Of a stretch of 64,000 nt of DNA, positions 1 through 64,000 are shown piece after piece. The notes beneath the pieces are model-generated. The model was not told the DNA's origin, made no database searches, and saw only the letters and a program-made list of their open reading frames with translations. The stretch comes from an uncultured Chryseobacterium sp. (lineage in GTDB: Bacteria > Bacteroidota > Bacteroidia > Flavobacteriales > Weeksellaceae): assembly GCA_913778085.1 (NCBI GenBank), contig CAJYXJ010000021.1, positions 1-64,000 on the forward strand. The letters are read 5' to 3'. Positions within the stretch are counted from its first letter, which is position 1. Every line of letters begins with the position of its first letter. A program made the translations under genes and the position numbers.

Positions 1-201
1 TAGGATTCAAACTATAAAACCTCTTACTTTGGCACAAAAATGTTTAAACTCATGCGTGGATTTAGCCCTACATTTTTTTCTAATAGCAACAAAAAATTTT
101 TATGAAATTTTTGTGTACGGTTAGAAATAATTAATTTTATAATTATTAAAATTCCAAAAAAAATCCCGATTTTTGCCCTCTTCAAAAACTCCGAGTACTT
201 C

Positions 202-2328
202 ATGAAACTTTGTATTGCCGAAAAACCCAGTGTTGCCAGAGATATTGCCAAAGTATTGGGCGCGACGACACCGAAGCAGGGCTATATGGAAGGAAACGGC
301 TATTGCGTGACGTGGACGTTCGGGCACCTCTGCACCCTTAAGGAACCGCACGATTACGGTCCGCAGTACAAATCCTGGAACCTCTTTCTGCTGCCGATCA
401 TTCCTTCTAATTTCGGAATCAAATTAATTCCGAACAAAGGCGTGGAAAACCAGTTTAAAGTCATTGAAAAGCTGGTGGAAGAATGCGATGAGGTGATCAA
501 TTGCGGAGATGCCGGGCAGGAGGGGGAACTGATCCAGCGGTGGGTGTTGCAGAAGGCAAAATGCAATAAACCTATTCAGCGGTTATGGATTTCGTCCCTT
601 ACCGAAGAAGCGATTAAAGAAGGTTTTTCGAATTTGAAACCGGCCGAAGAGTATAAAAATCTCTATCTTGCAGGAAATGCAAGGGCGATCGGCGACTGGC
701 TTTTGGGAATCAATGCCACAAGGCTATTTACAAAGAAGTTCGGCGGCAACAAGGCCGTCCTTTCCATCGGAAGGGTACAGACGCCTACGTTGGCCATGCT
801 CGTGCAGCGCCAGAAGGAGATCGACGCTTTTACCACCGAAGAATATTGGGAACTGAAAACCAGATACCGGGACGTTATTTTCAATGCGGCCATCGACCGT
901 CTCAAAACCCTGGAACGCGCGGAAAAAGGACTGGAATACCTGAAGCAGAATCCTTTTGAGATCGTTTCTTTTGAAATTAAAGAAGGCCGGGAAAAAAATC
1001 CGAGGCTTTTTGATCTCACGGCCCTTCAGGTGGAAGCCAATAAAAAATACGGCTATTCGGCGGAAAATACCCTCAACTATATCCAGAGTCTTTACGAGAA
1101 AAAGCATGTGACCTATCCACGTGTGGATACGACTTACTTATCGGAAAGCCTGCATCCGAAAATAGAAGGCATTTTGAGAAAAATGTATTTCTATCAGGAA
1201 CTTATTGCCCCATTGCTGGAAGCACCGATTCCGAAGTCGAAAGCTGTTTTTGATGATACGAAAGTAACGGATCACCATGCGATTATCCCTACGGAAGTTC
1301 CGCCTTCGCAGAATTTAAGCCGAGAGGAAAAGCTGGTCTATGATCTGGTCGCCAAACGTTTTATCGCCGTATTTTACCCGGAATGTAAAATCTCGAATAC
1401 GTTGGTGGAAGGGAAGGTAGGAACCATTCCTTTTAAAACCAGCGGAAGACAGGTTCTGGAACCGGGCTGGAGAGCGGTTTATGCCAGAGAGCCGAAAGAA
1501 GAAACCACCGACAAGGAAAAAGAAAAGGAAGAGGAACAGACGATTCCTGAATTTACCGTAGGCGAAACAGGGCCGCACGACCCGATGATTCATCAGGGAA
1601 AAACCTCTCCTCCAAAGCCATATACCGAAGCCACGCTTCTGCGGGCGATGGAAACGGCCGGAAGACAGGTAGAGGACGAAGAGCTCCGCGAAATGCTGAA
1701 AAACAACGGGATCGGAAGGCCTTCCACCCGCGCCAACATCATCGAAACTCTTTTCAAACGAAAATATATCGAGAAGAAAAGGAAAAACCTGATCGCGACT
1801 CAAACCGGAATCCAGCTGATCGATACCATTGAAGACGAATTGCTGAAAAGTCCGGAACTCACCGGGGAATGGGAATCCAAGCTCCGCAAGATCGAAAGCG
1901 GACAGTATGAAGCCAACCAGTTTAAGGAAGAGCTGATCCAGATGGTGACGGAGCTCACTAAAAAAGTGGTGGACGGAAAAGGGAAAGTCATTTCTCTCGA
2001 AGAAGAAAAAGTAGAGATCGTTAAAGAAAAGAAAAAGCGGGAACCGGCCGTAAAAAAAGAGCTGGCGTCCTGGGAAGAAATCCGGTGCCCGAAATGCAAA
2101 TCGCATTACTTATTGAAAGGAAAAACAGCGGTCGGCTGCTCCGATTTCAAAAATTGCGGATTCAAAGTATCTTTTGAAATCTTCGGTAAAAAACTATCCG
2201 ATAAACAATTGATGGATCTGGTGGTGAAAGGAAAAACGTCAAAATTAAAAGGCTTTACCACCCATCCGGAAAAGTTAGTGGAAGGGGTCCTGTCTATGGA
2301 TGAGAATTTCGCGGTGTCTCTTAATTAA
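202..2328 (+). CDS. topB: DNA topoisomerase III (type IA)
   Basis: Type IA topoisomerase that cuts one DNA strand through a 5'-phosphotyrosine link and resolves hemicatenanes and recombination intermediates. The 708-residue product opens with a Toprim domain (MKLCIAEKPSVARDIAK) whose acidic motif GDAGQEGEL lies near residue 102. The catalytic tyrosine is in TYPRVDTTYL (Tyr near residue 305). The tail (about 629-655) has a zinc-ribbon pattern, CPKCK followed by CSDFKNCGF, typical of topoisomerase III extensions. A charged KEKEKEEE linker sits near residue 435. The ATG at 202 starts directly with the Toprim strand, so the start is secure. It is followed by over 300 bp without a gene and looks monocistronic. 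Confidence 0.96.
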   Translation: MKLCIAEKPSVARDIAKVLGATTPKQGYMEGNGYCVTWTFGHLCTLKEPHDYGPQYKSWNLFLLPIIPSNFGIKLIPNKGVENQFKVIEKLVEECDEVINCGDAGQEGELIQRWVLQKAKCNKPIQRLWISSLTEEAIKEGFSNLKPAEEYKNLYLAGNARAIGDWLLGINATRLFTKKFGGNKAVLSIGRVQTPTLAMLVQRQKEIDAFTTEEYWELKTRYRDVIFNAAIDRLKTLERAEKGLEYLKQNPFEIVSFEIKEGREKNPRLFDLTALQVEANKKYGYSAENTLNYIQSLYEKKHVTYPRVDTTYLSESLHPKIEGILRKMYFYQELIAPLLEAPIPKSKAVFDDTKVTDHHAIIPTEVPPSQNLSREEKLVYDLVAKRFIAVFYPECKISNTLVEGKVGTIPFKTSGRQVLEPGWRAVYAREPKEETTDKEKEKEEEQTIPEFTVGETGPHDPMIHQGKTSPPKPYTEATLLRAMETAGRQVEDEELREMLKNNGIGRPSTRANIIETLFKRKYIEKKRKNLIATQTGIQLIDTIEDELLKSPELTGEWESKLRKIESGQYEANQFKEELIQMVTELTKKVVDGKGKVISLEEEKVEIVKEKKKREPAVKKELASWEEIRCPKCKSHYLLKGKTAVGCSDFKNCGFKVSFEIFGKKLSDKQLMDLVVKGKTSKLKGFTTHPEKLVEGVLSMDENFAVSLN

Positions 2329-2654
2329 ATTTTGTTTTAAAATTTTTCTATCTTTTAACTTTAAGAAAACCTCACGTTCTATGAAGTCATTTGCAGTTTT
2401 TTAAACTGGTATGAATTCGATAATACTTAATTTATTTTCACTAGTTATCTAAAAAAATCAGCTTTGGCTCGATCAGGATTTACACAGAGTTTTTTAACTG
2501 TTCAACAAATTAGTATCCTATGATAATACGGATTCTTGTTATATTGTTCGAAAACGAAACTTCTATCATCCATCTTCCCTCTTCCAGCCTGTTAAAACAT
2601 CCTTTTGATATCCGTAAATTTGTTACCTTTAATCTCAGCTAAAATTTTCACAGC
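2329..2654. other. Intergenic stretch with one dispersed repeat copy
   Basis: AT-rich DNA between topB and the hydrolase gene. I see no gene. It contains a copy of the dispersed CTTCCAGC-type short repeat (about 2558-2598) and TANNTTTG-like elements at 2615-2622 (TAAATTTG) and 2624-2631 (TACCTTTA) that may form the promoter of the next gene. Confidence 0.6.
2558..2598 (+). repeat. Dispersed short repeat (CTTCCAGC family), copy 1
   Basis: About 40 bp containing ATCCATCTTCCCTCTTCC followed by AGCCTGTTAAAAC. It matches four other intergenic sites in this window at about 4161 (inverted), 9131, 43000 and 45540. The shared core is AACTTCC-(A/G)GCATCC-NN-CTTCC-CTCTTCCA. Function unknown. Confidence 0.6.
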
Positions 2655-3437
2655 ATGAAAAAAGTAATCGGGCTGATCATTCTTTGTATCTGTACACTCA
2701 GCTTTGCCCAAAACAATACCTTTGGAAAAAATCCCGCCGCCGGAAAAATCCTGCATCTTAAAGACGCTGATATTTATTACGAAGTTTACGGAAAAGGAAA
2801 ACCTCTGTTCCTGCTTCATGGAAACGGAGGGAGCATCGATGCCTTTGCCAAAGAAATCCCGATCCTTTCAAAACATTTTATGATTATCGCGATGGATTCT
2901 CGAGGACAGGGAAAAAGCACGGATGCTTCCAAAGAACCGCTAACCTACAGAAAATTTGCTGACGATGTAAAGCTGTTGGCGGATGCGCTGAAACTAAAGA
3001 AGATCAACATTCTCGGATGGAGCGACGGCGGAAATACCGCGCTTGAATTTGCCATTAAATACCCGGGCCGGGTAAATAGCATCATTACCAGCGGAGCCAA
3101 TGTTTTCCCTGCCGGAGTGGGTGAAAATGAAGTGCAGTCTATGAAAAATGAAGTCGCCGAAAAAAAGGCACAGCAAAAACCGCAAAGCGAAATCCGTCTT
3201 ATCCAGCTGATGATTGATGAACCTAAGATTACAAAACAACAGCTGAATCAGATCAAAGCAAAAGTAATGGTGGTAGCCGGAGAAAACGATCTGATCCTCC
3301 GCTCCCATACCGAATACATTGCAAAAGAAATCCCGCATTCAAAGTTGAAGATCTATAAAGGTGCTTCTCACGGCGTTCCGTTAGAAAGGGCAGAAGAGCT
3401 CAGTAAGGATGTTATCGAATTCATAAATGAACCTTAA
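2655..3437 (+). CDS. Exported alpha/beta hydrolase
   Basis: Secreted or periplasmic alpha/beta-hydrolase-fold enzyme; the substrate cannot be told from sequence. A Sec signal peptide (MKKVIGLIILCICTLSFAQ) covers about residues 1-19. The oxyanion-hole motif HGNGGS follows strand 3. The nucleophile elbow is GWSDGG with Ser near residue 123. The acid lies in AGENDLIL (about 213) and the catalytic His in GASHGVP (His near 239), so the triad is complete. At 260 residues it has normal family length. It stands alone, preceded by TANNTTTG-like promoter sequences. Esterase, lactonase or C-C hydrolase activity are all possible. Confidence 0.85.
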   Translation: MKKVIGLIILCICTLSFAQNNTFGKNPAAGKILHLKDADIYYEVYGKGKPLFLLHGNGGSIDAFAKEIPILSKHFMIIAMDSRGQGKSTDASKEPLTYRKFADDVKLLADALKLKKINILGWSDGGNTALEFAIKYPGRVNSIITSGANVFPAGVGENEVQSMKNEVAEKKAQQKPQSEIRLIQLMIDEPKITKQQLNQIKAKVMVVAGENDLILRSHTEYIAKEIPHSKLKIYKGASHGVPLERAEELSKDVIEFINEP

Positions 3438-3708
3438 TATACAGCTTGTTTTTCATGTATTTCGGCCAAAATAATCGTTGGAGTGGCAAAGACCGCAAAT
3501 TCTTTTTAACTGTCAATGCATAATAATTTGGCAAAGTCGAATTTTACATGGCTGCCACTACCCGTAAAATATAATTTTTAAAATAAGCAGTCTTTAATTT
3601 TATCAGAGATAAATTATTGCTGCTTTTACGCGAAGCAACCGTTGACGCCTTGCAGATTCCAACTCTGTTTTTTACGTTGAAAAACTTTCATGATTTTTTC
3701 CATTGCAC

Positions 3709-3716
3709 TACATTTG
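3709..3716 (+). promoter_or_regulatory. TANNTTTG -7 element (TACATTTG)
   Basis: TACATTTG matches the Bacteroidota -7 consensus 16 bp upstream of the thioesterase start. No convincing -33 TTTG is found at the usual spacing, so support is moderate. Confidence 0.4.
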
Positions 3717-3731
3717 TCATAAACCGAACAT

Positions 3732-4154
3732 ATGACCCCAGAAAAAAAGCAGCTGATCACGGACAGCTTTGACCGTTCCGAAACCTTAAAATTCTACAAA
3801 GCCGAACTCCTTCAAGTGGAAACCGACTTCATCTCAATGAAAATCCCGAAAATGGAGCTGATGACCCGGAAGGCAGGAATGTTCAACGGAGCCATGATCG
3901 CTTCCCTGGTGGATGTTTCTTCGGGGTACGCCGCCGTCAGCCATTATGAAGAAGACTGTTATGTAGTGACGGTCGAGCTAAAAGTCAATTACCTGAGGCC
4001 GGCCATCGGCGACGCACTGGTTTCCAGATCATACGTAGTGAAAGGCGGTGCAAAAATCAGTGTCATTCGCACGGAAATCTACACCGTGGATGAAAATACC
4101 GGATCCGAAAGCCATGTCGCGACTTCCCTGGTGACGATGATGAAGATAAAATAG
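3732..4154 (+). CDS. PaaI-type hotdog-fold thioesterase
   Basis: Small acyl-CoA thioesterase of the PaaI/4HBT hotdog superfamily, expected to hydrolyse CoA thioesters in the cytoplasm. At 140 residues it has the family length. Visible family features are the MFNGAMIASLVDVSSGYAA helix, where the catalytic acid of the hotdog helix is the Asp of LVDV, and the long strand ELKVNYLRPAIGD. There is no signal peptide. It is monocistronic, with a possible TACATTTG promoter just upstream. The exact acyl substrate is unknown. Confidence 0.82.
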   Translation: MTPEKKQLITDSFDRSETLKFYKAELLQVETDFISMKIPKMELMTRKAGMFNGAMIASLVDVSSGYAAVSHYEEDCYVVTVELKVNYLRPAIGDALVSRSYVVKGGAKISVIRTEIYTVDENTGSESHVATSLVTMMKIK

Positions 4155-4160
4155 CATAAT

Positions 4161-4200
4161 GTCGGCTGGAGAAAAGATGGAAGATGGATGCCGGAAGTCC
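4161..4200 (-). repeat. Dispersed short repeat (CTTCCAGC family), copy 2, inverted
   Basis: Reverse complement reads GGACTTCCGGCATCCATCTT then CCATCTTTTCTCCAGCC, matching the copies at about 2558, 9131, 43000 and 45540. It starts 6 bp after the stop of the thioesterase gene. Confidence 0.6.
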
Positions 4201-4450
4201 TTTTTGTTAATAATACGTCTGTAGTCTTGAATATCAAAAATCTTTATTCGGGAATTCTCAAGCCTCAAAGAGGTGCCTTAAAACAGCATCGGGTTAAAAA
4301 AGGTTCAGAAGAGATGCCCGGTAATAACATCGACCCTAATTTAACGAGCGATCAATATTTTTTCTGGCCAATCCATCGATTATCAAATTTTACCCGGAAA
4401 TGGAATGTATTTTGCTGACCAAAACTTTGTCAATAATAAAAATCAAAAGT

Positions 4451-4795
4451 ATGAATCTCATCATCCGCCTGCTGGTAACCGCCGTTGTCGCATATCTGCT
4501 TACCTGGATTTTACCGGGCGTGCAGTTTACCGGATTTGGGGGTGCGGTCATTTTTTCCATCGTGCTCGGGCTCCTGAATTTATTTGTAAAGCCAGTGCTA
4601 AATATCCTGGGATTGCCACTTACCATTGTTACGCTAGGTTTGTTTACTTTGGTGATCAATGCCATCATCATCCTGATAGCGGATTATTTTATAGACAGCA
4701 TGGAAGTGAAAGGATTTTTATGGGCACTGATTTTCAGTATCCTGTTATCCATTGTTACTTCACTGGCCAATTCGATGTTTTCGGATAAAGATTAG
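4451..4795 (+). CDS. Phage-holin-family (holin 4 superfamily IV) small membrane protein
   Basis: A 114-residue integral membrane protein with about four hydrophobic helices, beginning MNLIIRLLVTAVVAYLLTW and containing the family signature GFGGAVIFSIVLGLLNLFVKP and LPLTIVTLGLF. This pattern marks the widespread bacterial 'phage holin family' membrane proteins (COG1950 type), which are chromosomal and not evidence of a phage. The function is not established. An in-frame upstream ATG at 4400 would add a non-hydrophobic extension, so the ATG at 4451 is preferred. A hairpin terminator follows. Confidence 0.8.
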   Translation: MNLIIRLLVTAVVAYLLTWILPGVQFTGFGGAVIFSIVLGLLNLFVKPVLNILGLPLTIVTLGLFTLVINAIIILIADYFIDSMEVKGFLWALIFSILLSIVTSLANSMFSDKD

Positions 4796-4828
4796 AATCA
4801 ATCAACAAAGGTTACATATCAATCAATT

Positions 4829-4858
4829 TGGGCGAACTTCGGTTCGTTCTTTTTTTTG
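4829..4858 (+). terminator. Hairpin terminator after the holin-family gene
   Basis: GCGAAC-TTCG-GTTCGT hairpin followed by a run of eight T, 35 bp past the stop codon. Confidence 0.65.
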
Positions 4859-4946
4859 CTGGGGTTTCGGATCAAATGAAAAAGTTGAGAAAATTATAAA
4901 ATCTCATTTTATAGGATTAAATTGGATCAAGCACAAAAGTTGGGTA

Positions 4947-5096
4947 CTAGGCAAAAAGTTTGGTCAATCTGAATGGGAATAAAAGACCTGTCTTTTACTC
5001 CACGGAGCTGTATCCTGAAGTTTTTGATTTTGGCATTGAAGAATTCGGCGGCTGCATTGGTGCTTCTCTGATCAAAGTAGTTTAAAATATCAGATC
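4947..5096 (-). pseudogene. Remnant of an ISAon1/ISL3-type transposase C-terminus
   Basis: Read on the minus strand, 5093-4980 encodes DILNYFDQRSTNAAAEFF and NAKIKNFRIQLRGVKDRSF, the well-conserved C-terminal end of DDE_Tnp_ISL3 (ISAon1-like) transposases. After RSF the frame is broken: the expected ending FRLTKLFA plus stop TAG (4947-4949) is present in the next frame. Upstream a stop codon interrupts the frame and no more transposase sequence is recognisable. It is a dead fragment of about 50 codons. Confidence 0.75.
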
Positions 5097-5654
5097 AGTT
5101 ACAAACTTGGGAGACTAATCAAAACGCTACCGACGCAAAGAGAAGTTTATTCAGCATCATGCATATTTTCGTTCGCAAAAACATTTTATTCAGCAAGTGA
5201 TAGCGATGAATAAAATGCCTTTGCGAACGAAAAATCTACAGTTTTAATGTAATCAATTCATAGTGTCTATAGCGTTTAAAATTTTCTCCCCAACTGTTGA
5301 TACTGATCCATTAAATTATCAGTTTCAAAATTCAGGATACTGAGTGAGCAAATAAACCTGACGGATTTTCGAAACCCGTTAGGTTTGTTCTCCGGTTTTG
5401 TTTTCAAAATATTGAATTTATTCTCAGTTATTAACCCATAAAAACAGCAAGAACCAGATGCATGAATCAATTTTTAAATAAAAACCTTCCGCTTTTATAT
5501 TCCCACCTTTCAGCCCGATTTCTGCTTCGATTTCAAATCATTTAAAATTCTTGGCTGGTATTCGCCGGAAATTTCCTGCCTCCGTATTGCCGCCTATCGT
5601 ATCCGGTATTCATAAATTAATCCCGATTCCCGCTTCCGTTTTATTTTAAATAAT
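5097..5654. other. Intergenic stretch without a gene
   Basis: No coding sequence is supported. The stretch holds a long imperfect inverted repeat (5166-5233) and otherwise AT-rich sequence leading to the promoter of the S9 peptidase gene. Together with the transposase remnant it forms a gene-poor gap of over 900 bp that probably results from old mobile-element insertions. Confidence 0.5.
5166..5233. repeat. Long inverted repeat, 27-bp arms
   Basis: Left arm 5166-5192 begins TTTTCGTTCGCAAAAACA; right arm 5207-5233 begins TGAATAAAATGCC and ends GCGAACGAAAA. The arms pair at 25 of 27 positions around a 14-nt loop. No T-run follows, so it is not a simple terminator. It lies next to a transposase remnant and may be part of a small non-autonomous element. 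Confidence 0.7.
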
Positions 5655-5662
5655 TAACTTTG
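5655..5662 (+). promoter_or_regulatory. TANNTTTG -7 element (TAACTTTG)
   Basis: TAACTTTG lies 72 bp upstream of the preferred start of the S9 peptidase gene and matches the Bacteroidota -7 consensus. Confidence 0.45.
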
Positions 5663-5733
5663 GCAATCTTTGAATTGAATAAGGCCTGCAATTCCTAAAA
5701 AGTTTTATGGGCCGTAAAAATGAATATCAACAT

Positions 5734-7728
5734 ATGAAACTTAAGTACAGCCTGCTTGCTATGGCAGCTCCGCTTTTAATGAATGCACAACAAGTAATGA
5801 CGCCAGAAATTCTATGGACTTTGAAAAAAGTGGGAGTGCAGGCGGTTTCCCCGGATCAGTCTTCCCTTATCTATAAAGTGGGACAGGTAGATCTGAAAAC
5901 AGAAAAAACGAAAAGCGAAAACTATTTCCTGAATGTCCTTAATCACGAATCCACCAAAATAGATTTGGGTAAAAAATCCCTGATCCAATGGGACAGAAAC
6001 GGACTCTATGCGCAGGAAGGAGACAAAATCTTCCTTTCCAAAGACAGCGGAAAAACATGGACGGAATTTTATACCATCGGAGAAGCTGATAATATTGTTA
6101 TTTCTCCGGACGGTAAAAAGGTAGCTTTCAGCAAACAGGTGCTGATGGAAAAGGTGATGGGCAAAGATAAATATTCCGACACCCCTAAAACGACGGCTCA
6201 GGTATATACCGACCTTAATCACAGGCACTGGGATTATTTTAATGAAGGAAAGTACAATCATGTTTTCGTAGTAAGTGTTTCTGAAAAGGCAGAGGCTGCC
6301 AAAGACCTTTTGAAAGGAAAAATGTGGGATTCTCCGCAACGGCCTTTCGGAGGGGCGGAAGGCTTCATCTGGAGTCCGGATTCTTCAAAGCTTTTATACG
6401 TGACCAAACCGAAAAGCGGAAAGGAATATTCCACCAGCACGAATACCGATATTTTTGCTTACGACCTGGCATCGGGAACGACCAAAAATGTAACGGAATC
6501 CAACAAAGGATATGATGTAAACCCTAAATTCAGCCCGGACGGAAAAGCTTTGGTATGGCAGAGCATGGCCAGAGACGGTTACGAAGCAGATAAAAATGAT
6601 GTGAAGATCATGGACTGGAAATCAGGGAAAATTACCAATCTCACAGCCGGCTGGGACGAAAGCGTTTCCGGCGACGTATTCTGGAGTGGGGATTCAAAAA
6701 TGATCTATTTTACCGCTGCTTTCAGAGGAACGAAACAGCTCTTTTCCTTAGATCCTAAAAATGCGAAGGTTCAGCAGATTACCAAAGGTGATTTTGATGT
6801 GAACGAAATATTTGCCGATCAGAAAAATTCGCTGGTTATCGGGAGAACCGATATTAATCATGCCACCGATCTGTTTGCAGTCAATGTCAATAACGGAGAC
6901 ATGAAGCAGATCACGGAAGCCAATAAAGAAATGTATGCTCAACTGGCTCAAGGGAAATCCGAGCTGAAGATGGTAAAAACCACTGACGGTAAAGAAATGG
7001 GCGTATGGTTCCACTATCCGCCGAACTTTGATCCGAATAAAAAATATCCGACGCTGGTGTATTGCCAAGGCGGTCCCCAGTCGGCCCTTACCCAGTTTTT
7101 CAGTACAAGGTGGAACTTTGCCTTAATGGCAGCTAATGGGTACATTGTGGTAGCACCGAACCGAAGAGGAATGCCGGGCTGGGGAACAAAATGGAATGAA
7201 GAAATTTCCAAAGACTGGGGCGGACAGCCGATGCGGGATTATCTTGCGGCAACCGACTACGCCAAAACATTGCCTTATGTAGACGGAGACCGGGTAGCGG
7301 CAGTAGGAGCGAGCTACGGAGGATACAGCGTGTTTATGCTGGCCGGAATCCATCAGAACCGTTTTAAGACCTTCATCGCGCACGACGGATTGTTCGATAT
7401 GAAATCCTGGTACCTGACAACCGAAGAATTATGGTTCGCCAACTGGGACCTGGGTTCACCATGGGAAAAGCCACTGCCGAAAGCCTATACGGAATTCAAT
7501 CCGAGCAATTTTGTCGATAAGTGGAACAAACCGATCATGATCGTACAGGGCGGAATCGATTACCGCGTTCCTTACGAGCAGGGGCAGGAAGCTTTCCAGG
7601 CAGCTCAGCTCAGAGGGCTGAAATCAAAGTTCGTATACTTTCCGAATGAAAACCACTGGGTGCTTCATCCGCAGAACGGGCTGGTTTGGCAAAGGGAATT
7701 TTTTGACTGGCTGAAAGAAACCTTATAG
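5734..7728 (+). CDS. S9 family prolyl oligopeptidase, DPP5-like
   Basis: Exported serine peptidase that probably removes dipeptides from peptides in the periplasm, as DPP5 enzymes do in Bacteroidota. Residues 1 to about 19 (MKLKYSLLAMAAPLLMNAQQ) form a signal peptide, which favours the ATG at 5734 over the in-frame ATG at 5707. Residues of about 30-400 have WD40-like beta-propeller repeats (ISPDGKKVAFS, FSPDGKALVWQS). The C-terminal alpha/beta-hydrolase domain carries the triad: Ser near 527 in GASYGGYS, Asp near 609 in GGIDYRVP, His near 641 in NENHWV. The length of 664 residues agrees with DPP5. A strong terminator follows. Confidence 0.9.
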   Translation: MKLKYSLLAMAAPLLMNAQQVMTPEILWTLKKVGVQAVSPDQSSLIYKVGQVDLKTEKTKSENYFLNVLNHESTKIDLGKKSLIQWDRNGLYAQEGDKIFLSKDSGKTWTEFYTIGEADNIVISPDGKKVAFSKQVLMEKVMGKDKYSDTPKTTAQVYTDLNHRHWDYFNEGKYNHVFVVSVSEKAEAAKDLLKGKMWDSPQRPFGGAEGFIWSPDSSKLLYVTKPKSGKEYSTSTNTDIFAYDLASGTTKNVTESNKGYDVNPKFSPDGKALVWQSMARDGYEADKNDVKIMDWKSGKITNLTAGWDESVSGDVFWSGDSKMIYFTAAFRGTKQLFSLDPKNAKVQQITKGDFDVNEIFADQKNSLVIGRTDINHATDLFAVNVNNGDMKQITEANKEMYAQLAQGKSELKMVKTTDGKEMGVWFHYPPNFDPNKKYPTLVYCQGGPQSALTQFFSTRWNFALMAANGYIVVAPNRRGMPGWGTKWNEEISKDWGGQPMRDYLAATDYAKTLPYVDGDRVAAVGASYGGYSVFMLAGIHQNRFKTFIAHDGLFDMKSWYLTTEELWFANWDLGSPWEKPLPKAYTEFNPSNFVDKWNKPIMIVQGGIDYRVPYEQGQEAFQAAQLRGLKSKFVYFPNENHWVLHPQNGLVWQREFFDWLKETL

Positions 7729-7788
7729 CCCGGTTTTTCTCTTCTGAAGAAGTTTCAAAAATGTAAAAAATTTAACAAGATCAATAGG

Positions 7789-7811
7789 AGCGGGCTTTAG
7801 CCCGCTTTTTG
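7789..7811 (+). terminator. Terminator of the S9 peptidase gene
   Basis: AGCGGGC-TTTA-GCCCGCT perfect 7-bp stem followed by TTTT, 60 bp after the stop codon. Confidence 0.85.
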
Positions 7812-7839
7812 TTGATACCTGGAAAACGGCTTTAGCCAA

Positions 7840-8340
7840 ATGTTTGCCATCATGTCCGACAGAATTTCATCTTTCCCGCCCATTATCGACCGCAGTTCCA
7901 GAATTTTAATCCTGGGATCGATTCCCGGGGTAAAATCATTAGAAAAACAGCAGTATTACGGCCATCCGCAAAATAAGTTCTGGAAAATTATTTTTGAACT
8001 GCTCAATGAAGATTTCACCGATGACTATTCTAAAAAAATCGAAGTGATCAAAAAACATCATATTGGTCTCTGGGATGTTATCGATTCCTGCGAAAGAAAA
8101 GGCAGTCTTGATTCCGAAATCAGAAACGAAGAAGCCAACCGGATCGAAGACTTGCTTGAAGATCATCCGAATATCAAAGCCATCTTCTGCAACGGTGGAA
8201 AATCTTTTAAGAATCTGCAGAAAATACTGGGAAAGAATTATAAAATTCCAGTATTTTTACTGCCTTCAACCAGTCCGCTTCATACGGTTTCCTTCGAAAC
8301 GAAGCTGGAAGAATGGAAGAAAATAAAAATATTTTTATGA
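7840..8340 (+). CDS. DNA-deoxyinosine (hypoxanthine) glycosylase, UDG superfamily
   Basis: Base-excision-repair enzyme of the uracil-DNA-glycosylase superfamily; the branch with this signature removes hypoxanthine arising from adenine deamination. The 166-residue protein shows motif 1 as GSIPGVKSLEKQQYYGHPQN with the following KFW, a Ser/Asn-type site typical of this branch, and the late motif LLPSTSPLHT that corresponds to the DNA-intercalation loop. Length fits the family. The start is uncertain: ATG 7840 and ATG 7852 are both in frame, and family members usually begin close to FPPI. The stop overlaps the next start (ATGA), so the two genes are translationally coupled. Confidence 0.82.
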   Translation: MFAIMSDRISSFPPIIDRSSRILILGSIPGVKSLEKQQYYGHPQNKFWKIIFELLNEDFTDDYSKKIEVIKKHHIGLWDVIDSCERKGSLDSEIRNEEANRIEDLLEDHPNIKAIFCNGGKSFKNLQKILGKNYKIPVFLLPSTSPLHTVSFETKLEEWKKIKIFL

Positions 8341-9017
8341 AAAAACTAATACCGCTGTTCTTTATTTTTACCTGTATCCGGATATTTTCCCAGGAATATC
8401 ATTTTGATTATTTTATAAAACAGAATAATAAGAGGATTAAACCGGATAACCAGCAGTGGGTAAGAGATTCATTCTACGATTCAGCTACAAAGTCCCAACT
8501 ATTTCTAAATGTCCAGGATAAAAAAATAATTGGCACCATTTATCAGGAAGATAAAAATATAAGACATGTATTCAAAGTTTTTCAGAAGGGAAATAATCTG
8601 AATTTTACCTATAAATATTCCAATCAGTTTGATAGTAGTAAAAGAAATGAAGATTACAATAAAGACAATGTCATAAAAATTGAAAAGCTTGATTCTTTGA
8701 ATTATAAAATTGTTGCTTTCAAAAATTCACGTTTAAAGAAGAAACAACTTTACATGGTGATAACTTTAGAAAAATCTGACTTTGACTATATAAATATTAG
8801 TGCAGATTACAACAGAACAGATGAAATGGAAGAGAAGCTGAAAGAATTAATAAACCCGGATTTCAGGTATAGGGTAAAAAGAGAGCAGATAGAATACTCT
8901 TCAGGGTATGTATTTGATAATTCCTTAGAAAATATTCAAAAAGTTGATTTAGTCTTAAATATTCCTGAAAAAATTATTCTTAAAGAATATAATTATTGGT
9001 CGGATTTTGAAGAATAA
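8337..9017 (+). CDS. Exported protein of unknown function
   Basis: I do not recognise this 226-residue protein. It opens with a clear Sec signal peptide (MKKLIPLFFIFTCIRIFSQ) and the mature part is highly charged, rich in Lys, Asn and Tyr, with no membrane segment, so it is probably periplasmic. The ATG at 8337 overlaps the stop of the glycosylase gene and gives the signal peptide; an earlier in-frame ATG at 8313 would spoil it. The coding DNA is more AT-rich than its neighbours, which may point to recent acquisition. A hairpin terminator starts within the stop codon. Confidence 0.7.
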   Translation: MKKLIPLFFIFTCIRIFSQEYHFDYFIKQNNKRIKPDNQQWVRDSFYDSATKSQLFLNVQDKKIIGTIYQEDKNIRHVFKVFQKGNNLNFTYKYSNQFDSSKRNEDYNKDNVIKIEKLDSLNYKIVAFKNSRLKKKQLYMVITLEKSDFDYINISADYNRTDEMEEKLKELINPDFRYRVKREQIEYSSGYVFDNSLENIQKVDLVLNIPEKIILKEYNYWSDFEE

Positions 9018-9048
9018 GAGCGAAATAATTCATTCCGCTCTTATTTTC
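9013..9048 (+). terminator. Terminator overlapping the stop codon
   Basis: AATAAGAGCG and CGCTCTTATT form a perfect 10-bp stem, followed by TTTTC. The left arm includes the TAA stop of the preceding gene. Confidence 0.75.
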
Positions 9049-9130
9049 ATATGATAAGAATCCGTTTAATTTTAAATCAAATATATCAAGTTAATTTAAT
9101 AGATAACTTCCGGGCCGGAATGTTGGCTAT

Positions 9131-9172
9131 AAAACTCCCGGCATCCAGCATCCCTCTTCCAACCTGTAAATT
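9131..9172 (+). repeat. Dispersed short repeat (CTTCCAGC family), copy 3
   Basis: Contains CCGGCATCCAGCATCCCTCT then TCCAACCTGTAAATT, related to the copies at about 2558, 4161, 43000 and 45540. It lies between the convergent ends of two genes. Confidence 0.6.
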
Positions 9173-9207
9173 AATAATCTGATTTATGCTTACGCTTTCC
9201 TTTAATC

Positions 9208-9900
9208 TTATTTTTCTATCCTGTAAACTTCCTCATACGGCTGAATCAGCACCCAGCCATTCCCGGAAAACTTCATCTGGAATTCTTCGCCGCTTCCTCT
9301 CCCGATCAGGCTTTTCAGGGAAACACTGGTCTTAAGCTCAGGGCTCAGATTGCCGGACCAGGCGACCGTAGCATTGGGATCGGTGAAAACCGGTGCATCA
9401 GGCGTCACCAGCAAGGTCAGCGGATCACCGTGGGTCGTAATTGCAAGGTGGCCCGTTCCGGATAGTTTTACCTGGAAAAGCCCTCCCGACATGACACCGG
9501 CAATGCTTTTCAGCATCGTAATATCGCTTTTAATGCTTTGCTCATGGGCCAGGACATCATTTCCGTTTACACAGACCGACTCATTGTTCAGGTAAAGGAT
9601 TCTTACTTTTTTTCCTTCATCCGCAACATATAATTTTCCGGTTCCTTCCGCTTTCATCAGTTTTGAGCCTTCGCCGCTGATGGCTTTTTTCAGCAGATTA
9701 CCAATGCCTCCGGAAAGCATGCCCTGTCTTTCAAAATTGATGTTTCCGACGTATCCGACCATGCTTCCGGCCTTCGTCCATACCGATTGGTTATTCAGGT
9801 TGATCTCAAGAAGCTGCGGTTTTTCCAGTTCGAAATAATCCCTTTCCTGAGGATTCTCTTTGGTTTCATTCACAAAGGCTTCAATTGAATATTTACTCAT
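9208..9900 (-). CDS. AIM24 family protein
   Basis: A 230-residue member of the AIM24/TIGR00266 beta-rich family, whose bacterial function is unknown. Characteristic stretches are KAGSMVGYVGNINFE, LSGTGHLAITTHGDP and the closing GNGWVLIQPYEEVYR. There is no signal peptide or membrane segment, so it should be cytoplasmic or peripherally membrane-bound. It is transcribed alone on the minus strand, divergent from queA. Confidence 0.88.
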   Translation of the reverse strand: MSKYSIEAFVNETKENPQERDYFELEKPQLLEINLNNQSVWTKAGSMVGYVGNINFERQGMLSGGIGNLLKKAISGEGSKLMKAEGTGKLYVADEGKKVRILYLNNESVCVNGNDVLAHEQSIKSDITMLKSIAGVMSGGLFQVKLSGTGHLAITTHGDPLTLLVTPDAPVFTDPNATVAWSGNLSPELKTSVSLKSLIGRGSGEEFQMKFSGNGWVLIQPYEEVYRIEK

Positions 9901-10013
9901 AAGTCTAAAGTTTTTCAGGTTTTAAAAATAGCTTTTTTAATGGGTATTAATCACCGGAAAATCACGGTTTTTTAAAGGATTTAAAATTAATTTAACATCT
10001 GTTTAAATAATAC

Positions 10014-10045
10014 TTGACAAAGGGGTGTCTGATGTCGTATATTTG
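10014..10045 (+). promoter_or_regulatory. Promoter of queA (TTG-N21-TATATTTG)
   Basis: TTG at 10014-10016 (in CTTGACAA) and TATATTTG at 10038-10045 match the Bacteroidota -33/-7 pattern with a 21-nt spacer, 55 bp upstream of the queA ATG. Confidence 0.7.
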
Positions 10046-10100
10046 CAGTCCGAAAATTACACCTTGTAATTTCAGTAATTTTTAAACCGTAATTTAAAAA

Positions 10101-11150
10101 ATGAAAACATCAGATTTTAATTTTGATCTTCCTGCAGAATTATTGGCAGAACACCCATCCGAACACAGAGACGAAGCGAGATTAATGGTTTTAGACAGAA
10201 AAACCGAAACGATCCAGCATAAACTCTTCAAGGATGTGGTAGATTATTTTGATGAAGGAGATCTATTTATCTTTAACAATACCAAAGTTTTCCCGGCCCG
10301 TCTTTACGGAAACAAAGAAAAGACAGGAGCGAAGATCGAAGTTTTCCTGTTGAGAGAACTTGATAAGGAAACCCGCGTTTGGGACGTTTTGGTAGATCCT
10401 GCAAGAAAAATCAGAATTGGAAATAAATTATTCTTCACGGAAGACGAGTCGCTTGTGGCTGAAGTAATCGATAATACCACTTCAAGAGGAAGAACCCTGA
10501 GATTCTTATTCGATGGTTCTTATGAAGAATTCAGAGCAAAACTGAAGGAGCTTGGAGAAACGCCGCTTCCTAAATACATCAAAAGAGATGTTGAACCGGA
10601 AGATGCCGAAAGGTACCAGACCATCTATGCGAAAGTAGAAGGTGCCGTTGCAGCTCCTACTGCAGGTCTCCACTTTTCAAAACATCTGATGAAAAGGCTT
10701 GAGATTAAAGGGATTGACTTTGCAGAAGTTACCCTTCATGTAGGATTGGGAACATTCAATCCGATCGAAGTGGAAGATCTTTCCAAGCATAAAATGGAAT
10801 CTGAGGAAATTTTTATCGACGAAAAAAATGCTCAGATCATTAATAATGCTGTTGAAGCGAACCGAAGGGTATGCGCGGTAGGAACCACTACAATGAGAAC
10901 CCTGGAAACTTCCGTTTCTTCCAACAAGAAAATTTCCGCTTTCCACGGATGGACGAATAAATTCATCTATCCGCCGCACGAATTCGGGGTAGCCAACTGT
11001 ATGATCACAAACTTCCACACGCCGAAATCTACCCTGATTATGATGATTGCCGCTTTTGCAGGAAGAGATTTCGTTATGCATGCTTACGAAGAAGCCGTAA
11101 AAGAGAAATACAAATTCTACTCGTACGGAGATGCGATGTTAATTCTTTAA
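10101..11150 (+). CDS. queA: tRNA preQ1(34) S-adenosylmethionine ribosyltransferase-isomerase
   Basis: Transfers and isomerises the ribosyl group of S-adenosylmethionine onto 7-aminomethyl-7-deazaguanine at position 34 of tRNA, the penultimate step of queuosine synthesis. The 349-residue product has the family start [15 protein letters not shown], the motif [13 protein letters not shown], the central [13 protein letters not shown] and THVGLGTF-like segment ([10 protein letters not shown]), and the closing [18 protein letters not shown]. Length is normal. A clear promoter precedes it. The next gene, rlmN, also modifies RNA, and the two are separated by only 69 bp containing a hairpin without a T-run. 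Confidence 0.97.
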
Positions 11151-11165
11151 AAAGATATCAGGTAA

Positions 11166-11194
11166 AGGTCGCAGATAGCAGTTATCTGCGACCT
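11166..11194. promoter_or_regulatory. Perfect hairpin between queA and rlmN
   Basis: AGGTCGCAGATA and TATCTGCGACCT form a perfect 12-bp stem with a 5-nt loop (GCAGT), 15 bp after queA and 25 bp before rlmN. It lacks a following T-run, so it is more likely an mRNA-stabilising or attenuating hairpin, or an intergenic repeat unit, than a full terminator. Confidence 0.6.
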
Positions 11195-11219
11195 GTAACC
11201 TAAAATCTACAACCTTACA

Positions 11220-12254
11220 ATGAAAGACATCAGAACTTTATCACTCGACCAGCTTAAAGAATACTTTGTTTCTTTAGGGGAAAAGCCGTTTCGTGCGAAA
11301 CAGGTGTACGATTGGCTGTGGAGTAAAAATCTTCATTCGATTGATGAAATGACGAATCTTTCGAAAAACCTTCGCGAAAAAATTGCCGAAGAATATACCA
11401 TTAATCCTGTTTCGGTAGACCAGCTCCAGAAAAGCACTGACGGAACCATCAAGAACGGGGTAAAACTGCATGACGGTTTACTGGTGGAATCCGTTCTGAT
11501 TCCCACTGAGACCCGAACCACAGCCTGCGTTTCCTCACAGGTGGGATGTTCCTTAAACTGCGAATTCTGTGCGACCGCAAGACTCAAAAGAATGCGCAAC
11601 CTGGAAGTGGCTGAAATCGTGGACCAGGTAGCACTGATCGACAGCCAGAGCAAAATGTATTTCGACCGGCCGCTTTCCAATATTGTTTTTATGGGAATGG
11701 GCGAGCCGATGATGAATTACAAAAATGTTGTAGAAGCCATTCGCAAGATCACCCAGCCGGAAGGATTGGGTATGTCGCCGAGAAGAATTACCGTTTCCAC
11801 ATCGGGAATTCCTAAAATGATAAAAATGCTGGCGGATGAAGAATTGAAGGTGAAGTTGGCATTGTCGCTACATTCTGCTATTGAGTCCAAACGGAACGAA
11901 ATTATGCCGTTCTCAGATAAATTCCCTTTAACGGAAATTATGGAAGCTCTTCAGTATTGGTATAAAAAAACAGGTTCCGTGATCACCTTTGAATATTGTG
12001 TCTGGAAAGGCATCAACGATGGGGATGAAGACATCAAAGCACTGATTAAATACTGCAAACAGGTTCCTTCCAAAGTAAATTTAATCCAGTATAACCCGAT
12101 TGGTGACGGGAAATACGACCAATGCAATAAACAGGCGGAAGAAAACTATATCCGTCAGCTGGAAAATGCGGGGATCGTCTGCATGGTCAGAAAAAGCCGT
12201 GGTGGCGATATCGATGCAGCCTGCGGGCAGCTTGCCAATAAAACAGCGGATTAA
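11220..12254 (+). CDS. rlmN: 23S rRNA (A2503-C2)/tRNA (A37-C2) methyltransferase
   Basis: Radical-SAM enzyme that methylates C2 of A2503 in 23S rRNA and of A37 in some tRNAs. In the 344-residue protein the [4Fe-4S] ligands are Cys110, Cys114 and Cys117 (GCSLNCEFCATARL). The Cys near 335 (DAACGQL) corresponds to the conserved resolving/methyl-carrying cysteine region. Other family motifs are NIVFMGMGEPMMNY and RRITVSTSGIP. It probably shares a transcript with queA. Confidence 0.97.
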   Translation: MKDIRTLSLDQLKEYFVSLGEKPFRAKQVYDWLWSKNLHSIDEMTNLSKNLREKIAEEYTINPVSVDQLQKSTDGTIKNGVKLHDGLLVESVLIPTETRTTACVSSQVGCSLNCEFCATARLKRMRNLEVAEIVDQVALIDSQSKMYFDRPLSNIVFMGMGEPMMNYKNVVEAIRKITQPEGLGMSPRRITVSTSGIPKMIKMLADEELKVKLALSLHSAIESKRNEIMPFSDKFPLTEIMEALQYWYKKTGSVITFEYCVWKGINDGDEDIKALIKYCKQVPSKVNLIQYNPIGDGKYDQCNKQAEENYIRQLENAGIVCMVRKSRGGDIDAACGQLANKTAD

Positions 12255-12303
12255 ATTTTCATTAAAAAAAATAAAAATTTTTCTTAACAAATCCCTAAAA
12301 TCT

Positions 12304-12311
12304 TAAATTTG
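12304..12311 (+). promoter_or_regulatory. TANNTTTG -7 element (TAAATTTG)
   Basis: TAAATTTG lies 16 bp upstream of the ATG at 12327. Because transcription would start just after it, it argues against the in-frame TTG at 12309 as a start codon and implies a very short leader. Confidence 0.6.
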
Positions 12312-12326
12312 CATTACAAATTTGAA

Positions 12327-13268
12327 ATGATGGTGGATTACTTTTTGGGTGAAGACGGTCTGGAAAGCGTTTATGCTTGGTCTATACCGATCCTGGCTAC
12401 GATTATATTGGCCGAAATGATTTACAGTCATATTTCCGAGGCTAAATTATACAACGGAAAAGACGTTGCAACAAGCATCTTTCTGGCCGTGCTCAATTTT
12501 GGGCTGGATCTTGTAATGAAGGCTTCTGCAATGGCCGTCATGTTTTTCTTTTATAACCATAGACTTTTCACGTGGGATTTTACCATCTGGTACTGGCTGC
12601 TTTGTTTTGTCGTAACCGATTTTGCCTATTTTGTCCTGCATTACGTAGATCATCATTCCAGAGCCTTCTGGGCAGTCCATATAACCCATCACAATTCGGA
12701 ATATTTTAACCTGACGACCGGTTTCAGAAGTCCGGTTCTTCAGCCTTTGTACCGGTATCTGTATTTTTCACCGCTGGCTTTCTTAGGCTTTGATCCTTGG
12801 CATATTATGGTGGTTTATGCCATTGGACAGGTATATGGAACCTGGGTGCATACCCAGACGGTAAAAAGCATGGGCATCCTGGAATACATCCTGGTAACCC
12901 CGTCCCATCACCGCGTACATCATGCCTGTAACATCAAGTATCTGGACCGGAATATGGGAATGTGCCTGATCATCTGGGATAAAATGTTCGGAACTTTTGA
13001 AAAGGAAGATCCTGATGTTCCCGTAAAATATGGAATTTATCCTAAAATGCCGGACAATAAGCCGGATACGGTTCTTTTTTATGAATGGCGAAAAATATGG
13101 AAAGACATCAAACAGCCGGGACTAAAATTTTCAGACCGGATCAATTATATTTTCAATTCTCCGGGATGGCGTCACGACGGAACCGGGAAAACCGTAAGGC
13201 AATACCAGAAAGATTATTTTGAAAGGAAAAATAAACAGAGGGAAGAAAAGCGAAAAAAATCGGCTTAA
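12327..13268 (+). CDS. Sterol desaturase / fatty acid hydroxylase family membrane protein
   Basis: Membrane-bound di-iron oxygenase of the fatty-acid-hydroxylase superfamily; in bacteria substrates range from lipids to carotenoids and cannot be inferred here. The 313-residue protein has several hydrophobic helices in the first 150 residues and the histidine clusters HYVDHH, HITHHNSEYFN, and SHHRVHHACN that bind the diiron centre. The ATG at 12327 is chosen because a TAAATTTG promoter element overlaps the alternative TTG. A basic C-terminal tail (ERKNKQREEKRKKSA) follows. A good terminator ends the unit. Confidence 0.87.
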   Translation: MMVDYFLGEDGLESVYAWSIPILATIILAEMIYSHISEAKLYNGKDVATSIFLAVLNFGLDLVMKASAMAVMFFFYNHRLFTWDFTIWYWLLCFVVTDFAYFVLHYVDHHSRAFWAVHITHHNSEYFNLTTGFRSPVLQPLYRYLYFSPLAFLGFDPWHIMVVYAIGQVYGTWVHTQTVKSMGILEYILVTPSHHRVHHACNIKYLDRNMGMCLIIWDKMFGTFEKEDPDVPVKYGIYPKMPDNKPDTVLFYEWRKIWKDIKQPGLKFSDRINYIFNSPGWRHDGTGKTVRQYQKDYFERKNKQREEKRKKSA

Positions 13269-13325
13269 CAGATATTTTTGGTTTATAATTTTCTTAATCA
13301 AAAATCACTGGGATTTACATATTAA

Positions 13326-13353
13326 AAGGAACGGATTTTGTCCGTTCCTTTTT
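13326..13353 (+). terminator. Hairpin terminator after the desaturase-family gene
   Basis: AAGGAACGGA and TCCGTTCCTT form a perfect 10-bp stem followed by TTT. Confidence 0.85.
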
Positions 13354-13600
13354 GTTTTAACTTAAATTTTTTGCTAAAAGTCGTGATTTACAAATTAAAT
13401 TATATGATTAAAGATTCATACTTTCATAAAATAGAAATGGCATCGTTTAAAATCTTCTATACCCTCTTTGTCATCCTGCCAGGGATCTCAACATCCTATT
13501 AGAGATTCGTAATCTTACAGTAGATCCGATTGCTCGGTTAACTGGGAATAAATTTTGATGCCTACCTTCTCATTTATATTTAAATAAATATTTTTACCCG

Positions 13601-14464
13601 ATGAAAAAGATATTCCTGGTATTCACCATAAGCATTTCTGCGCTTTCATTTGCCCAACAATCTGCTTTGCTGAAAATAAAGAAATACAGAATCAGCAATC
13701 TGGACGAAAGAATGAGGGAAAGCTCTGGTTTAAGCCTGATGAACGGAAAACTGTATACTTTCAACGACAGTGGAAATGCCCCGGAGCTTTTTGAACTGGA
13801 TAAAAAAACCGGAAAAATCATCAATACCATTAAAATTAACGGGAAAAACAAAGACTGGGAAGCTTTGACGAATGACGGAACCGACTTCTACATCGGTGAT
13901 TTCGGTAACAACGGTGGAACAAGAAAAGATCTGGAAATTTATAAAGTCGCTCCTTCAAATGATTCCGTCCGGCTCATTTCTTTTGAATATCCCGAGCAAC
14001 AGGAATTCAGCCCGAAATATTCCAGAACCGATTTTGATGCGGAAGCCATGGTTTATCTGAACGGCAAAATTCATCTTTTTACCAAAGAATGGGCTGCAAA
14101 ATCTACTACTCACTATATTATCGATCCAGAAATATCAGGAAGGCAGCAGGCTAAGAAAACAGAAACTTACAATACGGGATTTCTGGTGACTGATGCTTCC
14201 TATTATCATAAAAAATTATATCTGATCGGTTATAATAAAAAAGCCGAAGTCTTTCTGGATGTCTTTACGGAAACATCATCCGGAATATTTTTTAATGAAA
14301 ATCCAAAAAAATATTACCTCGGAAGTGCTTTGACGATCGGGCAGATCGAAGGCATCGCGGTGGATGAAACGGGGATATATATTTCCGGTGAGAAATTCAA
14401 TTCCCCGATTGGCGGCGGCAGGCAGAGCCTTTATTTTATCCCTAAAGATAAACTCGGGGATTAA
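13601..14464 (+). CDS. Exported beta-propeller-like protein of unknown function
   Basis: A 287-residue exported protein (signal peptide MKKIFLVFTISISALSFAQ). The mature part has repeated short beta segments such as LYTFNDSGNAPELFELD, DFYIGDFGNNGG and IYISGEKFNSP, resembling SdiA-regulated/phytase-like beta-propellers. Acidic motifs such as WEAL, FDAEAMVY and QIEGIAVDE recur, as in propellers that bind a metal or bind phosphate esters, but no enzymatic residue set can be named. It lies alone, 13 bp before a promoter for the next gene. Confidence 0.65.
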   Translation: MKKIFLVFTISISALSFAQQSALLKIKKYRISNLDERMRESSGLSLMNGKLYTFNDSGNAPELFELDKKTGKIINTIKINGKNKDWEALTNDGTDFYIGDFGNNGGTRKDLEIYKVAPSNDSVRLISFEYPEQQEFSPKYSRTDFDAEAMVYLNGKIHLFTKEWAAKSTTHYIIDPEISGRQQAKKTETYNTGFLVTDASYYHKKLYLIGYNKKAEVFLDVFTETSSGIFFNENPKKYYLGSALTIGQIEGIAVDETGIYISGEKFNSPIGGGRQSLYFIPKDKLGD

Positions 14465-14470
14465 ATTTCC

Positions 14471-14499
14471 TTGAATTTGCCTGAAAAAAATTATCTTTG
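14471..14499 (+). promoter_or_regulatory. Promoter TTG-N18-TATCTTTG
   Basis: TTG at 14471-14473 and TATCTTTG at 14492-14499 have an 18-nt spacer and lie 34 bp upstream of the polyprenyl synthase start. Confidence 0.6.
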
Positions 14500-14533
14500 T
14501 GGGAATTAACAATTTATCCATCATTCCAAGACT

Positions 14534-15511
14534 GTGGCCAACACTGTAGAAGAAATCAAGCGACCGATCAATGAGGAAATGAAACTTTTCGAACAGAAGT
14601 TTTATGAATCCATGCAGAGCAAAGTACCTTTATTGGATAAGGTCACCCGTTTTATCGTTACGACGAAAGGGAAGCAGATGCGTCCGATGTTTGTATTTCT
14701 ATGTGCAAAGCTCGTGGGGGAGGTTAATGAAAAAACCTACCGCGGTGCTTCAATGATCGAGCTGATCCATACCGCAACGCTGGTGCATGACGATGTAGTG
14801 GACGAAAGTTTCAAACGCCGTAATTTCTTTTCCATCAATGCGCTTTGGAAAAACAAAATTGCCGTTTTGGTAGGGGATTACCTGCTTTCCAAATCGGTGC
14901 TCCTTTCTACGGATCATAAAGATTACGATCTGTTGGGAGTAATTTCCAGGACGATTCGGGAAATGTCCGAAGGGGAGCTCCTTCAGCTGGAAAAAGCACG
15001 GAAGCTGGATATTACCGAAGATGTATATTACGAAATCATCCGCCAAAAAACGGCTACCTTAATTGCCGCCTGCTGTGAGATCGGAGTTTTATCCAACAAT
15101 GCAGACGAACAGCTGGCCAAAAAAATGATGGACTTCGGAACCTATACCGGAATGGCCTTTCAGATCAAGGATGATCTTTTCGATTACCTTACCTCCAATG
15201 TGATCGGCAAACCGGTAGGAATCGATATCAAAGAACAGAAAATGACGCTCCCGCTGATCCATACCTTAAAGATGGCGGAAGAAAAGGACCGGAAGTATTA
15301 TTTCAATACCATCAAACGCTACAACAACGACCAGAAGCGGGTGAAGGAACTGATTACTTTTGTTAAAAATTCCGGCGGCCTCGATTATGCCATTACGGTA
15401 ATGAAAAATTTCCAGCAGAAAGCAAAAGATATCCTGAACGAATTTCCGGATTCCGAAGCAAAAAAGTCGCTGCACATCATGCTCGATTACGTTATTGAAA
15501 GGAAATTCTAG
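14534..15511 (+). CDS. Polyprenyl (octaprenyl-type) diphosphate synthase
   Basis: Trans-prenyltransferase that elongates farnesyl diphosphate with isopentenyl diphosphate to give the side chain of menaquinone. In the 325-residue protein the first aspartate-rich motif is LVHDDVVDE and the second is QIKDDLFDYL; the substrate-binding lysine/arginine GKQMRPMFVFL precedes them. The start is GTG at 14534, giving MANTVEEIKRPINEEMKLF, which matches the usual flavobacterial N-terminus; the first in-frame ATG would cut it by 12 or more residues. The chain length of the product cannot be read from sequence. Confidence 0.92.
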   Translation: MANTVEEIKRPINEEMKLFEQKFYESMQSKVPLLDKVTRFIVTTKGKQMRPMFVFLCAKLVGEVNEKTYRGASMIELIHTATLVHDDVVDESFKRRNFFSINALWKNKIAVLVGDYLLSKSVLLSTDHKDYDLLGVISRTIREMSEGELLQLEKARKLDITEDVYYEIIRQKTATLIAACCEIGVLSNNADEQLAKKMMDFGTYTGMAFQIKDDLFDYLTSNVIGKPVGIDIKEQKMTLPLIHTLKMAEEKDRKYYFNTIKRYNNDQKRVKELITFVKNSGGLDYAITVMKNFQQKAKDILNEFPDSEAKKSLHIMLDYVIERKF

Positions 15512-15512
15512 T

Positions 15513-15815
15513 TTAAATTATTTTCAGAGTTACAATTATAACAGCTGCAACTATGCAAAATAAAGCGATTAAAAATAAATAATCCGCAATAGTTTCAAAC
15601 CTGCTTGCCCGTTTCTCATGGGCTGTCCGGATAGCCAAGAAAGAAAAGAAACAGCTTAGGGCAAAAAATGTACAGGCCAATCCTGCAAATTCATCCAAAT
15701 GCGTGCTGCGGCTGATTCTCGAGATCTTTAATGAAGTAATAATCACCAGCGAAAATCCCAGAAGATTGCTTGAAGCATTAAGAATATGGGTCGACTTTTT
15801 CTCCATTCTGTACAA
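15513..15815 (-). CDS. Small membrane protein of unknown function
   Basis: A 100-residue protein with three predicted membrane helices (about 17-32, 45-63 and 78-98), convergent with the prenyl synthase gene and only one base away from its stop. I do not recognise a family. An alternative start at the Met of MEKKSTHI (15806) would remove three residues. The gene has normal codon character for the region, but there is no independent evidence for expression. Confidence 0.6.
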   Translation of the reverse strand: MYRMEKKSTHILNASSNLLGFSLVIITSLKISRISRSTHLDEFAGLACTFFALSCFFSFLAIRTAHEKRASRFETIADYLFLIALFCIVAAVIIVTLKII

Positions 15816-15944
15816 ATTTATCCCAAGATAGACACATTTTTTTTTATTATCAAATTTTTAAAAAAGATTATTAAAAATTAAAATTAATTTAAAAAGTGTA
15901 TATTAGCAAAATACTTCAACATTAAAAATATTTAATATTTGGCT

Positions 15945-18377
15945 ATGCAGACTACCTATATTGAAACACAGCAGATTTCCTTTCAGGACTTTAAAAATCA
16001 GATACTTGAAGATTATAAATTAGGCCGGGTTTCTCGTGAGATGTCCTATTTGGGAAGACGGGAAGTTCTAACGGGAAAAGCTAAATTCGGTATTTTCGGG
16101 GATGGTAAGGAGCTTCCCCAGCTGGCAATGGCAAAAGTTTTCAGAAACGGGGATTTCCGTTCCGGATATTACAGGGATCAGACTTTTGCACTGGCCGCAG
16201 ATGCCCTTACGGTAGAGAGTTTCTTCGCACAGCTGTATGCCGATACCAGCGTGGAAAGAGAGCCTGCTTCTGCCGGAAGACAGATGAACGGGCACTTTGC
16301 AACAAGAAGTTTAAATGAAGACGGAAGCTGGAAAGACTTAACGGCACAAAAGAATATTTCCTCGGACATTTCCCCTACTGCAGGACAGATGCCGAGATTG
16401 TTAGGGTTGGCCCAGGCTTCCAAAGTATATAAATCCGTAAAATTTGACGGTTCGGAAAAATTTTCAAAAGATGGCAATGAGATCGCCTTTGGGACGATTG
16501 GTGATGCTTCTACTGCGGAAGGCCATTTTTGGGAAACCTTAAATGCTGCCTGCGCCCTCCAGGTTCCGATGATTGTATCCATCTGGGATGATGGGTACGG
16601 AATTTCGGTTCCTACGATGAAACAGCGCGCGAAGGCGGACATTGCTGAAATGCTGAGCGGTTTCCAGAGAAAAGAAGGGGAATTCCAGGGCTGTGAGATC
16701 ATTCAGGTAAAAGCTTGGGATTATCCTGCATTGCTTGATGCTTATGCGCGTGCGGAACAGTTTGCGAGAGTGGAAAGTATTCCGGTAGTGGTGCACGTGG
16801 TGGAAGTAACACAACCCCAGGGACACTCTACCTCAGGTTCCCACGAAAGATATAAAAACGAAGAGCGTCTGGCCTGGGAGTCCCAGTTTGACGGATTGGT
16901 AAAATTCAGAGAATGGATTTTAAATTATTCCATTGAAATCGACGGTAAAGAAGAAGTACTGGCTACGGTGGAAGACCTTAATACCATTGACGACGAAGCT
17001 AAAAAAACGGTAAAGGCAGGTCAGAAAGCAGCCTGGGAAAACTATCAGAAAACCATTACGGATCTGATTCATGCCGTATTGCCATTGGTGGAGAATCTCA
17101 AAGGTCAAAATTCTGAAATTGAAGGGTATATCGGCCAGTTCAACAAATTGGTTTCCAAAGCGAAGAAAGATGTTTTCCATTTGATAAGAAAGGCTTTGCT
17201 GACAACCCGAGGCTCAAACACTGCCGAAAGAAACCAGCTGATGCAGAAATACCAGGAGATCTTTGAAGTGGAAAAGGACAATTATTCTTCTCACTTATAT
17301 TCCCAGTCTCAGTGGAAAGCAGAAAATGTACAGGAGATAAAGCCGGTTTACTCCGATGCTTCTGAAGATGTAGATGGAAGGGTTGTGGTAAGAAACAATT
17401 TTGATAAAATTTTTGAAAAATATCCTGAAACCTTAGTCTTTGGAGAAGATGCCGGAAATATCGGTGACGTGAACCAGGGGCTTGAAGGCATGCAGGAAAA
17501 ATACGGCGAAGTGCGTGTAGCCGATACGGGAATCCGTGAAGCAACCATTCTAGGACAGGGTATCGGAATGGCGATGAGAGGATTGCGCCCGATTGCGGAG
17601 ATCCAGTATCTGGATTACATCTTATACTGTCTGCAGGGCATGAGTGATGATCTTGCCACCGTACAGTACAGAACCAAAGGCGGGCAGAAAGCACCGGTAA
17701 TTATCAGAACCAGAGGACACCGTCTGGAAGGTGTATGGCATTCAGGTTCGCCGATGGCGGGAATTCTGAACCTTTCTAAGGGAATCCTTGTTTTGGTTCC
17801 GAGAAACCTCACCAAAGCGGCCGGGTTCTACAACACCATGCTCCAAAGCGACGATCCTGCAGTGATTGTTGAATGTCTGAACGGTTACCGTTTAAAAGAA
17901 AAACAGCCGGATAACTTAGGGGAATTCACTGTTCCTGTCGGAAAAATTGAAGTGACGAAAGAAGGGAGTGATGTTACCCTGGTAACTTACGGTTCAACTT
18001 GGAGAATCGTCATGGAAGCGGCGGAAGCTTTGGAGAAAATCGGAATTTCTGCGGAAGTGATTGATGTTCAGTCTTTAATTCCTTTTGACCTAACCCACGA
18101 AATCGCAGAAAGTGTAAAGAAGACCAACCGTTTGGTGGTAATCGACGAAGATGTGGAAGGCGGAACGTCAGCCTTTATTTTACAGCAGATTCTGGAGAAA
18201 CAAAAAGCTTTCAGATACCTTGATTCAGATCCGTTGACGATCGCGGCCAATGATCATAGACCAGCTTACGCAAGCGACGGTGATTATTTTAGCAAACCGT
18301 CTGCGGATGATATGGTAGAGAAAATATATGCGATGTTTAATGAAGCAAATCCTCAGAAGTATCCTGCGATATTTTAA
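15945..18377 (+). CDS. 2-oxoacid dehydrogenase E1, fused alpha and beta subunits
   Basis: Thiamine-diphosphate-dependent E1 of a 2-oxoacid dehydrogenase complex (branched-chain 2-oxoisovalerate or pyruvate type), with alpha and beta subunits fused in one chain of 810 residues. The alpha part (about 1-330) has the TPP-binding motif GDASTAEGHFWETLNAA near residue 186 and DGYGISV. A linker of about 100 residues with helical content follows. The beta part starts near residue 455 with VVVRNNFDKIFEKYPE, then VFGEDAG, DTGIREATILGQG, GLRPIAEIQYLDY and a C-terminal transketolase domain. The ATG at 15945 is chosen over a TTG six bases earlier. The E3 partner lpdA is elsewhere in this window (43.2 kb), not in the same operon. 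Confidence 0.93.
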   Translation: MQTTYIETQQISFQDFKNQILEDYKLGRVSREMSYLGRREVLTGKAKFGIFGDGKELPQLAMAKVFRNGDFRSGYYRDQTFALAADALTVESFFAQLYADTSVEREPASAGRQMNGHFATRSLNEDGSWKDLTAQKNISSDISPTAGQMPRLLGLAQASKVYKSVKFDGSEKFSKDGNEIAFGTIGDASTAEGHFWETLNAACALQVPMIVSIWDDGYGISVPTMKQRAKADIAEMLSGFQRKEGEFQGCEIIQVKAWDYPALLDAYARAEQFARVESIPVVVHVVEVTQPQGHSTSGSHERYKNEERLAWESQFDGLVKFREWILNYSIEIDGKEEVLATVEDLNTIDDEAKKTVKAGQKAAWENYQKTITDLIHAVLPLVENLKGQNSEIEGYIGQFNKLVSKAKKDVFHLIRKALLTTRGSNTAERNQLMQKYQEIFEVEKDNYSSHLYSQSQWKAENVQEIKPVYSDASEDVDGRVVVRNNFDKIFEKYPETLVFGEDAGNIGDVNQGLEGMQEKYGEVRVADTGIREATILGQGIGMAMRGLRPIAEIQYLDYILYCLQGMSDDLATVQYRTKGGQKAPVIIRTRGHRLEGVWHSGSPMAGILNLSKGILVLVPRNLTKAAGFYNTMLQSDDPAVIVECLNGYRLKEKQPDNLGEFTVPVGKIEVTKEGSDVTLVTYGSTWRIVMEAAEALEKIGISAEVIDVQSLIPFDLTHEIAESVKKTNRLVVIDEDVEGGTSAFILQQILEKQKAFRYLDSDPLTIAANDHRPAYASDGDYFSKPSADDMVEKIYAMFNEANPQKYPAIF

Positions 18378-18398
18378 TTGGGATTTAAATAAATTTTG

Positions 18399-18425
18399 AA
18401 ACCGTCTCCAAAAGAGGCGGTTTTC
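18399..18425 (+). terminator. Terminator of the E1 gene
   Basis: AAACCGTCTC and GAGGCGGTTT pair over 10 positions (one G-T) around a short A-rich loop, followed by TTTTC. Confidence 0.75.
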
Positions 18426-18474
18426 TATTTTTTAGTTTAATAATCGTATTTTAGAGGATAATTAGTAACCTCCC

Positions 18475-19493
18475 GTGATGCAGAACGATCTATCTCAGCT
18501 TAAAAAAATCTTTAATACGATACCCGAAAACCCAAATCTGAAATCTAATAATCTTTTCTCAATCGGCACAAGGGGTTTTTATGAGAATCCTTTTACAGAA
18601 GTATTATCATATTTGTTAAAAAAGAATACCGGATATAAGCGGCGGGATGAGTTTATGAAAATACTATTAGCCGATTTAAAAGACGAGGATTTTTTAAATA
18701 GTCTGATTTCGAACAGTGAGGTCAGTACCCAATTTATAACTTCAAATGGGAAATACATCGATTTAATTTTATATAATGAGAATAATATTCTGGTTTTTGA
18801 AAATAAAATTAACCATTGGATGGCTAATCCGTTTGATGATTATGAAAATCACATTAATCTAAAATTTCCACTACATAATAAAAGGTATGTAATTTTTTCA
18901 TATAAAAAAGAAAACTGTCCTGACAATTGGAAGTATTTAAGTATCAGAAGAATTTTTGACAAAATAATCAGTGCAAAATTGCATGTATTTGATAATAAAT
19001 GGGATTATTTTACTCATGATTTTTTACTGCAATTTTCAAACAGCAAATTAATAGATATGGACCAATCTTATTTTGATTTTATGAGAAAAATTTTTCTCAG
19101 ATAATTTTCGCAAAGACTCAACTTCAAGAATTTTTTAATGATATAGCTGAAAAAGTTAGTGGAGAAATTGCAATAGACAGATATTATAATACTACTTGGG
19201 GCGCATATCAGCATGCCATTCGTTTTTACCCATTCAAGAATGATAATAATGTCACTTTAATTTTTAAGGAGGATGGTAAATTCAGCATTGCTATTTATTA
19301 CTATGATAAATTTGATTTCAAAACTGAAATCAATAAATACATTGGTCTAAATGATTACGAGTACTGGAATGAATCAACAATATGTTGTTATATGAAATTA
19401 CCTGGAAAGGAATTTGCTAAACTCAAAGATGCTGTTAAAGAGATATTGGTACAATTAGAAAAACAAAAAGAATATTATTCCCATGATTTCTAA
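18475..19493 (+). pseudogene. PD-(D/E)XK nuclease family protein, frameshifted
   Basis: The first reading frame (18475-19104, 209 residues) shows a PD-(D/E)XK core: conserved Glu in YENPFTEVLSYLL, Asp in KYIDLILYNEN and the ExK in LVFENKINH, as in PDDEXK_4-type proteins. It ends at a stop in a run AAAAATTTTT (19086-19095). Shifting back one base at this run opens a further frame of about 130 codons without stops (19092-19493), starting FSQIIFAKTQLQEFFNDI and lacking its own start codon. Together they give about 340 residues, the expected family length. Either a mutation or a sequencing error at the homopolymer explains it. The biological role of the family is uncertain; members are often linked to phage defence or solitary. 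Confidence 0.72.
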
Positions 19494-19500
19494 CTCATGG

Positions 19501-19890
19501 TTAAATAACAGTCTTTTGTACCTTTTTACCCTCCAGAATCATCTTACAATCCTTTACTTTTTCAGGATCATACACATGGTATTTCATTTCCCATTCTTCC
19601 AGCAGATAAAGAATGGGCAGAAGTGCCAGTCCTTTTTCGGTTAGCGAGTATTCTACTCTTGGCGGAAGCTCCTTAAATTCTTCCCGGATAATGAGGCCGT
19701 CGGTCTGCATTTCCCGCAGCTGGTCGGTCAGAACTTTTCTGGAGATCACGTTGATGCGTACGGCCAGTTCCCCGAAGCGCAGTTTACGGTCTTTGATCAC
19801 CAGCACGATGATCGGCTTCCATTTGCTTCCCAGGGCAGACATGGCCTTGCCTAAAGGACAGCTGTATTGCATTAATTCGTTCTTTTTCAT
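19501..19890 (-). CDS. HxlR family transcriptional regulator
   Basis: A 129-residue winged-helix regulator of the HxlR/YodB type, which often senses electrophiles or quinones through a cysteine. The N-terminal Cys is present in MQYSCPLGKAMSALGSKWKP, followed by the family motifs LRFGELAVRI, ISRKVLTDQLREM and PPRVEYSLTEKG. It is divergent from an Old Yellow Enzyme gene, a common arrangement in which the regulator represses the reductase until an electrophile appears. The intervening 460 bp are mostly repeat sequence plus GTTAC motifs near the reductase. Confidence 0.9.
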   Translation of the reverse strand: MKKNELMQYSCPLGKAMSALGSKWKPIIVLVIKDRKLRFGELAVRINVISRKVLTDQLREMQTDGLIIREEFKELPPRVEYSLTEKGLALLPILYLLEEWEMKYHVYDPEKVKDCKMILEGKKVQKTVI

Positions 19891-19914
19891 AAGGATTTAT
19901 TCATAATTTGTGGC

Positions 19915-20225
19915 TTATATGCTTTTTACGAACACGAAGCTCACAAAAGTTTTTTACTAATAAATTTTTTTGCGCTGTCAGGCTGAGCCCGTCGAAGCCT
20001 TGTTTATTGCATAACGTCTTTTTGAACACGAAGTTCGCGAAGAGCTTTTCTAACTGCTTTAAGTTTCACAAAGCTACTTCGGCAGGTTCTCAGCATAAAC
20101 TGTTTCACTTATATAAGATTGCAAAGACTTTTTCCCGTAACGATCTAATTCATTGTCAGGCTGAGCTCAATTTATCCAAAGCCCGGCGAAGGAAAGCTTT
20201 TATCTCACCCTCAACCTTTCCTTGT
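19915..20225 (-). repeat. Two units of the tandem intergenic repeat (about 170-bp family), inverted
   Basis: Read on the minus strand this stretch contains AGCTTTCCTTCGCCGGGCTT, GATAAATTGAGCTCAGCCTG, ATATAAGTGAAAC, CTTTGTGAAACTTAAAGCAG and CTTCGTGTTCAAAAA, the same ordered blocks as in the arrays at 59.3-60.6 kb. The units are oriented so that their ends abut the start of the HxlR gene. A plus-strand open frame across it (19908-20285) is not a gene. Confidence 0.7.
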
Positions 20226-20230
20226 CTTAA

Positions 20231-20270
20231 GTTACTTCTGTGTTACCAACATCAGTTACCGCGAAGTTAC
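20231..20270 (+). promoter_or_regulatory. Four phased GTTAC motifs
   Basis: GTTAC occurs at 20231, 20242, 20255 and 20266, that is with 11, 13 and 11 bp steps, about one helical turn each. They lie 80-120 bp upstream of the Old Yellow Enzyme gene and could be binding sites, though they border repeat sequence. Confidence 0.35.
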
Positions 20271-20311
20271 TACTTTTTTTCATGATGGGATACAAATGCA
20301 AACTATTATTA

Positions 20312-20326
20312 GTTACTTTGTGTAAC
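20312..20326 (+). promoter_or_regulatory. Candidate HxlR operator GTTAC-N5-GTAAC
   Basis: GTTAC-TTTGT-GTAAC is a perfect inverted repeat 24 bp upstream of the reductase start, overlapping its likely -7 region (TTACTTTG). Its position and the divergent HxlR gene suggest an operator. Confidence 0.5.
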
Positions 20327-20350
20327 AATTATAAAAAGAAATATTAAAAA

Positions 20351-21412
20351 ATGAGCACAGACGCCTTGTTTAAGTCTTTTAAGTATAAGAATTTAGAACT
20401 GAAAAACAGAATCGTAATGGCTCCGATGACGAGAGCTCAGTCCGATAACGGGGTTCCAACACAGCAGATTGCAGATTATTATGCCCGACGAGCCGAAGCG
20501 GAAGTCGGGTTGATCATTTCGGAAGGAACGGTGATCAACAGGCCCGCCTCTAAAAATATGCAGAACATCCCCGATTTTTACGGAACTGAAGCTTTGAAAG
20601 GCTGGCAAAACGTAATCGACGCCGTACATGATCACGGCGGAAAGATGGGACCTCAGATCTGGCATGTTGGCGATACCAGAAGTTCGGACGATTATCCGGA
20701 AGTTCCAATGGAGAAAGCTTCCACCATGACCCTGGAAGATATTCAGGATACGATTGCCCAGTTTGCAGCGTCGGCTAAATCGGCAAAAGATTTAGGTTTC
20801 GACGTGCTGGAAATCCACGGAGCACACGGCTATCTGATCGACCAGTTTTTCTGGGATGTAACGAATACGAGAACCGACGAATACGGAGGAAGGACATTGA
20901 GAGAAAGAAGCCGTTTTGCTGTGGACATCGTAAAGGCGATTCGGGCGGCGGTAGGCGAAGATTTCATCATCATCATCCGGCTTTCTCAGTGGAAGCAACA
21001 GGATTATTCAACAAAACTGGCGCAGACTCCGGAAGAAATGGAAGAATGGCTGTTGCCCCTGAAAGAAGCCGGTGTAGACATTTTCCACTGCTCCCAAAGA
21101 CGTTTCTGGGAACCGGAATTTGAAGGTTCTGATCTGAATTTTGCCGGCTGGGCGAAAAAGATCACCGGGCAGCCGACCATCACCGTAGGATCTGTAGGCC
21201 TGGAAGGGGATTTCATGAGTGCTTTTGCCGGCCATGGAACGGAAAAAACAGATTTATCCGAACTGACCAGAAGGCTGGAAAGGGGAGACTTTGATCTGGT
21301 TGCCGTAGGCCGCGCTATTTTACAGGACCCGGAATGGGTAAAAAAAGTAAAAGCAGGAAGCATCGATGAACTTCAGGACTTTAAAGCCGAAAGCCTTGCC
21401 GTTTTGTATTAG
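20351..21412 (+). CDS. Old Yellow Enzyme-type NADH:flavin oxidoreductase (alkene reductase)
   Basis: FMN-dependent ene-reductase that reduces activated C=C bonds in enones, quinones or nitro compounds. The 353-residue protein has the TIM-barrel start LFKSFKYKNLELKNRIVMAPMTR, the active-site GPQIWHVG region (His in QIWHVG), the motif DVLEIHGAHGYLIDQFF and the C-terminal FMN-phosphate binding FDLVAVGRAILQDPEW. It is divergent from an HxlR regulator and probably induced by electrophilic stress. Repeats and a strong terminator follow. Confidence 0.93.
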   Translation: MSTDALFKSFKYKNLELKNRIVMAPMTRAQSDNGVPTQQIADYYARRAEAEVGLIISEGTVINRPASKNMQNIPDFYGTEALKGWQNVIDAVHDHGGKMGPQIWHVGDTRSSDDYPEVPMEKASTMTLEDIQDTIAQFAASAKSAKDLGFDVLEIHGAHGYLIDQFFWDVTNTRTDEYGGRTLRERSRFAVDIVKAIRAAVGEDFIIIIRLSQWKQQDYSTKLAQTPEEMEEWLLPLKEAGVDIFHCSQRRFWEPEFEGSDLNFAGWAKKITGQPTITVGSVGLEGDFMSAFAGHGTEKTDLSELTRRLERGDFDLVAVGRAILQDPEWVKKVKAGSIDELQDFKAESLAVLY

Positions 21413-21417
21413 CAGAG

Positions 21418-21606
21418 TTAATGGTGAATTTCCCTATCGCAAGTCAATGGTGAATCTTTTAGGATAAAAAATTGAAAAGCAAAGCGAATTAACCATTCAC
21501 CTTTTAAATATCAATTAGTGAATATTAGATTTTGAGTCGCAAGTGAATCTTTAAAAATATAAAATTGACAAGCGAAGCGGATTGATCATTCACAATTCAC
21601 CTTTTT
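21418..21606. repeat. Tandem intergenic repeat (AATGGTGAAT / GACAAGCGAAGCGG family), two copies
   Basis: Two units of about 70 bp (21437-21504 and 21535-21606) share TCGCAAGT, GTGAATCTTT, ATAAAATTGA, AAGC(G/A)AAGCG and CATTCACC in the same order. A related single copy lies at 46495-46578. It starts 6 bp after the stop codon of the reductase gene. Confidence 0.65.
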
Positions 21607-21626
21607 ACCTATCAATTATTTAAATG

Positions 21627-21662
21627 AAACCGCTTCATGAATTTTTCTGAAGCGGTTTTTAT
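21627..21662 (+). terminator. Terminator downstream of the reductase gene
   Basis: AAACCGCTTCA and TGAAGCGGTTT form a perfect 11-bp stem followed by TTT. The rest of the 575-bp gap up to the next gene has no recognisable feature apart from the repeats and the opposing terminator. Confidence 0.85.
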
Positions 21663-21902
21663 TTAATTCGTGCAGCCTGAGCAGCAAAACGCATCGGCCG
21701 GCATCCCTGTTTTCTGTTTTTGAGGATCGTAATATTCTATCATATCGACAGAACATTCTGCTGGATTTCCTCTGTTAATCCAAAATAAAAATCAAATTAA
21801 AAGGGCTGGACCGGGTAAGTTGAATGATAGGCATTTTATCCCGGTAATATCCTTTTTATATGATTGAAAACAGATTAAATACTATTAGTTTATATTAAGA
21901 AT

Positions 21903-21931
21903 AAAAAAAAGCCGTTTTCATTGAAAACGAC
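21903..21931 (-). terminator. Terminator of the C1 peptidase gene (minus strand)
   Basis: On the minus strand GTCGTTTTCA-ATGAAAACGGC forms a stem (CGTTTTCA/TGAAAACG perfect) followed by a run of eight T, 57 bp past the stop. Confidence 0.8.
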
Positions 21932-21987
21932 TTCTAACAGATTAAATATCTAAAATTGTCATCGTCGAATGACAATAGTGATTCGGT

Positions 21988-23190
21988 TTACAGCCCGATG
22001 CTTTGGGTTGGTCTTAATTGTTTTCTGATGTTTTTCGGCAAGGCATCCTTGTGAACCAGGATGGCGGTCGATTTATATTCGACATACGGTCTTGTCACAT
22101 AGAGATAGCCTTCAAAATCATTCGTTACCCCCCAGGAATTTTTTACCATATAATATTCTTTTCCCGACTGATCTTTTGCAAGACCTACGATGTGCATTCC
22201 ATGGTCATCCGTTGTGGAAAGGTTGTTTAAAGCCTTCTGACGCATATCTTCTGTGATGGTTTTGTCTTTTTTCGGCTCGGTGAATAAAGCTGCTTTGTTA
22301 TCTTTGGTAATCTGATCCAGATCCATGTCCGGAACATATGCCACTCCGTTTTTATAAGAGAAATACGGCTCGGAAACATCGGTTGCCCATCCTACGGAGT
22401 AGCCTCTGTTTACGGCATTATCAATAATCTCCGTTAAATCTTTCATCGGTACGTTCCAGTCGGAATCGTGGCTCCAGTTGTCCGGAATCGGTACAACAAA
22501 TTTCTGGTAATACGGATAATCTTTATAGGAAGAAAGTTCTACATAATCATCGGGATTAATGCCTACCACTTCTTTTGCAAAAGTCTGCGGAGTATAAGAT
22601 TTTCCTTCGTAAGTAAAATTGGCCGGAACTTTACCCAGATATTCATCCAGGATCGCATCTACGGAAGACATCCAGTTATCAGCCAGTTTTCCTTTTGATC
22701 CGGCCTGAACCAGACTGTCCAGTACAGGTTTCAGCTTGCCCTGCATTTCGGAGAAATTATTCAGGGTCTGTCCTTGTTTCAGCCCTGTATATGCATCCTG
22801 TGGAACGGCACCGTATTTCTTATACATATTAATTACATCGTGCAGTTCGCCGCCGTCGCCCCAACTGATGGCTCCGTTATTCAGAACATATAATTTGGCT
22901 TTGTCATGGTAGGAATTTCTTGCGGTAAAGATCTCTGCCAGGTCAACAGGCTTTTTACCCATTCTCTGCATTTCGGATTCCAGAAAAGAATTTCCCGAAT
23001 AGCTCCAGCACGTTCCGGAAGAGCCCTGGTTCTTTACCGAGGTAGCTCCAACATCCTTCAGTGTGGTAAAGTGGAAATTAGCATTCTGGGATTGGTTGTT
23101 TTTTAGCTTGTTGATTAAGTCATCCTGAGCAAACATCATACTTCCTGCAGACAAAACAAAAAGTAATGATACAAATTTGGTATTTTTCAT
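21988..23190 (-). CDS. Exported C1-family (papain-like) cysteine peptidase
   Basis: Secreted cysteine peptidase of the bleomycin-hydrolase/aminopeptidase C branch of clan CA. A signal peptide covers about 1-21 (MKNTKFVSLLFVLSAGSMMF, then AQ). The nucleophile is Cys61 in NQGSSGTCWSYSG, preceded by the oxyanion Gln of KNQG. The catalytic His is in DDHGMHIVGLA and the Asn in MVKNSWGV, both near the C-terminus as in BLH-type enzymes. At 400 residues it is typical for the exported bacteroidal members. It is transcribed alone. Confidence 0.9.
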   Translation of the reverse strand: MKNTKFVSLLFVLSAGSMMFAQDDLINKLKNNQSQNANFHFTTLKDVGATSVKNQGSSGTCWSYSGNSFLESEMQRMGKKPVDLAEIFTARNSYHDKAKLYVLNNGAISWGDGGELHDVINMYKKYGAVPQDAYTGLKQGQTLNNFSEMQGKLKPVLDSLVQAGSKGKLADNWMSSVDAILDEYLGKVPANFTYEGKSYTPQTFAKEVVGINPDDYVELSSYKDYPYYQKFVVPIPDNWSHDSDWNVPMKDLTEIIDNAVNRGYSVGWATDVSEPYFSYKNGVAYVPDMDLDQITKDNKAALFTEPKKDKTITEDMRQKALNNLSTTDDHGMHIVGLAKDQSGKEYYMVKNSWGVTNDFEGYLYVTRPYVEYKSTAILVHKDALPKNIRKQLRPTQSIGL

Positions 23191-23528
23191 TACTGTAAAA
23201 ATTATATATTACGAATAGTCGTTGCTAATAGAGATTTGTTACAGGCATAAAAGTTAAATGATTTGGATAAATTTTATGATAAGACAAGCCGTGAAAAATA
23301 CGTAGAAAACAGATATGAGGTTTAATAAACAATAAAAATTTAATGCAACTGAAAAAAATATAAGGCAGTAAGCGGTTTTGTAAAATGATGTATTGTTTTG
23401 ACTTTCTTCATATTAAATTCTATTCAGGACTTGTGCAGTCTTCCGGATTAAATTATTTTTAAAAAAAATTCAATCTGTTTCCAACCTTTTTAAAACTTTC
23501 TGCATCTATGTAGATATAAAGCCTGATT
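23191..23528. other. Divergent intergenic region, no gene seen
   Basis: AT-rich region between the divergent C1 peptidase and ECF sigma genes. No coding sequence, hairpin or clear TANNTTTG element is recognised on either strand; the sigma gene may therefore use a non-housekeeping promoter. Confidence 0.5.
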
Positions 23529-24047
23529 ATGGAACGAGAGCTCTTATTGGAATGCCAGCGGAACGACCGCAATGCCCAGCGGAAAGTCTATGAGAAGATG
23601 GCGGGAAAACTGTATGCGGTCTGCAAACGCTACCTCAGGAACGATGAAGATATTGAAGAAGCGATGGCAGACAGTTTCTACAAAATTTTCACCAGGATGA
23701 ACCAGCTTCAGAATCCGGACATTTTTGAATCCTGGGCTAAAAAGATTGCGGTAAACGAATGTCTGCAGAAACTACGGACCGTACGGGAACTTCATATTTC
23801 GTTAGAAGAAGAGCATGCCTTTTCCGCCGAGTCTTCTACCGAAAACGTATCTTTTGAAAAGGATGTCTTAAGCCTTCTGAATTTTTTACCCGAAGGATGC
23901 AGGGCCATCTTTAATCTTTTTGCCATTGAAGGCTATCCCCATAAAGAAATTGCAAATATGCTTTCCATCAGTGAAGGCACCTCCAAATCCCAGCTTAATT
24001 TTGCAAGAAAAAGACTGCAGGAGCTGATGGTGAATCAAAACATTTAA
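23529..24047 (+). CDS. ECF RNA polymerase sigma factor
   Basis: A 172-residue sigma-70 family factor of the extracytoplasmic-function type. Region 2 is visible in RKVYEKMAGKLYAVCKRYLR and DEDIEEAMADSFYKIFTRM; region 4 in LPEGCRAIFNLFAIEGYPHK followed by EIANMLSISEGTSKSQLNFARKRL. The next gene starts 12 bp downstream and encodes a single-pass membrane protein, so it is probably held by a membrane partner in the manner of an anti-sigma factor. Confidence 0.93.
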   Translation: MERELLLECQRNDRNAQRKVYEKMAGKLYAVCKRYLRNDEDIEEAMADSFYKIFTRMNQLQNPDIFESWAKKIAVNECLQKLRTVRELHISLEEEHAFSAESSTENVSFEKDVLSLLNFLPEGCRAIFNLFAIEGYPHKEIANMLSISEGTSKSQLNFARKRLQELMVNQNI

Positions 24048-24059
24048 ACTTAAAACACA

Positions 24060-25181
24060 ATGGAAAACAACAATATAGATAAAACATTCAACGAGGCTTC
24101 CAAAACACTAGAAGAACCTGTGACTTTTCCGGGATTCGATAAAGTCTGGGCAAAAGTAGAGGAGAAGCTGGATAAAAAAGAAGAGAAGAAAAGAAAAACC
24201 ATCGGTCTGTGGATCCCTTACGGTATCGCTGCCAGCCTGCTGATCGGTTCCGGGATCTTTTATTTTACCTCTAAAAACGAACCTTCAGCAGCTCCGATAG
24301 AGACCGTCGCACAGCAAATGGTTTCTCCCAAAAATCAGTCGGCAGAAATACCTGAAAATATACGGAAAACCGACAGCACCATAAAGGCAAATATTCAAAA
24401 GGAAATGCTTACAATTCCAGCAGCGAAAACAGCTTACCGAAAAGTTCCGGAAATATACGTTCCCCATGGAAGCACACGTATTTCCGAAATGCCTTTGCCA
24501 CAAACTTTTGCCCAGGAAACAGCAGCCGTTGCGGAAGACAAAATTATCGTGGATGCTGAAAAACGTCAACATATAGAAGAGGTTATCGCCACAGGTCTGA
24601 GAAAAGAAAAGGCATCTATGGTTCAGTCCCTTGCAGCAACTTCCTCTGCAAAAAAGAAAATATCTGAACTGAATGCCGTTGCCGATACCGCCGAAGCAGT
24701 ATATCCGACATCTGTATTTGATCGCAGCGAACCCCTACAGGAACCGGAAATTCTGGCTTATAACAAAGGATACTTCAAAAGAGACAATCTTGTGGCCAGC
24801 CATACTTCCGGTTTAGGAAACAGGATTGGAAACAAAGAAGTCGCCACTGCACTTGGCGGAAGAGTAGCAGGAGTAAACATTAATTCCATATCCGAGTCGC
24901 CGGGTTCCGGAAAAGTTGATATTTCCATCAGCTGCCAGGGCTCTTCCCAAATAAACAATAATCCGTTGTTTATTATCGACGGAGCTGCCGCTACTCAGGA
25001 GCTATTTATTAAACTTGATCCTAAAAAAATCGAATCCATGAGGGTTTTCAAAGGAGAAAAAGCCACTGCTCTCTTTGGTAGCAAAGCATCAAACGGCGCA
25101 ATCCTGGTAGAAACAAAAGATATTTCCAAAAAAGAAAAGCGGAGGTTGAAAAGACTCCTGAAAGAAAAGCTGCCTCAATAA
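24060..25181 (+). CDS. Membrane-anchored protein with C-terminal TonB plug-like domain
   Basis: A 373-residue protein encoded right behind the ECF sigma factor. Residues of about 1-46 are acidic and lysine-rich and probably cytoplasmic, one membrane helix follows (about 48-67, GLWIPYGIAASLLIGSGIFY), and the rest is periplasmic. Near residue 175 the segment IEEVIATGLRKEKAS resembles the N-terminal TonB-box/plug lead of SusC-like receptors, and ALGGRVAGVNI, NNPLFIIDGA, IESMRVFKGEKATALFGSKA and SNGAILVET reproduce a SusC plug domain almost to its end. There is no beta-barrel. The topology and position fit an anti-sigma factor whose sensor is a plug domain; this is inference. Confidence 0.75.
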   Translation: MENNNIDKTFNEASKTLEEPVTFPGFDKVWAKVEEKLDKKEEKKRKTIGLWIPYGIAASLLIGSGIFYFTSKNEPSAAPIETVAQQMVSPKNQSAEIPENIRKTDSTIKANIQKEMLTIPAAKTAYRKVPEIYVPHGSTRISEMPLPQTFAQETAAVAEDKIIVDAEKRQHIEEVIATGLRKEKASMVQSLAATSSAKKKISELNAVADTAEAVYPTSVFDRSEPLQEPEILAYNKGYFKRDNLVASHTSGLGNRIGNKEVATALGGRVAGVNINSISESPGSGKVDISISCQGSSQINNNPLFIIDGAAATQELFIKLDPKKIESMRVFKGEKATALFGSKASNGAILVETKDISKKEKRRLKRLLKEKLPQ

Positions 25182-25226
25182 CAACATCAAAAGATCTTAA
25201 CTGATACCCATTCTCCATACACGTGA

Positions 25227-25257
25227 AAGAAATTTCTCCGGAAATTTCTTTTTTTTA
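25227..25257 (+). terminator. Terminator after the sigma/plug operon
   Basis: AAGAAATTTC and GAAATTTCTT form a 10-bp perfect stem with a 4-nt loop, followed by a T-run. Confidence 0.8.
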
Positions 25258-25413
25258 ATTTTTTTGTCAAATACTGTTTCTTATAGCCTGCGTGTAAACA
25301 AGCAAGCTTAAAAAATCATTTCATTTAAATAAAAAATTCATCTGCAACCTTTTTAAATTTTTACATCTTATGCTATGTAAGAGAGGTGCAGACTCACGAT
25401 CTAAATAATAAAC

Positions 25414-27333
25414 ATGAAAAAAACAGGAATAGCCATATTGGCTCTGATTATACTGGAAGGTTGTAAAACCAAAACAGCTTCGGATCAGAATAAAGAAGAA
25501 CGGAAATTTGATATTAAAAAAGATAAAGACCAGGACGGCGTTAGAAACAGACGCGATAAATGCCCGGAAGTTGTGGGACCGGTGGAAAACAGAGGCTGTC
25601 CATGGCCGGATGCGGATGTGGACGGCATTCCCGATAAGGACGATCCGTGTAAGAATGTTCCCGGACCTATACAAAACAATGGCTGTCCGTTTCCGGATTC
25701 GGATGGCGACGGAACAAATGACGATGACGACGCCTGCCCGACTGTAGCCGGACCTGCGGAAAACAACGGCTGCCCATGGCCGGATACCGATGGCGACGGA
25801 ATCCTCGATAAAGATGATGCCTGCCCAACCGTTCCCGGACTGCCGGAATACAATGGATGCCCGAAACCGAAAGCGGCTGTGGCTGCGGAAATTTCTTATT
25901 CGCCTGAAAGATCTTCCTCCAAACTGGCATCTAAAGTTTCAGGTGTAAAAATTGCCAGGTCCAAAACCAAAGACAAAAAAGTTAAAATAGCTGAAGATTT
26001 TCCGGAAGCAGGACAACTGACTGCCGGGGAAGTAAATGATTTCTTTAAGTGGAATTATTGGGAGGATATGGCCGCTCCTGTTTTGTCGGAATACAAAAAT
26101 CAGTGGAAGATCTTTCCTGATAAAAGAGTTTCTGTACAACTCGTCAATAAAAACGCGAAACCGGTTATCGGAAAAAAAATCAAGCTTCTGAATGAGCAAA
26201 AAAAAGTTATTTGGCAAGCGGTTTCAGATAATAAGGGAAATGCTGAGTTATGGATCAATACCCGGACAGATCATAGATTTTTATCCGGAAAATATTCAAT
26301 TGCAGATGATAAGGGGAGAATACTGTCAGACAAAGTAAAATTATTTAAAAACGGGCAAAATATTATTTCCCTCGATGCGCCATGCCTTACAAAAAGAAAT
26401 CTGGATCTTGCCTTTGTGGTAGATGCAACGGGATCTATGGGAGACGAAATATCCTATCTTCAGGCCGAATTGCTGGATGTACTTAAAAAAGTGGAAAAGA
26501 AACTTCAGAGTACCACAGATGTACGGTACGCTTCCGTATTTTACAGAGATCAGGGTGACGAATATGTAACCAGGGAATTTAATTTTACGGACAAAGCTGA
26601 AAACCTGATCAACTTTATTAAAAAACAGGAGGCCGGTGGTGGCGGAGATACACCGGAAGCAGTGGTGGAAGCTCTGGATTCTTCCATTGAAAAACTGAGT
26701 TGGAGCAAAGGTAATTCCACTAAAATTATGTTTTTGGTCCTGGATGCTCCTCCGCACTATTCACAGGAAAACATTGACAAGATATATGAAAAAATAAAGC
26801 TTGCGGCTGAAAAGGGGATCACTATTATTCCGCTGGCAGCCAGTGATACCGATAAGGAAACGGAATACATTATGAGAACTTTTGCACTCCTTACGAACGG
26901 AACCTATACTTTTCTAACGAATCACAGCGGAATAGGCAACAACCATATAGAACCCACCACAGATTCTTATGAGGTTGAAAAATTAAATGAGCTTTTATTG
27001 AGGCTTATTTTGCAACGCTCAACCATTCCATCCTGCCAATCTACTTCCAAGAACGAATACATCAATAAGAAAATTGAAACTGAACTTGAAAATGAAGAAC
27101 ATCCTAAGATAAAAATCTACCCGAATCCTACAAAAGGTCTGCTCAATATTCAATCCAACAAAGCTATTGATGAATTGTATCTCTATGATTTCAGCGGAAA
27201 AATTCTAATCAGAAAAGAGAAATTACCGAAGGGAACAAGTACTATCGATATTACTTCTTATCCCCAAAGTGTATATTTAATGCGATGCAGATATGGCAAG
27301 CAATGGGATACATTTAAAATTATTAAAAATTAA
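25414..27333 (+). CDS. Calcium-binding (TSP type 3) / vWA lipoprotein with type IX sorting domain
   Basis: A 639-residue cell-surface protein. The N-terminus [20 protein letters not shown] looks like a lipoprotein signal with Cys17. Residues of about 33-150 hold four thrombospondin type 3 repeats, each with DxDxDG-type calcium sites ([36 protein letters not shown]) and a Cys pair with NGCP. A linker follows, then a von Willebrand A domain whose MIDAS is DATGSMGDE near residue 337. Residues of about 565-639 start [15 protein letters not shown] and end [19 protein letters not shown], a type A sorting domain of the type IX secretion system. It is likely to act in adhesion or surface interaction. 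The sigma operon upstream may control it. Confidence 0.85.
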
Positions 27334-27383
27334 GTTAGGTGGAGTGGGCATTCTCAGGAGTGCCTGCTTTTTTATTAAATTAA

Positions 27384-27403
27384 TTTTCAAAAATTATTGA
27401 AAA
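27384..27403. promoter_or_regulatory. Candidate GbsR-type operator 1 (TTTTCAA-N6-TTGAAAA)
   Basis: Perfect 7-bp inverted repeat with a 6-nt centre (AAATTA). It overlaps the -33 TTG of the promoter of the regulator gene. The same palindrome recurs at 28041-28058 and 28489-28506 in front of the next two genes. Confidence 0.7.
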
Positions 27404-27426
27404 TTCAAAAAATATTATTACATTTG
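27397..27426 (+). promoter_or_regulatory. Promoter of the regulator gene (TTG-N19-TACATTTG)
   Basis: TTG at 27397-27399 lies inside the palindrome and TACATTTG at 27419-27426 matches the -7 consensus, 27 bp before the ATG. Binding at the palindrome would block this promoter, suggesting autoregulation. Confidence 0.7.
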
Positions 27427-27453
27427 TCATAAGAAACTGAAATAATTAAAACA

Positions 27454-27957
27454 ATGACACTTTCGGAAGCTAAAGAAAAATACATCCAGACCTGGGGAAC
27501 GTTTGCCACCAATTGGGGGATCAACCGGACAATGGCACAGGTTCATGCTTTGCTGATCGCGAGTGAAAAGCCGCTTTCTACCGATGAGGTAATGCAACAG
27601 CTGGAAATTTCCAGGGGGAATGCCAATATGAATCTCAGGGCGCTGATGGACTGGGGAATCGTAAAAAAAGAATTCGTGAAAGGTGACCGTAAGGAATATT
27701 TCGTTGCCGAAAAAGACGTCTGGTTCCTGTTTAAGCAGATTACCAAAGAACGCAGGAAAAGGGAAATAGAACCGGTGATTTCCTTTCTGGAAGAGCTGAA
27801 GGATATTGAAGATAAGGATACGGAAGGTGCCAAAGAGTTTATTAAGCTGATGAACGATTTCAGTTCGGTGACGGGAAAAATAAACAACATTATGGATCTT
27901 GCAATCAAAAGTGACGACCACTGGCTGGTAGGGAAGATTACCAACCTGTTGAAATAG
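27454..27957 (+). CDS. GbsR/MarR-family winged-helix transcriptional regulator
   Basis: A 167-residue regulator of the GbsR branch of the MarR superfamily (COG1510 type). The DNA-binding domain includes GINRTMAQVHALLIASEKPL, TDEVMQQLEISRGNANMNLR and the wing DWGIVKKEFVKGDRKEYFVA. The C-terminal half is helical and would dimerise. It heads the cluster up to 33.2 kb; identical palindromes overlap its own promoter and precede the next two genes. The effector is unknown. An A-rich hairpin near 28010 may partly terminate transcription before the next gene. Confidence 0.88.
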   Translation: MTLSEAKEKYIQTWGTFATNWGINRTMAQVHALLIASEKPLSTDEVMQQLEISRGNANMNLRALMDWGIVKKEFVKGDRKEYFVAEKDVWFLFKQITKERRKREIEPVISFLEELKDIEDKDTEGAKEFIKLMNDFSSVTGKINNIMDLAIKSDDHWLVGKITNLLK

Positions 27958-28040
27958 GAGGCACCTGCAAAACTTTGACAGAGATTTTAACTTTGATAAA
28001 GTGTAAACAAAGGCAAAAGCCTTTTTTATTTAAGTCAAAC

Positions 28041-28058
28041 TTTCAAAAATTATTGAAA
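28041..28058. promoter_or_regulatory. Candidate GbsR-type operator 2 (TTTCAA-N6-TTGAAA)
   Basis: TTTCAA-AAATTA-TTGAAA, identical to the core and centre of the palindrome in front of the regulator gene, 30 bp upstream of the first small membrane protein gene. Confidence 0.7.
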
Positions 28059-28088
28059 ATATAATAACAATAATAAAAACTTTAAAAC

Positions 28089-28457
28089 ATGAAAATTAAT
28101 ATTTTAAGAGGAGAAGTGATCATTCAGACAATAATCAGTCTTATATTCTTTTGGTATGCTGTTGCCCATTACTTCCAGAAAACACCGGGATCGGAATTTT
28201 TTATTGCTCTTTTCTATATTGGTGTTTCAAACCTTATCGGTTTTTTGTTAAGGGTTGCAGTAAGCAGAAGCAGGTTTCACCGGTATTATTTTTACGGTGT
28301 TATTCTCTTCTTTACCATCCTGTATTGTATGGCAATACAATTCGGTAATTCCAAAATGGATTATATAGTAAACTTTATGGGAATCGGAGGGGTACTTTTT
28401 AACCTATACTATCTCATATATGGTTTTTATATCATTAAGACAAACCAACCAAAATAA
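28089..28457 (+). CDS. Small four-helix membrane protein of unknown function
   Basis: I do not recognise a family for this 122-residue protein. Hydrophobicity suggests four membrane helices (about 8-27, 37-55, 66-85 and 93-115), with short charged loops such as VSRSRFHRYYF. It is preceded at 30 bp by the TTTCAA-N6-TTGAAA palindrome and lies in the same direction as the regulator and the following membrane-protein genes, so it is probably a target of the regulator. Confidence 0.7.
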   Translation: MKINILRGEVIIQTIISLIFFWYAVAHYFQKTPGSEFFIALFYIGVSNLIGFLLRVAVSRSRFHRYYFYGVILFFTILYCMAIQFGNSKMDYIVNFMGIGGVLFNLYYLIYGFYIIKTNQPK

Positions 28458-28488
28458 AAAACAGCAGTAAAATTTTTTTCATATTAAA

Positions 28489-28506
28489 TTTCAAAAAATA
28501 TTGAAA
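28489..28506. promoter_or_regulatory. Candidate GbsR-type operator 3 (TTTCAA-N6-TTGAAA)
   Basis: TTTCAA-AAAATA-TTGAAA, with the same arms and spacing as the two upstream copies, 16 bp before the start of the next membrane-protein gene. No other copy was noticed in the window. Confidence 0.7.
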
Positions 28507-28522
28507 GTATAATATTTATAAA

Positions 28523-28867
28523 ATGTTTAATATCGTCTCATACCTGCTTTTTCTTGCCGTCAGTTCGTATATAACGATTGACGTGGGACGAAGATGTTAT
28601 ATTGCAGGCAAGTATTATCTGGAATATCTGATTCATGACTCTCAGCTTTGTCTTACGATTAACAGGATACTTCTTGGCTGCTATTATCTGATCAATCTGG
28701 GTTATATCGCGATTAACCTTACCCACTGGGACAAAGTTAATACTGTGGAAGAAATTGTTACGGTCACTTCCGTACGAATCGGATATATTACATTGATCCT
28801 TTGTTTGTTACACTTTATGAACATTTCAGCACTATACTTATTAAGAAAAAATTTAACTATAAGATAA
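28523..28867 (+). CDS. Small membrane protein, paralogue of the next gene
   Basis: A 114-residue protein with three membrane helices (about 3-20, 46-66 and 87-107). The part from residue 44 on (INRILLGCYYLINLGYIAIN, TVEEIVTV, YLLRK) aligns with the downstream 133-residue protein (TNSLFKIGFYLLNLGFALCI, TVERLVVA, FLKGRK) without large gaps. The function is unknown. Its gene follows the third palindrome by 16 bp and is 7 bp from its paralogue, so the two should be co-expressed and might form a heteromer. Confidence 0.7.
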   Translation: MFNIVSYLLFLAVSSYITIDVGRRCYIAGKYYLEYLIHDSQLCLTINRILLGCYYLINLGYIAINLTHWDKVNTVEEIVTVTSVRIGYITLILCLLHFMNISALYLLRKNLTIR

Positions 28868-28874
28868 TAAAACT

Positions 28875-29276
28875 ATGAATGCAGCAGTACTTACCACCGA
28901 CTACAATTTTGAGGCATACATGATCTATCTGCCAATCGTGATCTTGCTAACGGTATTGGTTTCCCAATTTCTCTTCAAAAATTCCAAAACTTTTATGATC
29001 GATATTTTTCATCAGAAAGAAGACATTGCGATGGCGACCAATTCCTTATTCAAGATCGGTTTTTATCTCTTAAATCTGGGTTTTGCCCTTTGCATTATTG
29101 AGTTTTTCCGGATCGAAACCGTAGAAAGGCTGGTCGTCGCTTTGAGCGAAAAAATCGGTGGATTTTCCATTTATCTCGGGGTCATGATGCTTCTGAACTT
29201 ATTGCTTTTCCTGAAAGGCCGTAAACACGCCATGAATAAAAATAAAATCATTAAAAATGAAAACACTGCTGTTTAA
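28875..29276 (+). CDS. Small membrane protein, paralogue of the preceding gene
   Basis: A 133-residue protein with three membrane helices (about 16-34, 57-75 and 92-113) and a lysine-rich tail. It shares the pattern FYLLNLGFAL ... RIETVERLVVALSEKIGG ... MMLLNLLLFLKGRK with its upstream neighbour, indicating tandem duplication and divergence. No known family recognised. The 3' end overlaps a 28-codon open frame in another frame. Confidence 0.7.
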   Translation: MNAAVLTTDYNFEAYMIYLPIVILLTVLVSQFLFKNSKTFMIDIFHQKEDIAMATNSLFKIGFYLLNLGFALCIIEFFRIETVERLVVALSEKIGGFSIYLGVMMLLNLLLFLKGRKHAMNKNKIIKNENTAV

Positions 29277-29343
29277 AATCTGGATGTATTTTACCTTCAA
29301 AGTCCAGAAAAAAAGAACACGGGGAGACTTTTTAAACCTTTAA
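29257..29343 (+). CDS. Possible 28-residue small protein
   Basis: ATG at 29257 overlaps the end of the preceding gene by 20 bp and is followed by 28 codons (MKTLLFKIWMYFTFKVQKKR, then TRGDFLNL) and TAA, ending 12 bp before the DCC gene. The product has a short amphipathic or hydrophobic N-terminus and a strongly basic middle, as in small membrane-associated peptides. Overlap and tight packing favour translation, but its shortness means chance cannot be excluded. Confidence 0.35.
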   Translation: MKTLLFKIWMYFTFKVQKKRTRGDFLNL

Positions 29344-29355
29344 AAATCAATAATC

Positions 29356-30234
29356 ATGAAAACCCTTCAAAACCATACCCTTATTTATGACAGCGAATGC
29401 CCGATGTGCAACCTGTATTCCAAAGGCTTCATTGCGTCCGGAATGCTGGATCAGCACGGTAGGAAAGCTTTTACGGAATTAAATGTTGCAACAAAAAACC
29501 GGATTGATGTTAACCGTGCAAAAAACGAAATCGCTCTGGTTGATCATGCTAAAAACAAAGTGATCTATGGCCTGGACAGCCTGCTGCTGATTATCGGCAA
29601 CGCTTTTCCAATGCTGGAAAAGACAGCGCGGATCCAACCTCTGTATTGGTTTTTAAAAAAACTCTATTCTTTTGTTTCATACAACCGGAAACAGATCATT
29701 CCTTCCAAAAACAATCACAAAGCAGAGGCCTGTAACCCTGATTTCAATCTCAAATACAGAATGGCTTACCTCGTTTTTATTGCCGTTTTTTCAGCATATG
29801 TTTTAAGCTTGTTTTCTGAAAAATTGGGATTGAGCCGGAACTTCTTCAGGGAACTCGGCATCTGCACCGGACAGATCTTTTGGCAGACCGTTTTCCTGAA
29901 AGTTTATCTGAAAGAAAAGCTTTGGGATTACCTCGGAAATATGATGACCGTCTCCCTTATCGGAACCCTCCTGCTGATTACCGGACTTTTCCTGGACCTG
30001 AATGCTATTGCCGCATTCATCTATTTCGGAACGGTGGTAGCCATTATGTTTCTGGAACATATCAGGAGATGCCGGATTTTAGGACTGAATCTGCTGCCGA
30101 CGCTTTCCTGGACGCTTTTCAGGATGACCGTGCTGGCTTTCTTACTCTGTACTCATCTTTTAAAAACGAATAATGAACCCTACCGAACTGATCAAAGAAA
30201 TACCATGGAAAGATCTGAAATCTCTTTCCGTTAA
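29356..30234 (+). CDS. DCC-family (DUF393) thiol-disulfide protein with membrane domain
   Basis: A 292-residue two-part protein. The N-terminal part is a thioredoxin-like DCC domain with the DxxCxxC motif YDSECPMCNLYSKGF near residue 12 and the late family motif YGLDSLLLIIG. The C-terminal half (about 130-275) has about four to five membrane helices and no recognised catalytic motif. DCC proteins are predicted oxidoreductases with unknown partners. It overlaps the next gene by 62 bp, an unusually long overlap that implies tight coupling, or that the last 20 residues are not essential. Confidence 0.82.
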   Translation: MKTLQNHTLIYDSECPMCNLYSKGFIASGMLDQHGRKAFTELNVATKNRIDVNRAKNEIALVDHAKNKVIYGLDSLLLIIGNAFPMLEKTARIQPLYWFLKKLYSFVSYNRKQIIPSKNNHKAEACNPDFNLKYRMAYLVFIAVFSAYVLSLFSEKLGLSRNFFRELGICTGQIFWQTVFLKVYLKEKLWDYLGNMMTVSLIGTLLLITGLFLDLNAIAAFIYFGTVVAIMFLEHIRRCRILGLNLLPTLSWTLFRMTVLAFLLCTHLLKTNNEPYRTDQRNTMERSEISFR

Positions 30235-30955
30235 AGAAATGCTGATTGAAAATAACATCAGCCTGCCATGGCTTTTTATCTCATTAATTTTTGCTTACCA
30301 TGGCTATTACAGGGCAGCCCTGCCGTTTTCTGGCTTTTATTTCCTAACGGCGCTGAGACAGGTGCATAACGGTTTTCACAATGCCTTGGGAACGGGAAAA
30401 TTTCTGACCTGGCTTTCGATGTACCTGAACAGTATTCTGATGATGACTTCCGTGCATGCCGTGAAATTCAATCACCTCCGACATCACAAATACTGTCTGT
30501 CCGAAGAAGATTATGAAGGGAAAGCTGCCTCCATGACATGGTACAAAGCGATACTCTATGGTCCCAAACACCTGTTAATGATTCATTGGATTACTTTTAA
30601 AAAAGGCAATAAAAAATATAGGAAGAATATGTTTCTTCAGTTGTTTTCCGTCTTTATTTTTGTTGGTATGGCTTTCTATTTTCAGCTGAATATTTTGATA
30701 TACCATATCCTGGCGATGCTGGCCGGCGAACTTTTAATGGCTTTTTTTGCAGTCTGGACGGTACATCACGGTACTCACGACAATCCTCATTTCGCCAGAA
30801 CACAAAGGGGTTTCTGGAAAAATAAGCTCACCTTCAGCATGTTTTATCATATGGAGCATCACCTTTTTCCTGCTGTTCCCACTATAAAACTGCCGGAACT
30901 CGCTGAAAGGATTGACAAAGTACTGCCGGATCTGGATAAGAAGCAGGCCTTTTAA
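30173..30955 (+). CDS. Membrane fatty-acid desaturase family protein
   Basis: Membrane di-iron desaturase (PF00487 type) of 260 residues, expected to introduce a double bond in, or hydroxylate, an acyl chain or other lipid. Histidine boxes are HNGFHNALG near residue 66, FNHLRHHKYC near 101, TVHHGTHDNPHF near 200 and YHMEHHLFPAVPT near 225, with hydrophobic helices between. The ATG at 30173 lies inside the preceding gene; the next in-frame ATG (MLIENN) would remove 22 residues that fit the family. It is a central enzymatic member of the cluster. Confidence 0.87.
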   Translation: MNPTELIKEIPWKDLKSLSVKEMLIENNISLPWLFISLIFAYHGYYRAALPFSGFYFLTALRQVHNGFHNALGTGKFLTWLSMYLNSILMMTSVHAVKFNHLRHHKYCLSEEDYEGKAASMTWYKAILYGPKHLLMIHWITFKKGNKKYRKNMFLQLFSVFIFVGMAFYFQLNILIYHILAMLAGELLMAFFAVWTVHHGTHDNPHFARTQRGFWKNKLTFSMFYHMEHHLFPAVPTIKLPELAERIDKVLPDLDKKQAF

Positions 30956-30991
30956 TTCATAAAATTGTCCAAAATATCTCTTCTAAATAAA

Positions 30992-31447
30992 ATGTCCGTT
31001 ATTATTTTACATACCTGCATCCAAGCCGGGATCCCTAAAGTTTTCGATCTGGCCCGGGACATCGATCTTCATCAGAGATCCACTTTCCGGACTGGTGAAA
31101 AAGCCGTTGCCGGAAGAATGTCAGGACTGATCGAATTTGGCGAAACCGTTACCTGGAAAGCCAGGCACCTCGGTGTAATGCAGACTTTAACCACAAAAAT
31201 CGTTACCATGCAGAAACCCTATCATTTCACGGACATTATGCTGAAAGGCACATTCCGGTCCATGAAGCACCAGCATCTTTTCAGGCAGGAAGATCGGTAC
31301 ACCGTTATGACCGATATTTTCGAGTTTGAATCCCCGTTCGGGATCATCGGTAAAATATTCAATGCCATATTCCTTAGAAATTATATGAAGCAATTCCTTT
31401 TGGAAAGAAACCGGATGATTAAAAGTGCCGCCGAAGCAGACTTTTAG
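30992..31447 (+). CDS. SRPBCC (START-like) family protein
   Basis: A 151-residue protein of the SRPBCC fold, which encloses a hydrophobic ligand such as a lipid. Family features are IQAGIPKVFDLARDIDLHQR at the N-terminus, GETVTWKARHLGVMQTLTTK in the middle, FRSMKHQHLF, and the closing long helix NYMKQFLLERNRMIKSAAE. The first ATG in frame is at 30992; a TTG at 30965 would add nine residues and is less likely. The gene follows the desaturase by 36 bp. In this family it resembles the small proteins annotated near DUF2071 and TIGR01777 proteins. Confidence 0.8.
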   Translation: MSVIILHTCIQAGIPKVFDLARDIDLHQRSTFRTGEKAVAGRMSGLIEFGETVTWKARHLGVMQTLTTKIVTMQKPYHFTDIMLKGTFRSMKHQHLFRQEDRYTVMTDIFEFESPFGIIGKIFNAIFLRNYMKQFLLERNRMIKSAAEADF

Positions 31448-31485
31448 AATAAAAATTTTTATCATTTTATTTAAACAGTAACATT

Positions 31486-32193
31486 ATGAATTTCCTAACA
31501 GCAGAATGGCGGAAACTGGCCATCATCAATTACGAAATAAATCCGGAACTTCTCTTACCTTATCTTCCGGCAGGTACGGAACTGGATTTTTATCATGGCA
31601 AATGCTACATCAGCCTTGTCGGATTTATGTTCTTAAACACAAAATTATTAGGATTTCCGATCCCTTTTCACCGGAACTTTGAAGAAGTCAATTTGAGATT
31701 TTATGTAAAGAAAAAAGAAGGAGATCAATGGAAAAGAGGCGTGGTTTTTGTGAAAGAGATCGTTCCGAAACCTGCGCTGAGCCTGGTTGCCAATTCAGTG
31801 TATCAGGAACATTACGAGACGATGCCCATGCAAAACACCATTCATCATACAGATAATGAGGTATTGATCCGGTATTCTTGGAAAGACAGAACATGGCATT
31901 CCATTACCGTAACTGCCGGAAATAACCCCTTGCCCATGAAACGCGATTCTGAATTTGAGTTTATTACCGAACACTATTTCGGATTTACAAAAAAAAAAGA
32001 TAAAACGGCAGAATATGAAGTCTGCCATCCGAAATGGGAATACTACGAAGTAAAAAATCATGATATTAAAGTAGATTTTGAAAGCCTCTACGGAAGCGGT
32101 TTTAGATACCTGAATCTTCAGCGGCCTATCTCTGTAATGCTGGCGGAAGGTTCTAAAATACGGGTGAAAACGAAGAAATATTTACAGAGATAA
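31486..32193 (+). CDS. DUF2071 (YqjF) family protein
   Basis: A 235-residue protein with the DUF2071 signature: FLTAEWRKLAIINYEINPEL, LLPYLPAGTELDFYHGKCYI, SLVGFMFLNTK and EEVNLRFYVK. The fold resembles acetoacetate decarboxylase-like proteins but the family has no assigned function. There is no signal peptide or membrane helix. It is 38 bp after the SRPBCC gene in the same direction. Confidence 0.87.
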   Translation: MNFLTAEWRKLAIINYEINPELLLPYLPAGTELDFYHGKCYISLVGFMFLNTKLLGFPIPFHRNFEEVNLRFYVKKKEGDQWKRGVVFVKEIVPKPALSLVANSVYQEHYETMPMQNTIHHTDNEVLIRYSWKDRTWHSITVTAGNNPLPMKRDSEFEFITEHYFGFTKKKDKTAEYEVCHPKWEYYEVKNHDIKVDFESLYGSGFRYLNLQRPISVMLAEGSKIRVKTKKYLQR

Positions 32194-32219
32194 TGAATGG
32201 TGATGAAAATGAGCACCTA

Positions 32220-32290
32220 CTGAAAAACTGACGCAAAGTCCAATGGTAATTATTGCTATTTTTAAGGAAGCAAAGTAAAGTGGCAAAGCC
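32220..32290 (+). repeat. Truncated copy of the 169-bp inverted-repeat element
   Basis: GACGCAAAG, then GGTAATTATTGCTATTTTTA, then GCAAAGTAAAGTGGCAAAGCC, match the left halves of the elements at 33342 and 34744. No right half is present. Confidence 0.5.
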
Positions 32291-32330
32291 ATCTTTGAAC
32301 CCTTAATTTTTACCTCTAAATCCTTTTCCC

Positions 32331-33224
32331 ATGACAATCAGTATCGCAGCCGGAACCGGCTTTCTCGGAAAAAACCTCGAACAATATTTTACGGAAAAAG
32401 GCCATCAGATCTACATTTTAACCCGTAGCCCAAAACGCAGAAACGAGTTTCTCTGGGATGCCAGAACATTAGGCGAATGGAAAAACCTTCTGGAAACTAC
32501 CGATGTTCTCATCAACCTCGCTGGAAAGTCCGTAGATTGCCGATACACCGAAAAAAGCAGGAATGAAATTTATCATTCAAGAATAGACAGTACCAGAGTG
32601 CTTCAGGAAGCGGTCGATCAATGCAATCATAAACCAAAAATCTGGCTGAATGCCAGTTCGGCAACCATCTACATCCATTCCGAAACCCACCTCAATACCG
32701 AAGAAGGCGGCATCATCGGCGACGACTTCTCCATGAACATCTGCAAAAGCTGGGAACAGGAGTTTTTCCGAACAAATACGGACAATGTGAGAAAAGTTGC
32801 CTTGCGGACATCCATTGTGCTGGGGAACAACGGCGGCGCTTTCCCCAAACTGAAAACCCTTACGAAATTCGGGCTGGGCGGGAAACAGGGCAGGGGAAAC
32901 CAAAAGGTGAGCTGGATCCACATTCATGATTTCTGCAAAGCGGTGGAATTCGTAATAGCGCATAAGAATATAGCCGGCCCGGTTAATGTAACTGCTCCGG
33001 ATCCGCTTTCCAATGAAAGATTCATGAAAGAATTGAGACGGAAAATGAAAATCCCCTTCGGTTTAAACGCTCCGGTCTGGCAGCTGGAAATCGCTTCTGT
33101 AGTCTTAAGGACTGAAACGGAACTTCTCCTAAAGAGCCGGAATGTCTCTCCGGATAAATTATTGAAAAATGGTTTTGAATTTACTTATCCCAAACTTGAA
33201 ACCGCACTGAAAGATCTAGTTTGA
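32331..33224 (+). CDS. TIGR01777 family epimerase-like protein (SDR39U1 type)
   Basis: A 297-residue extended-SDR protein of the TIGR01777 family. Rossmann motif GTGFLGKNL near the N-terminus, NLAGKSVDCRYTEK, the IVLGNNGGAFPKL segment, SWIHIHDFCKAVEFV and GPVNVTAPDPLSN are typical. The substrate is unknown. The usual Tyr-x-x-x-Lys is not obvious, as in many members. It ends the cluster that begins with the GbsR-type regulator, but a 137-bp gap with repeat sequence separates it from DUF2071, so it may have its own promoter. Confidence 0.87.
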   Translation: MTISIAAGTGFLGKNLEQYFTEKGHQIYILTRSPKRRNEFLWDARTLGEWKNLLETTDVLINLAGKSVDCRYTEKSRNEIYHSRIDSTRVLQEAVDQCNHKPKIWLNASSATIYIHSETHLNTEEGGIIGDDFSMNICKSWEQEFFRTNTDNVRKVALRTSIVLGNNGGAFPKLKTLTKFGLGGKQGRGNQKVSWIHIHDFCKAVEFVIAHKNIAGPVNVTAPDPLSNERFMKELRRKMKIPFGLNAPVWQLEIASVVLRTETELLLKSRNVSPDKLLKNGFEFTYPKLETALKDLV

Positions 33225-33341
33225 TTTGATTATTTTAGACGTGTTCAGTCTGCAATCTTACCGTTCCGAAACGATGTCATATTGAAAATAAATCAAGGCA
33301 AGAACTTTTGAATAAGAATGTATGAACAGGTATATAGCCTA

Positions 33342-33510
33342 TTTAACGCAAAGCCTTGATGGTGGCTCCGCATATACAAAGGAGCAAAGTAAAGCGGCAA
33401 AGCCGCTGATGAAGCGTATGCATAAAGCGTACGCTTCATCAGATCAGCTTGCTGATCTCTTCTTCGTTTCTTTAAATTCAGCATCAGGAAAAAGTAAACT
33501 TTGCGTTAAA
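33342..33510. mobile_element. MITE-like element, 169 bp, perfect 12-bp terminal inverted repeats
   Basis: Left end TTTAACGCAAAG (33342-33353) and right end CTTTGCGTTAAA (33499-33510) are exact inverted repeats. Inside are two hairpins: GATGAAGCGTA/TACGCTTCATC (33408-33440) and GATCAGC-TT-GCTGATC (33442-33457). A related copy lies at 34744-34905 and a truncated one at 32220. No coding capacity; an open frame of 69 codons across it is not a gene. Confidence 0.7.
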
Positions 33511-33599
33511 AAATCATTCAGAAAAAGCTAAAGATATCCTGAAATTTTGTATGCTCTTTCCGTTTTTAATCCAATGAATTATTTAATCTGAGGACATTT

Positions 33600-34526
33600 T
33601 CAGATCTTTTCCAGATTCCATTTTTTCAGGTAGTCAAAAACAGCTTCCAGTACAGCCTCCGGATTTTCTTCAAACATATAGTGACCGGTATCCGCCAGAT
33701 GAACCAGCTCATACTGCTTGGCGGTGAAAGGGAGTGCATACTGATAAAATCCATAGGATACATTGCTGGCAATTCCCAGTACAGGCATGATTAGCTTCTG
33801 ATACCTTTTACCATCTTCAATATCCTGATGAAATGCCTGATACCAGGCATTAGATGCCCGGATGCGCTCGGGCTGATTGTAAACCGACGCATACACTTCT
33901 TTCTCAAAATCTGAAATTTTGCGGTCATCTGTCATTACGTAATGAAAAAGCCAGTCGAGAAGGTAACGGTACCTGCCTTCCAACAGTTTTTCGGGGAGTC
34001 CTTTGATCTGGTTAAAGCCCATCCACCAGGTATAAGGCCGTTCCGGATCTATTTTTTCACCAAAGGTCCCTTCTGCAGGGATGAGCGGCATCTGCAGTAT
34101 TCCTTCGCTGGGATGAAGGCCATCGGCAAGAATCAGTCCGGCTACTGCTTCCGGGAAATTGTGAGCCAGGCTCATTGCCACCATGCCGCCAATATCATGG
34201 CCCAGCACAAAAGCCTGCTTCAGACCAAGCTGCAGGATGAGTTCATAGATATCTTCAGCCATGGTCTTTTTGTCGTAACCGGATAAAGGGGTCGCGGAAC
34301 TGCCCATTCCACGGATATCCACGACGATTACGCGGTAGTTTTCAGCCAGTGGCAAAGCTATATTGCGGTAGGAATACCAGGTTTGCGGCCATCCCGGAAG
34401 ACAGATGACAGGAATGCCGTTTCCTCCGTCAACATAGTGTAGCTGAGTGCCGTTTACACTGGCGATATGGTTCGTGAATCCCTCCCAGTCGCGGATCAGG
34501 GATTCGTCTGTATAATGGTTTTGCAT
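33600..34526 (-). CDS. Epoxide-hydrolase-like alpha/beta hydrolase
   Basis: A 308-residue alpha/beta hydrolase. The nucleophile is probably aspartate (LGHDIGGMVAMSLAH), as in epoxide hydrolases and haloalkane dehalogenases; the oxyanion motif is CLPGWPQTWYSYR, and the late catalytic His is in ADTGHYMFEENPE. There is no signal peptide. Opposite orientation to the cluster before it; it is flanked by two copies of the MITE-like element. The physiological substrate is unknown. Confidence 0.85.
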   Translation of the reverse strand: MQNHYTDESLIRDWEGFTNHIASVNGTQLHYVDGGNGIPVICLPGWPQTWYSYRNIALPLAENYRVIVVDIRGMGSSATPLSGYDKKTMAEDIYELILQLGLKQAFVLGHDIGGMVAMSLAHNFPEAVAGLILADGLHPSEGILQMPLIPAEGTFGEKIDPERPYTWWMGFNQIKGLPEKLLEGRYRYLLDWLFHYVMTDDRKISDFEKEVYASVYNQPERIRASNAWYQAFHQDIEDGKRYQKLIMPVLGIASNVSYGFYQYALPFTAKQYELVHLADTGHYMFEENPEAVLEAVFDYLKKWNLEKI

Positions 34527-34743
34527 AAGATTTTTTATTTAAAATTTTTTGATTTTTGTCTTTAAGAGGTTAACGTTTATTGCCATGAAACCGAAAATAT
34601 AGTCTCTGTAAATGATGGTTATGGTCATTATGAAAATGTTGGTTCAGTGAATATCTGTCTGAATCTGCAATAATCAATTTTCAGCATAAATAACGCAGGG
34701 TAAAATAAATTAGAGCAGGTAATCCGTAAGAGAATTCATTAAC

Positions 34744-34905
34744 TTTTAGACGCAGAGGATGGTCATTATTCCGGCTATTTTTAAAGAGAGCAAAGCCGCT
34801 GATCAGGCGAACGGATCATGTCAACGCTTCATCAGATCAGCTTGCTGATCCTTTCTTTGCAGCCTTTCATTATGCATTAGAAATCGTAAATTTTGCGTTA
34901 AAAAA
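34744..34905. mobile_element. Second, diverged copy of the MITE-like element
   Basis: Left end TTTTAGACGCAGAG and right end TTTTGCGTTAAAAAA are imperfect inverted repeats. It shares GGCTATTTTTAA, GCAAAGCCGCTGAT and the hairpin GATCAGC-TT-GCTGATC (34835-34850) with the element at 33342. It lies in a 549-bp gap that otherwise holds no recognisable gene. Confidence 0.6.
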
Positions 34906-35075
34906 GCTGAGCAGAACCTTAATTCAGACTTTTATGTATTTTCCGAAAAGATTAATTCATGATTAATAAACTGAATGTCAGCATACAATTAATTGAGATC
35001 ATCGTTAAAAACAATCTTTTCATTTGTAATTGTTAGTTCAACAAAGCTCAGCAGCTTCCGGATGAAATGAAAGGA

Positions 35076-35960
35076 TTATTGTAAAGCTTCCTCAGCAGTC
35101 TGCCAGGAGATATCAGGATAACATGCGTTATCCAGTTCATCATGATGGGCGGCGAACATGCTGTACAGGTACTGCATCTGCTGCCAGGCCGGATAAAGCT
35201 CATGTTCTCCTTCAGGATGCACCTTTCTTACTTTCTCGATCGTTTCTTTAAACTGGTCAAGTATTCCTTGATTCTCCATACGGAAAGGGGTACCGAATAC
35301 TTTTGCGCTTAACGGCACAAGATCTTCAGGGCTTACCCGGAAGCCGGCAATACGCAAAAATCTGGGAGCTGCATTGTCCAGTGCGGCAGCAGCGGTAAAG
35401 GCAGCCGTATCTTCAAGGGATGTAAAATCGATTTTCCAGTCGGACTTGCCTTTGTAATACGCAATACTTTTGTTTTTCTGATCCAGTAGCGGAATCCCGA
35501 AACGCAGGACATAGGAAAAAGCACCGTTGAAGACAGAGGTCAGCCTGATCGGTCGGCTTTCAGCAATTCGGCTGAAGGTTTTCCGCAAATCAAAATTCCG
35601 GTTGCAGCCTTCAGCGAGCTGGGTATAATCGGTGCAGAAATCGGAAGGGATAAAGCGGGGAACACCGGCGTCGACGGCGGCGTCCAGCAGCTGAGACTGG
35701 GCTTCCACAATTACTTCATGCAGACCCGCCAGGGCGGATACCACGCAGGATACTCCTGAACAGGCAGCCTGCAGCTGCGAAGGATCGTTAAAATCAGCTG
35801 TAAAAATCAGGACTCCGGCTTCCCGTAAGGCTTCTGTCTTTTCCGGATTGCTTTCCGGACGGACAACAGCTCTTACTTGTGCGCCTTTTGCAAGCAGTGC
35901 CCGGCAGATCTTTTCTCCCAGGTTTCCGGTAGCACCGGCGACCAAAATGATATTTTCCAT
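35076..35960 (-). CDS. NmrA-like NAD(P)-binding oxidoreductase
   Basis: A 294-residue atypical SDR of the NmrA/isoflavone-reductase-like group. The Rossmann motif is VAGATGNLGEKICRALL near residue 6, followed by VRAVVRPESNPEK, which favours NADP(H). FNGAFSYVLRFGIPLLD and the central KSDWKIDFTSLEDTAAF are family segments. The reaction is not known. It follows a Crp-type regulator gene by 74 bp on the same strand and is probably co-transcribed with it. Confidence 0.82.
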   Translation of the reverse strand: MENIILVAGATGNLGEKICRALLAKGAQVRAVVRPESNPEKTEALREAGVLIFTADFNDPSQLQAACSGVSCVVSALAGLHEVIVEAQSQLLDAAVDAGVPRFIPSDFCTDYTQLAEGCNRNFDLRKTFSRIAESRPIRLTSVFNGAFSYVLRFGIPLLDQKNKSIAYYKGKSDWKIDFTSLEDTAAFTAAAALDNAAPRFLRIAGFRVSPEDLVPLSAKVFGTPFRMENQGILDQFKETIEKVRKVHPEGEHELYPAWQQMQYLYSMFAAHHDELDNACYPDISWQTAEEALQ

Positions 35961-36034
35961 AATTCTAATGTTGTTTGATCATCAAAACTATGAATTATCG
36001 GTACGCCCGCAACTACCATTTGGTAGATTTTGCA

Positions 36035-36598
36035 TCAACGGATGTTTTTCCGGATCCGGCTGAGGGCATTCGGGGTAATTCCCAGATACGAGGCCAGCTG
36101 TTTCACGGATACATGCTGCATAAAATCCGGTTGCTGCAGAAACTGAAGGTAGCGTTCTTCTACCGTAAGGGTCTGGAACCGGATGATTTCATCGATCATC
36201 CGCATCGCCATTGATTCCCATATTTTCCGTCCGAATTCCTGCCATGCGGGAAACTGATTATACAGCATTTCCATATCTTTTCTTTCGATGTACCAGAGTT
36301 CGGTTTCTTCTACCGCTTCAATATTGAAGCGGGTGGGCTGCTGAGGTTTAAAACTTGATATTTCCGTAAAAAATTCCCCGGGCAGCACGATCCAGGCCGT
36401 CAGTTCCCGGTCATCCCCATAAATAAAACGCAGGGCACCGCTTTTGAGAAAATAATACCGGTCTGCAACCTGTCCCCGTTTCAGGAGCAGCTGCTTTTTC
36501 CGGACTGTCTTAAAATGGAACCTGGAAATGACAAAGGGCAGGTCATCTTCACTCAGACGGTCTGCTTCTGTTCTGATGAAATGAATGAGTTCCTGCAT
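36035..36598 (-). CDS. Crp/Fnr-family transcriptional regulator
   Basis: A 187-residue regulator with an N-terminal cyclic-nucleotide-binding-type beta-barrel (LLLKRGQVADRYYFLKSGAL, then ELTAWIVLPGEFF) and a C-terminal helix-turn-helix (SVKQLASYLGITPNALSRIR). It lacks obvious iron-sulphur cysteines, so it is not FNR-like. This type is abundant in Bacteroidota and usually controls a neighbouring gene, here probably the NmrA-like reductase. Confidence 0.88.
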   Translation of the reverse strand: MQELIHFIRTEADRLSEDDLPFVISRFHFKTVRKKQLLLKRGQVADRYYFLKSGALRFIYGDDRELTAWIVLPGEFFTEISSFKPQQPTRFNIEAVEETELWYIERKDMEMLYNQFPAWQEFGRKIWESMAMRMIDEIIRFQTLTVEERYLQFLQQPDFMQHVSVKQLASYLGITPNALSRIRKNIR

Positions 36599-37112
36599 AG
36601 GTTGCCGATAAGTTTATTAATTACGCTTGAAACAAATGTATTGTAAAATTTTGAATTAAGACAGAAGATGTAATTTTTACTGCAGATTATAAAGGCTTAA
36701 CCATCAGGATTGACGTTTTTATTTATAGTGAAAACTTCTGCGGATGTCAAGGTCGACAGTGTGGGTCAAAGTACCGCAGCCACCGATTACTGCCGTTTCC
36801 TTAAATTAGGAAGTATCAAAATCAAAGATTTTTGAAACTTTTGTGGACTTATTTCGTATTTGATATTCGGTTTTGTTTTAGGATGTATTTTGAATCTTTA
36901 ATGGTTAAAATTTCTGCGGTTTGAGGTAAACCTTGGATGTGTGCAGATTTTCACAGATCAATAACGAGCAAAACGTATTTTCAAAGCTTCAGTCTATATC
37001 TCATGTGCCGCATAGGTCAAATTTCTAATGGACTAAATGATCTTTAAAGTGGTTTTAAAAAATCGTTTGTCAATTCCTTAGAGGATCATTAAATTAGCCA
37101 AAACTAAACTTA
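36599..37112. other. Intergenic stretch without a gene
   Basis: About 510 bp between the divergent Crp-type and fucosidase genes. No gene, hairpin or known repeat is recognised. TAAATTAG at about 37092 could be the -7 region of the fucosidase promoter. Confidence 0.45.
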
Positions 37113-38555
37113 ATGTTCATCAGACCGAAAACAAAGACCTTGTTGCTTTCATCATTACTCATTTCCTCTGCTTTCTTTTCACAGGCGCATAACGTTTCCG
37201 AAGGTTATCAGAAGCCTACGGATCCCCTGGTAGTACAGAATCTTGAAAACTGGCAGGATTTAAAATTTGGATTGTTCATGCATTGGGGAACATACAGCCA
37301 GTGGGGAATTGTGGAAAGCTGGAGCCTTTGCCCGGAAGACGAATCCTGGACCCGGCGGAAACCGGAACATGGGAAATCGTATTATGAATATCTGAAAAAT
37401 TACGAAAACTTACAGACCACATTCAATCCGACGCAGTTCAATCCGCAGAAATGGGCGGATGCGGCAAAAAAGGCAGGAATGAAATATGTAGTGTTTACCA
37501 CGAAACACCATGACGGGTTTGCGATGTTCGATACCAAAGAGTCTGATTATAAAATAACGTCCCTAAAAACCCCTTTTTCCAGAAATCCGAAAGCGGATGT
37601 AACGAAAGAGATTTTCAATACCTTCAGAAACGAAGGATTTAAGATCGGAGCGTATTTCTCCAAACCCGACTGGCATTCCGATGATTACTGGTGGTCCTAC
37701 TTCCCACCGAAAGACAGGAATGTGAATTATGATCCGAAAAAATACCCCGAACGATGGGAAAACTTTAAAAAATTCACCTTTAACCAGTTAAATGAAATTA
37801 CTTCCCGCTATGGTAAAATAGACATTCTTTGGCTGGACGGAGGCTGGGTGCGTCCATTCAACACCATCGATCCGAAAGTAGAATGGCAGCGGACGATTAA
37901 GGTGGAGCAGGACATCGATATGGGCAAGATCGGAACCATGGCCCGTAACAATCAGCCGGGAATTATCGTGGTAGACCGCACTGTTCCCGGGAGATGGGAA
38001 AATTATGTTACGCCGGAACAAGCCGTTCCTGAAAAAGCCCTGGATATTCCGTGGGAGAGCTGTATTACGATGGGTGACTCATTTTCCTACGTGCCGGACG
38101 ACAACTATAAATCTTCCCAGAAAATCATAGAGACCCTGGTGAAAATCATTTCCAGGGGCGGAAACTACCTGATGAATATCGCTCCCGGCCCGAACGGTGA
38201 TTATGATCCGATTGTTTACGAAAGATTGAATGAAATTTCAGGCTGGATGGATAAAAACCAGTCGGCGGTATTTGCAACGCGCAGCATTGCTCCTTATCAT
38301 GACGGCAATTTTTATTATACCCGGAGCAAAGACGGAAAGACGGTGAATGTTTTCCATCTGGATGAAAAATCGGAATACCAATCTCCATCAGCCTTACACT
38401 TTGGAATCCCTGAAAATTACAACCCAAAATCCTTGAAAGTACTTGGGCTGTCAGGAAAGATTCACTGGAAGAAAACCGGAAATTCCATCGACGTTCAGCT
38501 GCCGGAACAGAGAGCCGGATTAAAATATGCCACCGTTATCCAAATCGTTCAGTAA
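37113..38555 (+). CDS. Alpha-L-fucosidase (GH29), exported
   Basis: Retaining glycoside hydrolase that removes terminal alpha-L-fucose. A signal peptide covers about residues 1-26 (LLLSSLLISSAFFSQA). The catalytic GH29 domain shows LKFGLFMHWGTYS, YVVFTTKHHDGFAMF and the nucleophile Asp near 242 in ILWLDGGWV; DNYKSSQKIIETLVKIISRG and NYLMNIAPGPNG close the barrel. The length of 480 residues is typical of enzymes without a binding module. Its stop TAA overlaps the ATG of the next gene (TAATG), so the two glycosidases are translationally coupled and likely act on one fucosylated glycan. Confidence 0.94.
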   Translation: MFIRPKTKTLLLSSLLISSAFFSQAHNVSEGYQKPTDPLVVQNLENWQDLKFGLFMHWGTYSQWGIVESWSLCPEDESWTRRKPEHGKSYYEYLKNYENLQTTFNPTQFNPQKWADAAKKAGMKYVVFTTKHHDGFAMFDTKESDYKITSLKTPFSRNPKADVTKEIFNTFRNEGFKIGAYFSKPDWHSDDYWWSYFPPKDRNVNYDPKKYPERWENFKKFTFNQLNEITSRYGKIDILWLDGGWVRPFNTIDPKVEWQRTIKVEQDIDMGKIGTMARNNQPGIIVVDRTVPGRWENYVTPEQAVPEKALDIPWESCITMGDSFSYVPDDNYKSSQKIIETLVKIISRGGNYLMNIAPGPNGDYDPIVYERLNEISGWMDKNQSAVFATRSIAPYHDGNFYYTRSKDGKTVNVFHLDEKSEYQSPSALHFGIPENYNPKSLKVLGLSGKIHWKKTGNSIDVQLPEQRAGLKYATVIQIVQ

Positions 38556-41212
38556 TGAAATTAAATTTTACACTTATCGGAATTTCATTATGGGGTTCCG
38601 TTTTTATTTCTGCTCAGAAACCCTTGTATAAAGATCCGAAACAGCCGGTAGAAGTCAGGGTTCAGGATCTCCTGAAAAGAATGACGCCGGAAGAAAAATT
38701 CTGGCAGTGCTTCATGATCCCCGGGGATCTCGACCATGTTCCGAAAGGGCAGTATGCTCACGGAATTTTCGGGTTGCAGGTAAGTGCCGGCAACCAGGGC
38801 GGCGGGGCAGCAGGACAGATGCTCACGTACAATGCCAACGAAGATGCGGAGAAACTAACCAGAAAAATCAATGCTATCCAGAAATATTTCATTGAGGAAT
38901 CCAGACTGGGAATTCCGATTATTCCGTTTGACGAAGCTCTGCACGGCCTGGTCCGGGAAGGAGCTACCGCCTTTCCACAGGCCATCGGTCTTGCCGCGAC
39001 GTTTAATCCTGAACTCATGAAGCAGGTCTCAACAGCGATTGCCAAAGAATCAAAACTGAGGGGGATCCGGCAGATCCTGACGCCGGTGGTGAATTTAGCC
39101 AGCGATGTCCGTTGGGGAAGAACGGAAGAAACCTATGGTGAAGATCCGTTCCTGACTTCAGTGATGGGTGTAAGCTTTGTCAGCTCCTTTGAAAACATGG
39201 GAATTATCACCACGCCGAAACACTTCCTGGCCAACGTCGGGGAAGGCGGCCGTGATTCGTATCCGATCCACTGGAGCGGAAGGTATCTGGAAGAAACGCA
39301 CCTGGTTCCGTTTGAAAAAGCCTTTCATCAGGGAAAAAGCAGGTCGGTGATGACTTCCTATAATCTACTGGACGGAAGGCCTTCGACGGCCAACCACTGG
39401 CTGCTGACAGAAAAATTAAAGAAAGAATGGAATTTCAAAGGTTTCGTGATCAGCGATGCCAGTGCAGTGGGCGGAGCCAATGTGCTGCATTTTACGGCAA
39501 AAGATTATGACGATGCCTCGGCACAGGCCATCAACGCCGGGCTGGATGTGATTTTCCAGACCGAATACAAGCACTACCAGCTTTTTATCCCGCCGTTTCT
39601 GGACGGACGTATTTCAAAAGAACGGATTGATGATGCCGTGGCAAGAGTACTTAGGGCGAAATTTGAACTTGGGCTTTTTGAGAACCCTTATGTTTCAGAT
39701 AAAGATATTCAGGATTTAAGAAAAATAAACCATAAGCCGTTGGCGGAAAAAACCGCTGTGGAATCTTTCGTCCTGTTGCAGAACGATAACAAAACACTTC
39801 CTGTTCCGGAAAATGTGAAAAAGATATTGGTAGTGGGAACTGATGCAGCCGATGCAAGGCTGGGCGGTTACTCAGGGCCGGGAAATAAAAAAGTAAGCAT
39901 TCTCGACGGAATCCGGAACTTTGTTAAAAACAGAAATATTGAGATCACCTATTCAAAAGGAATCGACTGGAACCTGAAAAAATTTGTTACTGTTCCCGCT
40001 GATTTTTTATCTTCCGCCAATGGCAAAGGTCTGAAAGGTAGTTATTTTGCGAACCCAGATTTAAAAGGCACTCCTGTATTTGAAAAACAAAACGAACAGC
40101 TTAATTTCAAATGGACCTTATATTCGCCGGATCCTGAAAAGCTGCAACCTGATAACTATAGCGTACGCTGGACCGGAAAACTGCAGGCCCCGGATTCCGG
40201 GAAGTACCAGCTGGGACTGCGCGGCAACGATGGTTTCCGATTGTACATCAACGGAAAATTACTGATCGATAACTGGGAGAAGCTGAGCTATTCCACCAAA
40301 ACGATTGATTTTGACTTTATAAAAGGTCAATCCTGTGATATTACTGTAGAATTCCACGAAAACAGAGGGGAAGCTAACATCGAGCTCATCTGGAATTATG
40401 GATTAAATGATGAGCAGAAAGATTTTGACGAAGCTTTAAAACAGGCCAAAAATGCAGATTATATCATTGTAACCGCAGGAATTCACGAAGGGGAATTCCA
40501 GGATCGCTCTTCGCTGAGCCTGCCGGGAAACCAGGAACCATTTATTCATGAAATTTCAAAATTGAACAAGCCGGTTGCCGTGGTATTGGTAGGAGGTTCT
40601 GCCATCAAAACAACAGGCTGGAAAGATGAGGTCGGGGCCATTCTCGATGTCTGGTATCCCGGTGAAGAAGGCGGAAATGCCGTAGCCAAAGTACTTTTCG
40701 GAGCAGAAAATCCTTCGGGGAAACTGCCTGTGACTTTTCCTGTGGAAGAAGGGCAGCTGCCGTTATCTTATAATCATCACCCGACCGGAAGAGGGAACGA
40801 TTATTACGACCTGAGCGGCGAACCGCTATATCCGTTCGGTTTTGGATTAAGCTATACCACTTTTGAAATTTCCGGTTTACAGTTGAATCATACAAAATTT
40901 ACTGATAATGAAAGTATTATTGCGAAGGTGAATGTAAAAAATACCGGCTCAAAAGCAGGCAGTGAAGTGATACAGCTGTATGTAAAAGATCTGCTAGCCT
41001 CGGTTTCAAGACCGGTAATCGAGCTGAAAGGTTTCCAGAAAGTTCATTTAAAACCGGGAGAATCAAAGCAGATTACCATAGAAGTTCCGGTAAAGGAGAT
41101 GCAGTTTCTTGATGAAAAGATGAACTGGACCATAGAAAAAGGGACGTACCGGATTTTGGTTGGGAATTCTTCGAAGAATTTGGCCTTGAAAGAGAATATT
41201 GAAGTGGAATAA
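38555..41212 (+). CDS. GH3 beta-glucosidase-type hydrolase with PA14 domain
   Basis: Exported 885-residue glycoside hydrolase family 3 enzyme. A signal peptide covers about 1-20. The N-terminal (beta/alpha)8 domain has EALHGLVREGATAFPQA and the nucleophile Asp near 301 in VISDASAVGG. The second domain is split by a PA14 module (about 495-640; RGNDGFRLYINGKLLIDNWE), as in PA14-bearing beta-glucosidases, and continues with VTAGIHEGEFQDRSSLSLPG. A fibronectin-III-like domain closes the protein (SRPVIELKGFQKVHLKPGES). Specificity (glucosidase, xylosidase) is not determined by sequence alone. No SusC/SusD pair is adjacent. Confidence 0.93.
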   Translation: MKLNFTLIGISLWGSVFISAQKPLYKDPKQPVEVRVQDLLKRMTPEEKFWQCFMIPGDLDHVPKGQYAHGIFGLQVSAGNQGGGAAGQMLTYNANEDAEKLTRKINAIQKYFIEESRLGIPIIPFDEALHGLVREGATAFPQAIGLAATFNPELMKQVSTAIAKESKLRGIRQILTPVVNLASDVRWGRTEETYGEDPFLTSVMGVSFVSSFENMGIITTPKHFLANVGEGGRDSYPIHWSGRYLEETHLVPFEKAFHQGKSRSVMTSYNLLDGRPSTANHWLLTEKLKKEWNFKGFVISDASAVGGANVLHFTAKDYDDASAQAINAGLDVIFQTEYKHYQLFIPPFLDGRISKERIDDAVARVLRAKFELGLFENPYVSDKDIQDLRKINHKPLAEKTAVESFVLLQNDNKTLPVPENVKKILVVGTDAADARLGGYSGPGNKKVSILDGIRNFVKNRNIEITYSKGIDWNLKKFVTVPADFLSSANGKGLKGSYFANPDLKGTPVFEKQNEQLNFKWTLYSPDPEKLQPDNYSVRWTGKLQAPDSGKYQLGLRGNDGFRLYINGKLLIDNWEKLSYSTKTIDFDFIKGQSCDITVEFHENRGEANIELIWNYGLNDEQKDFDEALKQAKNADYIIVTAGIHEGEFQDRSSLSLPGNQEPFIHEISKLNKPVAVVLVGGSAIKTTGWKDEVGAILDVWYPGEEGGNAVAKVLFGAENPSGKLPVTFPVEEGQLPLSYNHHPTGRGNDYYDLSGEPLYPFGFGLSYTTFEISGLQLNHTKFTDNESIIAKVNVKNTGSKAGSEVIQLYVKDLLASVSRPVIELKGFQKVHLKPGESKQITIEVPVKEMQFLDEKMNWTIEKGTYRILVGNSSKNLALKENIEVE

Positions 41213-41221
41213 ATCTGAAAT

Positions 41222-42259
41222 TCATCCCAAAGATAGAGAGGAATTAGCTTTCATATAGGCTTTTAGATTTCCAATCATAATATAAAGAAACAGGAAGCCT
41301 AACAATGATAAAAATGCGATCATCATATAGTTATTCTGATTTTGTGATTCAGTAACCTTTGTTAAATCGATAAACGAAATATTCCTATCTCGCACTTGCT
41401 GTATCTGAATATCAGAGTAGTAAAGATATTTATCAAAAAGATTCGGTTTTTTTGTTTCTGATATCTTCTTCTCATATTCATCTTTATCGATACCTATAGT
41501 TATATTATCCTCTTTTTTAAATGATTTCAAAAATGCTTCGTCACTTAATAAAGCATTATAATTTATTCCGGATATTAAAAATGAAAAGCCAGGGTAATTG
41601 ACCATATTAATTTCAAATTTTCTGCTTCTTTTTGCTCCTTTTATGGTTTTGATTTCAGTATTTAATTTTCCTGTGACAAAAACGAAATTACTATTTTCAA
41701 TTTTTCCGAAGTGGTAAAAGTGGCTTGAAAAATAAAATGATACTACCATCAGAATTCCGCAGATTATGGAATATTTAAGATATTTCTTACAGGCCATTTT
41801 TTCATTTAATTTTTTATCGATTTTTATCTTTCGGCTTATTTGAGAATAGAACTGATGAAAATTTGAGTATTCCTTATCAATAAAGGTTAATTTCTTGTTC
41901 CCGTTTAGAATAAGATGATATTCTACCCACGAGTTGTATTTACCAGAGAATTTTTCAGAATAATGGGATTGTATTTCCGAAAATTTATAAGTTTTTGTTT
42001 TAAAAAATCTTTTAATTTCAAAAGAGTCTGTATAAACATATATAACTTTTTGACCAAACAGATAAAAAATACAATACAATATAAAAGAACCACATATAAG
42101 GAAAGATAATATCCGAAGCCTTTCTTCATAAATATTTCTCGGTTGGAAAGCAGTTAATCTTAAAAAAAATAAAAAGACGATAAATACGATTCCGAGAATT
42201 ATTATACCTGTATTTGTTATGCTCGTTTTTGATTTTACGATTAATTTATCTTTCATCAT
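41222..42259 (-). CDS. Membrane protein of unknown function with PH-like segment
   Basis: A 345-residue protein not assigned to a family. Two membrane helices near the N-terminus (about 14-32 and 48-68) are followed by a PH-like beta segment (VYTDSFEIKRFFKTKTYKFS), another helix (about 160-178), a soluble region and a C-terminal helix (about 310-330). The coding DNA is strikingly AT-rich compared with the glycosidase genes beside it, which may indicate acquisition. It ends 10 bp from the convergent GH3 gene. Confidence 0.65.
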   Translation of the reverse strand: MMKDKLIVKSKTSITNTGIIILGIVFIVFLFFLRLTAFQPRNIYEERLRILSFLICGSFILYCIFYLFGQKVIYVYTDSFEIKRFFKTKTYKFSEIQSHYSEKFSGKYNSWVEYHLILNGNKKLTFIDKEYSNFHQFYSQISRKIKIDKKLNEKMACKKYLKYSIICGILMVVSFYFSSHFYHFGKIENSNFVFVTGKLNTEIKTIKGAKRSRKFEINMVNYPGFSFLISGINYNALLSDEAFLKSFKKEDNITIGIDKDEYEKKISETKKPNLFDKYLYYSDIQIQQVRDRNISFIDLTKVTESQNQNNYMMIAFLSLLGFLFLYIMIGNLKAYMKANSSLSLG

Positions 42260-42457
42260 TTTTATAATTCATGTTTGTTTTGAGAAATAAATTTCAAAAT
42301 TAAAAATTTAAGCATCACTAATGGGGAAATCCGTCAATTTATATTTTTTTTGAGATATCAATTTTCATTATGATAAAATTTTGGTACAGAAAATGCAATC
42401 AGCAATTTGATAATCAGAATGATGTATTCTTTAAAATCATTCAAAAAAGTAAATGTC

Positions 42458-42721
42458 ATGAAAAAGTTTTTTATATCGGCCGTTTTATTGATCGGATTAT
42501 CAATGAACGTTTACGGACAGAGACGTCCGCCTGCACCGCCACATCCTTCTAAAGGTCAGCTGGTCAACAGCAAATCTCAGGAGCTTGCACAAAAATACAA
42601 TCGAGAGCGAAAGCTTATCCTGAATCATCCTCTGGCCACGAAAAAAATGAAGAGAGACCAGCTAAGAGCACTAAATGAAAGATACGCCAATGAAAAACGC
42701 CTGTTGAGAAGTGCGAGATAG
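42458..42721 (+). CDS. Small exported basic protein
   Basis: An 87-residue protein starting with a signal peptide (MKKFFISAVLLIGLSMNVYG, cleavage before QRRPP). The mature chain of about 67 residues is rich in Arg, Lys and Pro (RRPPAPPHPSKGQ, RNRERKLI-like helices, NEKRLLRSAR) and helical in its second half. No family recognised. The ATG at 42458 is preferred over 42407 because it begins the signal peptide. A strong terminator follows. Confidence 0.65.
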   Translation: MKKFFISAVLLIGLSMNVYGQRRPPAPPHPSKGQLVNSKSQELAQKYNRERKLILNHPLATKKMKRDQLRALNERYANEKRLLRSAR

Positions 42722-42746
42722 CATCAACTGTTTAACGTAATACATA

Positions 42747-42784
42747 AAAAGCCTGTTCCATTTGGTTGGAACGGGCTTTTTATA
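42747..42784 (+). terminator. Terminator after the small exported protein
   Basis: AAAAGCCTGTTCC and GGAACGGGCTTTT pair around a short loop, followed by TATAT. Confidence 0.8.
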
Positions 42785-42999
42785 TTTGGTTCTTTCTAAA
42801 AACTTTAGCCTTCGACAGTCTTTTTCCTAATGAATTAAAATAACGAAAATTCGACTCTATTTAATTTATATTTTTTCTGTTATTGGAGTAGAAAGTAAAA
42901 ATCAGATGATTAAAGAAAATTTTAGATAAATCCTCTTTTCTAAAGTGACAAATTAGTTTATTTTGATACTTATTACCTTTGATTATAATACTAATACAA

Positions 43000-43040
43000 G
43001 GAACTTCCAGCATCCGGCTTCCTTCTTTCAACCGCTTCAC
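43000..43040 (+). repeat. Dispersed short repeat (CTTCCAGC family), copy 4
   Basis: GGAACTTCCAGCATCCGGCT then TCCTTCTTTCAACCGCTTCAC, related to the copies at about 2558, 4161, 9131 and 45540; in the gap upstream of lpdA. Confidence 0.6.
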
Positions 43041-43178
43041 CCGATTCTATTTTGAGTTGACGTTAAAATACCTTCATTCTTTTTAAAAATCATCACGGAA
43101 ATTCACCGCCTGCCAATTTTTAAGGAATGTGCCTTTTCCGATATTTTTCCTTAAATTCGCATAAAAATTTTTATAATA

Positions 43179-44567
43179 ATGAACTACGATATTATTGTCA
43201 TCGGAAGTGGTCCTGGCGGGTATGTTACAGCGATCAGAGCAGCACAATTGGGTTTCAAAACTGCCATTATCGAAAAGGAAAACTTAGGGGGGATCTGCCT
43301 GAACTGGGGATGTATTCCGACGAAAGCTTTGTTAAAATCTGCGCAGGTTTTTCATTATATTAACCACGCTGAAGATTACGGATTAAATAAAGTGGAAGGG
43401 ACTTTTGAATTCCCGAATGTGATCCAGAGAAGCCGTGGCGTAGCCAACAAAATGAGCAAAGGGATTGAATTCCTGATGAAGAAAAATAAGATCGATGTGA
43501 TCATGGGAACCGCAAAGGTTCAGAAAGGTAAAAAAGTTTCCGTTACCGATAAAGAAGGAAAAACAACAGAATATACCGGGACGCACATTATTATCGCTAC
43601 CGGAGCACGTTCCAGAGAATTGCCGAACCTGCCGCAGGATGGTAAAAAAGTAATCGGATACCGACAGGCATTGTCTCTTCCGGAGCAGCCGAAATCAATG
43701 ATCGTTGTAGGATCAGGAGCAATCGGGGTAGAATTTGCCGATTTCTACAATACAATGGGGACAAAAGTTACTGTGGTGGAATTTATGCCGAACATCGTTC
43801 CGGTAGAAGATGAGGAAATCTCCAAACATCTTGAAAAGTCCCTTAAAAAGACCGGAATCGAGATCATGACCAATGCGTCTGTAGAAAGCGTAGATACCAG
43901 CGGAGAAGGTGTAAAAGCTACCGTAAAGACAGCAAAAGGAAACATTACCCTGGAAGCGGATATTTTACTTTCTGCCGTAGGAATTGCTGCCAATATCGAG
44001 AACATCGGCCTTGAAGAAGTGGGCATCCAGACGGATAAAGGAAGAGTACTGGTAAACGAGTGGTACGAAACTTCCGTACCGGGTTACTATGCGATTGGGG
44101 ATATCATTCCGACTCAGGCTTTGGCACACGTTGCTTCTGCAGAAGGAATTACCTGTGTGGAGAAAATCAAAGGAATGCATGTAGAGAAAATCGATTACGG
44201 CAACATCCCTGGATGTACTTACTGTCACCCTGAAGTAGCTTCTGTAGGTCTTACGGAAAAGCAGGCAAAAGAAAAAGGATACGAGATCAAAGTAGGGAAA
44301 TTTCCTCTTTCTGCCAGCGGAAAAGCAACGGCTAACGGAAATACCGACGGTTTCATCAAAGTTATTTTCGATGCGAAATACGGTGAGTGGCTAGGCTGTC
44401 ACATGATCGGAGAAGGTGTTACCGATATGGTGGCTGAAGCGGTTGTGGCAAGAAAGCTTGAAACGACAGGTCACGAAATCATCAAATCCATCCACCCGCA
44501 CCCGACGGTTTCCGAAGCAATTATGGAAGCTGCGGCGGCGGCTTATGGTGAAGTAATTCATATTTAA
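43179..44567 (+). CDS. lpdA: Dihydrolipoyl dehydrogenase (E3)
   Basis: FAD-dependent disulfide reductase that reoxidises dihydrolipoyl groups of 2-oxoacid dehydrogenase complexes with NAD+. In the 462-residue protein the FAD motif is VIGSGPGGYVTAIRAAQLG, the redox-active pair is Cys40/Cys45 in GGICLNWGCIPTK, the NAD-binding motif is VVGSGAIGVEFADFYN, and the interface His-Glu pair is in HPHPTVSEAIMEAA. Likely partner of the fused E1 at 15.9 kb and of the 2-oxoglutarate dehydrogenase. A terminator follows. Confidence 0.97.
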   Translation: MNYDIIVIGSGPGGYVTAIRAAQLGFKTAIIEKENLGGICLNWGCIPTKALLKSAQVFHYINHAEDYGLNKVEGTFEFPNVIQRSRGVANKMSKGIEFLMKKNKIDVIMGTAKVQKGKKVSVTDKEGKTTEYTGTHIIIATGARSRELPNLPQDGKKVIGYRQALSLPEQPKSMIVVGSGAIGVEFADFYNTMGTKVTVVEFMPNIVPVEDEEISKHLEKSLKKTGIEIMTNASVESVDTSGEGVKATVKTAKGNITLEADILLSAVGIAANIENIGLEEVGIQTDKGRVLVNEWYETSVPGYYAIGDIIPTQALAHVASAEGITCVEKIKGMHVEKIDYGNIPGCTYCHPEVASVGLTEKQAKEKGYEIKVGKFPLSASGKATANGNTDGFIKVIFDAKYGEWLGCHMIGEGVTDMVAEAVVARKLETTGHEIIKSIHPHPTVSEAIMEAAAAAYGEVIHI

Positions 44568-44594
44568 ATAAGCTAGATAAGTTTTAGATATTTT

Positions 44595-44627
44595 AAACCA
44601 CAGATTTTGTCTGTGGTTTTTATTTTT
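44595..44627 (+). terminator. Terminator of lpdA
   Basis: AAACCACAGA and TCTGTGGTTT form a perfect 10-bp stem, followed by a T-rich stretch. Confidence 0.85.
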
Positions 44628-44687
44628 ATCTCACTTATTTTATTAATTTTATTCAATAAAGAAAATATAAACAAATCAACATAAATT

Positions 44688-45302
44688 ATGTTCAAAAAAT
44701 TAGCAGCAGAAGCTTTAGGACTGGGAGATATCGGGAAAATCATTTCTTCTCAGGATTACGACAAAGTAGATTCGGATGATTATATCCTGTCTGAAGACAA
44801 CGAGAAAATTTTCTTTCTGATCAAATCCAGAAGGGACGAGTATTGTTTTACCAACCGCGCTTTGATCCACATCGATGGGGCAAGTGCTTTGGATAAAAAA
44901 AGAGTCCTGAAAAGATATGAATACTATCAGTTTCCGTTTTCCAATATCGCTTTGCAAACAGCGGGAACCATTGACCTGGATGTGGAGATTTCATTCAATA
45001 TCGGAAATGTTCCGTTAATGATCAGCGTGGCAAAAGGCCAGATCGATCAGTTGAAAGACCTGTACAAGGCATTGCTGGCGATTCAGCAGGAGGTTCACCA
45101 TAACCATTCGTTGTTGAATTTTTCGAACGACAGCATCCAGAAGGCCATTACTTCCGTAGCTTCCGGAAAACAGGAAAACGTTTCTAAAAGCCAGGAATTA
45201 AGAGCCATCAATGAGTATATTTTCGCATGGAACACCAATAGTTTCGATAAATATAACCAGAAAGATTTCTCGAAAATTTTCGAAAAGTATATTAATAATT
45301 AG
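44688..45302 (+). CDS. Bacterial PH-domain (YvbH-like) protein
   Basis: A 204-residue cytoplasmic protein. The first 125 residues form a bacterial pleckstrin-homology-like domain (FFLIKSRRDEYCFTNRALIH, then KRYEYYQFPFSNI and VEISFNIGNVPLMISVAKGQ). The remaining part is a helical extension resembling that of Bacillus YvbH. The function of these proteins is unknown. It is monocistronic with a strong terminator. Confidence 0.82.
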   Translation: MFKKLAAEALGLGDIGKIISSQDYDKVDSDDYILSEDNEKIFFLIKSRRDEYCFTNRALIHIDGASALDKKRVLKRYEYYQFPFSNIALQTAGTIDLDVEISFNIGNVPLMISVAKGQIDQLKDLYKALLAIQQEVHHNHSLLNFSNDSIQKAITSVASGKQENVSKSQELRAINEYIFAWNTNSFDKYNQKDFSKIFEKYINN

Positions 45303-45323
45303 CAGACTTTCAAAATATAGAGC

Positions 45324-45347
45324 AAGCCCGGAAATTCCGGGCTTTTT
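45324..45347 (+). terminator. Terminator of the PH-domain gene
   Basis: AAGCCCGG-AAATT-CCGGGCTT stem followed by TTT. Confidence 0.85.
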
Positions 45348-45539
45348 AATATTTACATGAGAATTAATAACATCGGTTATACTTTTTACCCCAATATCAT
45401 AAGCTTTTTACATCCCAATTTCCAAACCCGATTCTTGCTGAGCAGAGCGGCTTGGCAAACGGAAATAATACTCAGTCATTACAAAAAATCTTTGTGAACA
45501 TGGCGTTAAAATCAGAGATTACCCATAAGCAAGTTGATA

Positions 45540-45585
45540 AAAAACTTCCAGCGTCCCGCTTCTCTCTTCCATTCTTTTAACCTAC
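45540..45585 (+). repeat. Dispersed short repeat (CTTCCAGC family), copy 5
   Basis: AAAACTTCCAGCGTCCCGCT then TCTCTCTTCCATTCTTTTAACC, related to the copies at about 2558, 4161, 9131 and 43000; it lies about 100 bp upstream of the patatin gene. Confidence 0.6.
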
Positions 45586-45681
45586 ATTAATCTAATTTTT
45601 ATCTGTGTTAAAAAATTGCAAAATCACCGGATCTGGAAAAAACATACCCGATTTCTCACCGTGTTTTCTTAAATTTAATCC

Positions 45682-46488
45682 ATGAATTCTGAGAAAGTAG
45701 GACTTGTATTATCCGGCGGCGGAACCAAAGGCATTGCCCATGCCGGGGTTTTGAAATTCCTGGCCGAAAAAAATATTGCTGTAGATGTGCTTTCCTGCTG
45801 TAGTGCAGGTTCCATTGTCGGCTGTTTGTATGCCATCGGTAAAAAACCTGAAGAAATTCTGGAATTCTTCAATTCGATATACTTTTTCAACTGGAAGCAT
45901 TTTGCTTTCAATCAGCCGGGGCTGGTTTCCTCAGTTATTTTCCGGAATTATCTCAATCCCATTTTCGGGGATATGAAGCTGGGAGAACTTGATAAAGAAG
46001 TGAAAATAGTGGCGACGGAACTTGTGGGCGGCACTGAAAAGATTTTTGACGACAACTTTAAAATTGTAGATGCCATCATCGCTTCATGTTCCATTCCCGG
46101 CGTAACGACCCCCTATATTATTGATGACGAAATGTACTGCGATGGCGGCGTGCTGAATAACTTTCCGGCTGACATTATCAGAAAAGACTGCGATAAGCTT
46201 ATTGGTGTTTTTGTTTCACCGCCTCATGATATTAAGATCAGTGATCTGAAATCCATCAAAGCCATTGTTTCCCGTTCCTACGACTTACTTTCCTATCGCA
46301 TTGAAAAGATCAAATTCGAACACTGCGACTGGTTTATTTCTTCCCAGGAACTTTCCACCTACGGCACTTTCGAAAGACGGAAAGACCGGTTGCAGCAGAT
46401 TTTCAACATCGGTTACCAGGCTGCGAAGAACAGCTTTGATGAAAGCCGGTTTTACAATGTGCTTAAAGAGGAAGAACGTATCGTGTAA
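45682..46488 (+). CDS. Patatin-like phospholipase family protein
   Basis: A 268-residue serine acyl hydrolase of the patatin family (RssA/YchK-like). The oxyanion motif is SGGGTKGIAHAGVLKFL near residue 12; the serine is in SCCSAGSIVG near residue 40; the Asp of the dyad is in CDGGVLNNFPADI near 155. The first Gly of the usual GxSxG is replaced by Cys (C-C-S-A-G). No signal peptide, so it should act on cytoplasmic or inner-leaflet lipids. The ATG at 45682 directly precedes the first strand. Confidence 0.88.
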   Translation: MNSEKVGLVLSGGGTKGIAHAGVLKFLAEKNIAVDVLSCCSAGSIVGCLYAIGKKPEEILEFFNSIYFFNWKHFAFNQPGLVSSVIFRNYLNPIFGDMKLGELDKEVKIVATELVGGTEKIFDDNFKIVDAIIASCSIPGVTTPYIIDDEMYCDGGVLNNFPADIIRKDCDKLIGVFVSPPHDIKISDLKSIKAIVSRSYDLLSYRIEKIKFEHCDWFISSQELSTYGTFERRKDRLQQIFNIGYQAAKNSFDESRFYNVLKEEERIV

Positions 46489-46494
46489 GCGTAA

Positions 46495-46578
46495 ATGGTC
46501 AATCCGCTTCGCTCGTCAATTTATTTTGTGCCGGAAATTGACTATTGACTTGCGCAGCAAAATTCACCATTGACTATA
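46495..46578. repeat. Intergenic inverted repeat related to 21418-21606
   Basis: AATGGTCAATCCGCTTCGCT then CGTCAATTT, followed after about 15 bp by AAATTGACTATTGACTTGCG, then CAGCAAAATTCACCATTGAC. It shares words with the tandem repeat at 21.4 kb and, like it, starts 7 bp after a stop codon. Confidence 0.6.
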
Positions 46579-46579
46579 A

Positions 46580-46608
46580 AAATTCCCGGCCGTAAAGCCA
46601 GGAATCTA
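46580..46608. terminator. Possible bidirectional terminator
   Basis: ATTCCCGGC-CGTAAA-GCCAGGAAT hairpin with one bulge between the convergent patatin and hypothetical genes; T-rich sequence follows on the plus strand only weakly. Confidence 0.4.
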
Positions 46609-46623
46609 TATTCAATGTTGATT

Positions 46624-47058
46624 TTAATTTTTAACAACGTATCCGTCCTGACTGACAATCGTTTTACCGTTCTCATTTGTTACCAGTAAAGTATAGGGTG
46701 CCTTTTTGGCCGAATCCGTTAAATAATTTCTCCAGATTTGATAAGTGTAACCATTATTACTGAATTCATAATAATAATTTCCGCCGGTACCGTCCGGGAT
46801 CAGTTCTCCATTTGAAATGATCATGCTTGGTTTGGAGGTTACTTTGCCGTTTACTCCCCAGGACTGGTACAGATAATTTCCGTTCGGTTGCTGATCGATT
46901 TTTATTTTAAACTTTTTGGTTTTGATAATGACCGACTTTGGAACCCTTTCCTTTTGGTAATTTACTTTTGAAATTGGTGCTTTATTAACAGCGGTATTGG
47001 CATTCATCGGTGAAAAATGAGCCACACAGAAAACGCCGATTGCAATTTTTTTGATCAT
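46624..47058 (-). CDS. Exported protein of unknown function
   Basis: A 144-residue exported protein (signal peptide about 1-21, MIKKIAIGVFCVAHFSPMNA). The mature part is beta-rich with repeated G-x-Y/W segments (NGNYLYQSWGVNGK, GTGGNYYYEFSNNGYTYQIW), suggesting a small beta-sandwich. No family recognised. On the minus strand a TAAATTTG element lies 33-40 bp upstream of the start. Confidence 0.68.
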   Translation of the reverse strand: MIKKIAIGVFCVAHFSPMNANTAVNKAPISKVNYQKERVPKSVIIKTKKFKIKIDQQPNGNYLYQSWGVNGKVTSKPSMIISNGELIPDGTGGNYYYEFSNNGYTYQIWRNYLTDSAKKAPYTLLVTNENGKTIVSQDGYVVKN

Positions 47059-47090
47059 CTTTTTAAGGTAATGGTTAGATTAAAATTTAT

Positions 47091-47098
47091 CAAATTTA
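47091..47098 (-). promoter_or_regulatory. TANNTTTG -7 element (TAAATTTG, minus strand)
   Basis: Reads TAAATTTG on the minus strand, 32 bp upstream of the ATG of the exported hypothetical protein. Confidence 0.5.
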
Positions 47099-47273
47099 GA
47101 GCCAGAATGATTATCGTTTTGTTCTCTGTCCCTATTCGTTTTTTGCTAAAATATCATAATTTTAAAAGGATAAACGAAGGATTCTGTAAAATAATTATAT
47201 TGATTATCAGTAATTTGTTATATCCTTTGAAAAATATTTAAACTTTTTGCAACAACTGAATATTTTTCTTGCG

Positions 47274-47281
47274 TACATTTG
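47274..47281 (+). promoter_or_regulatory. TANNTTTG -7 element upstream of the flotillin gene (TACATTTG)
   Basis: TACATTTG with a TTTG 24 nt upstream. If used, the transcript has a leader of over 200 nt before the flotillin start, which would include a 29-codon open frame. Confidence 0.45.
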
Positions 47282-47315
47282 TATCATCAAAGGATCTCGT
47301 TCCTTTATCATCGAA

Positions 47316-47405
47316 ATGAAACTCATTAACTTTAAGTTTTTTCTATTAAAAGTATCAGAAATCATCTTCACGATTTTTAATACTTCTCCTCCTGCATTTT
47401 CTTAA
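47316..47405 (+). CDS. Possible 29-residue leader peptide
   Basis: ATG at 47316 and 29 codons (MKLINFKFFLLKVSEIIFTI, then FNTSPPAFS) ending in TAA at 47403-47405, about 35 bp downstream of a TACATTTG promoter element and 100 bp before the flotillin gene. The peptide is hydrophobic. It could be a leader peptide or a chance frame. Confidence 0.25.
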   Translation: MKLINFKFFLLKVSEIIFTIFNTSPPAFS

Positions 47406-47504
47406 TTTTTCAAAAGAATTATCACATAATTCGTACTCTGTTTTCCATTTCTGAAAAAACAGGGCATTACTCCCGTTTTCAATTTTAATCAAAAAACCAA
47501 AACT

Positions 47505-49442
47505 ATGGAATTAAGTTTTCATGGCTGGATGATTCCGGCCGTCATCGCATTGTTGTGCGTTATTTTTTACAAATTTATCTTAAGAATTTTCTTCGGTCTT
47601 GTGATTGTTCCCCAGGACAGGATCGGTCTGGTTACCAAGAAATTCGTGCTTGTTGGCAAGCAGGAGCTTCCGGAAGGGCGGATCATTGCCACCAACGGAG
47701 AAGCAGGCTTTCAGGCCCAGACCTTAGCGCCGGGCGTATATTTTGGCAAATGGATCTGGCAGTATTCCATCGATTTCCAGCCTTTTACGGTAATTCCAAC
47801 CGGCAAAATAGGACTGCTTCTGGCAAAAGACGGGATGGAACTGGAAACCGGAAGAATTTTAGGAAGGAAAGTAGACTGTGATTCTTTTCAGGATGCCGAA
47901 GCCTTTCTGAAAAACGGAGGCCGGAAGGGCCGTCAGACTGCTATCATTGCTCCCGGGTCTTACAGGATTAATACATTGTTGTTTGAGATCGAGCTCACAG
48001 AGATGACACAGATTCCTGATAATGCCGTAGGAATTATCACCACAATGGAGGGAAGTCCTCTGGAAGAAGGCCAGATCGCCGGAAAGATCATCAACGGACA
48101 CAACAAATTTCAGGATGTCGATACTTTTCTGAACAGCGGCGGCTATAAAGGGCTTCAGGAACAGGTGATCCTGGCAGGTTCTTACTTTTTGAATCCGTGG
48201 TTCACAAAAGTGGAGATGGTAAAAATGACGGAGATCCCGATCGGGCATGTAGGCGTAATCATCAGCTATGTGGGGGAAGACGGAAAAGATTTAAGCGGGG
48301 TGGATTTTAAACACGGAAACATTGTAGAAAAGGGGCATAAAGGAGTCTGGGCAGAACCAATTGGCCCCGGAAAATATCCCATCAATCCTTATATCATGAA
48401 AGTGGAATTGGTTCCGACCACTAACCTGGTGCTGAACTGGGCGTATGAAAGAAGCGAATCCCATCAGCTCGATAAAAACCTCTCCACCATTACCGTGAGG
48501 AGTAAAGACGGTTTCCCTTTCAATCTGGATGTTTCTCAGATCATCCATATTCCGACCTATGAAGCACCGAAGGTGATCGCCCGCTTCGGGAACATGATCA
48601 ATCTCGTAAGCCAGGTGCTGGAACCGACGATCGGCAACTATTTCAGGAACTCTGCACAGGACAGCGATGTCATTGCTTTTCTCGGAAGCCGTAAAGAAAG
48701 GCAGCAATCCGCCAAAGATCATATCAGCAGTGTTCTGGAGCAGTATAATGTAAATGCTGTTGATACCCTGATCGGAGCCATCGTTCCTCCTGAAAGTTTA
48801 ATGAAGACCTTGACCGACCGTAAACTGGCTGAAGAGCAGAAGATCACCTATGAAACCGAAATGCTTGCCCAGGAAACCCGCCAGGCCCTGGAAAAAGAAA
48901 CGGCTGTGGCCGATATGCAGAAAGAGATCGTAAAAGCAGACCAGGGTGTACTCATTGCCGAAAGGATTGCTGATGCCTCCGTAAAAAAAGCAACCGGGGA
49001 TGCCAATTCCGTAAGGCTGCAGGCCACTGCGGAAGGAGACCGGCTGAAACTGCTCGCTACCGGGGAAGCTGAAAAAACCAGGCTGCTTGCCAAAGCGGAA
49101 GCCGAAAAAATAGAATGGCTGGCCAAAGCAAGTGCGGAGCAGATCTCACTCACAGGGAATGCAGAGGCGGAAAAGATCCTGGCCATCGGGAAATCCAACG
49201 CCGAATCCTATAAACTCTCGGTGGAAGCCATGGGTGGTAATAATTTCACCCAACTGAAAATTATGGAGAATATTGCCAGCCGGAACGTAAGGATTATGCC
49301 GGAAGTTTTGATCGGTGGCAACGGAGATGCGGCAAACGGAGGAATCAGCGGGCTTCTCGGACTTCAGCTGTTGGAACAGGTACAAAGGAAAAATATGGAA
49401 ACCCCTGTGGTAATGGAAGAAAAGCCCGAAAACAATGCTTAA
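47505..49442 (+). CDS. Flotillin-like SPFH-domain protein
   Basis: A 645-residue membrane-scaffold protein. A single N-terminal membrane segment (about 7-29) is followed by three to four tandem repeats of about 75 residues, each starting near IP-x-G-x-(V/I)G (IPTGKIGLLLAKDGMELETG, IPDNAVGIITTMEGSPLEEG, IPIGHVGVIISYVGEDGKDL) and closing with PG-x-Y-x-(I/L)N. Then comes the SPFH domain (TVRSKDGFPFNLDVSQIIHI) and a long Ala/Glu coiled coil (about 445-590) typical of flotillins. Such proteins organise membrane microdomains. No NfeD partner gene is adjacent; instead two small membrane proteins follow. Confidence 0.88.
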   Translation: MELSFHGWMIPAVIALLCVIFYKFILRIFFGLVIVPQDRIGLVTKKFVLVGKQELPEGRIIATNGEAGFQAQTLAPGVYFGKWIWQYSIDFQPFTVIPTGKIGLLLAKDGMELETGRILGRKVDCDSFQDAEAFLKNGGRKGRQTAIIAPGSYRINTLLFEIELTEMTQIPDNAVGIITTMEGSPLEEGQIAGKIINGHNKFQDVDTFLNSGGYKGLQEQVILAGSYFLNPWFTKVEMVKMTEIPIGHVGVIISYVGEDGKDLSGVDFKHGNIVEKGHKGVWAEPIGPGKYPINPYIMKVELVPTTNLVLNWAYERSESHQLDKNLSTITVRSKDGFPFNLDVSQIIHIPTYEAPKVIARFGNMINLVSQVLEPTIGNYFRNSAQDSDVIAFLGSRKERQQSAKDHISSVLEQYNVNAVDTLIGAIVPPESLMKTLTDRKLAEEQKITYETEMLAQETRQALEKETAVADMQKEIVKADQGVLIAERIADASVKKATGDANSVRLQATAEGDRLKLLATGEAEKTRLLAKAEAEKIEWLAKASAEQISLTGNAEAEKILAIGKSNAESYKLSVEAMGGNNFTQLKIMENIASRNVRIMPEVLIGGNGDAANGGISGLLGLQLLEQVQRKNMETPVVMEEKPENNA

Positions 49443-49701
49443 TTTATATATTGATATTTTTGAGATGCTTAAAATCATTCCGTTTTTTACTGCAATCCTG
49501 GTGATTTCTTTTTTTGTTTTTGTATTCCTTCAGATCAGCAAACAGGCTCATAAGAAGAAGACGGTCAGCTATTATGAAATCATGATAATCAATCTGATTC
49601 TGATTTTTCAGCTGACAAACCTTTACAGACTTTTAATTAAGACTGAAATAGCGGAAAATATAAAAACGACGGAGATAATACACAGGAAGCCGGGATTTTG
49701 A
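49435..49701 (+). CDS. Small membrane protein overlapping the flotillin gene
   Basis: An 88-residue protein with two membrane helices (about 15-33 and 49-66). It overlaps the flotillin gene by 8 bp, so it is translationally coupled. Its tail (IKTEIAENIKTTEIIHRKPGF) matches VRNEIIKHLKTEKIIQGNPAF in the next gene; the two are paralogues, and this one stops where the other continues for about 75 residues. An internal Met (MLKIIPF) is an alternative start. Function unknown. Confidence 0.6.
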   Translation: MLNLYIDIFEMLKIIPFFTAILVISFFVFVFLQISKQAHKKKTVSYYEIMIINLILIFQLTNLYRLLIKTEIAENIKTTEIIHRKPGF

Positions 49702-49824
49702 AAGGACGGCGATAATCGTAAATGGAGTGATATTTAAATATGATATCATTATCAGTAGAGTTGGTTTTTATCCCCTGGATAAATTAATTAATTTGTTATC
49801 AATTTGTATTAAACAGCATTTGAA

Positions 49825-50259
49825 ATGATTTATATCTTTAAGTTGATGATCATGTTATTGATAATTACTTTTGCGATTTCTGCAGTGATTGAAATGTACA
49901 GTAAAATTTTCAAAAAGGAATCCAAAGCCTTTTATGTAATGGTACTAAGCATGATTTTACTTCTTCCGGTAACAAGCCTAAGTAACTGTTTAGTCAGGAA
50001 TGAGATAATAAAACATCTGAAGACTGAAAAAATAATACAGGGAAATCCTGCTTTTTCAAAAGAAGAATTATCTGATATCCATATCTCCGATGAGAAAAAA
50101 ATGACTATTGGCCCGGATATTAATATCGTTCTTCTTCCCAGACATGATACCCTATATTTGAATCGGGATTTTCGTGACAGGAATAAATTCTGGATTCACT
50201 ATAAAAAATATGAAATTCTGAAACTAACAGCTTCAATCGGATATATTATTAAAAAATGA
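49825..50259 (+). CDS. Membrane protein, longer paralogue of the preceding gene
   Basis: A 144-residue protein with two N-terminal membrane helices (about 4-24 and 35-55) and a soluble C-terminal part of about 85 residues (LSDIHISDEKKMTIGPDINI, RHDTLYLNRDFRDRNKFW). The N-terminal 75 residues align with the shorter neighbour. No family recognised. The gene follows the flotillin transcription unit by 123 bp and ends at a bidirectional terminator. Confidence 0.62.
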   Translation: MIYIFKLMIMLLIITFAISAVIEMYSKIFKKESKAFYVMVLSMILLLPVTSLSNCLVRNEIIKHLKTEKIIQGNPAFSKEELSDIHISDEKKMTIGPDINIVLLPRHDTLYLNRDFRDRNKFWIHYKKYEILKLTASIGYIIKK

Positions 50260-50287
50260 AAACCGCCCGGAAATCTCGGGCGGTTTC
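50259..50287. terminator. Bidirectional terminator
   Basis: AAACCGCCCG and CGGGCGGTTT pair perfectly around a short loop, with A-rich and T-rich flanks, between the convergent small membrane protein and gldA genes. Confidence 0.85.
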
Positions 50288-50298
50288 ATGTATTTTCT

Positions 50299-50994
50299 TT
50301 AAGCCGTATAACTCGCAAAAGCTTCCTCAAGGCTTTCAAACTTTCCTTTGAATTCGCCGATTGGGCAGTCTTGGAGAATGTTTCCTTTGTGGATCAGGAT
50401 CACACGGGAGCAAAGCGCTTCCACTTCCTGCATAATGTGGGTGGAAAGCAGCACCGTTTTCTGCTGGCCGATTTCTTTCACCACATTCCTGATCTCAATG
50501 ATCTGGTTAGGATCAAGCCCGTTGGTAGGTTCATCCAGGATTAGCAGGTCCGGCTGGTGGATAATAGCCTGGGCCAGTCCGACTCTCTGTTTGTATCCTT
50601 TGGAAAGCTGCCCTATTTTCTTTGATTTTTCCGGAGTGATGCCTACAAGTTCGATCACTTCATCTACCCTCGATTCCGGGATTTTATGGATGTTGGCCAC
50701 AAACTGAAGATATTCCTTCACGTACATTTCCAGGTACAGCGGATTGTTTTCCGGAAGAAAACCGATTTTTTTCTTGGTTTCGATCTCATGATCAGTGATG
50801 TTCTGTCCGTTAAAAATAATTTCACCTTCGTCAATTTTCAGGGCACCTACAATCGATTTCATTAAAGTGGACTTTCCTGCTCCGTTAGGACCCAGAAGGC
50901 CGATGATCTCATTGTTGTCAATAGAAATATTAATATTGTTCAGAGCGGTCTGCTCACCGAATTTTTTGGTTAACTGCTGTATTTGAAGAGACAT
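50299..50994 (-). CDS. gldA: Gliding-motility-type ABC transporter ATPase GldA
   Basis: ATP-binding subunit of an ABC transporter; GldA is required for gliding in Flavobacterium, probably with the GldF/GldG permeases, which are not in this window. Walker A is GLLGPNGAGKST near residue 34, the ABC signature is LSKGYKQRVGLAQAI, Walker B is LLILDEPTNGLDPNQ and the H-loop is LLSTHIM. With the start at the Met of MSLQIQQLTKKF (50994) the protein has 231 residues; the Met at 51018 would add eight atypical residues. A terminator of the upstream gene separates the two. Confidence 0.85.
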   Translation of the reverse strand: MSLQIQQLTKKFGEQTALNNINISIDNNEIIGLLGPNGAGKSTLMKSIVGALKIDEGEIIFNGQNITDHEIETKKKIGFLPENNPLYLEMYVKEYLQFVANIHKIPESRVDEVIELVGITPEKSKKIGQLSKGYKQRVGLAQAIIHQPDLLILDEPTNGLDPNQIIEIRNVVKEIGQQKTVLLSTHIMQEVEALCSRVILIHKGNILQDCPIGEFKGKFESLEEAFASYTA

Positions 50995-51024
50995 AATTTC
51001 GTAAGGATCTTTTTGCAAAAATAA

Positions 51025-51053
51025 AATAAAAAACTCATCCGGATGAATGAGTT
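51025..51053 (-). terminator. Terminator (minus strand) before gldA
   Basis: On the minus strand AACTCAT and ATGAGTT pair around TCATCCGG, followed by a run of T and TATTTTA; it ends the gene at 51080. Confidence 0.7.
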
Positions 51054-51079
51054 GGGTAATATTTAAAAATGTTTGATTT

Positions 51080-51658
51080 TTATTTTCGGGGCTTATGGTT
51101 GCCGTTGGAAACCGGAGCGGCTGAAGAGGCCTGGGCAGCCCCCTGCGGATTATTCATATTGTTGTTGTTATTATGAATATTGTTCATCGTTGCCGGTTTG
51201 TCATACAGTGCTGCCTTTCCGTTGGTCTTTCCGAAGATTTTGTCGATCTGCTTTTTGTTCAGAAACTGGGATTTCCCAACATATTTTCTATTTTTGTTGA
51301 TGTACTGGATAAACTGTACGGTAGGTGTGCCGTAATTTTTTTCAAAATGAAGTTCGATAATATCGCTTGGAAGTTCAAGAACGATATTGCTTTCGGGAGT
51401 ATCGATGAATCCGTTGGCGATCAGTTCATACAATCCTGAAACGTCTTTATTCAGATTCTGGAACGAAAAAGACCGGAAGGTATTCAGGTTGGCGGTATTG
51501 AGATCCTGGTAATTCACAGTGAAGCGGTCGTCTTTTTTATATAAACCTACGGAATTGTCTTTGCCGATTTCCACTAAAGTCTCATTCTTCAGCACCTTAA
51601 TCTGCGCAAAAGCTGAAATTCCGAAAAGGCACATAAAGAGTAGAACTATTTTTTTCAT
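51080..51658 (-). CDS. Exported protein of unknown function with Asn-rich tail
   Basis: A 192-residue exported protein (signal peptide MKKIVLLFMCLFGISAFAQ). The mature domain of about 125 residues mixes beta and helix (VEIGKDNSVGLYKKDDRFTV, NIVLELPSDIIELHFEK) and contains no membrane helix. The last 45 residues are low complexity with an Asn run (HNNNNNMNN) and end in HKPRK. No family recognised. Confidence 0.7.
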   Translation of the reverse strand: MKKIVLLFMCLFGISAFAQIKVLKNETLVEIGKDNSVGLYKKDDRFTVNYQDLNTANLNTFRSFSFQNLNKDVSGLYELIANGFIDTPESNIVLELPSDIIELHFEKNYGTPTVQFIQYINKNRKYVGKSQFLNKKQIDKIFGKTNGKAALYDKPATMNNIHNNNNNMNNPQGAAQASSAAPVSNGNHKPRK

Positions 51659-52079
51659 AAGCTGGTTTTAATGTTTTTACAATCAAATTTCTGGAATAAG
51701 TAAAACGGGATATGCCGCTCCTTATTACGCTAAAGCAAATGTAACAATTTTTTTTTTACAAAAATGGCTGCATGATAGATGTTATTTATTCTTTACATGG
51801 TGATTTATATTAAATGTTTGACTGTGAATCTTTTATTAACAGACTCTTTTTAAGGCTTCCTCCCATTGGGAACGGCTAAAATAATTTTTATCAGTTATAT
51901 AAGTGTTTGAAAATCAATATTTAGTGATTTAAATAAATGACCGGAATATTTTCATTTAAAATAAATGTTAATTATTCATGGTATCTGGTAACATCATATT
52001 AATAAATGGAATAAAAATTTAATATGATTGATGAAAATTTAAAAAATGCTTATTAATTTTAAATTGTAGTGCTGAAAAT
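51659..52079. other. Intergenic stretch without a gene
   Basis: Very AT-rich, 420 bp between the ends of two minus-strand units. I see no gene, hairpin or known repeat. Confidence 0.45.
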
Positions 52080-53531
52080 TTATGCCGTTTCAGAATGCGG
52101 TTGCGGATGGGCAAGCTTGCGTACCATACCCTTAAAAATGATCCCGTGGAACGGAAGAACGGAATACCAATACAGCCTTCCGCTTAATCCATGCGGGCGA
52201 AAGACCGCCTTCTGCCAAAGCTTGCCTTTGTGCACTTTAAACATCAGCCATGCTTCTCCCGGAAGCTTCATTTCAGCGAAGAGAATCAGCTTGCCTTCCT
52301 TTTTGTCGGCATGCAGAACCCGCCAGAAATCCAGCGCATCACCTTCATGGAGTTGGGTGGAGCTTGTGCGGCCTCTTCTTAAGCCAGGGCCGCCTACCAT
52401 CAGGTCCAGAAACCCACGTATTTTCCAGAGGCTCTGCCCATACCATCCGTTTGCTCCGCCCAAGGCAAAAACACGGTCGAGGCATTTTTCACGGTCGTCA
52501 TATTCAGCAGAGCGGAGATCGGTAAAACATCCGTATTTTGGAACGTCCAGGTAGTCTTTGAGACTGGAATCGCTGCGGCTGCTGATAAAACTGTCTTTCC
52601 AGCTTGAGGCGATCTCGTTATCCTGGATTTTTGCCAGTGTCCTTCTGATTGCGGTATCATACGAAAAGGGCTGTACGCCGGTAATTTCTTTTATTTCTCT
52701 AAGGCTTTCCGGCCTGCATACCACTTCGATCTTCATGCTTCCGACCAGTGCTTTGGCAAGGTTATATGAAGTAGAAGTAATAAAATACAGCCAGTAAGAA
52801 GACAGTTTTGGAGTCATCACCGGCAATGTAATGATTGTTCTCTTCAATCCGCGGATCCTTGCAAATTCCAATAGCATTTCTTTATAGGTAAGCACATTGT
52901 CGCAGCCGATATCGAAGTTTTTATGATAAGCCTGTCTTTTGAACAAAGTAAAGATGAGGAAATCCAGTACATTGGCTATACCGATCGGCTGGCATTTGGT
53001 GTGAAGCCATTTCGGGGCAACCATCACCGGAAGCTTTTCCACCAGATCACGGATGATTTCAAAAGAAGCACTTCCGGATCCGATAATGATTCCCGCCCGC
53101 AAAACCGTAGCCGGAACTTTACATTCCATCAGTATTTTTTCTACCTCAAAACGGGAACTCAGATGTTCCGAAAGCTGCTTTTCATTCACAAGGCCGGAAA
53201 GGTAGATGATATGTTCGCAGTCCGTTTTTTCAATGAATTCCGAAAAGTTTACCGCACATTTTTTCTCTGAATCCGCATAATCATTGCTGTTGCTCATTGA
53301 GTGCATCAGGTAGTAGGCTCCGGAAATATCTTTCGGAATATTTTCCAGGGTTTCCGGTTTCAGGAAATCCACTTCCACCACTTCGATCTGGGCATCGTCG
53401 ATGTCCACGCTTTTCGAGAAACGTCCGGCATCCCTGCAGCAGCAGATGACCTGGTAACCCTGGGCAGCAATAACGTTAATCATCCGTTTGCCGATATAGC
53501 CGGTAGCCCCGGTGAGCAAAATTTTTTTCAT
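52080..53531 (-). CDS. NAD(P)-binding SDR fused to DUF2867
   Basis: A 483-residue protein. Residues of about 1-300 are an atypical SDR with the Rossmann motif LTGATGYIGKRMINVIAAQG near residue 5, YLMHSMSNSNDYADSEK and VLRAGIIIGSGSASF. Residues of about 320-475 are a DUF2867 domain (FWRVLHADKKEGKLILFAEM, GEAWLMFKV and a C-terminal LYWYSVLPFHGIIF). This architecture (COG0702 plus DUF2867) is widespread with no proven reaction; lipid or quinone chemistry is speculative. It lies next to ribA and the photolyase cluster. Confidence 0.83.
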   Translation of the reverse strand: MKKILLTGATGYIGKRMINVIAAQGYQVICCCRDAGRFSKSVDIDDAQIEVVEVDFLKPETLENIPKDISGAYYLMHSMSNSNDYADSEKKCAVNFSEFIEKTDCEHIIYLSGLVNEKQLSEHLSSRFEVEKILMECKVPATVLRAGIIIGSGSASFEIIRDLVEKLPVMVAPKWLHTKCQPIGIANVLDFLIFTLFKRQAYHKNFDIGCDNVLTYKEMLLEFARIRGLKRTIITLPVMTPKLSSYWLYFITSTSYNLAKALVGSMKIEVVCRPESLREIKEITGVQPFSYDTAIRRTLAKIQDNEIASSWKDSFISSRSDSSLKDYLDVPKYGCFTDLRSAEYDDREKCLDRVFALGGANGWYGQSLWKIRGFLDLMVGGPGLRRGRTSSTQLHEGDALDFWRVLHADKKEGKLILFAEMKLPGEAWLMFKVHKGKLWQKAVFRPHGLSGRLYWYSVLPFHGIIFKGMVRKLAHPQPHSETA

Positions 53532-53635
53532 AAGTTTGGATTGGTTGGCCGGAACTTAGCAATCTGTTGTTGATCATTCAATTTTTAATCAACTGCAGAC
53601 AGATGATCCGGATTCTTTTTCAGCTAATGAGAAAA

Positions 53636-54226
53636 TTATACCTTTTCCAGCAGATGCCCGAAATAATCTTTCTTTTTGCTCAGATAGCCTTCGTTGGTTT
53701 CATTAGATTCAATTTCCAGAGGAATTCTCTGATTTAATTTAATCCCGCTGTTCTCCAAAGCTTTCAGCTTTTCGGGATTATTGGTCATCAGATTGATCTC
53801 TTTTACGTTCAGGAGATTCAGCATTTCCACAGCGATGCGAAAGTCACGGCCGTCTGCCGGCAACCCCAGCTTCAGGTTGGCTTCTACCGTATCGAATCCT
53901 TTTTCTTGCAAAGCATAAGCCCTCAGCTTATTGATGATGCCGATGTTGCGGCCTTCCTGCCGAAGGTATATGATCATTCCGCCATATTCCGCCATGTATT
54001 TCATCGCAGCATCCAGTTGTTGCCCGCATTCGCATTTCCTGGAATGGAACACTTCGCCGGTAATGCATTCCGAATGAAAACGGACATTCACGGTTTTGCT
54101 GAAATCCGTATGCTCTGCAACCCATACCAGATGTGGGTTCCAGTCGTCCTCATGTTCCGAAAATGCATAAACACTAAAGGTTCCGAAGTCGGTTGGGATG
54201 TTCGATTGTGCCTGTATAGTCAACAT
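53636..54226 (-). CDS. ribA: GTP cyclohydrolase II
   Basis: Opens GTP and removes formate and pyrophosphate, the first step of riboflavin synthesis. The 196-residue protein has the zinc ligands Cys54, Cys65 and Cys67 in HSECITGEVFHSRKCECGQQ, the GTP-phosphate motif YLRQEGRNIGI and the late NNPEKLKALE. It is the stand-alone form, not fused to RibB. A TAAATTTG element upstream on the minus strand and a matching one on the plus strand drive divergent transcription of ribA and the TetR-photolyase cluster, linking flavin supply and flavoprotein genes. Confidence 0.93.
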   Translation of the reverse strand: MLTIQAQSNIPTDFGTFSVYAFSEHEDDWNPHLVWVAEHTDFSKTVNVRFHSECITGEVFHSRKCECGQQLDAAMKYMAEYGGMIIYLRQEGRNIGIINKLRAYALQEKGFDTVEANLKLGLPADGRDFRIAVEMLNLLNVKEINLMTNNPEKLKALENSGIKLNQRIPLEIESNETNEGYLSKKKDYFGHLLEKV

Positions 54227-54255
54227 AATTCAAAAATTAAATGGTTAATATAGTA

Positions 54256-54263
54256 CAAATTTA
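54256..54263 (-). promoter_or_regulatory. -7 element of ribA (TAAATTTG, minus strand)
   Basis: Reads TAAATTTG on the minus strand, 29 bp upstream of the ribA ATG. Confidence 0.6.
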
Positions 54264-54296
54264 TACTTTATTTTAATTTAAGATAAAATTAATTAC

Positions 54297-54304
54297 TAAA
54301 TTTG
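54297..54304 (+). promoter_or_regulatory. -7 element of the TetR gene (TAAATTTG)
   Basis: TAAATTTG 19 bp upstream of the ATG, only 33 bp from the divergent ribA element, so a regulator bound between them could control both directions. Confidence 0.6.
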
Positions 54305-54323
54305 TTTATAAATAAATTCTATC

Positions 54324-54977
54324 ATGCAAGAACAGACCCCTCTTACCCAGGAAAACATATTTGAACTTTACGGAGACTATCTTCTGAACCACGGTGAGCG
54401 TCCGAAAAACGTTTACCTTTTTGCAAAGGAAAACGGCTTTGAGGAAAAAGAATTTTACCATTTTTTCTCCGGATTCGACCAGATTGAAAAGGAAATGCTT
54501 GATCACCTGTTCAGGAAATCCCTTGAACTGGCAGCAGAAGTAAATTCCTCACCGGAAATATTAACGAAGGAAAAACTGCTGAATGTTTATTTCATTTTCT
54601 TTGAAAATCTGACGATGAACCGATCGCTGGTCCTGTCGATCTTAGGAACAACGAAAGCTCAGGAAATCCAGGCCCTCCAGAATTTACGGAAAACCCACCG
54701 CCAGTTTGTTGCTACCCTCGATTTCAATGAATGGGAGATGATTGAAAAAGCAAAGCAGGACCTCAGAAGATTCAATGAAAAGGCCAGACAGGAAACATTG
54801 TGGCTGCATCTGGTTTCTGCCATTGACTTCTGGAGAAAGGATACTTCGCCGGATTTTGAAAAGACCGATATTTTTGTTGAAAAAACCATTGATACAGGTT
54901 TTGAACTTATGGACAACGAACCGCTGCGAAAAGTAATCGACCTCGGTAAATTCCTTTGGAAAGAGAAATTCCGATAA
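54324..54977 (+). CDS. TetR-family transcriptional regulator
   Basis: A 217-residue regulator. The N-terminal TetR-type helix-turn-helix is in ENIFELYGDYLLNHGERPKN then VYLFAKENGFEEKEFYHFFS; the remaining residues are helical and form the ligand-binding domain of the type found next to UbiB-like kinases. It is divergent from ribA with adjacent promoters and precedes a UbiB-type kinase gene by 123 bp, so it probably regulates the cluster that follows. The ligand is unknown. Confidence 0.82.
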   Translation: MQEQTPLTQENIFELYGDYLLNHGERPKNVYLFAKENGFEEKEFYHFFSGFDQIEKEMLDHLFRKSLELAAEVNSSPEILTKEKLLNVYFIFFENLTMNRSLVLSILGTTKAQEIQALQNLRKTHRQFVATLDFNEWEMIEKAKQDLRRFNEKARQETLWLHLVSAIDFWRKDTSPDFEKTDIFVEKTIDTGFELMDNEPLRKVIDLGKFLWKEKFR

Positions 54978-55100
54978 TGGAAAAATGAATGGAATGGGGT
55001 TAATGTTATCCTGACCTTATCAAAGGAAGCCCGTTTAAAAAATATTCAATTGGCTTTGGCCTGAATTTATGTAAAGCCACCAAACACCTAAAATTTAAAA

Positions 55101-56420
55101 ATGAAAACATTAGATAAAATCCCGACCGGGAAAATTGAACGGACCGGCAGCCTTCTGAAAGCAGGGGCAAAAGTAGGCGTCAATTACCTGAAATACTACG
55201 GGAACAAAATCACAAAGGATGAAGAGGAAGCCCGGAAAATCCTGAATGAAGACAATGCAGCGGATATTTACGATTCCCTGAAAGAACTGAAAGGTTCTGC
55301 ATTGAAGGTTGCCCAGATGCTGAGTATGGAAAAGAACATCCTCCCAGTGGAATATGTGGAGAAATTTTCATTGTCCCAGTTTTCCGTTCCGCCGCTGTCC
55401 GGAGCTTTGGTAAAGAAAACATTCAGGAAATATTTCGGGAAAAACCCGGAAGCTATCTTCGATGAATTTTCCCATGAATCCGTCAATGCCGCCAGCATCG
55501 GGCAGGTTCACAAAGCCAGGAAAGGAGATCAGAATCTTGCGGTAAAAATCCAGTATCCCGGTGTGAGGGAAAGTATTTCCAGCGACCTGAAAATGGTGAA
55601 GCCTATTGCGATGAAAATGTTTAACATCAAAAAAGAAGGTTCGGAATCTTATTTTCAGGAAGTAGAGGATAAGCTGTTTGAGGAAACCGATTACAACCTG
55701 GAGCTGAAACGGAGCCAGATGTTTGCCGCCGCCTGCAGCCACCTGCCGAATGTACAGTTTCCCCAATATTATCCTGAATATTCCTGTGAGAAAATTATTA
55801 CTATGGACTGGATGTCCGGGATCCATTTTTCCGAATTTACCAAAAAACAAAATACGGCTGAGGATCTGAATAAAATAGGACAGACCTTATGGGATTTCTA
55901 TATGTACCAGATGCATATCCTGAAAAAGGTGCATGCCGATCCGCATCCGGGCAATTTTCTGGTTTCGGGCGATGTTCAGCTTTCAGTGATTGATTTCGGC
56001 TGTATCAAGGAGATTCCGGAAGATTTCTATGTGCCGTATTTTGAACTCGCAAAGGAAGAAAACCTTAAAAATCCTGAAATTTTCAGAGAGAAGCTGTTTG
56101 CTCTGGAAATTCTGCGGGAAGAGGATACGCCCAGGGAGAAGGAATTTTTTGCCAAATTGTTCTATGAGCTGCTTGAACTGTTTACCCGGCCTTTCAATCA
56201 GGAAATATTCGATTTTTCAGACGAAGGGTTCTTTCAGGAAATTGCAGACCTGGGCGAGCGGTATTCCAAAATCAGCGAGATAAAAGGCATGAATACCAAC
56301 CGTGGCTCACGGCATTTCATCTACCTGAACCGGACGTTCTTCGGATTGTACAACATGATGCACGACCTGAAGGCAAAAGAGATCAGGATCAACAACTTCA
56401 GAAATTTTATAAAACCCTAA
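55101..56420 (+). CDS. UbiB/ABC1-family atypical kinase
   Basis: A 439-residue member of the UbiB (AarF/ABC1) atypical kinase family. Visible motifs are the family KxGQ-like region [28 protein letters not shown] (Ala-rich loop), [15 protein letters not shown] with the ATP-binding Lys, [11 protein letters not shown] (catalytic loop) and [14 protein letters not shown] (metal-binding DFG). Family members support quinone or lipid metabolism and isoprenoid handling; as a flavobacterium makes menaquinone, a ubiquinone role is not expected. It is 1 bp away from the DUF2256 gene and co-transcribed with the photolyases. Confidence 0.88.
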
Positions 56421-56421
56421 C

Positions 56422-56577
56422 ATGCCGTCCGGATTACCCTCCAAAATCTGCGAAGTCTGCGGATTGCCGTTCAACTGGCGGAAAAAATGGAAGAAAAACT
56501 GGGACGAAGTAAAATATTGCAGCGAAAGATGCCGGAAAAACAAAAAATCAACCTCCTCTGGTTCACCAAAGACCTGA
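56422..56577 (+). CDS. DUF2256 zinc-ribbon mini-protein
   Basis: A 51-residue protein starting 1 bp after the UbiB-type gene. The pattern is [20 protein letters not shown] followed by [10 protein letters not shown], with Cys at 10, 13, 33 and 37, which is the DUF2256 signature (a small Cys4 zinc-binding protein seen next to photolyases and TIGR03643 proteins). It overlaps the CRY-DASH gene by 49 bp in another frame, and the overlap region encodes the low-complexity tail [11 protein letters not shown]. Function unknown. Confidence 0.85.
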
Positions 56578-57827
56578 GGATCCGCGACTCGGAATCGTTA
56601 TACCATATCGTGCAGGAAGGATTGCCTTTCCTCGCAGTTTATGTTTTTGACGACCGCGATTTCGGAAGTATACAGTTTGGCAGCAGGAAAACCGGGAAAT
56701 ACCGGGCAAGATTCCTGCTGGAAACCGTAGAGGATCTGAAAGAAAATTTAGACAATAGAAACATTCCTTTCCTGATAAAACAGGGAAGTACCGGGACCGT
56801 TTTTAAAGAATTATCTGAGGAATTCGATATCGTAAAAATCTTTTGCCAGCAGGAATGGACGAAGGAAGAAAAGGATAGAGAAAATGAAATCAGGAACGTG
56901 CTGCCAATGGCGGGATGGGAAAAATCCTATTCCCAGTTTCTGGTACATCCGCTCTTTGTTTCCAGTACGATGGATAAAATACCGATGATGTTTACTACCT
57001 TCAGACAGAAGGTTGAAAAAAATCTTCTGATCCGGCCTGAGTTTGCCTCAGAAAGATTGGTGTATGACAAATCCGGTATTGAAGCCCAAAGTGATAAGGT
57101 TACCCTTGAATCGCTGGGATATGAAGATTTTGAAACGAATACCAGAACGGCATTTCCTTTTAGTGGCGGAGAAACGCAGGCCCTGAAAAGGCTGAAGTCC
57201 TATTTTTCGGAGACCCGGAATCTCAGCAGCTACAAGGAAACCCGGAACGGTCTGACCGGAATTGATTACAGTTCTAAATTTTCAGCCTGGCTGGCGGACG
57301 GAAGCCTTTCTGCCGTTACCGTCTACCACGAGATCAAAAAATACGAACAGGAATTCGGCAGCAACGAATCGACCTACTGGCTGGTTTTTGAACTGTTGTG
57401 GCGGGATTTTTTCAGGTATGTTTCCATGGAATACAAAGACCTGATTTTCTGGAAAAACGGAATCAGCAACAAAGAATATGTTTCCGAAGATGATGACAGC
57501 CTGATCCGGAAGTGGAAGGAAGGAGCTACGGATTCGGATTTCATTAATGCCAATATGCTTGAATTGAAAAACACCGGCTGGATGAGCAACCGGGGAAGGC
57601 AGAATGTGGCTTCCTATTTCTGTAAGGTCCTGAAGCAGGACTGGAGGATCGGGGCGGCTTATTTTGAAGAACTGCTGATTGATTACGACGTACACAGCAA
57701 TTACGGCAACTGGATGTACCTTGCCGGTGTCGGTAATGATAACCGCAACCGGATGTTCAATCCTGAAAAACAGGCTGAAATGTATGATCCCAACCAAGAA
57801 TTTATACAATTATGGCTGCCAAACTGA
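56529..57827 (+). CDS. CRY-DASH type cryptochrome/photolyase
   Basis: FAD-binding blue-light protein of the DASH group, which repairs cyclobutane dimers in single-stranded DNA. The product of 432 residues begins [20 protein letters not shown], the N-terminal antenna-binding Rossmann domain, and its C-terminal FAD domain has [37 protein letters not shown] and [19 protein letters not shown], which are diagnostic for DASH. The ATG at 56529 is chosen because it begins directly at the family N-terminus; an earlier in-frame ATG at 56487 would add 14 residues inside DUF2256. It overlaps the next gene by 16 bp. Confidence 0.92.
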
Positions 57828-59287
57828 AACATACCGCCCAGCTTATTTTTCCGCACCAGCTGTTTGAAAATACCGAGTATTTAGATACAAGCCAGCCGGT
57901 CTTTCTGCTGGAAGAATTCCTGTTTTTCAAGCAGTACGCTTTTCACAAACAGAAGATCGCCTTCCATCGAGCAACGATGAAATTTTATGAAGATTTTCTG
58001 AAAAAAGCAGGTTTTAAAGTAGAATACATCGATAGTACTTCTGAGTTATCCGACATCAGGAAATTCATCCCAAAGCTTGAAAAAGAAGGCTTTAAGACAA
58101 TCAGGACGACTGATGTCTGCGATCATTGGCTGGAAAAAAGGCTGCAGAAAACGAAGCTCGGACTTGAAATCCTTGACAGTCCGTTATTTATTAATTCCAA
58201 AGAAGATCTGAAAGAATATTTCAAAGATAAGAAATCCTATCACCAGACCGATTTTTACAAACAGCAGCGGATTACCCGGAACATCCTGATGAAAACAGGA
58301 AAACCATTGGGCGGAAAGTGGACATTTGATACGGAAAACCGGAAGAAATATCCGAAAAACCGGCAAGCACCGCCGATTCATTTTCCAGAAAACAATGCCT
58401 ATTTTAAAGAGGCTAAAGAATATACGGAAAAACATTTTGCCGATAACTACGGAAGCCTGACGGATGAGCAGCTGTATCCCACCACATTCGGTGAGGCTGA
58501 AAAATGGCTGGTCCAGTTTTTTGAAAACCGTTTTGCCGAATTCGGGATTTATGAAGACAGTATGGTGGAAAAGGAACATTTCCTTCATCACAGCATTCTT
58601 TCCCCATTGCTGAATGTCGGTCTGCTCACGGCGGAAAGCGTATTGGAAAGAGCCATTGTTTTTGCGAAAGAAGATGATGTTCCGGTCAACTCGCTGGAAG
58701 GTTTTGTGCGGCAGATTGTCGGCTGGCGGGAATTTGTCCGCGGTGTGTATATATACGAAGGAACCTACCAGCGGAATAAAAATTACTGGAATCATAAAAA
58801 CAAGCTTCCGGAGGCTTTTTATACGGCGGAAACAGGCATTCATCCGATTGACATTTCGTTGAAGAAAGTATTGAAGACCGGCTATGTCCATCATATTGAA
58901 CGCCTGATGGTCTTTGCCAATTTCATGAACCTCTGCCAGTTCGATCCCGATGAAGTGTACCAATGGTTTATGGAAATGTTCATCGATTCCTACGACTGGG
59001 TAATGGTTCCTAATGTATACGGCATGAGCAGCTTTTCCGACGGCGGTAAAATGAGCACGAAACCTTACATCAGCGGGAGCAATTATCTCAAAAAAATGAG
59101 CGATTACCCGAGCGGTGAATGGACGGAAAAATGGGATGCGCTGTTTTGGAATTTTATCCATGAGCACAAAGATTTTTTCCTGAAAAACCCAAGGCTGTCC
59201 ATGATGGTCCGCACCCTGGAAAAAATGCCGGAGGAAAAAAGAAAACAGCATCTAAAAACTGCTGAAAAAGTAATCAAAGGGTTGTAA
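57812..59287 (+). CDS. Photolyase-related protein (FeS-BCP relative) lacking Fe-S cysteines
   Basis: A 491-residue member of the deoxyribodipyrimidine photolyase-related (COG3046, FeS-BCP/CryPro) family that contains the (6-4) photolyase PhrB. Recognisable segments are AQLIFPHQLF at the N-terminus, VGWREFVRGVYIYEG, TGYVHHIERLMVFANFMNLC, WVMVPNVYGMSSFSDGGKMS and TKPYISGSNYLKKMSDYPSG. In Fe-S members the last segment continues as a CxxC motif and a later Cys; here it reads DYPSGEWTEKWDALFW, and the Cys of the HPxDxC-like region is also replaced (HPIDISLKKV). All four cluster ligands appear lost. FAD binding should still be possible. Confidence 0.87.
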   Translation: MAAKLKHTAQLIFPHQLFENTEYLDTSQPVFLLEEFLFFKQYAFHKQKIAFHRATMKFYEDFLKKAGFKVEYIDSTSELSDIRKFIPKLEKEGFKTIRTTDVCDHWLEKRLQKTKLGLEILDSPLFINSKEDLKEYFKDKKSYHQTDFYKQQRITRNILMKTGKPLGGKWTFDTENRKKYPKNRQAPPIHFPENNAYFKEAKEYTEKHFADNYGSLTDEQLYPTTFGEAEKWLVQFFENRFAEFGIYEDSMVEKEHFLHHSILSPLLNVGLLTAESVLERAIVFAKEDDVPVNSLEGFVRQIVGWREFVRGVYIYEGTYQRNKNYWNHKNKLPEAFYTAETGIHPIDISLKKVLKTGYVHHIERLMVFANFMNLCQFDPDEVYQWFMEMFIDSYDWVMVPNVYGMSSFSDGGKMSTKPYISGSNYLKKMSDYPSGEWTEKWDALFWNFIHEHKDFFLKNPRLSMMVRTLEKMPEEKRKQHLKTAEKVIKGL

Positions 59288-59336
59288 GGTAGAGGTAAAG
59301 GTAAAGATTGAATCTTCGGTTAAGCTTAGTGATGCT

Positions 59337-59640
59337 TATATAAGTGAAACGGCTTGGTGATGCTTGAAAAAAACAGTTAGAAGTAAAAATCTTCGTGGGC
59401 ATTGTGTTCAACAGATGTTAAGCAACAATAAAGCTTTCCTTCATAAGGCTCAGGATAAACTTAGTTCAGCCTGACCATGAGATAACGAAATAGATTTAAA
59501 GTCTCAAATGGCCTTTTCTAAATGAAAAAGTTTATGCTGAGTCTGCCGAAGTAGCTTTGTGCAATCTGAAAAAGCAGTGAGTAGAATAAAATATTCGTGG
59601 GTTCCGTATTCAATGGACATTAAGCAAAAAAATATGAGCT
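59337..59640 (+). repeat. Tandem intergenic repeat, two units upstream of the TIGR03643 gene
   Basis: Unit 1 starts near 59337 (TATATAAGTGAAACGGCTTG) and unit 2 near 59517. Blocks in order are GTGAAAC, CTTTGTG-AA-CTTGAAA, GCAGTTAG, CTT(C/T)GTGGGC, TTGTGTTCAA, AGCTTTCCTTCA, GGCTCAGGATAAAC and TTCAGCCTGAC. The array ends about 25 bp before the start codon of the next gene. The whole 378-bp gap is repeat. Confidence 0.75.
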
Positions 59641-59665
59641 CCAAATTGAATTAAAAATAAAAACA

Positions 59666-59947
59666 ATGAATAAAAATTTCAGTTTACAGGAAACAGACCG
59701 CATCATCGAAATGGCATGGGAAGACCGCACGCCTTTTGAGGCCATCCGTTTCCAGTTCGGGATCAGCGAACAGGAAGTGATCGAAATGATGCGTTCCGAG
59801 CTTAAAGAATCGAGTTTTAAGCTTTGGAGAAAACGGGTTAATTCGGGAGTCAGCCAGAAGCATCTGAAAAAAAGGAGTGAGGAAATCCAAAGGTTTAAAT
59901 GCAGCCGGCAGAGAGTCATCAGCCATAATAAGATTTCAAAGAGGTAG
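59666..59947 (+). CDS. TIGR03643 family protein
   Basis: A 93-residue protein with the TIGR03643 pattern LQETDRIIEMAWEDRTPFEA, IRFQFGISEQEVIEMMR and SSFKLWRKRV. This family is found almost only beside photolyases, DUF2256 and an SDR, as here; it may fold like a small helical DNA-binding domain (the FGISEQEVI segment looks like a helix-turn-helix). Role unknown. It is flanked on both sides by tandem repeat arrays. Confidence 0.87.
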   Translation: MNKNFSLQETDRIIEMAWEDRTPFEAIRFQFGISEQEVIEMMRSELKESSFKLWRKRVNSGVSQKHLKKRSEEIQRFKCSRQRVISHNKISKR

Positions 59948-60059
59948 AGGATTAGGCTGAGGTAAGATTAAGGCTGAGACTGATGTAAAGATTTTCAAAG
60001 GTTGACTTTAGTATTGATTAAGATTTCTTTCCGGACTTTTGATCAAAGACGTTAATGAG

Positions 60060-60590
60060 CAAACAAGGTTTTCCATTATCAGGATTAAGCTAAGCCAAAT
60101 TTAGCCTGACAACGAAGTAAAAAATAAGTGGAAAACCTTAGTGTTTTCGTATGAGTGAAACGGCTTTGTGAAGCTTGAAAGCAGTTAGTTTTTCAATACC
60201 CTTGTGGGCTTTGTGATTAGGATTGGAGATAATTGAGTTAAGGCTTTCTTTTGCCAGGCTCAGGATAAACTAAGCTCAGCCTGACAACGCGGTAAATGGA
60301 TATGTAAAACATGCTTTGTGAGCTTTTATAAATGAAATGCCTTTGTGAAACTTGAAAGCAATTAGTAGTAAAAAATTCTTTGCGCGCTTTGTGTTCAAAA
60401 AAATTTAAGTAATAAACAGCGCTTTCCTTCAGGATAAATTTGGCTTAGATTGATAACAAGGTGAAAATTTAGCTGAAAGATCATAGTAATCTCTTATGAG
60501 TGAAACGACTTTGTGAAACTTGAAAACGGTTAGCAGTTCAAAAACCCTTTGAGGGCTTTGTATTTAAAAACATTCAAAAGACAACAAAAA
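60060..60590 (+). repeat. Tandem intergenic repeat, about 3.5 units upstream of the SDR gene
   Basis: A partial unit (about 60085-60120) is followed by units starting near 60150, 60327 and 60495, with periods of 177 and 168 bp. The first blocks of each unit (TATGAGTGAAACG-CTTTGTGAA-CTTGAAA) are well conserved; the later ones drift. The last unit runs to 10 bp before the SDR start. The 650-bp gap holds no gene. Confidence 0.75.
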
Positions 60591-60597
60591 AATAATT

Positions 60598-61296
60598 ATG
60601 AAAAACATCGTCATCATCGGCTGCGGCAAAGGGATCGGTTTAGCCACCGCAAAAGTCCTTTCTGTAGACCACCGCATTGTCGGAATTTCAAAAACTGAAA
60701 ACCCGCAGCTGAATCATCCCAATATCGAATTTTACCCAATGGATATTCTTTCAGGAAATCCGGATGAAATCCCTTTTCCGGAGGTTGTGGACGGTTTGGT
60801 ATATGCACCGGGAAGTATCAACCTAAAGCCATTTAACCGGCTTTCGGCGGACGATTTTAGAAACGATTTTGAAATCAATGTGCTGGGAGCGGTGAAAATC
60901 ATCCAGAAAATTCTGCCCAATCTTAAAAAATCCGAAAGTGCTTCTGTCGTCCTTTTCAGTTCTGTAGCAGCGAAACTGGGAATGCCTTTTCATGCGTCGG
61001 TTTCCGTCAGTAAAAATGCAGTGGAAGGTCTTACCAAAAGTCTGGCTGCCGAATTTTCTTTACAGAAAATCAGGGTGAATGCCATTGCACCTTCATTAAC
61101 AGATACTCATCTGGCTGCTCAGTTGCTGTCGACTCCTGAAAAACGGGAAGCTTCTGCAAAAAGACATCCGTTGCAAAGAGTGGGAAATCCTGAAGAAATT
61201 GCATCGCTGGCTGCGTTTCTGCTGTCCGATCAGGCTTCCTGGATTACCGGGCAGGTTTTCGGAGTAGATGGAGGAATGGGTAGTGTCAAGCTTTAA
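60598..61296 (+). CDS. SDR family protein without the catalytic tyrosine
   Basis: A 232-residue short-chain dehydrogenase/reductase-fold protein. The cofactor motif is IIGCGKGIGLATAKVL at residues 5-20, followed by the family serine in LFSSVAAKLGMPFH. Where YxxxK is expected the sequence reads HASVSVSKNAVEGLTKSLAA, with Val at the Tyr position and the Lys kept. The rest (RVNAIAPSLTDTHLAAQL, ITGQVFGVDGGMG) is normal. The member may be non-catalytic or use another residue. It lies in the photolyase neighbourhood and 40 bp upstream of a MarR gene. Confidence 0.85.
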   Translation: MKNIVIIGCGKGIGLATAKVLSVDHRIVGISKTENPQLNHPNIEFYPMDILSGNPDEIPFPEVVDGLVYAPGSINLKPFNRLSADDFRNDFEINVLGAVKIIQKILPNLKKSESASVVLFSSVAAKLGMPFHASVSVSKNAVEGLTKSLAAEFSLQKIRVNAIAPSLTDTHLAAQLLSTPEKREASAKRHPLQRVGNPEEIASLAAFLLSDQASWITGQVFGVDGGMGSVKL

Positions 61297-61324
61297 ATTG
61301 GGATATTCTTATTTTATTTTAGAT

Positions 61325-61332
61325 TAAATTTG
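61325..61332 (+). promoter_or_regulatory. -7 element directly at the MarR start (TAAATTTG)
   Basis: TAAATTTG ends 4 bp before the ATG at 61337, so transcription would begin at or next to the start codon, suggesting a leaderless mRNA. Confidence 0.5.
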
Positions 61333-61336
61333 CATT

Positions 61337-61978
61337 ATGAATACTGACTTTTTCATTGATCTGCTTCATCAGGTAAAAGATTTCGAAAATTCTGAAGCCT
61401 GTAAACCGCATTCTACCGTAGAGGATTTCCGCCTGTGGCTTAACGACAGGAAATACCGGGAAGAAAGTCCCACCAAGCTCTTCAAAAATGAAAAGCATGA
61501 AGTTTTTTTTACCGAAAATGAGATCTGCAAGCAGGTGCTTCTGCTGGGTCGATATTCTAAACAGGCCATCCGTAGAGGGCTGAGAGATTTTCCGGAACTG
61601 GCTAACGAAGAATTTACGTATCTCTACCGGCTGAAAGATGAGCCGAATCTTACCAAGATGCAGCTGATCGAGCGGAACGGCCATGAAAAGCAGACCGGAA
61701 CACAGATCATCAAACGGCTGCTGGAATCCGGAATGGTGGCTGAAAAAAACGATGAAAAAGACAAAAGAAGCAAAAGGCTGAACCTTACCCCAAAAGGGGA
61801 GAGGGCATTCCACCAGTCCGTCGACCGTGTGAATATCACCTCCAAATTCTTATCCGGCCAGCTGGATGAAGAAGAAAAAGTAACGCTGCTCGGCCTGCTG
61901 AAAAAGCTTAATGAATTTCATGGCCATTTTTACCGGGAAGACAAAACTTCGGATCTTGAAACACTGATTCAGCACTAA
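61337..61978 (+). CDS. MarR-family winged-helix regulator
   Basis: A 213-residue regulator, longer than usual because of an N-terminal extension of about 90 residues. The winged helix is in LTKMQLIERNGHEKQTGTQI, IKRLLESGMVAEKNDEKDK and RSKRLNLTPKGERAF. It follows the SDR gene by 40 bp with a promoter element of its own. It may control the photolyase/SDR neighbourhood; the effector is unknown. Confidence 0.85.
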   Translation: MNTDFFIDLLHQVKDFENSEACKPHSTVEDFRLWLNDRKYREESPTKLFKNEKHEVFFTENEICKQVLLLGRYSKQAIRRGLRDFPELANEEFTYLYRLKDEPNLTKMQLIERNGHEKQTGTQIIKRLLESGMVAEKNDEKDKRSKRLNLTPKGERAFHQSVDRVNITSKFLSGQLDEEEKVTLLGLLKKLNEFHGHFYREDKTSDLETLIQH

Positions 61979-62160
61979 ATAGAAAATGATTTGTTTTATA
62001 TTCAGTATAAAAAATAAATAATCGTATTCAGTACATTAAAATTTATACCCTTTATGATGGCGGTTAGAACTTTTACCTTGTTTAACGTTTAAAGACAACG
62101 GCAGAAAAGAATTCCGGCTTTCATCATCTGCCCATTAACCTGATTTCGATTTGGGACTAC

Positions 62161-62190
62161 TTTGCAATCCTGCGTAATTTCGTATTTTTG
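62161..62190 (+). promoter_or_regulatory. Promoter TTTG-N18-TATTTTTG
   Basis: TTTG at 62161-62164 and TATTTTTG at 62183-62190, spacer 18 nt, 14 bp upstream of the YoaK-family gene. The 226-bp gap before it contains no other feature. Confidence 0.65.
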
Positions 62191-62204
62191 TGTAAAGCAA
62201 TCTG

Positions 62205-62945
62205 ATGTTCAGGCATACGGGAAAAGGAAGGACTTATCGGCATAATTTAAAACTGGCTTCGCTGCTGTCATGCGTTGCCGGGATGGTTAATAGTATCGGG
62301 GTATTTTCCGTACATACGCTTACTACTAATGTGACCGGTCACTTTGCCTATTTTTCGGAACAATTTTTCCTGGAAAACTATGCTTCGGCTTTTACTTTTC
62401 TGCTGTATATTTTGTCCTTTTTACTCGGAGCCTTCGTATCCGGATTGGTAATGGAACTCGCTTCAAGACGGAACGCACATACTTCCTATATAATCCCTGT
62501 TTCTATTGAAATTGCCATTCTTTTTACAGTCGGAGTATCTTCATTACTCGACATCGGAATTGGTCCGGTATATTCAAAACTGATTTCCATTTTACTGCTT
62601 TTCGCCATGGGACTTCAGAATGCATTGGTAACACGGGTTTCTATGTCGGTCGTAAGAACCACACATCTTACCGGGCTGTTTACCGATCTGGGAATCGACC
62701 TTTCCCAATTGCTGACAAACGGCAAGCCACAGAAAGCCATCCTTCTCAGAAGTATATTTTTAAAACTGATGATCATCAGCGGATTTTTTTTAGGAGGTAT
62801 CACGGGAGGATGGCTCTACCGGTACCTGTTCTTGCAGACGCTGTTTTTTCCGGTACTTATCCTGATGTTTGCCTTATGGTATGATAAAGTAATGTTCCGG
62901 TATTATCATCTGAAACGGAAATACCGGATGAAGAATAGGATATAG
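62205..62945 (+). CDS. YoaK/DUF1275 family membrane protein
   Basis: A 246-residue inner-membrane protein with six to seven helices. The family signature is CVAGMVNSIGVFSVHTLTTN then VTGHFAYFSEQ near the N-terminus, and MGLQNALVTRVSMSVVRTTH then LTGLFTDLGIDLSQLL in the middle. The function of DUF1275 proteins is unknown. The tail is basic (YHLKRKYRMKNRI). Confidence 0.88.
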   Translation: MFRHTGKGRTYRHNLKLASLLSCVAGMVNSIGVFSVHTLTTNVTGHFAYFSEQFFLENYASAFTFLLYILSFLLGAFVSGLVMELASRRNAHTSYIIPVSIEIAILFTVGVSSLLDIGIGPVYSKLISILLLFAMGLQNALVTRVSMSVVRTTHLTGLFTDLGIDLSQLLTNGKPQKAILLRSIFLKLMIISGFFLGGITGGWLYRYLFLQTLFFPVLILMFALWYDKVMFRYYHLKRKYRMKNRI

Positions 62946-62976
62946 TCCGGCCGTTTTCAGCCGAATTCCCTATTTT

Positions 62977-62984
62977 TATTTTTG
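62977..62984 (+). promoter_or_regulatory. TANNTTTG -7 element (TATTTTTG)
   Basis: TATTTTTG 19 bp upstream of the NTF2-like gene. Confidence 0.5.
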
Positions 62985-63003
62985 TAAAATTAATTTTATT
63001 TTA

Positions 63004-63390
63004 ATGGAAACCAAAGAGTATTACACTAAGGCGGTCGAAAGTTATGTCAATGCATATAATCGTTTCGATATTAACGGAATGTGCGTGAATTTGAGCAAAA
63101 AGATCGTATTTGAAAATATATCCGGAGGAAACGCAGAAATGCGTATTGAGGGAATTGAAAATTTTAAAAAACAGGCCGAAACCGCAAAGGCTTATTTTTC
63201 AGAAAGGCATCAAATTATTGAAAATCTGAGTTTTAATGGTCATGTGGCAACAGCGGAGATTGATTATACGGGAATTCTGGCTACGGACCTCCCGAACGGA
63301 ATGAAGAAAGGGGATACGCTTAAATTAAAAGGGATCTCGGAATTTACTTTTGAAAATGATGAAATTGTTTCAATCAGAGATATAAGTTAA
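63004..63390 (+). CDS. NTF2-like/SnoaL-type protein
   Basis: A 128-residue protein with a cystatin/NTF2-like alpha+beta pattern: a long N-terminal helix (YYTKAVESYVNAYNRFDING), then strands with VFENISGGNAEMRIEG and a late segment GHVATAEIDYTGILATDLPN followed by ISEFTFENDEIVSIRDIS. These folds serve as isomerases, hydratases or ligand-binding proteins; nothing shows which applies here. A MITE begins 8 bp after its stop. Confidence 0.75.
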   Translation: METKEYYTKAVESYVNAYNRFDINGMCVNLSKKIVFENISGGNAEMRIEGIENFKKQAETAKAYFSERHQIIENLSFNGHVATAEIDYTGILATDLPNGMKKGDTLKLKGISEFTFENDEIVSIRDIS

Positions 63391-63398
63391 TATTCTTA

Positions 63399-63603
63399 GA
63401 GCCTGTCTAAATTTACTTTTTATATTTTAACATTAAGAATTTAAGGTATTTTAGCTCGAAAAAATCAATGTGTCATTGCCTGACGCTATTCAATTAAATC
63501 AATTGAAATCATCATATTAAAGTGAAGAATAAACAAAGTTTATTTAATTCAGAAAATGAAGAGAAATGACGAAAAGTTTGCCGGATTAAAATTTAATAGG
63601 CTC
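63399..63603. mobile_element. MITE, 205 bp, flanked by TTA
   Basis: Left end GAGCCTGTCTAAATTTA (63399) and right end, read inverted, GAGCCTATTAAATTTTA, are imperfect terminal inverted repeats of about 17 bp. The element is flanked on both sides by TTA (63396-63398 and 63604-63606), a likely 3-bp target duplication of the TNA type. It has no coding capacity. The remaining DNA up to 63852 shows no gene. Confidence 0.7.
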
Positions 63604-63852
63604 TTAGAATATGTTTAAATATTGTTCAGTCGTTTTCTATAAGTTTTACTAAATTTTTTTATCAAAATTAAACAGCTTTAGTTTTTAATATTAAAAAAGG
63701 TTTAGATTCTATTTAGTAAGGTTCAGTTTCATGTACAGCTAGGATAGTTCGTCTCTAAATCCGCTTTATTATTTGTATCTGAAGAACGTTTTCAATGGAA
63801 TTCTTTGTGCGCTAAAAATGATTGTACTAATTTTGAATTCATTAAAGATAAT

Positions 63853-64000
63853 ATGAAGAAGACATTAATCAGAAAAGTTGAACAGTCAGACAACGAAGCG
63901 CTCGCAGAGCTTATCAGAGATACGTTTATAGAATTTGATGCGCCGAAAGAAGGAACGGTTTACTCAGATCCTACGACATCCGATCTGTATTCCTTATTCA
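63853..64000 (+). CDS. GNAT-type N-acetyltransferase, N-terminal part (cut by window end)
   Basis: ATG at 63853 followed by 49 codons open to the window end. The sequence MKKTLIRKVEQSDNEALAEL then IRDTFIEFDAPKEGTVYSDP matches the N-terminus of GNAT acetyltransferases (strand 1 and helices 1-2). The acetyl-CoA binding motif lies beyond the window, so the family call is tentative. Confidence 0.65.
   Translation, partial: MKKTLIRKVEQSDNEALAELIRDTFIEFDAPKEGTVYSDPTTSDLYSLF

Follow-up and report, generated by a model that had tools for sequence, protein, structure and literature searches.

Three copies of a palindrome in the 64,000-nt window analysed here are predicted to be operators of a GbsR-type regulator of 167 amino acids, which would repress its own gene from operator 1 and control the genes that follow; judged from sequence, we give this reading a probability of roughly 80%. 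The window is the whole stretch of DNA under study and belongs to contig C21 of a 4.63-Mb genome; by the regulator gene, the closest named relatives are members of Chryseobacterium. We infer that a dimer of the regulator reads two inverted TTTCA half-sites with an A/T-rich middle of 8 bp and outer arms close to AAY and RTT. At operator 1, the bound dimer would cover the -33 TTG of the regulator's own promoter and block RNA polymerase, leading to autorepression; operators 2 and 3 would govern the genes behind them, which encode small membrane-like proteins, together with the DCC, desaturase, DUF2071 and TIGR01777 genes. An inducer would release the regulator from the operators.

Exact matches to TTTCAA-N6-TTGAAA are found at 27385-27402, 28041-28058 and 28489-28506 and nowhere else in the window, in agreement with the initial annotation, which had described three palindromes at these sites and no further copy in 64 kb. 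The first copy gains one extra pair and thus extends to 27384-27403. With up to two mismatches, the window contains 24 matches against 17.95 expected, a number reached in 9 of 100 shuffles, so that only the exact copies stand out. The complete genome (4,628,554 bases) holds five exact copies, three of them inside 1.1 kb, a length for which the genome-wide density predicts about 0.001 copies. Because the reversed-pattern control also occurs five times genome-wide, it is the clustering that is raised, but not the genome-wide number of exact copies; the remaining two (C20:72034 and C54:16794) both lie within ORFs. The core TTTCA-N8-TGAAA, which is its own reverse complement, is present in 29 copies genome-wide, including the three of the window, versus 15 for the control, and on the plus strand of the window it occurs only at those three sites. 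As unstranded features, the predicted operators read AAT-TTTCAAAAATTATTGAAA-ATT (operator 1, 27382..27405, core 27385-27402), TTTCAAAAATTATTGAAA (operator 2, 28041..28058) and TTTCAAAAAATATTGAAA (operator 3, 28489..28506). They are followed by the ATG of the regulator at 27454, that of a 122-aa ORF at 28089, and that of a 114-aa ORF at 28523, 16 nt beyond operator 3.

The palindrome is conserved at the loci of regulator homologs far beyond the genus. The regulator matches 154 stretches of the genome collection, of which the best 80 were kept as the near set (titles: Chryseobacterium and one Weeksellaceae). Together with 18 other near loci (16 from other genera of the family, one from the same genus, one from another family of the class) and 66 distant loci, whose regulators are 35-64% identical, these make up the 164 loci of the analysis. 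At an E-value of 1e-5, the regulator is found in 51 of 148 genomes of the family, 111 of 395 of the order and 162 of 395 of the phylum. A core copy lies at most 140 nt upstream of the regulator in 79/80 near-set, 18/18 other near and 63/66 distant loci, and it persists down to 35% regulator identity. The resulting 160/164 loci with a counterpart of operator 1 are the unbiased measure of conservation, since the search pattern itself fixes the core columns at 100%. When the regulators are grouped into 27 clusters at 70% identity, the core is present throughout 23 clusters and in one or more members of 25; it precedes the regulator in 13 of the 14 families of the locus set, the exception being f19 with two loci. 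The initial annotation is borne out here on two counts, as the palindrome is kept in orthologous promoters and is concentrated at the cluster rather than spread at random density: the 150-nt stretches ahead of the distant regulators, 9.9 kb in sum, contain 63 copies, compared with a single one in the 507 kb beyond -150..+3000, and in the near set 79 copies fall into the 12 kb before the regulator versus 15 in 873 kb elsewhere. Downstream of the regulator gene, within 4.5 kb, a core copy is present at 147 of the 164 loci; these copies precede whatever gene comes next, and the identity of that gene varies among loci. Four loci are without a strict upstream site and 17 without a downstream site, including L101, which ends 5 bases past the regulator. 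Among 16 further relatives (L252-L267, 169-214 aa), most of them from higher-GC genomes, 15 share the SRGNAN recognition region, and the core occurs in the upstream 150 nt of only two, with a third at -215; in the other 14, the operator or its place differs.

The first palindrome is embedded in the promoter of the regulator gene (27397..27426, plus strand): a -33 TTG at 27397-27399 within the right arm, as had been noted before, is followed after a spacer of 19 nt by the -7 element TACATTTG at 27419-27426. The elements correspond to the Bacteroidota consensus TTTG/TANNTTTG, of which the -33 motif is described as much less evident in F. johnsoniae (PMC6847099). The same geometry recurs across the loci. 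The base before TGAAA is T, making the -33 TTG, in 148 of the 160 operators upstream of the regulator, and the right-arm TTG is followed by TANNTTTG at 18-20 nt at 77/79, 17/18 and 44/63 sites of the near, other near and distant loci, i.e. 138/160, with a background density of strict promoters of 0.106 per kb. A protein on operator 1 would cover the -33 element, and autorepression by occlusion is therefore likely from the geometry of sites and promoter elements. The preceding gene (25414-27333) codes for a protein in which a VWA domain is combined with thrombospondin type 3 repeats and a C-terminal sorting domain for secretion; a terminator-like hairpin with a T tail (27341..27380, plus strand, pattern match only) occupies the gap between this VWA gene and the regulator promoter.

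The regulator itself (27454..27957, plus strand) is a GbsR/Mj223-like protein with a MarR fold according to sequence, predicted structure and fold match. Mj223 (1KU9) from the archaeon Methanocaldococcus jannaschii is its best match both in sequence (E 5e-21) and in fold (Foldseek rank 1, E 4.6e-9, TM 0.57 and 0.61, with a model pLDDT of 89.5); the operator of Mj223 is called unknown in PMC7396694. The Pfam models MarR_2 and TrmB hit the protein under their cut-offs, and the sole match to the regulator in its own genome is the window gene. The designation GbsR-type is thus appropriate as far as fold and sequence are concerned. The score for the choline regulator CudC (NF047500), however, is 62.3 bits, far under the equivalog cut-off of 218, for which reason we prefer the name GbsR/Mj223-like to that of a choline sensor. 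Nor do the families identified for the cluster genes include one for choline or osmoprotectants, four of the nine genes being without a Pfam or NCBIfam match; neither is a cytochrome bd operon of the CydE or CioR kind represented among the nine genes from regulator to oxidoreductase.

These genes, all on the plus strand, encode a 122-aa protein (28089..28457; membrane-like by eye, without a family match), a 114-aa protein (28523..28867) and a 133-aa protein (28875..29276), both likewise membrane-like by eye and with homologs that share one census cluster, a DCC1-like thiol-disulfide oxidoreductase (29356..30234; PF04134), a fatty acid desaturase (30173..30955; PF00487), a 160-aa ORF (30965..31447; SRPBCC-like by eye, without a family match), a DUF2071 protein (31486..32193; PF09844) and a TIGR01777-family oxidoreductase (32331..33224). 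As listed, the desaturase ORF starts within the end of the DCC ORF, with an overlap of 62 nt (30173-30234). The likely start of the 160-aa ORF is, by its orthologues, the ATG at 30992. For the 133-aa protein, whose structure model (pLDDT 57) is of too low quality for a fold search, a match to Claudin_2 at E 0.12 was dismissed as too weak; in that same family search, the 160-aa family was entered two codons inside its likely start. Across the order, the 133-aa protein is tied to the regulator: it is present in 64 of 395 genomes, and 63 of these 64 possess the regulator, versus 111 of 395 overall (Fisher 4e-41). In the 64th genome (G513), the contig end starts inside what appears by eye to be the tail of a regulator-like ORF, with a palindrome after it. 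At the 66 distant loci, the neighbours were clustered and named after the window genes that they resemble; they include TIGR01777-like oxidoreductases at 35 loci, small membrane-like proteins at 33, DCC-like proteins at 16, and DUF2071-like proteins and the 160-aa family at 11 each; a minus-strand membrane-like protein is found further down at 13 of them. From the desaturase and the membrane-like proteins, one may guess at a joint role of the module in membrane or lipid modification.

More difficult to interpret are the downstream copies, which do not have the usual layout of a sigma-A promoter whose -33 element is covered by an operator. The initial annotation had placed each palindrome ahead of one of the cluster's first three genes, which is correct, but a recognisable promoter is present at the first copy only; operator 2, for instance, is without a TANNTTTG box after it. 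None of the 174 downstream sites has TTG-N17-21-TANNTTTG in the interval -200..+90, and a relaxed form yields 7 scattered matches. TAHHTTTG is absent from all 174 sites in -20..+60, where about 6 are expected from background, and in -60..+70 it occurs at 2/174 downstream sites versus 137/160 sites before the regulator. The base that makes the -33 TTG before the regulator is replaced by C (CTGAAA) in 120/174 downstream copies, and A is the sixth base of the left arm in 146/174. The sixth base pair of TTTCAA-N6-TTGAAA, which had been included in the initial definition of the palindrome, is therefore variable, and TTTCA-N8-TGAAA remains as the invariant part. In the distant set, the first downstream copy begins a median of 19.5 nt past the regulator stop, and the next ATG follows 28-41 nt from the start of the site (20th-80th percentile). 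In the window, a terminator-like hairpin AAAGGCAAAAGCCTTT with a T tail (28009..28034, plus strand, pattern match) lies between regulator and operator 2. A T tract before the first downstream copy is found at 79/79 near-set, 17/18 other near and 24/50 distant loci, and a fold with an MFE of -4 or lower at 68/79, 11/18 and 9/50, respectively. Between the regulator stop and the hairpin there is also a lone TAACTTTG (27988-27995), which resembles a -7 box but lacks a -33 TTG; in relatives, a -7-like box is not enriched at this place. At six loci (L043, L057, L077, L084, L088 and L108), a gene of about 230 codons, lipoprotein-like by eye, directly follows the regulator without an operator of its own.

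The likeliest role of operators 2 and 3 would be to repress transcripts arriving from upstream, either as a roadblock or as second operators that reinforce operator 1. We think so because a sigma-A type -7 box is missing there, and we rank both options ahead of activation and of a different promoter type, since the family members characterised in the papers cited here are repressors. Plain read-through is called into question by the terminator-like hairpin that precedes the first downstream copy in 68/79 near-set loci; this hairpin is also among the observations that speak for a dual regulator, i.e. a protein that represses its own gene at operator 1 and acts as an activator of the downstream genes at operators 2 and 3, which would then need no good -33 or -7 element. 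The absence of both promoter patterns from the 174 downstream sites and the C in place of the -33 TTG point in the same direction, as does the single orientation that the asymmetric form keeps downstream (right-arm C in 120/174 copies, left-arm G in 5/174); furthermore, 26 of the 164 loci possess two or more downstream copies. On the other hand, the short distance to the next ATG in the distant set would hardly accommodate a promoter downstream of the site, and activators normally still require a -7 box. The GbsR-type proteins characterised in the cited papers, namely CydE, CioR, and GbsR and OpcR of Bacillus, are repressors, and on the whole we regard such a dual regulator as rather doubtful.

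Less probable still is an overlap of the downstream copies with promoters that an alternative sigma factor recognises or that carry a TATAAT-like -10, and which the regulator would repress. A precedent is Flavobacterium psychrophilum, for which promoter motifs besides TAnnTTTG have been described (PMC9723704). Moreover, TATAAT stands straight after the palindrome (offset 19) in 45 of 102 near-set downstream copies, copies 2 and 3 of the window being of that kind. In this position it resembles a -10 element of a type that Bacteroidota promoters do not usually have. However, none of the 72 downstream copies beyond the near set has TATAAT at offset 19 (11 have it elsewhere nearby), and 65/160 operators before the regulator have it in their surroundings as well. 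The hexamer may thus reflect A/T richness. The motifs TAnnTTGY (4/174), GG-N10-GC (4/174) and CGT (35/174) are all at or under background at the downstream sites, and we consider an unlike promoter at these places unlikely; repression of transcripts from upstream remains the reading that we prefer for operators 2 and 3.

The assignment of the palindrome to the GbsR-type protein is based most strongly on CydE from Alishewanella sp. WH16-1: in DNase footprinting, this GbsR-type repressor of cytochrome bd protects TATTTCAGAAATTTCTGAAAGTTCA (PMC6096048). The protected sequence has the core around an A/T-rich middle as well as the RTT arm, and its right arm carries the sixth-base C that prevails in the downstream copies. 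The outer columns are conserved in the operators before the regulator: at the 81 sites beyond the near set, A occupies position -2 in 90% and C or T position -1 in 89%, and the right arm is followed by G or A, T and T in 94, 96 and 93%. In the downstream copies (n=72), the same columns are weaker, with 79, 65, 81, 100 and 67%. The likeness is one of operator sequences: the footprint reads TTTCA-N8-TGAAA-GTT, and the core is found in 160/164 loci, yet it does not define the family, as the operators of Bacillus differ. The cydEAB genes also resemble the present cluster in that the regulator gene is co-transcribed with its targets, but CydE controls cytochrome bd and is released by sulfate, and its second footprint, GGGATGCGCATATGCAAAT, is without the motif (PMC6096048). 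GbsR and OpcR of Bacillus subtilis are MarR-type repressors as well, OpcR covering the -35 region and GbsR acting as a roadblock downstream of the start; their targets, however, are choline and osmostress genes, and the two operators, as PMC7396694 describes them, are unlike one another in both sequence and spacer. Since the GbsR half-sites are 4 bp apart (PMC7396694), versus N8 here, the operator is not uniform across the GbsR family. CioR of Chromobacterium violaceum, a GbsR-type repressor of its own operon, differs by its cytochrome bd target, and the main text of PMC11837568 contains neither the word footprint nor palindrom. TTTCA-N8-TGAAA may thus be an old operator of one GbsR branch, common to Bacteroidota and a gammaproteobacterium.

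That a different conserved regulator binds the palindromes, which would then adjoin the GbsR-type gene by accident, appears very unlikely against this background. It would explain why A/T-cored copies are also present in genomes without the gene, with a mean of 2.59 in 98 such genomes versus 4.38 in 50 regulator genomes (Mann-Whitney p 4e-7), a difference that fits two extra sites, although genome size differs too and counts alone are no proof of a regulon. (Of the 148 genomes counted, G093, whose weak match has an internal stop, was put among the regulator-free ones.) The position of the palindrome is, however, tied to the GbsR-type gene in many families though the neighbours change, and a GbsR-type relative, CydE, protects this very motif. 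In addition, a close target orthologue is missing as well in 20 chosen regulator-free genomes, where the best TIGR01777 match is just 28-33% identical; a core copy occurs at only one of these 20 loci (about 3.9 kb each), with a G/C-rich middle.

It is barely plausible that the downstream copies act as mRNA hairpins and not as DNA operators. With transcription continuing past the regulator gene, they would indeed be part of the mRNA; yet the sixth pair is spoiled by the right-arm C and the left-arm A, and operator 1, with the same motif, lies upstream of the expected transcript start. Since the search was defined by the five outer pairs, their invariance among the counted sites follows by construction. 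Chance, with the palindrome as a mere by-product of -33 elements and A/T richness, is virtually negligible, for although the genome is A/T-rich and its exact copies equal those of the reversed-pattern control, the left arm TTTCA is conserved outside the known promoter consensus, the downstream copies are without a -33/-7 promoter, and the distant loci concentrate the sites before the regulator.

Outside the window, 9 of the 26 further core copies of the genome were read in context, together with one near match (C24:22149). Of these ten sites, C13:211401 overlaps the start of an ORF, two (C63:55500 and C78:59208) are intergenic, and the other seven fall within ORFs. As a possible regulon site we considered C78:59208, before an acyl-CoA carboxylase subunit, but rejected it, because the strict core is present in only 7 of 30 genus genomes, its own included, and another element is conserved instead. 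This element before the acyl-CoA carboxylase-like gene (by eye; L281:1950-2110, L289-L318) consists of GTTAAA-N-ATTTCAC/T...AACCAA followed by a ATTAAACA-like inverted repeat; it looks conserved in the 30 genomes and may be the site of another regulator.

A survey of GbsR-type regulators from 2018 states for the gene neighbourhoods of Bacteroidetes that "no consistent picture emerges" (PMC6207618), and no paper on the present module was found in the open-access literature on GbsR in Bacteroidota, TIGR01777/DUF2071 and MarR in Flavobacterium, subscription journals being mostly outside this search. The operator supplies such a picture for Bacteroidetes, namely a local module that apparently regulates itself and in which a set of genes recurs, and its shared sequence makes tests of binding and inducer straightforward. 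The module is a widely conserved, probably self-regulated GbsR/MarR operon and as such of a previously known kind; its interesting point is the role of the downstream operators. We tentatively suggest, as a possibility well short of an even chance, that in the Bacteroidota lineages sampled the regulator uses one operator in two ways, repressing itself via the -33 element and driving or gating small cassettes, each from an operator of its own that lacks a sigma-A promoter and immediately precedes the start codon. If true, this two-way use would be an unusual, operator-marked layout of cassettes in a family so far known for repressors.
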